Source of the DNA: Chromera velia
Lineage: Eukaryota; Sar; Chromeraceae
Reading direction: 5' to 3'
DNA: 22,500 nucleotides
NCBI GenBank assembly: GCA_018398765.1
Contig: JAHBMJ010000030.1
Span: 1-22,500, forward strand
The position numbers and the translations under genes are program-made. A model generated the notes under the pieces. It was not told where the DNA came from and searched no databases. It saw only the letters and a program-made list of their open reading frames with translations. Below, in pieces: positions 1-22,500 of this stretch. Each line of letters opens with the position of its first letter. The stretch's first letter is position 1.

Positions 1-1440
1 CTTTGTAGACAGAGAAGGGCAGGACCCCTCTCTCTGTACCTCTTCATTCTTTGTAGACAGAGAAGGGCAGGACCCTCTCTCTGTACATCTTCATTCTTTG
101 CAGACAGAGGAGGGCAGGACCCCTCTCTGTGTACATTCTTCTTCTTTGCAGACAGAGAAGGGCAGGACCCCTCTCTCTGTACATTCTTCTTCTTTGCAGA
201 CAGAGAAGGGCAGGACCCCTCTCTCTGAACATCTTCTTCTTTGCAGACAGAGAAGGGCAGGACCCCTCTCTCTGCACATCTTTCTTCTTTGCAGACAGAG
301 AAGGGCAGGACCCCTCTCTCTGTACATCTTTCTTCTTTGCAGACAGAGAAGGGCAGGACCCCTCTCTCTGTATATCTTTCTTCTTTGCAGACAGAGAAGG
401 GCAGGACCCTCTCTCTGTATATCTTTCTTCTTCGCAGACAGAGAAGGGCAGGACCCTCTCTCTGTACATCTTTCTTCTTTGCAGACAGAGAAGGGCAGGA
501 CCCCTCTCTCTGTACATCGTTCTTCTGTGCAGACAGAGAAGGGCAGGGACCCATCTCTCTGTACATCTTCTTCTTTGCAGACAGAGAAGGGCAGGACCCC
601 TCTCTCTGTACATCTTTCTTCTTTGCAGACAGAGAAGGGCAGGACCCTCTCTCTGTACATCTTTCCTCTGTGCAGACAGAGAAGGGCAGGACCCGTCTCT
701 CTGTACATCTTTTTTCTTTGCAGATAGAGAAGGGCAGGACCCCTCTTTGCAGACAGAGAAGGGCAGAAAGTCTGACCCCTCTCTCTGTATATCTTTCTTC
801 TTTACAGACAGAGAAGGGCAGAAGACCTCTCTCTGTACATCTTTCTTCTTTGCAGACAGAGAAGGGCAGGACCCCTCTCTCTGTACATCTTTCTTCTTTG
901 CAGACAGAGAAGGGCAGGACCCTCTCTCTGTACACCTTTCTTCTTTGTAGACAGAGAAGGGTAGGACCCCTCTCTCTGTACATCTTTCTTCTTTGCAGAC
1001 AGAGAAGGGCAGGACCCTCTCTCTGTACATCTTTCTTCTTTTCAGACAGAGAAGGGCAGAGACCCCTCTCTTTGTGCAGCTTCATTCTTTGCAGACAGAG
1101 AAGGGCAGGACCCCTCTCTCTGCATATCTTTCTTCGTTGCAGACAGAGAAGGGCAGGACCCTCTCTCTGTACATCTTTCTTCTTTGCAGACAGAGAAGAG
1201 CAGAGACCCGTCTCTCTGTACATCTTTCTTCTTTGCAGATAGAGAAGGGCAGAGACCCCTCTCTGTACATCTTCATTTGCAGACAGAGAAGGGCAGAGAC
1301 ACTTCTCTCTGTACATCTTTCTTTTTGCAGACAGAGAAGAGCAGAGACCCCTCTCTCTGTACATCTTTCTTCTTTGCAGACAGAAAAGGGCAGGACCCTC
1401 TCTCTGTACACCTTTCTTCTTTGTAGACAGAGAAGGGTAA
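1..1440. repeat. Minisatellite, about 30 copies of a ~48-bp unit
   Basis: A tandem array fills the left edge and probably continues beyond it. The usual period is 48 bp (for example GCAGACAG at 243, 291 and 339), with shorter variants and some truncated units, as near 740-770. Each unit holds ACAGAGAAGGGC, a short loop and CCCCTCTCTCTGT, which can pair into a hairpin, followed by a pyrimidine-rich stretch ending TTTCTTCTTTGCAG that resembles a 3' splice site. Because the period is a multiple of three and stops are rare, long reading frames occur in several frames on both strands. I treat these as composition artefacts, not genes. Confidence 0.95.
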
Positions 1441-1456
1441 AACCCCTGTCTCTAGG

Positions 1457-1555
1457 CCACCGCATCGTTTGCGGAGTTAAAAGGCAGCTGCTGCTGTGTC
1501 CATCTCTGGGCCGCCGCATCGTTTGCGGAGTTAAAAGGCAGCTGCTGCTGTGTCC
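1457..1555. repeat. Two tandem copies of a 54-bp unit
   Basis: A unit beginning CCRCCGCATCGTTTGCGGAG and containing TTAAAAGGCAGCTGCTGCTG occurs at 1457 and again at 1511. The two copies are nearly identical. The array lies directly after the 48-bp minisatellite. Fragments of both repeats (GTTGCAGACAGAGAAAGGCA near 1563 and TTTAAAAGGCAGAGG near 1616) follow in 1556-1680, so this is a mosaic edge of the array. Confidence 0.85.
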
Positions 1556-1680
1556 AAGCATCCGTTGCAGACAGAGAAAGGCAACATCTCATAGCGTTTG
1601 GTCTTTCCATGCATCTTTAAAAGGCAGAGGGGATGTTATGGCTCTCCCTGTGCCAATTGATCCCTTGCAGACCTGATGGC

Positions 1681-1978
1681 AGACACGGATCCGGCGTGTT
1701 CTTCTATATAGTCAGTAGATCACCATTGAAATAGGACCTCAAAGTTGATCAAAGAGGCAGTGTCCAAAGCAAAAAAAGATGACATAAATTTATTGGCAAC
1801 AATAAATTATTGTATCTTTAAGCACATGCAGTTGCTATATTATAGAATGTTTCAGCTGTATCTGATCCGCTCTAAGACACGAACCAGTAATGCCAAATCA
1901 TAAACATAAATGTTCATTGATGAAGCAAACTACGTATTACTGTTTCTTGTCTTTTCAGACTGGGGACCCATCTCAGAC
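1681..1978. other. Unique AT-rich spacer, no gene seen
   Basis: Between the satellite edge and the first 195-bp repeat the sequence is AT-rich and non-repetitive. I see no convincing reading frame, RNA gene or element in it. Confidence 0.5.
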
Positions 1979-2173
1979 TGGGGGCCGCTAGATCCTTCGG
2001 GCGCGCGCCTAATGTTGCGTAAGCAAGCGAAACAGCTATACGGCATTAGGTGAAATGCGCCCCCTTCATACGGCTTAACGGAGTTACCCTTCATTAAGAC
2101 GTGAATCTAGTCGTGTCTACGGGTCCCACAGCCCAAACTAAGAGCGATTAGGATTTTCGTGAAGAAGTTTGAA
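1979..2173. repeat. 195-bp direct repeat, copy 1
   Basis: This copy starts TGGGGGCCGCTAGATCC and ends GAAGAAGTTTGAA. It aligns without gaps to 2643-2837, with 11 differences by my count (about 94% identity), all transitions. CCTAATG and CATTAGG pair, enclosing two small hairpins: TTGC-GTAA-GCAA, and a GCT stem that closes as GCT/GGC here and GCT/AGC in copy 2. An outer GC-rich stem (GCGCGC with TGCGC) can extend the fold. Copies could be LTRs of a very short element or parts of a larger duplicated sequence; neither is proved. Confidence 0.8.
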
Positions 2174-2642
2174 TGGAAGGCGAAGCCTAGCTTGCGGAGC
2201 GAAGCCGTGCGTTCAAACGACGGAAATCACGATCCGACGGGAAATATAGTCCCGGGCCCGGCGCGGCCTTTGCGGTACCAACGCGCCGAGCCGGGAACGT
2301 CAGATCCATCCCACGTGGGCGAGAAAAAATGGTGTTGGTGGTTTTATCCGCCGCGCGCTCAGAAAAATGCGTGAGTCAGAAAAGATATATTGAGTAGTTG
2401 AAGAGGAGTCAAACGAAGGAGAAAAGATGGTAGTCCGTTCTAACAGTTCCATCGAACGAACCGGAACCCACCCTCCCACTGCTTTAGACAGTGCTTCTCC
2501 AATCCATTGCCTTAGCTGTAAAGCCGATCGACTACTCGGGTAGTGAACTCAGTTTACTGGGGAAGGACTATTCTGTACTGGTTTTTCGGGGTAAACGGGG
2601 GGGGGAGATTGTCGATGAGGGATCTAATCATATGCGGCATAG
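2174..2642. other. GC-rich spacer between the 195-bp repeats
   Basis: This stretch is GC-rich and lacks the TGCATG and microsatellite texture of its neighbours. It holds a strong inverted repeat (CCCGGGCCCGGCGCGG near 2251 with CGCGCCGAGCCGGG near 2281). A plus-strand frame of 71 codons (2159-2374) begins at the end of copy 1, but I recognise no protein in it. The texture reminds me of plant-type mitochondrial DNA, an impression I cannot test here. A nuclear copy of organelle DNA, a foreign insert and an internal element region are all possible. Confidence 0.35.
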
Positions 2643-2837
2643 TGGGGGCCGCTAGATCCCTCGGGCGCGCGCCTAATGTTGCGTAAGCAAGCAAAACAGC
2701 TATACAGCATTAGGCGAAGTGCGCCCCCTTCATACGGCTTAACGGAGTTACCCTTCGTTAAGACGTGAATCTAGTCGTGTCTACGGGTCCCACAGCCCAA
2801 ACTAGGAGCGATCGGGATTTTTGCGAAGAAGTTTGAA
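2643..2837. repeat. 195-bp direct repeat, copy 2
   Basis: This is the second copy of the 1979-2173 unit, same orientation and same length. Flanking sequences differ from copy 1 on the outside. In this copy the CATTAGGCGAAGTGCGC strand retains CpG sites that are TpG in copy 1, while other sites show the opposite, so both copies have lost CpGs independently. Confidence 0.8.
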
Positions 2838-3134
2838 CGGCTGGCGTGTATGCATGCATTATTTTTTGAAAAAAATAATTAAATGATTAATAACACGAGA
2901 GTGGGCGCGCATTGCGCGCCGACGTAGTTCGGAGTATCTAGGTAGTACGTATCCATTAACTTCTTTGAGGGTTAATTTTGGGCGGGATTAGGCAGGGGTA
3001 CACAAACTTTGTGTTTTGTCATGCACTTTTATAATCCTCTGTGCAGCAAGTGTCACATTAGCGGGAGACAGCGGGAAAAGATTCGACTATGGTAGACTGG
3101 TCCGTAGTGTAAGATTCATAAGTGTTACTAAATA
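2838..3134. other. AT-rich spacer with a short hairpin, no gene seen
   Basis: ATTATTTTTTG and AAAAAAATAAT at about 2858-2879 form a near-perfect AT hairpin just after repeat copy 2. The rest shows no coding frame or RNA gene that I can support. The last nine bases (3126-3134) are the left target duplication of the next element. Confidence 0.5.
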
Positions 3135-3368
3135 ACCCCCCTAACACTCCAGTCTGTCTTGAAATAGATTTTTCAATGCTGGCCGTGCCTGCGGCGTGGT
3201 TCCTTCAAGACTGTCTGCACCTTTCACAAAAAAAATTCAAGTATACTTTATTTTGACTGCGCCTTCAGCGCGCTACCTTCAAGTTAAGCCGCGCCTGCGG
3301 TGTAGGCGTTTCAAGTCTAGCCGCGCCTACGGTGCGGCGTTTCAAGTTTACTGGAGTGTCAGGGGGGT
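3135..3368. mobile_element. MITE-like nonautonomous DNA transposon, 234 bp
   Basis: The ends are inverted repeats, ACCCCCCTAACACTCCAG at 3135-3152 and CTGGAGTGTCAGGGGGGT at 3351-3368, with one mismatch in 18. They are flanked by an identical 9-bp direct repeat, TACTAAATA, at 3126-3134 and 3369-3377. Terminal inverted repeats plus a target-site duplication are diagnostic of a cut-and-paste DNA transposon. A 9-bp duplication is typical of Mutator-like elements, though 8-bp families such as hAT cannot be excluded because the boundary can slide by a base. No transposase is encoded, so it would depend on an enzyme made elsewhere. Confidence 0.8.
3253..3350. repeat. Degenerate tandem repeat inside the MITE
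   Basis: Three successive units of about 32 bp each carry a GC-rich core such as GCCGCGCCTGCGGTG and end in TTCAAGT. A fourth diverged copy lies at about 3179-3209. They fill the right half of the transposon and look like an internal subterminal array. Confidence 0.7.
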
Positions 3369-3377
3369 TACTAAATA

Positions 3378-4113
3378 TTATACATATCCATAACAATTGC
3401 ATGGAAATTATATTGAACCGCACGTTTTGTACATACATTTTGTCCATGCTTTCTGTTTTGATTGAAGTATATGCATCTTCATGCGTCTGCACATATCTCT
3501 ACCATTTTTTGTTCAAAATTATTTAAAATCGTTTTTCTGTTACGGCATAATACGTTCGATCAGGTCTGTCTTCCGTTGAGCAGTTCTCCAAATGCGCAAC
3601 TTACAGCGCAAGTCTGCATGTTTATTAATTTTAGTTTTTTTGTTAAATAAGTATCTTATACCCGGGTTTAGGTCTAATCATGATATATAAAGTCTAACTT
3701 ACTAGATAATGAACGCTAACATACGCCTACATACATCAAGTGACCAACACAACAGACTAATATTTCTGCATCATGCTTGCGTAGCATCCGAGGGGGTTAG
3801 TAATGATTAATCATTTTTAGTATACCTTGCACAGACATGCACCCCGAGTATCATAGCATACATGTGTTCCGATTGAGGTTAGACATCTTTTCAACTATAT
3901 AGATATATATAATATATACTATGCATGGTAGACAGAGACTAGCAAACTGATGTAAACGGTGCGGCCTGTCATTCAATCAATCAATCAATCAATCCTTTTA
4001 CAATCATATCTTTTTAAATCTTTTTCTTAAACATTCTTAAACCATGCATACAGCGTATATACAGCGCCTTAATTAAAGAATAATTTATGTAATACTATAT
4101 ATATAATAGCATA
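3378..4113. other. AT-rich intergenic DNA, no gene seen
   Basis: Short frames here are random-looking. A short (ATCA)n microsatellite lies at about 3973-3994 and TATA-rich tracts near 3896-3918 and 4095-4110. I find no RNA gene or transposon signature. Confidence 0.6.
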
Positions 4114-4463
4114 TACAGAGGAACAGCCACAAACACAAACACAGGATCAGACGCAAACACAGTTACAGACAATGTCAGACATGGACATAGACATAAAGAC
4201 AGACACAGGCAGAAGCGCTCGCACAGTTACAGATTTAGAGTGACAGACGCACACCTACACATACTTGGCACAGACACTGAGACAGACACAGGCACAAGAA
4301 CAGACGCACGCCCAGACACCGGTACCGCATGACAGACACAGCCAGTCTAATGTGCACAGATGCAGACACAGTTATGTTTGACACAGACGAAAACAGCGAC
4401 AAACCCACAGATCAAGGCACACATTCACGCAAGCACAGACAGACACAGAAGGACAGAGACAGA
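4114..4463. repeat. Degenerate ACAGAC-rich cryptic satellite
   Basis: About 350 bp are built from variants of ACAGAC and CACAGA (for example GACAGACACAGGCA at 4200 and 4283), with interspersed substitutions and no strict period. Short open frames in it follow from this low-complexity composition. It looks like an old hexanucleotide array that has decayed by point mutation. Confidence 0.7.
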
Positions 4464-4916
4464 TTTTTCTCTTGGACCAATCGTCTTGCTCTACGAATCC
4501 TCTTTGCGCTCTGAATATGTGAATTCTCGATCGCGAGCACTTCATTTTGTCAAATATAGTGCATTGTGTATCGTGTATCACTTGAATAAAATCCTTTTTA
4601 GCTCTGCCCGGAAAGGCGGTCTGCATTGAGGACACAGATGGTGTGCCCGCAACTTGAAGACTTTCAGTTGACTGTTCGAAAGGCGATGGATCAGTCAGCG
4701 TTCTGGGCCTCAGTCTATATTGTATGAATGCCCCAGTTGTGTGCCCCCTGCAGTCCTGTGCTCCTTTGTTTTTTCATTTTGGAACGTACTGCTTTTTTTT
4801 CAAGTGCTCGTTTTCACTTCAATTCAGCGAGTCGCACTTCGTTCGCTCTCCTCCCGGCCAGTTCAGTGACGTGCGCAGTGCCCGTCGAACGGTCTCGAAT
4901 CGGATCAGCCTGATGG
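4464..4916. other. Spacer 3' of the small secreted-protein gene
   Basis: This is the presumed 3' side of the minus-strand gene that ends at 4917. I see no clear polyadenylation hexamer on that strand close to the stop. Frames on either strand are short and unconvincing. Confidence 0.4.
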
Positions 4917-6001
4917 TCAGCTGCACGGGAATCTGTTACTCGAATCCTCCTGTATGTAATCTGTTGTGCATTCGCAGCCAAATTTCCTGCAGAATCTCAC
5001 AATGGTGTCCTCGATTTCTCCCTGCAAAGAATTCATTGACGAAAGAAAATTAAGCAGAAGAGATCAATCGATGCAGTCGGTTGACATGCTGCGTCGACCT
5101 ATCTAGCTGCATGCATGCATGCATGCACAATGCATCGATTACGCCAGGCATGCATGCATGTGATTACATACGAGGCTCAGCGCGTAGACTGGGCAGACCA
5201 TGTCTTTTTCCTTTTTTGGTATTTACGGCAACTGCATGAGGGAAACATGCATCATGCATGTCAAAACTGCAAGTGAATTAAGAGAAGACATGCAGGTTGG
5301 TTGCACTGGCATGCAGAGCATTGACCGAGCTGACTCGTGCATCATGCAAAAAGAAAAGAGAAAAAGACACTTCTCCAAGCAGGGTGCGGCCTCTGCAAGA
5401 TAAATTTCCGAATGGGATCGATCAGTCCTTCCGGCAATGTCTTCAACGAGTTTCTTTTTTTATCCTATTCCTCTCTATGGCCGTGAAGTTTGAGGCGTTC
5501 CCTCTGGGCAACGTATGGTTTGCTTCTACCGGGTCGGACCGTCAGAGCACAAGCTGGGTGGATGGGTGTGCAGAAGACCAATCAAATGTTTTGTGAGATC
5601 GATGAGTGGTGTACACAGAAGAGAAATTGTGACCGAAGTAAGGAATCATGCAGGGCGTGCCAGGCCAAACCGACAGACGTACATTTTTGAAGCAAGATTT
5701 TTCGCCTTGAGCATTTGTTTTCTGACACGAGTCTTTCTTGAAGATTTTGTCGTTATTGTGGTCGGTAAAAGTTCTGCACTTGCCGTATCCCTCCGGGCAC
5801 CTTTTTTCCAATGTGAGTTTGGTTTCTTGTGAGTCGGACTGTGACAGCCGCTTCTCTCGGAACTCCAGGCCTTCTTCAAGAAGAGCGCCAGGAGCCACTG
5901 CATGCTTGGCAATGCGTGTATGGGAGACCAAGATTGAAAGACATGCGTGACTCGGATAGTACCCCCTAACTTCATGGCACCAACAGCGATGGCAAAAGAA
6001 G

Positions 6002-6047
<46 letters not shown>

Positions 6048-6048
6048 G

Positions 6049-6085
<37 letters not shown>

Positions 6086-6474
6086 GGATGGACGGACACT
6101 TGGTACAGGGACACTCAATGAACACGGACTCCTCCCTTGGCGATTGCTTCCACGGCAGATGGATGGATCGACAAAGACTGCTTGAATCTCGTTACCTTGG
6201 TGGAGTCGACTTCACTGAAAGGACTTGAAGTTTTATGCTTGCAATCTCAATGGGCAATCTAGCTGCCTCAATGTCTGTGCATGCATGCTCCGTATCTATC
6301 TACTTTCCTCACGTTGCTCTCGCCTTCTCGCTCGCCTTACTACCCATTCAATCGCACCCTGTGTATGAGTGGTATTAAGACGGACGGACTGCCTGACTGA
6401 CATGAGAGCTTCCCGTTCACGAGAGCTACCAGGAGACCAGTCAGGAGCACCGCCACCATGGAGGGGACCCGCAT
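4917..6474 (-). CDS. Predicted small secreted eight-cysteine preproprotein (three exons)
   Basis: Exons read 6474-6402, 5897-5683 and 5021-4917 (130 aa). Exon 1 encodes MRVPSMVAVLLTGLLVALVNG, a good signal peptide, and ends T|GTCAGT in phase 1. Exon 2 follows GCATGCAG in phase 1 and ends AAT|GTACGT in phase 0. Exon 3 follows TTTGCAG in phase 0 and runs to a TGA stop. Residues 26-57 look like a propeptide, with REKR at 38-41 and EKR at 55-57. The mature part (58-130) has eight Cys at 58, 65, 82, 93, 107, 112, 114 and 129, enough for four disulfides. I recognise no family. Intron 1 contains a TGAT microsatellite. If the GTACGT donor is not used, exon 2 reads on to a stop at 5542. Signal peptide, phase agreement and clustered cysteines are the evidence; function is unknown and no transcript confirms it. 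Confidence 0.55.
5109..5127. repeat. (GCAT)n microsatellite
   Basis: TGCATGCATGCATGCATGCA lies in intron 2 of the small secreted-protein gene; shorter TGCATGCATG runs follow at about 5148-5160. TGCATG is frequent across the window and often appears at splice acceptors. Confidence 0.85.
6003..6083. repeat. (GATT)n microsatellite, about 81 bp
   Basis: GATT repeats about twenty times with two GGTT variants near 6042-6049. It lies in intron 1 of the minus-strand secreted-protein gene and makes long Asn-Gln-Ser frames on the minus strand that I do not regard as coding. Confidence 0.95.
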
Positions 6475-6749
6475 CTTCGCTGTTTTGAATTGTTTCGTTT
6501 TGTGAGGGGCCGAAAGAGAGCTCTCTCCTCCCACAAGAGTCAGGCGGGCAGCAATTTACTGAGAGTTTTATCCAGTTGAGCCTCCTTTGTTGTCGGGATG
6601 CTAATAAATTGCTCCTTCGTCAGTCGAGGGTCGTTTATCTGGAGCAAATCTAACAAAGCACAGGCGTTTGATCAGAGGCAAGCAGGCTTGTACGCGTCGC
6701 GTTTTGACCTATGCCAGGTTGGAGCAACTTCAAGGGAAGCGGGTCTGAA
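6475..6749. promoter_or_regulatory. Presumed upstream region of the small secreted-protein gene
   Basis: This is the sequence 5' of the minus-strand start at 6474. I cannot identify a TATA box, initiator or transcription-factor site. The label rests only on position. Confidence 0.25.
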
Positions 6750-6754
6750 TTGTC

Positions 6755-6766
6755 AGTGTGTGTGTG

Positions 6767-6800
<34 letters not shown>

Positions 6801-6812
6801 CATGTGTGTGTT
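6755..6812. repeat. TG/TA microsatellite
   Basis: Alternating TG with a short TATATATATATA insert, then more TG and CATGTGTGTG. It lies between genes and has no coding content. Confidence 0.95.
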
Positions 6813-6966
6813 TGGCGGAGCTGTTTGAAGAATACACGCAACATGGGCATGCAGTGCACAGCATGTATCGGTACCAAAAATGTGGATTTAATTGCTGGGA
6901 CGTGCTATGCGTCCACGAACCCTCAAGGAGTAATTTAATTACGAGCCCCGCCGAACTGAATGCATC

Positions 6967-7223
6967 GCCTCGGGGGGCAGCTCAGCTCTGCTGAGATCAG
7001 CCGAGAGGCCCTGAGATTGCACGCACTCGCATAACGCATTTTTTCTTTTTTTGGGGAGGGGGTTCGGTTCTGTCTCGTCTGTCTGTCTATTTGTCTGCAT
7101 GTCACGGTCCGTGCCGTCATTGGTGTAAAGTGCCCGTCAAGCAGCTCGCACGGAGAAATGGACCGTCCTTGGAGGGCAACTCAACCTGGGTGGGGGCCCT
7201 GAGATTGCGCATACTTGCATAAA
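6967..7223. repeat. Diverged direct duplication, offset about 190 bp
   Basis: The segment GCCTCGGGGGGCAGCTCAGC near 6967 resembles TCCTTGGAGGGCAACTCAAC near 7167. Both are followed by GGCCCTGAGATTGC, at 7007 and 7195, and then by related CTCGCATAA or CTTGCATAA sequence. Many differences are transitions. The second copy lacks about a dozen bases. This looks like an old duplication of unknown origin. Confidence 0.5.
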
Positions 7224-7323
7224 TATGTACGGTTGAGCCACACAGCTAGCTAGCTAGGATCACGATAATTCAAACCACCGATGCCCCCCGAGGTACTTAC
7301 TCAACTAGTTGGGTGTATCCCGT

Positions 7324-7648
7324 TTAATTATTACATGTCTCTCACATGCATCACAACATTGTACGGGGCTAAGATGATCAAGGTTTTTGTTATGCATGCC
7401 GTATCCTCATATACGAGGGGCAGATCAAACCTAGTTTGTCCAAAGGCCAAGATAATGAAAAAGAATAAAAAGGTCTCGTGCTCGAATAAGTTTACTCCTA
7501 GAATCGAGACTAACAGGAAAAAGCAGAACTTTTTAATAAACTAGGCTTGATCCGCCTGTCATGTATATAGACACGGTATGCATAACAAGAACCTCGATCA
7601 CCGTATTCAACAATTTTCGATGCTCGCCACCAGCTATGCAACAATTAA
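7324..7648. mobile_element. Foldback (long imperfect palindrome) element
   Basis: The left arm from about 7324 to 7437 is complementary to the right arm from 7538 to about 7648. The best part pairs GTTATGCATGCCG (7389) with the complement of CGGTATGCATAAC (7574-7586), and GATCAAACCTAGTTT with AAACTAGGCTTGATC. Inner GTCTCG and CGAGAC pair near the centre. Arm identity is roughly 75-80%, by eye. No protein is encoded; the 87-codon frame at 7281-7544 is incidental. A degenerate foldback MITE is the most likely explanation. I did not find a clear target duplication. Confidence 0.6.
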
Positions 7649-8694
7649 AATAAGTGAGAGGTTTTATTCCGACTCAATGTTTGTGTAAACCTAATTGATG
7701 TTCAGATTTCAAATCTTTAAGTTTTAGAATATTTTTTCACAATAATATAGTTTTCAACTAAGTTTTGTGCACTAAGCTAGGCATTAAGTTTTTGACATAG
7801 GAAAAAATTGTTTCTGAATTGTTCCTAATTACAAATTTTAGATTCTAAATTCTAAACATTTCTAAACCAAATTCCCAGTTAGGTATAATGGGCATTCCAA
7901 TTATCCCAATTACTCATAAATGCGATATAGTGTTTAATATATATATAAAAATAGTTTTTGTACTACTCAAATAGTACTACTAGTTATGTGAAGAGAAGTG
8001 ATTGAAAAGTAAAAATTATTAAAAAAAAAAAAAAGAATTTGAAGATTAATAACGAAATGACTATAATTTATTTTTAATGTCTATATCACTCTAGGTGCCA
8101 GTGCTGATCTCCACTGGCATGTAAGGCTGACTGAAAAAACAAAGACGAAACGGTTTTTTACTTTGCTTGGTTTTCCTGCTGCCAGTGAAAGAATCTAATG
8201 AAGAGTTAAAGTTTGACGTATAAACAAATGCAGACCTAGATGCAGACACAGCTAAATGATCAGTCAGATCCATGCGTCATCAATCAGGACGATTGATTGC
8301 TTCAGTGTGTGTATGTATGTGCTCGCGTGAATGCATGTGCGTATGTACGCAAGAAAATTGAGTGGAAGAGAGAGAGAGGGGAACAAGAAAAAGGAGACGG
8401 GAGAATGGAGTCGAGAGAGAAGCCATGCTCGATGCACATGTACGCAATAAATCAATGAAGAGAAGCTCACTACATGTACTGTTTCATTCCTTTAATTCCT
8501 CTAAACGTTCTCGTGCCAGGCCTGACGACCGCACGGCCGATCCCTCCTTCCCTCCTGGCTGTCGTGTCGTCCTGCTTGCATGCTTACAACTCGATCTGTC
8601 TTTGCGATTGGATACTGCAGTGAGTGCAGGGATCTTCCCTCTCCGTTAGCTCGTACTCTTTTCAGTATTCCCTCCCCATCCCCCCTGATTTTTT
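7649..8694. other. AT-rich then mixed intergenic DNA, no gene seen
   Basis: 7650-8090 is very AT-rich, with a poly(A) run near 8020-8034 and TATATATATA near 7940. A short palindrome, TGCCAGTG with CACTGGCA, lies at about 8097-8119. From 8290 GT-rich and GA-rich low-complexity stretches appear. I see no supported gene or RNA. Confidence 0.55.
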
Positions 8695-8738
8695 CTTCTC
8701 TCTCTCTGTCTCGCTCTCTCTCTCTCTGTCTCTCTCTC

Positions 8739-8771
<33 letters not shown>
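8695..8771. repeat. (TC)n microsatellite 3' of the kinase gene
   Basis: An almost pure TC tract with GT interruptions begins about 13 bp beyond the kinase stop codon. In the kinase transcript it would be a GA-rich 3' UTR segment. Confidence 0.9.
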
Positions 8772-8783
8772 TCCTTTCTTGGA

Positions 8784-11523
8784 TCAAAGCTCTCGACGAG
8801 CCGAATTCAACAGAGCCTGCCTGCTGGTGCGACGGATGGAATCGCAAACGTTCGATGTGGATCTGTTCAACACGGGGCCCGGGGATCTAGAAGGAGTCAC
8901 TGCATTGTGGTGGGTGTGTGTTGCTAACAGGACTTGTTTCGAAATTCGCTGCTCCGACTTGACTCTTTCCAACAACTCCCGCAATTTCTGCATCGTCAGA
9001 GGCTTGGCAAGAAAGTCGTTCATGCCCGCCTCCGATGCCAAAGCAACATACTCTTCTGACCAAGAAGCAGAGACCCCAAAAATGAAAATGGGATTTCCCC
9101 CTTCTTCCTCATCTTCATCTTCCTCCTCCACCCTCAGTCCTCTTTCTTTCTGCAACCCCCTGATTTGTCGAGTGGCCTCCATCCCGTCCATCTGGGGCAT
9201 ATGCACATCCATCAAAATGACCAATCTGTCCCCCTTCTCCCACCTCAAAGTACCCAAGTCCAGCAATTCCGTTGTCCTGTTCACAGCCTGCAGTCCATTC
9301 TCTGCAAAGTCCGCCTCTCTAGAAAGCCCTAATTGGTGTATCATTGTCCCCGCAACCATGCGATTAATTTCAGTGTCGTCCACTACCAGCATGTGAATTT
9401 CGGGCGTGTCCTCCTGGTCCATTGACCGCAGACACCCCCGTGGCCGCACGGGACTGCTGCGCGTCTGCTGGCTGAGGGCAATGCTGGCGGAACGACTGCG
9501 GGAGGACTGCTGAGGAGGGGAATACGGTTTGGGGGAGTCTGCTGTGGGGTGCTGCTGTTGCTTGTCCGCAGAGAAAGATACGCGCCGCCCACTATGCGAA
9601 GAACGCCTTCCTGTGCCAGATGCAGCGAGCGCCGCAGCGCCTACTTTTGAATCTTTCTCAGGCTGTCCCTCAGAAGAGACGCCCCTGCCCCCGTCCCCTT
9701 CCCCTTCCCCTCGGGGGAAATGACGACAACTCCCCCCATGCCGCAACTCTGCTCTTGCTCTTCCCCCCGCAGCAGCAGCACTGCCCCCAAGTACACGCAG
9801 AGGGGCTCCGTTCTCTCTGCCCTCCTCCCTCACGCACTCACGCTCTCCTACCTCGTTCACTTGGTGAGAAGGACGTTTGTGGCTGCTGCTGTGAGTTTTG
9901 TCAGAAGACCTCGGGTGAAGCAGCCATAGCCTCCACATTGTCCGCAAGTCGGACAGCTGCCCCCGTCCTCTGACGGATCCTTTTCTAGGCTGGGGGGGGG
10001 CAGACGCTGCCTCGGGTTGCAGCACAGGCATGGGCATTGAAGCGGCTGTTTGTTCTTCTCTTTTGCCTTCTTGTCCTTGTGCTGTTGGAATGGCGCGACG
10101 TGTGCTTGCTGTCTGTTGGTAGAAGGTCACACCGATTGCACTGCGGGATCTGGTGCCCGCTCTCGCTGTTGGGCACTGAGCATTCAAAACAGCCTGTGCC
10201 TCCTCTTGAGCAAGCGAGAGATGATCCACGAGGACAAACAAAGAGGAAAAGTTGACAGGAAGGGCAAGGGAGCCGACCATTGCGAATTCTCTGCCGTCAA
10301 ACGGAAAGGGGGGGGCGAGAACGGCGGCGGCATCGGAGAGGACTTTCTCCGAACTTCCGTTTCGCCGTCTCCTTTGAAAGGAGCGACGGCAGGTGAGTGT
10401 GCCACGCTCCTCCTGTACCAAATCAGGAGACACAGCCCCCTGCTCCTGCGAAGAGCCGCACGGGGCGTCCCCCCTGGCGGACTCCCCAGTAGAGGTTGCG
10501 GGCGGAGACGTTCTGCAATTGACTGCCAACAACGCTCGCAGTTCTGCAATGTGTGTGAGGGGGGCAAGGAGAAGCGCGGGCGCGCAACGCATTTTGTCGG
10601 GCGACAGGCCTGTAGCCAATCTCGCCTCGTCCCACAAATCCCCCAACCTCTCTCCCAGTGTGTCAAGACTCAGACTTGAAAAGTCCTCTGCAGACAATTG
10701 ACCAACAACAAACAGGGGAATAAACGAACCCCCTCCGCTATGAATTCGTTGTGACACTCCGCCCTGGACAGAGGCAGATTTGCACCTACTCCACTGCTCA
10801 TCCAGGGCACTCAACTGAATGCCTAGTTTTCCAAGGGCACATTGGAGAGTGCTCGTGGTCCATGGGTCGAGGTTCTTAGTCAAGACTGAAGACTTAACTC
10901 CACAGGCGGACATCCGAATGGGTCCGGGACCCCAGGCCGATTTGGTCACGGGTGTGACGGGGAGAAAGAGGGAGAACCGAGAGCCGACTCCCGGTTCCGA
11001 TTCACAGGAGACCCCCCCTTTTAATGTCCTCGCGATGTTCTTTGCAATCGCAAGCCCCAGGCCTGCCCCGCCATACTCACGTGTCTTTCCAAAGTCAACC
11101 TGCATACATGCAACAAAGAGAAAAGAGATGATGAACCACTTCATGCATGCCTGTTTTCACGCGCCTCTTTACTCGAGGTCCGTCTGCGTGTGCAGGGAAG
11201 GGAATGACCGCGGAAAGGAATGCAGGTCGTGACATGATCAATGCACATGCATGTTGGCGAAGAAACCAACCGCATGGATGTATTTGTATGTATGGATGGG
11301 TGGAAGGATGCCGCAATCTGGTTGGATGGATGGAAGGACTGCCGACTGATAGCATAGCGAGTAGAAGAGGGCAGAAAAAATTCGATCAGATTTCCTTTCT
11401 TGAGAGACAGGAGGTTAGACTGAAGACTCGGGAGAAAGGAAGGAAAAAGAGAGGCTTCAAAAAAGAAGGAAGGAAGGAAGGAAGGAAGGAAAGAAAGAAA
11501 GAAAGAAAGAGAGACAGACAGAA

Positions 11524-11554
<31 letters not shown>

Positions 11555-11648
11555 AAGAAAGAAAGACAGAAAGACAGAAAGAAAGAAAGAAAGAAAGAAA
11601 GAAAGGAAGAAAGAAAGAAAGAAAGGAAGAAAGAAAGAAAGAAAGAAA

Positions 11649-11689
<41 letters not shown>

Positions 11690-13590
11690 GAGAAAAGAAG
11701 AAAATCCAGAAAGGAGAAGTAGACAAAGGAATGAGCGAAGGAAGGAAACAAGGAATGGATGAATGAATGAATGAATGAATGAATGAATGATCGATCAATT
11801 AATGAGCACATGATTGATAGAGTGAAAAAAGGAAGGACGGAAAGAAGGCAGGGAGAATTAAGAGAGAAAAAGGTCGACTGATGTACTGACTTGAAGGAAG
11901 TCATCAAAAACAGAGTTCACGTGAGTGTGCGGAATGCCCATTCCAGTGTCTTCCACTGTAATTCTCATCGAGATATTCTCTTGCTTGCCGTCCCACACCA
12001 GAGTGTGATAGCCTGCATGCTCACATATACACATGCACGCATATACAGAGAGATACATGCACACCTGAATGAAGATGCACAATTACTTTTTGGATTTCGA
12101 AGCAAAGGAAGAAAGAAGAGAGAGTCAAGCGAAGAGGCAGAGGAAGTCGCGGTGTGAAAGCAGAGAGAGAGAGACTCCAGCGACAAAGGCTTCAGATTCA
12201 TTCATATCGATCGATCGATTGAGCAAAAAAACACCCGCCGTCATTGGCTTTCCTTAATTCTTGGAAGAATGCGGGCGGGCTTCGCGTCCTGTCAATCGGC
12301 CTTCCCTTCCTGTCTGCGTTCGTGCCTGCCTGCGTGCCTGCCTGTCTGCATGCGATGGAGGCAACATTCCCGCAATAGCCTGTTGAATAAAGGAAAGGCG
12401 CAGGCAGATGATTTGATTGACTGACTGTGTTGCATAGGATTGCTGGGTGAGTTGATGTCTCCGAGTTCGACCGGTGGATCTTCCAGTGTCCCGACGAGAC
12501 GCGGTCTGTTGGAGGGGCTCTCTTCCAGGCAGATCAATCGGATGCCCCCTGTCTCGGTGAATTTGACCGCATTGGCCAACAGAACTACCACGGCCTGCAT
12601 CAACAACTGGCGGTCCACCAGAACTTTTCGGGGCAGATGCCGTGCCACTTCGAGGGAGATGGGAAGATTCTTTTTGTATGCCTGCGCAGCCACCATGTCA
12701 ATGCAAGACTGTAGGAGTACAACAAGATCAGTCTCAACCAGCGTTACTCCCTGGGCCCCCGTGCTCATCCTGGAAAGTTGTAAAGTGTTTTCAACCAGAC
12801 GTAAAAGCTCACCTCCCGATGCTGCAATTGTCTGTATACACTCCTGCTGCTCTGCTGAAGGGCCCATTTGCTCGAGCACTTCACACATGCCGAGAATACC
12901 ATTGAGGGGGGTGCGCATTTCGTGCGACACATTGGCCATGAAGGTGCCTCTTTGGAGCTGCATCTGCGAGTGCAACTCATGAGCCCTATGGGAACAAATA
13001 CAAACGGCACAGGTGGTCAGGAAAGGCTCAAGAGCCTTGACGTGAGACTGAGCGTAACCGCCCGGCCTGTTGGCAAAGGCTGCCATGCCAATGAACTCTC
13101 CCTTAAAAAATATGGGAATGCCAATATAAGCAATCACATCAGGATGTCCAGGAGGAGCTCTGTACTTCCCCCCCCTTCTCTTGTCCTTTCTCGCATCGTC
13201 AGAAATGATAACTTCTTTTGAACTAAGGACCAGGCCCAACAATGAATCCAAATTTCGAAATTCACCCCCACGAGAAAGAAACGCCTTCGATTTCTCATTC
13301 CATGACACATCGGAAAGTGCATGGGTGAGAAGATAGGGATCTCGTGTCACCTCATCCTGTTTGATCTCGTCTATCAGACCGAACTTACTCCTGGTTAGAA
13401 GAACCAACTGTTCCAGCAAACCGTTCAGCACTTCTGCAAGCGTGTGGTTGCTGGAAATTGCTTGATGAGCTTTCGTGATGGCAGAAAGGAGTTGTTTTTC
13501 CGCACTGCTACTACCGTCCAGAAGGTCATTTTGGGCGCAGATGGAGGAGCTGCCGCTGCTACTGCTGCTGCTTTCCGATTGGTCGGCCAT
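8784..13590 (-). CDS. Soluble GAF-domain hybrid sensor histidine kinase with C-terminal receiver
   Basis: Exons 13590-12426, 12012-11891 and 11099-8784 give 1200 aa. Donors are A|GTCAGT (phase 1) and CAA|GTCAGT (phase 0); acceptors are GCATGCAG and GTATGCAG. The phases agree and rebuild the ATPase motifs across both junctions. A GAF fold lies at about 35-200. The HisKA H-box SHEMRTPLNG carries the phosphorylated His223. HATPase motifs are the N-box around Asn340 (LLANAVKFT), the G1 box EDTGMGIP at 409-416, the F-box near 423-427, and the G2 box GGAGLGLA at 439-446. The receiver starts near 996, with acidic Asp1003 and Asp1004, phosphoacceptor Asp1060 in LMDVHMPQMDG, Ser1106 and Lys1128. It has no signal peptide or membrane span, so it is probably cytosolic: ATP-dependent autophosphorylation on His, then transfer to Asp1060. 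The GAF ligand is unknown. About 500 residues of low-complexity sequence separate ATPase and receiver, unusually long. No phosphotransfer domain is present, so a separate one is expected. Confidence 0.92.
11461..11692. repeat. GAAA/GGAA/GACA polypurine microsatellite in kinase intron 2
   Basis: More than 200 bp of purine-rich tetranucleotides (GGAA, GAAA, GACA) lie wholly inside the 791-nt intron 11100-11890. In the kinase pre-mRNA this reads as a long pyrimidine tract of CTTT type, far upstream of the acceptor at 11100. Long Lys/Arg or Phe/Ser frames across it are artefacts. Confidence 0.95.
11757..11790. repeat. (GAAT)n microsatellite
   Basis: About eight GAAT units in the same kinase intron, followed by GATCGATCAATTAATGAG. 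Confidence 0.9.
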
Positions 13591-14330
13591 CTAAAATCAC
13601 GTCATCTTGAGGGACGCATCGGTCGGTTTTTTCGTCAGTCGGTCAAAAGCCCGACCAAAAGTACTCGATGGAAAGCGCCGAAAAGACTCGAGCTCGCAGA
13701 ACTCTCTATTACATGTGCACCGAAACTCTGACATGCACGCTCCGAATTGTGGTTAAGGCTGCTACGGTTGGAATGACTGTGAATCTCTCAATTAAGACAC
13801 GATCCTTCGAGCATACAGGCAGAACCATGTACGTATGCACATGCACATAATGCACACGTATATTCAATCATGCATGCATTTTTGCCTGGAGCCGGTTGGG
13901 GACGCTGGACCCCGGGGTCCGACCTGCCTGCATACATGCATGTCCACGGGCCGGGGCCGCGATTGACGCCGCGCCAGTGCAACATAGGCTCGCCGCGGCC
14001 GTGTAGAATCGCCCCTGGACATCCCCTAGCTGACCGCGCATATTCGGTGTAACGGCACTGTATTTGCTGAAATTCTGCTGAAGGATGATGACAGGGGCGA
14101 AATTTCTTCAATTCAAGTGCGGACTCAGGAGACATTGGCTTCGTGTTGAGGAAGTTTGCGGAATAGATGGACGCTAACGATCCCACAGAGCATGGCTGTT
14201 TGTCTGCGTGGGTATCATCTTTGTTTTCTGACCTGCCCAGGTTGTTTAACGTTCTCTGTTTGTTTGCTGGTGGGTATCCACAGGCAACCGTGAAGAGGGC
14301 GTCTCTGCCTCTGGCTGTCCATCTGAGACA
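13591..14330. promoter_or_regulatory. 740-bp divergent intergenic region
   Basis: This separates the start codon of the minus-strand kinase from that of the plus-strand secreted protein, so both promoters, or a shared one, must lie here or in unseen 5' UTR exons. I cannot identify core promoter elements. A GC-rich block at 13895-14035 contains CCCCGGGGTCC and CGGGCCGGGGCCGCG. A 132-codon minus-strand frame crosses it, but nothing in that frame suggests a protein. Confidence 0.35.
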
Positions 14331-17300
14331 ATGAGGCTTTTCTTAGTACTGGGGTGTCTGATTGCGCATTCAGTGCTGAAAGGTGGGTCTCATGCATTGT
14401 CAAATGAAGCTGCACTTTTCACGGCAATTGCGAACTCAGTTTCAATCTGCTCGTATCCTTTGTGTGTTCGTGCAGGGTCTGTGTGTGTGAACAGCAGTTC
14501 TGAGGATCTGGGGGTCAGTTTGCGTTTCTTTGGAGACACGTGCTTATTTGGAATGCTTGCCGGCTTGCAGGGGAGATACAGTGTACATGAGTGTATGTAT
14601 GCTTTTCACTTGCAGTTGGCCAAACGCGAGGAGACGGAGACTGCCCTTCTGGTCCAGTCTCTCAACACCTCTCCAGCGTCTCCCATCTCCACCGACTCCG
14701 AGGATAGAGATGCTTCTGAATACGAAGAAGAGTGGGTGGATGGAGAAGGAGAGGAGGAGACAGACTGGGAGGAATGGGGAGACGGAGACTGGGAAGAGGA
14801 GGAAGGTGAAGAGGATTTGTGGGAGAAGAAGATAGAAACAGAAGGAGGAGATGGGTGGGAAGAGGATGATGAAGCGATGGAGGAAGAGGAGGTTGTTGTC
14901 CCAACGGAAGAAGAAGAGGAAACTTCACGATCCTCAGGAGGGAACGGGACTGAGGGACCGCCCCTTCCCCCCTCTGCGACCCTCTTGGAAGAGAAGGTGA
15001 TGTTGTTGGGGGTCGAGGGGGAAGAGGAACACGAATGGGTAGAGGATGACAGCGACCTGAACCTGTCTATCTATGGACATGAAGAAGAAGACCAGGAAGA
15101 AAGCGAATTCGAAGATGAAGACCAGGAAGAAGACCAGGAAGATGAAGAAGAAGAGGAACAGGACGAAGAGACACAGACGCAGTCGGAGGAGGAAGAAGGG
15201 AAGCTGTCGTTGGAAGCGTCAAGTGTCTCCCTTGTCTCTGTCTCCAGCAACTCGACAGCTCTTCAGTCGTTGTCGGGTGGCTTCCCTCCTCATTCCCCTC
15301 TCCCCTCTCCCAGAAATTCTGTCTCTGTTTCTGACAATCATCTGATCTCAACTGTCTCTGTCTCTCTCTCAGACGACAACCTTTCGTCTCAGATGGGTGC
15401 CTCAGATCATGTCGATAGACGTCAACTACAAAGAGGCAGGGGGAGAGGGGGGGGAGGAGCCCGTCGGGGCGGCGGCGGTGGCATGAGGCGTGGCAGTGGA
15501 GGGGGGAGGCGCCCAGGGGGAGGTGCACGCAGACCCCCGGCAAGGCGCCCAGGGGGAGGGGCACGTAGACCCCCGGCAAGGCGGCCAGGGGGTGGAGGGA
15601 GGCGCCCACCTGCTAGACGGCCTGGTGGCGGCGGCAGGCGCCCACCCCCAAGACGGCCGGGCGGCGGCGGCAAGGGAAGGCGCCCACCTGCTAGACGGCC
15701 TGGTGGCGGTGGAAAGGGAAGGCGCCCACCTGCTAGACGGCCTGGAGGCGGCGGCATGCGCCCACCCCCAAGACGGCCGGTCGGCGGCGGCAAGGGAAGG
15801 CGCCCACCTGCTAGACGGCCGGGCGGCGGCGGCAAGGGAAGGCGACCACCTGCTAGACGGCCTGGTGGCGGCGGCAGGGGTCCAGGCGGCCCTCTCAGAG
15901 GGCCTGGAGGGGGAGGGAAGGGGCGGCGCCCCGGCGGAGGCCGCCCCCCTGCCCGAGGAGGAGGGAAGGGGCGGCGCCCTGGTGGAGGCCGTCCCCCTGC
16001 CCGAGGAGGAGGGAAGGGGCGGCGCCCTGGTGGAGGACCCCCCGTCCGACGAGGAGGGGGTAAGGGAGGAAGGTTCGGTGCTGTTGGTCGTGGTGGAAAC
16101 GGAGGAAGGTTCGGTGCTGTTGGTCGTGGAGGAAAGGGAGGAAGGTTCGGTGCTGTTGGTCGTGGTGGAAAGGGAGGTCGCCGTGGCTTTGGCGGTGGCA
16201 AGGGAGGAAGGTTCGGTGCTGTTGGTCGTGGTGGAAAGGGAGGAAAGGGAGGTCGCCGTGGCTTTGGCGGTGGCAAGGGAGGAAGGTTCGGTGCTGTTGG
16301 TCGTGGTGGAAACGGAGGAAGGTTCGGTGCTGTTGGTCGTGGAGGAAAGGGAGGAAGGTTCGGTGCTGTTGTTGGTCGTGGTGGAAAGGGAGGAAAGGGA
16401 GGTCGCCGTGGCTTTGGCGGTGGCAAGGGAGGAAGGTTCGGTGCTGTTGGTCGTGGTGGAAAGGGAGGAAAGGGAGGTCGCCGTGGCTTTGGCGGTGGCA
16501 AGGGAGGAAGGTTCGGTGCTGTTGGTCGTGGTGGAAAGGGAGGAAAGGGAGGTCGCCGTGGCTTTGGCGGTGGCAAGGGGGGTCTCCGTGGTCGTGGAGG
16601 CCGGGGAGGGGGGAGATTCGGCGGTGGACGGCGGTTTGGTCGTGGAGGGCGTTTCCGCAGAGGAGGGTTGGGGGTTGGCAGAGGGGGTGGACGTGGAAGA
16701 GGAAGAGGAAGGGGGCGGTGGGGACGGTATGGGCGTGGCCGGGGCGGATTCGGTCGCTGGGGGGGGCCCTGGGGAGGTGGTGGCATCTGGGGAGGTGAGC
16801 AGCTCGTTTTCTTTCATCACCGCTTCTGTTTTTTTCCTATGTTCGTCTCTTTGGTTGAAACCATCTGTTAATATGCTGGGGTGAGTTTCGTGGATGCTTC
16901 TCGGTTGGTGACGTGCTTGTCTCCCTTGCTCTCAATAACCTTTCAGTCTTCCCTAGGTGTCTGTCGTTGTACGAAGGTTTTTGTGCTCTGGGTGTGTGGA
17001 CATCGATATGTCTCGCTTCTTGTGTGCAGGCGGCGGCTTCTACGGGGGTGGCGGTTTCTTTGGAGGCGGCTTCTGTGAGTCGTATCTTTTTTTCTCTTCG
17101 TTCTGTTGTTGATTTTGTCTTTCTTTCCCTCCTTCGGTCGGTCGGCCGGTCGGAAGTCTGCAGCAGGGCTCTGATTTGTCTGTTTCTCTTTCTTCCTCCG
17201 GCCTGTCTTTCCCATATTTTGATCCTTACTTTCCTTTTCTCCGGCTGATTTCAGGAATTCAGACGGAACCATGTCTGTTTTTCATCCTGCCTGAAAAGGA

Positions 17301-18076
17301 AAACTCACAATTTATTCCTCACTACTTCTGGATTATTGTCTGTCTGTCAGTCTGCCTCCCGGATTGAGTCCTTCGTTTGCTTCTCTCTCTAATTGAGTGG
17401 GGGGTGGCTGCATGTGCGTGCAGATGGGTACGGAGGGTACGGATTTGGAGGGGGATTCGGCGGTTTGGGCGGCTGGGGAGGAGGGTGGGGCGCCTACACA
17501 GCCGGACTCCTCACGGGCGCCCTCATCGGTGGAGGGGGGTGGGGGTACGGATGGGGGTATGGGGGGGGGTACTACGGTGGATATGGCGGTTACGGAGGGG
17601 GGTACTCTGTGCATCTATTTCCGTTTCCTCTAGTCTTGCGTGCCATCTTCTTTAGTTCCTTTCCGGCTGTTTTCATGGAAGGAAGACAGGAAGGGAGGGA
17701 AAAAGAAAGAAGGAAGGAAGGAAGAAGGGAAGGAGGAGGAAAAGGAGGGAGGGAGGGAGGGAGGGAGGGAGGAAGGAAGGAAGGAAGAAAAGGAGGGAGG
17801 AAGAAAGGAAGAAGCGAAGGAAGCTGACCCGACGGACATGCAGGGACAGGGGGGGGGACATTGATTTGCTCATCCCTTCTTATCTTCTTCTATCTTATCT
17901 AGTGTATGTGACTAGGGCTGACACACACACATACACACACACACTTTAGCTTTCTTTTTTGAATTGCCGAAGGGGCTGTAGGGCTCTTTCTTGGCTGTGT
18001 TATCAACAGCAGCAGAACGGACGGTCCTCGCGAGGAAGGGAGGGAGGAAGGGAGACGGGTGGACACGCAAAGCACG

Positions 18077-18113
<37 letters not shown>

Positions 18114-20349
18114 ACAGACAGTTAAGCGCACACGGTGACCGCACTTCAACTGCTCACTTGCCTGTCTGACTATCTGTCTGTCTGTCTGTCTGTCTGTCTG
18201 TGTGCAGGGTACGATTACGGGTACAGCGGTTACAGGTATGGATCCTATTATGGTGCTGTTGGCTGCGGTGAGTGCTCTGCTCTTTTCTGTTGCTCTCTCT
18301 CTCTCTCTCTCTCTCTCTGTGCGTGTGTGTGTGTGCGTGTGTGCGTGTGTGTGCGTGTGTCTATCTCTGTTTCTGTCTCTGTTCTATCTGCGTCTGTCTC
18401 TCTCTGTTTCTCTGACTTAAACGAAGAGACGCATGAACGCGCGCAGGAACAAAGGTATGCGTGAATGAATAAATGCGTGCATGCAGGATACGGAGGGGGA
18501 TACTACGGTTCCCAAATCTACCCAACGACAGTCATCAACACCTACACATCCTTCCCCGTTGCCTCCTCCCTCTGTTACCAAGACTGCTACTACCAGGGAT
18601 TTGAGGGGTCAGTCTGCGATCCGCTGTCTCTTCGCTTTTCGTCTGTCCACCTATGTACCTATACCTGCCTTCTTTGCTTTTTTGATTGAATTGCAGTCCT
18701 CACCTTGAAATGAATGACTTGTCCCATGCATTCTCTGTTTTCTTGACAACGTTTTTGAACCCGATGGTTTCCTACCCGACTGCCCTCCCCCCTGGTGCAG
18801 GTACTACGGCGGCACTGCAGGGTCTTTTTTTTCATACAGAATAAATAAATAAATACAATAAGAATTCTGTATGAAAATAAATACGTGCAGGTACTACGGC
18901 GGCACTGCAGGGTATTACACGTGAGTCGGGCCTGAATTAATTTCTTCCCTCTGGCTCTATCGGATGACTGGTCTACCCGTCCTTCCTTTCTTCTTCCTTC
19001 CTCTTTCTTTCTCTTTGTCTTTCCTGCAATTTATTTGTCCCCCCCCCGTTGCCTCCAGGCACTTCAACCTGCACCCCATCTTTCCCGCCACCCACCTACG
19101 CTGCTCTTCCTCTTAGAATCCTTCCTACTCTCCTTCCTCCTTCCCTTCCATTTCTCGTGCTTCAACTCCTGATAGCTCTTTCTGTTTTCCGTCGTGGTCG
19201 GAAGGAATGTCACAAGAAGTAGGTAGGCCCACCTCGATGATGTTTGCATTCCTTCCGCTCTTCTGTCCTTTCTTCTTATACGTTCTCGTTAATTGTCTCT
19301 CTCTCTTTTCACGCAGGCCCGTGTACTACAAGGAACAAGCCGGGTTGCCCTACTCTCCCCCAGTCGACACGACCGTCAGCGTTGTTGTTGAGGACCAACC
19401 TCAGGCCGCAAACGCATACGATGGCCCTGTGGTAGTCGTTGTGGAGGCACCAGGAGGGACCCGGTCCGAGGTCGCTGTTCCTATCGCGCCCCCTGCGGCA
19501 CTCTCTGAGAACGAGGCCCCGGCAGACCCTGCAGACTTCTGTCCCTGTCAGAATCCGGGAGATCCCCATTTCCCCTGTCCTGCCGACATGCCTGAAGGCT
19601 GGTGTGCCGAGAACGCGCCTGCCGAATTTGAGGCCGTGTGCCCCTGTCAGAATACCGGAGACGCCAACTATCCGTGTCCCGATGACATGCCTGAGGGATG
19701 GTGTGAGGCCAACGCAGAGGCAGACCCCGAAGACTTCTGCCCCTGTCAAAATCCCGACGACGAACATCACCCCTGTCCGGATGACATGCCAGAGAACTGG
19801 TGTCAAGAGAACACACCCGTCGACCCTGCAGACTTCTGCCCCTGTCAAAACACAGGAGACGTCCATCACCCCTGTCCCGATGACATGCCAGACGGATGGT
19901 GCGAAGAGAATTTCCAGCCTCTGCCCCCTGTGACAGAGTCCCCACTGGACGAAGGCACGACCCCTGTGTATGAAGACGTGTGCCCCTGTCAAAATACCGG
20001 AGACGCCCATCACCCGTGTCCCTCCGACATGCCCGAGAATTGGTGCCTTGACAACGCACCCCCTGACCCTGCCGATTACTGCCCCTGCCAGAACACAGGC
20101 GACGCCCACTACCCTTGCCCGGAGGACATGCCGGACAGATGGTGTGAGGACAACTTCCAGGCTCCCCCCGTAACGGCGGTCCAGCAGCCGGCAGACCCTG
20201 CAGAGTTCTGTCCGTGCGAACGTCCCGGAGACAGACACTACCCGTGCCCCACAGACATGCCAGATGGCTGGTGTGCGCAGGCAGAGGGGGGGGGCGCTGG
20301 AGGGGTTCGTCAACTGGCTACGGCGGTGTGGAATATGTTTTTCTCTTGA
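14331..20349 (+). CDS. Secreted charge-block protein: acidic, RGG/Pro, Gly-Tyr and Cys-repeat domains (about 10 exons)
   Basis: Proposed exons: 14331-14382, 14476-14513, 14616-16794, 17030-17074, 17424-17576 (or 17588), 18208-18267, 18487-18607, 18801-18821, 18891-18920 and 19317-20349, giving about 1243 aa. Most donors are GTGAGT, GTCAGT, GTGGGT or GTGAGC; most acceptors end TGCAG. Phases agree throughout, except that the exon 5 donor is uncertain: two phase-compatible GT sites, both off consensus. Order of domains: signal peptide MRLFLVLGCLIAHSVLKG; acidic Glu/Asp/Trp region (about 31-240) then Ser-rich stretch; Arg-Gly-Pro repeats (about 300-756); Gly/Tyr/Phe segment (about 757-870); linker; seven four-cysteine repeats (975-1219); short tail. 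Introns 1 and 2 (93 and 102 nt) are open and multiples of three, so they might instead be exonic. No homologue is recognised. A cell-surface, wall, adhesive or mineral-binding structural role is inference from composition. RGG repeats usually mark RNA-binding proteins, but the signal peptide and cysteines argue for secretion. Confidence 0.75.
15420..16794 (+). repeat. Coding repeats of the Arg-Gly-Pro domain
   Basis: Within exon 3 three repeat types follow one another. First are about nine RRPPARRPGGG-like units (15475-15890). Next come three KGRRPGGGRPPAR-like units (15910-16060). Last are nine RFGAVGRGG units interleaved with five RRGFGGGKGG units (16065-16580). The DNA repeats are nearly identical near the 3' end, indicating recent expansion or homogenisation. 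All periods are multiples of three and stop-free, which leaves two minus frames and a second plus frame open for over 450 codons. I treat those as shadows. Confidence 0.9.
17677..17821. repeat. GGAA/GGGA polypurine tract in intron 5
   Basis: A purine-only low-complexity tract inside the 631-nt (or 619-nt) intron upstream of the exon at 18208. Frames through it are not coding. Confidence 0.9.
18080..18204. repeat. (CA)n and (TCTG)n microsatellites in intron 5
   Basis: A CA run at 18080-18110 and a TCTG run at about 18173-18201 lie in the intron. The TCTG run directly precedes the acceptor TGTGCAG at 18207 and may serve as its pyrimidine tract. Confidence 0.9.
18293..18362. repeat. (TC)n then (TG)n microsatellite in intron 6
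   Basis: TC repeats change to GTGTGTGCGTGTG repeats shortly after the GTGAGT donor at 18268. Confidence 0.9.
18795..18913 (+). mobile_element. 61-bp hairpin insertion flanked by a perfect 29-bp direct repeat (candidate new intron)
   Basis: The 29 bp at 18795-18823 (GTGCAG then GTACTACGGCGG and on) recur exactly at 18885-18913. Between them lies a 61-bp AT-rich segment with a T-run, AAATA repeats and perfect inverted arms TTTCATACAGAAT and ATTCTGTATGAAA. Each repeat carries an acceptor GTGCAG plus the start of a coding exon. Splicing from GG|GTCTTT (18822) to the second acceptor (18890) would remove a 69-nt intron and keep the frame, giving a duplicated YYGGTAG segment. Alternatively the first copy is skipped and one intron spans 18608-18890; that also keeps the frame. 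Confidence 0.7.
19540..20274 (+). repeat. Seven coding copies of a four-cysteine repeat
   Basis: Each copy fits C-P-C-[QE]-x7-P-C-P-x-D-M-P-x2-W-C, that is C-x-C-x9-C-x8-C, with invariant DMP and WC. Spacing from copy to copy is 33 aa, except after copies 4 and 6, where a longer linker begins with EENFQPLPPVT or EDNFQAPPVT. This suggests the array grew as blocks ending in that linker. The 28 cysteines and many Asp, Glu and His residues could form disulfides or bind metal; neither is shown. Confidence 0.95.
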
Positions 20350-20950
20350 AAAGAAGGGAGGACGGATGGGGTGATAGGAGGGAGATCTTGGGAGTGGAAT
20401 TAAAGGAAGGAAATTGAATGGGGGGGGTGGGGTAATGCATTCATTCCATTCCGCCGATGGATGCGTCTTCAGTTGTTTACGACTCGACTCCATGGAGCCT
20501 TTGCTGCACATTTTGTTGTTGTTCTTTCATGTTCTTTCGTCAGTGCGTATCTGAGTAAATTCATGCGGAGGGAGGGACGGCTTGCTGTCGCCGCGCGACC
20601 TCTGTCCCTCCTCTCCCCTCCGTGTGTGTGTGGTTCTCTTCTCTCTGCCTACCCTCCTGCCTGCCTGCCTGTCTGAGTGATCCTCCGACATACTCGCGCC
20701 TCCCTCCCTCCCTCCAATTTGTCCCCCTCCGTGCGAGTCCTGAGGGCTCTCTTGACGACACACAACGCTTTGGTACTGAAGAAGGAATCACCTGACAGAC
20801 ATGCAGACTTTTTCGATTCTCCTTTTCCGTCATTTATGAATGACGGCAGAATGCAATGGACACTCCCGGCCCTGCATGGAGGCGTCTGTCTGCATCCATC
20901 CCAACGTCTCCCTTCCTTTCTGGAATCTGCACATTCCTTCCGGATCATTC
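20350..20950. other. 3' flank of the secreted-protein gene, no further gene seen
   Basis: GA-rich then CT-rich low-complexity DNA. No polyadenylation hexamer is evident soon after the stop, though AATTAAAGG lies at about 20398. A frame starting at 20461 has a hydrophobic stretch but no supported continuation. Confidence 0.45.
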
Positions 20951-21079
20951 ACTTCTTCTTCTTCTTCTTCTTCTTCTCCTTCTCCTTCTTCTCCTTCTTC
21001 TTCTTCTTCTCCTCCTTCTCCTTCTCCTTCTCCTTCTTCTTCTTCTCCTTCTTCTTCTTCTGCTTCTTCTTCTTCTTCA
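20951..21079. repeat. (TTC)n/(CTC)n trinucleotide tract
   Basis: About 130 bp of TTC with CTC and one GCT interruption. On the minus strand this is a GAA/GAG run giving poly-Glu frames that I do not accept as coding. Confidence 0.95.
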
Positions 21080-21539
21080 TTGAAGCACGCTTCTTCATTG
21101 CAGCCGTGCTTCAACGTCCAAGCCATCTGACCTGCATATCGATGCAAGTCCACGACAATTGAAGCAGACATCACCGGTCTGCTGCATAAGTCCATCAATG
21201 AATGAAATGAAGGCGTGCTTGCATAAAGGGCAAATATACAAGACTGCATGCATGTGTGTCTGTGTGCGTGTGATTGATCGATCGTGAAATCAATCAATTC
21301 CTGCCGGCAGGCACCGCTGTGCTTCCGGTTTAATTTGTTGTGCCACTCCCTGCGTGAAGTGCAATAAATGAATGACCACAACGGGGAGCAATCTGACTGT
21401 GAAAAAGGGGTGACAACTTGAAGTGTTTTCACCTATGCAGCTTTTCACACGTGACACATCATGCTGGACATGATGCGTAGCTATTCCTAGCATCATGCTG
21501 CATGCACTGCCCGGAAACAAATTTTTATGAAAGCTTACT
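21080..21539. other. Intergenic DNA, no gene seen
   Basis: TGCATG and GATC-rich sequence with short unconvincing frames. TGTGTCTGTGTGCGTGTG at about 21254 is a small microsatellite. Confidence 0.5.
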
Positions 21540-22500
21540 TGTATCTAGAGTCTAGACTTGTATAAAACTATAGATAAAACTGAATAATACAACATCATTG
21601 TATTAGTATACTATAAATACACAAAACGTCATCATTTAGAACAAGCTAACTAACCAACCAGGATTAGTGATAAGTGATTTAGTAGTGCCCTAGAGCACTG
21701 TCACCGTTTTAGGATTAGGAGACTATGATAGGCGTGGTCGCTACGACAGGATTACAGGATTACATTGTGTTTGGGGCTGGAGCCCTAGACCTGCATGCCA
21801 GTTACCTGACTCGTTAGATAGATTATACTAGATTATACTGTATTTATACATATTAAATCTTCAAAAAAAAAAATCTATCTAACGAATCTAACTAATCTAA
21901 ACTAATTCACAAAAAACTTATCCCTAGACTTCTCCTTTCTCCAAGAATTTAAAGTTATCAGTAAAAACTGAAGTCTTGGAATTTCTTTTCCCAGGTAACT
22001 CTCTCAGATCCCGCCTAGCCTCCCGCAGTTAAAGAGACGATCTTCCAAGAGAAATTGTAGATTGAGCTTCAAGAAGACTTGAAAGTCAATGATGATCGAT
22101 AGGCCGGCACAGTCATTAGCTTACTTAAGAAGGCTGGCGCGGAAGAGCAGCCTGAGTGCCGAGCCTGGCTGCTTAGGTTGCTCAGCAGGCAGCAGCCCCA
22201 AAGAGTATATAATCTAATCTAAATTTAAGTTAATTTTGCGTTTTAGATTTTTTAGATAGATCATTATCTAGATCATTATATTAGATTTGGGGGAATAAAA
22301 AATTTAATCTAACACAAAATCTATCTAAAGACCACGCCTATAGAGACCGTGCCTAGGTTTTCTATTTTTTTTTTGTTTTATGCTAGGTTTTACGTAAATT
22401 ATGATTATTAATATAATCATCAGCTTCTGCATGCTACTATGATGCTAGCCAACCTAGCTTCCATCTCAGGTTATTCATCAATTAAGGTAAAAGACGACAC
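21540..22500. repeat. AT-rich, inverted-repeat-rich DNA to the window edge
   Basis: Variants of ATCTAA/TTAGAT recur. GACTCGTTAGATAGATT (21808-21824) is complementary, with one mismatch, to AATCTATCTAACGAATC (21872-21888). Another pair, TTTAGATAGAT near 22250 and ATCTATCTAAA near 22319, repeats the theme. GATAGGCGTGGTC near 21727 is inverted at about 22330 (GACCACGCCTAT). A GC-richer island at 21990-22200 has no clear gene. This could be a decayed DNA transposon extending past the window, but I cannot define its ends. Confidence 0.45.

What the first reader, a model, noticed from the sequence alone, without database searches (positions are those of the whole stretch)
14331..20349. A secreted four-block protein with an unrecognised Cys-repeat family
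Two long reading frames 2.4 kb apart join through small exons with matching phases, one donor excepted. The product combines a signal peptide, an acidic Glu/Trp block, an Arg-Gly-Pro block, a Gly/Tyr block and seven C-x-C-x9-C-x8-C repeats. I know of no family with this repeat or architecture. Opposite-charge blocks plus cross-linkable Tyr and Cys suggest an extracellular structural, adhesive or mineral-associated material; that role is inference.
Basis: partly seen in the sequence, partly recalled or inferred. Interest (0 to 1): 0.82.

Follow-up and report, generated by a model that had tools for sequence, protein, structure and literature searches.

The report
Secreted block protein of chromerid alga
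A photosynthetic relative of malaria parasites carries a pair of genes for an unusual secreted-type protein built of acidic, arginine-rich, tyrosine-rich and cysteine-repeat blocks, probably a self-crosslinking coat or wall material made as a larger precursor and then trimmed.

Summary
Window 14331-20349 is one nine-exon gene (A) for a ~1,236-aa protein: hydrophobic signal-like start, Glu/Trp acidic block (net -81), Arg/Gly/Pro block (+130), Gly/Tyr block, seven C-x-C-x9-C-x8-C repeats. The deciding evidence is a paralogue (B) on the opposite strand of the same contig: six of nine exons equal in length, introns only 47-60% identical, dN/dS 0.10-0.19 over three exon groups. Two tracts (acidic core; end of repeat 1 to repeat 4) are almost free of synonymous change, read as gene conversion. 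The genome is a chromerid alga, very probably Chromera velia. The repeat matched no Pfam, NCBIfam, PDB, viral or prokaryote entry and was found only in A and B. New here: in all sequence readable, each protein has two R-x-L sites, at the acidic-to-basic junction and before a hydrophobic C-terminal tail, as in the acidic-domain/RXL layout of diatom silaffin precursors. I read it as a pro-matrix protein whose acidic block masks the basic block until cleavage, followed by Tyr and Cys cross-linking outside the cell. Processing, location and cross-linking are inferred. Interesting and apparently lineage-restricted; not a new kind of system.

The parts
14331..14382 (+). Exon 1: start codon and hydrophobic signal-peptide-like start (52 nt, ends phase 1)
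   Evidence: Same length and phase in gene B though only 7 of 30 residues of the first two exons agree; best 12-residue mean hydropathy 2.33 (A) and 2.82 (B)
14476..14513 (+). Exon 2, 38 nt, ends phase 0
   Evidence: 38 nt also in B
14616..15428 (+). Acidic Glu/Trp block, residues 31-301, net charge -81, ending in the R-Q-L site at 15420-15428
   Evidence: low-divergence tract about 14650-15080, dS 0.03 over 142 codons
15429..16794 (+). Arg/Gly/Pro then Arg/Gly/Phe repeat block, net about +130; tandem DNA repeats; end of exon 3
   Evidence: not compared with the short N-interrupted block in B
17030..17074 (+). Exon 4 (45 nt), start of the Gly/Tyr block
   Evidence: 45 nt in B; E4-E5 dS 1.40, dN/dS 0.10
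17424..17576 (+). Exon 5, Gly/Tyr/Trp; donor GTGGAT at 17577 is weak
   Evidence: In-phase candidates scored; B's exon 5 is 195 nt
18208..18267 (+). Exon 6 (60 nt), Gly/Tyr
   Evidence: 60 nt in B
18487..18607 (+). Exon 7 (121 nt), Gly/Tyr then a stretch with two Cys
   Evidence: 121 nt in B
18891..18920 (+). Exon 8 (30 nt)
   Evidence: 30 nt in B; a copy of its first 23 bases with the splice acceptor lies upstream at 18795-18823 next to a short palindromic insertion
19317..19539 (+). Exon 9, Val/Pro-rich linker
   Evidence: 42 of 75 aa identical to B, dS 1.98, dN/dS 0.19
19540..20274 (+). Seven 22-residue C-x-C-x9-C-x8-C repeats (19540-19605, 19639-19704, 19738-19803, 19837-19902, 19981-20046, 20080-20145, 20209-20274)
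   Evidence: C, P, C, D, P, C, M, P, W, C invariant over the 13 distinct repeats of A and B
20308..20349 (+). Second R-Q-L site (20308-20316), C-terminal tail ATAVWNMFFS and stop
   Evidence: B has RRL then STAAWNLFFS
20562..20636 (+). Hairpin downstream of the stop, also downstream of gene B
   Evidence: 93% identical in B with no other match at E<=0.001 in the genome; folding z -3.2 (A) and -4.2 (B)

Best explanation
A and B encode secreted pro-matrix proteins of a chromerid alga. After the signal peptide is removed, the acidic block (about -81) masks the strongly basic Arg/Gly/Pro block (about +130), so that the precursor is close to neutral (-12) and stays soluble in the secretory pathway. 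A protease recognising R-x-L cuts at the acidic/basic junction (and probably before the last ten residues), freeing a basic mature chain (+69, 38 Tyr, 31 Cys) that assembles by binding acidic wall polymers and is set by disulfides of the Cys repeats and possibly Tyr-Tyr links, giving an insoluble wall, cyst or sheath layer. Shown: gene structure by comparison, duplication, purifying selection, tracts best read as gene conversion, positions of the R-x-L sites, block charges. Inferred: secretion, cleavage, solubility role, cross-linking, wall location.
For: Paralogue with matching exons and dN/dS 0.10-0.19. Hydrophobic N-termini kept despite 7 of 30 identical residues. Two R-x-L in A (residues 299, 1224) and two in the readable parts of B at the same places: RQL/RQL in A, RRL/RRL in B; the first lies inside RR(Q)LQRG, in a stretch where only 39 of 100 residues agree and synonymous sites are saturated. 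Charges. All N-glycosylation sequons (6 in A, 3 in B) lie before the first R-x-L. Cys repeats with fixed C/P/D/M/W. The diatom silaffin precursor Sil1p has signal peptide, acidic domain of unknown function, basic repeats and RXL motifs proposed as protease sites (PMC4557024, passages). Coccidian oocyst walls contain cross-linked Tyr-rich and Cys-rich proteins (abstract starts of PMC4776368 and PMC4514997).
Against: No transcript, proteomic or localisation data, and no trained signal-peptide predictor was on hand. R-x-L is short: shuffling the acidic block plus 20 residues puts one in a 14-residue stretch at that place in 3.5% of cases. The second R-x-L lies in a stretch with low dS (0.31), so its conservation is not independent. 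The unread part of B at the N could hold more such sites. Silaffins are not shown to be homologous. AlphaFold2 gave no confident fold for the repeats (mean pLDDT 44.6 and 61.8). In the acidic core dN/dS is about 1.5 on few changes, so its exact sequence seems hardly constrained.
Confidence: 0.45

Rival explanations
1. Same secreted protein, not cleaved: the acidic and basic blocks stay in one chain and condense with each other (coacervation), giving a mucilage, glue or sheath.
For: Near-neutral whole chain with opposite blocks; Gly/Tyr block.
Against: R-x-L kept at the junction in both paralogues.
Confidence: 0.2
2. Content protein of a secretory or extrusive organelle (such as the chromerosome, a name recalled), processed from an acidic pro-form and discharged.
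For: Signal-peptide-like start and pro-segment-like acidic block; acidic pro-forms of extrusome proteins are recalled knowledge.
Against: Nothing here separates it from a wall protein; a Gly/Tyr plus Arg/Gly scaffold fits a covering layer at least as well (inference).
Confidence: 0.15
3. Extracellular metal-binding or redox protein: the repeat offers C-x-C, His, Met, Asp and two further Cys as ligands.
For: In the 28-column repeat alignment His-13 is nearly invariant, Met-20 and Asp-11 invariant.
Against: Invariant Trp and Pro suggest a folded disulfide unit (inference); the other blocks stay unexplained.
Confidence: 0.08
4. Intracellular nucleolin/GAR-like RNA-binding protein (acidic stretch plus RGG-type block).
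For: Acidic plus Arg/Gly-rich composition.
Against: Hydrophobic N-terminus kept in both copies, 33 Cys, no Pfam family over its cut-off in exon 3, the Gly/Tyr part or the C-terminal part.
Confidence: 0.05
5. Two neighbouring genes or a decayed gene rather than one working gene.
For: Weak exon 5 donor in A; frame shift at the N in B.
Against: B keeps the small exons between the two long ones, with dN/dS 0.10-0.15.
Confidence: 0.04

Closest known systems
Diatom silaffin precursor Sil1p (and cingulins)
   Same: Signal peptide, acidic N-terminal domain, R-x-L, strongly basic repetitive part; cingulins add Trp/Tyr-rich regions (PMC4557024 passages). Four KXXK occur in A (all KGGK).
   Different: Basic block here has 106 Arg to 24 Lys; Cys repeats and Gly/Tyr block added; no sign of silica; different lineage; homology not shown. 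In Sil1p the review places an RXL behind the signal sequence and RRIL/RRNL at repeat ends.
Coccidian oocyst/sporocyst wall proteins (Tyr-rich proteins and Cys-rich COWP/OWP)
   Same: Apicomplexan relatives whose walls hold cross-linked Tyr-rich and Cys-rich secreted proteins (abstract starts). OWP arrays are reported in Vitrella (PMC4501334).
   Different: Here Tyr-rich and Cys-rich parts are in one chain with an acidic and an Arg/Gly block. The Cys spacings were not compared by any search.
CPW-WPC domain (PF09717)
   Same: Small Cys/Trp/Pro-rich domain, reported in apicomplexans and chromerids (PMC4501334).
   Different: Model of 59 positions; 14 matches in this genome, none in A or B; no Pfam match to A's repeats.
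Two-cysteine tandem domain known only in Chromera velia (e.g. Cvel_967; PMC4501334 Supplementary file 5 footnote d)
   Same: Lineage-specific tandem Cys domain in a table of extracellular proteins.
   Different: Described as two cysteines; the repeat here has four. Its sequence was not seen, so identity is undecided.

Membership tests
Silaffin-type precursor | Signal peptide | tested here: met
   Hydrophobic N-terminus in both paralogues by hydropathy only
Silaffin-type precursor | Acidic N-terminal domain before a basic repetitive part | tested here: met
   Net -81 then +130
Silaffin-type precursor | R-x-L motif usable as a processing site | tested here: inconclusive
   RQL (A) and RRL (B) at the acidic/basic junction; cleavage itself not testable here
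Silaffin-type precursor | Lys clusters in the basic repeats | tested here: not met
   106 Arg to 24 Lys in the basic block; only four KXXK
Silaffin-type precursor | Bound to silica | not testable with these tools
   Needs biochemistry
CPW-WPC (PF09717) | Match to the family model | tested here: not met
COWP/OWP | OWP-type Cys spacing | not tested
   No OWP model was run; the generic Pfam scan gave no match to the C-terminal part
Tyr-rich cross-linked wall protein | Dityrosine in the mature protein | not testable with these tools
   38 Tyr in the predicted mature chain
Any Pfam or NCBIfam family for the Cys repeat | Match above the curated cut-off | tested here: not met
   Real C-terminal sequence: no Pfam family at E<=10; a typed two-repeat composite gave MBT at E=1, 10.1 bits against a cut-off of 22. 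NCBIfam: rib_alpha E=0.034, below cut-off and outside the repeats

The most novel reading that the evidence does not exclude
A Cys-repeat domain restricted to Chromera or its near kin sits in a secreted protein that arrived, independently of diatoms, at the silaffin layout: an acidic pro-segment that masks a polycationic block and is cut off at R-x-L. The charge-masking pro-segment and the R-x-L protease step would then be shared by two algal wall-building systems, and the Tyr plus Cys chemistry would foreshadow coccidian oocyst walls inside a single chain.
Probability: 0.3. Interest if true: 0.62.

Novelty: new variant of a known kind. Interest (0 to 1): 0.45.

Why it matters
Chromerids are photosynthetic cousins of parasites whose oocyst walls make them durable. 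My searches for Chromera wall proteins found no paper describing one (none; 8 of 350 seen, none on Chromera; 20 of 64 seen as a listing, none opened), so this is a limited look. A defined protein pair with candidate cleavage sites, cross-linkable residues and a unique repeat gives a direct handle (antibody, mass spectrometry) on how such coats are built and whether the parasite wall chemistry predates parasitism.

Tried and rejected
AlphaFold2 on a 130-residue stretch with four repeats alone (mean pLDDT 44.6) and on two repeats with a nine-row alignment (61.8): too weak, so no fold search was run. The repeat profile in GTDB species genomes and in viral contigs: 24 and 22 pattern stretches, none confirmed by tblastn. 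PDB by sequence: none at E<=10 for the 344-residue C-terminal part; two weak hits (E about 1) for the repeat profile. Pfam on the Gly/Tyr part with the linker: none at E<=10. Pfam on exon 3: five families, all below their cut-offs, best PI3K_1B_p101 at E 0.012. Literature searches with no paper. The PDB matches of a light-harvesting protein did not name a species; the first seven rows were long multi-domain LHCI chains of one entry, followed by others and FCP chains. The 18S rRNA search did not complete, so the species rests on the points in the report.

Full report
What organism. The window is contig C30 (58,715 bp) of a 177.8-Mb assembly of 4,040 contigs. It has many light-harvesting genes (58 matches to PF00504; one control genome, a cyanobacterium, also rang), one of whose products matches LHCI and fucoxanthin-chlorophyll antenna chains. 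There are 11 matches to the alveolin model PF12314, a weak sign because the bacterial control Caulobacter also rang; 14 matches to CPW-WPC, which rang in none of 14 controls and is reported in chromerids (PMC4501334); and an alpha-tubulin whose two best PDB matches are 7tnt and 7miz (that these are Toxoplasma structures is recalled). A photosynthetic alga with apicomplexan affinity is a chromerid. Published sizes are 193.66 Mb in 5,953 scaffolds for Chromera velia and 72.7 Mb for Vitrella (PMC4501334, passages), so Chromera velia is very probable, though not proved.

Gene structure. The reading frames join through nine exons. The deciding evidence is a second copy, gene B, on the opposite strand of the same contig at about 51.66-56.65 kb, so the two genes converge across about 31 kb, in which a kinesin-domain exon was seen. 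Exons 1, 2, 4, 6, 7 and 8 are equal in length in A and B. Exon 5 differs (195 nt in B; 153 nt in A if the weak GTGGAT donor at 17577 is used), and so does exon 9 (1,033 and 1,114 nt). Exon 3 of B cannot be measured because it holds an N in the basic block. The eight introns are 47-60% identical in pairwise alignments; the 200 bases before the start codon give 45%.

Selection and gene conversion. Between A and B, E4-E5 has dS 1.40 and dN/dS 0.10, E6-E8 dS 0.47 and 0.15, the E9 linker dS 1.98 and 0.19: an old duplication with both copies constrained as proteins. Against this, the acidic core (142 codons) has dS 0.03, and the stretch from the end of Cys repeat 1 to just past repeat 4 has dS 0.07 with 113 of 114 residues equal; repeat 1 as a whole has dS 0.50, the spacer with repeat 5 0.81, the last repeat with the tail 0.31. 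Sliding identity rises from about 0.6 to 1.0 and falls back within some tens of bases at about 19560-19890; it is high, with dips near 14690 and 14890, over about 14650-15080; smaller high patches lie near 19960-20010, 20200-20260 and 20550-20600. Among codons for identical amino acids, the longest runs of identical codons (45 in the 378 of E4-E9, 84 in the 176 up to the first R-x-L) were reached in 0 of 5,000 shuffles each; the longest shuffled runs were 41 and 61. Gene conversion between the inverted copies is the simplest reading. In the acidic core the differences are mostly amino-acid changes (14.5 against 2.5 synonymous), which fits a block held by composition rather than exact sequence; in the Cys tract one amino-acid change was seen.

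How restricted it is. In the own genome, the 280-residue Cys region found 3 matches, all in A and B; the Gly/Tyr-linker region 8 matches, four each in A and B; the acidic core 2, A and B; exon 3 as DNA found B at 694 bits and otherwise pieces at 87 bits or less within the acidic-repeat stretch. The C-P-x-x-M-P-x-x-W-C DNA pattern gave 15 matches, 14 in A and B, 1 elsewhere, 0 in the reversed control. No family reached its cut-off in Pfam for exon 3, the Gly/Tyr part or the C-terminal part, nor in NCBIfam for the C-terminal part. PDB had nothing credible for the C-terminal part or the repeat profile, and the repeat profile found no relative in GTDB or viral contigs. No eukaryote collection was on hand, so presence in Vitrella or other chromerids is untested.

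The new clue: R-x-L. A contains two R-x-L tripeptides, and the readable parts of B contain two, at the same two places. The first (RQL 299-301 in A, RRL in B) sits at the acidic-to-basic junction, inside RR(Q)LQRG, in a stretch where only 39 of 100 residues agree and synonymous sites are saturated. The second (RQL 1224-1226, RRL in B) precedes a ten-residue hydrophobic tail; that region has low dS, so its conservation counts for less. In diatoms the silaffin precursor Sil1p has signal peptide, an acidic domain of unknown function, a basic repetitive part, and RXL motifs proposed as cleavage sites (PMC4557024, passages). Here the block charges are -81 and +130, the whole chain -12, and the chain between the two sites +69 with 38 Tyr and 31 Cys. 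All N-glycosylation sequons, 6 in A and 3 in B, lie before the first R-x-L. I therefore propose a charge-masking pro-segment removed by an R-x-L protease, leaving a basic, Tyr- and Cys-rich matrix protein. Layout is shown; cleavage, secretion and cross-linking are inferred. It is like a silaffin precursor in layout, but it is not filed as one: its basic block is Arg/Gly/Pro, not Lys clusters.

Other features. A 75-base hairpin downstream of both genes is 93% identical between them, has no other match at E<=0.001 in the genome and folds better than all 200 shuffles in each copy (z -3.2 and -4.2); it may be a 3' untranslated element, or another conversion patch. Exon 8 of A carries a short palindromic insertion that goes with a duplication of its splice acceptor and 23 bases of exon; B shows one copy of that exon. 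The insertion belongs to a dispersed family described under Noticed in passing.

Papers. PMC4501334: passages found by terms, and section 30 read in full. PMC4557024 and PMC9860276: passages found by terms. All others: search listings and abstract starts only.

Noticed in passing
window 18795-18913; copies at 27 other loci (L042-L048, L054-L073): A palindromic element of roughly 55-100 bp (ends like TTTATTTTCATACAGAATTC...GAATTCTGTATGAAAATAAATGCATGCA) is dispersed in the genome: 37 match rows on 28 contigs. Of the 28 loci examined, one per contig, 25 carry flanking locus-specific direct duplications of 20 bp or more (24-78 as measured, median 44; some lengths include part of the element). Exceptions: L057 and L068 (none) and L063 (18). 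Controls: 0 of 10 same-locus positions, but 6 of 60 random window positions under a laxer rule, the window being rich in tandem repeats. Introners with such signatures have 3-9 bp duplications (PMC9860276 passages). Some loci hold tandem units of flank plus element. Perhaps an insertion with very long target-site duplications, or a palindrome-linked duplication process; one search on it (10 of 115 papers seen as a listing) showed no such report for Chromera.
   Followed up: partly
window 18795-18920: Here that insertion lies inside exon 8 and the 3' splice site is duplicated with it, so an intact exon 8 is kept downstream and the insertion can fall into intron 7: an exon insertion that may be made harmless by its own duplication.
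   Followed up: partly
window about 14650-15080 and 19560-19890; L012 (gene B): Tracts of near-zero synonymous divergence between two convergent paralogues about 31 kb apart, best read as gene conversion, covering mainly the acidic core and Cys repeats 1-4.
   Followed up: yes
window 20562-20636; L012 1434-1510 (minus): Conserved stable hairpin downstream of both genes, with no other match in the genome at E<=0.001.
   Followed up: partly
window 8787-13590 (minus): Hybrid histidine kinase: GAF and HisKA in one open frame, HATPase_c and response-regulator domains in the next; apicomplexans lack such two-component kinases as far as I recall.
   Followed up: partly
window 1-1453: Tandem array of a 48-bp unit, about 31 copies, 88% matches, open over long stretches in several frames; probably a minisatellite.
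   Followed up: no
L012, exon 3 of gene B: A single N interrupts the basic block of gene B and the frame shifts there, which suggests a collapsed repeat or assembly gap rather than a broken gene.
   Followed up: no
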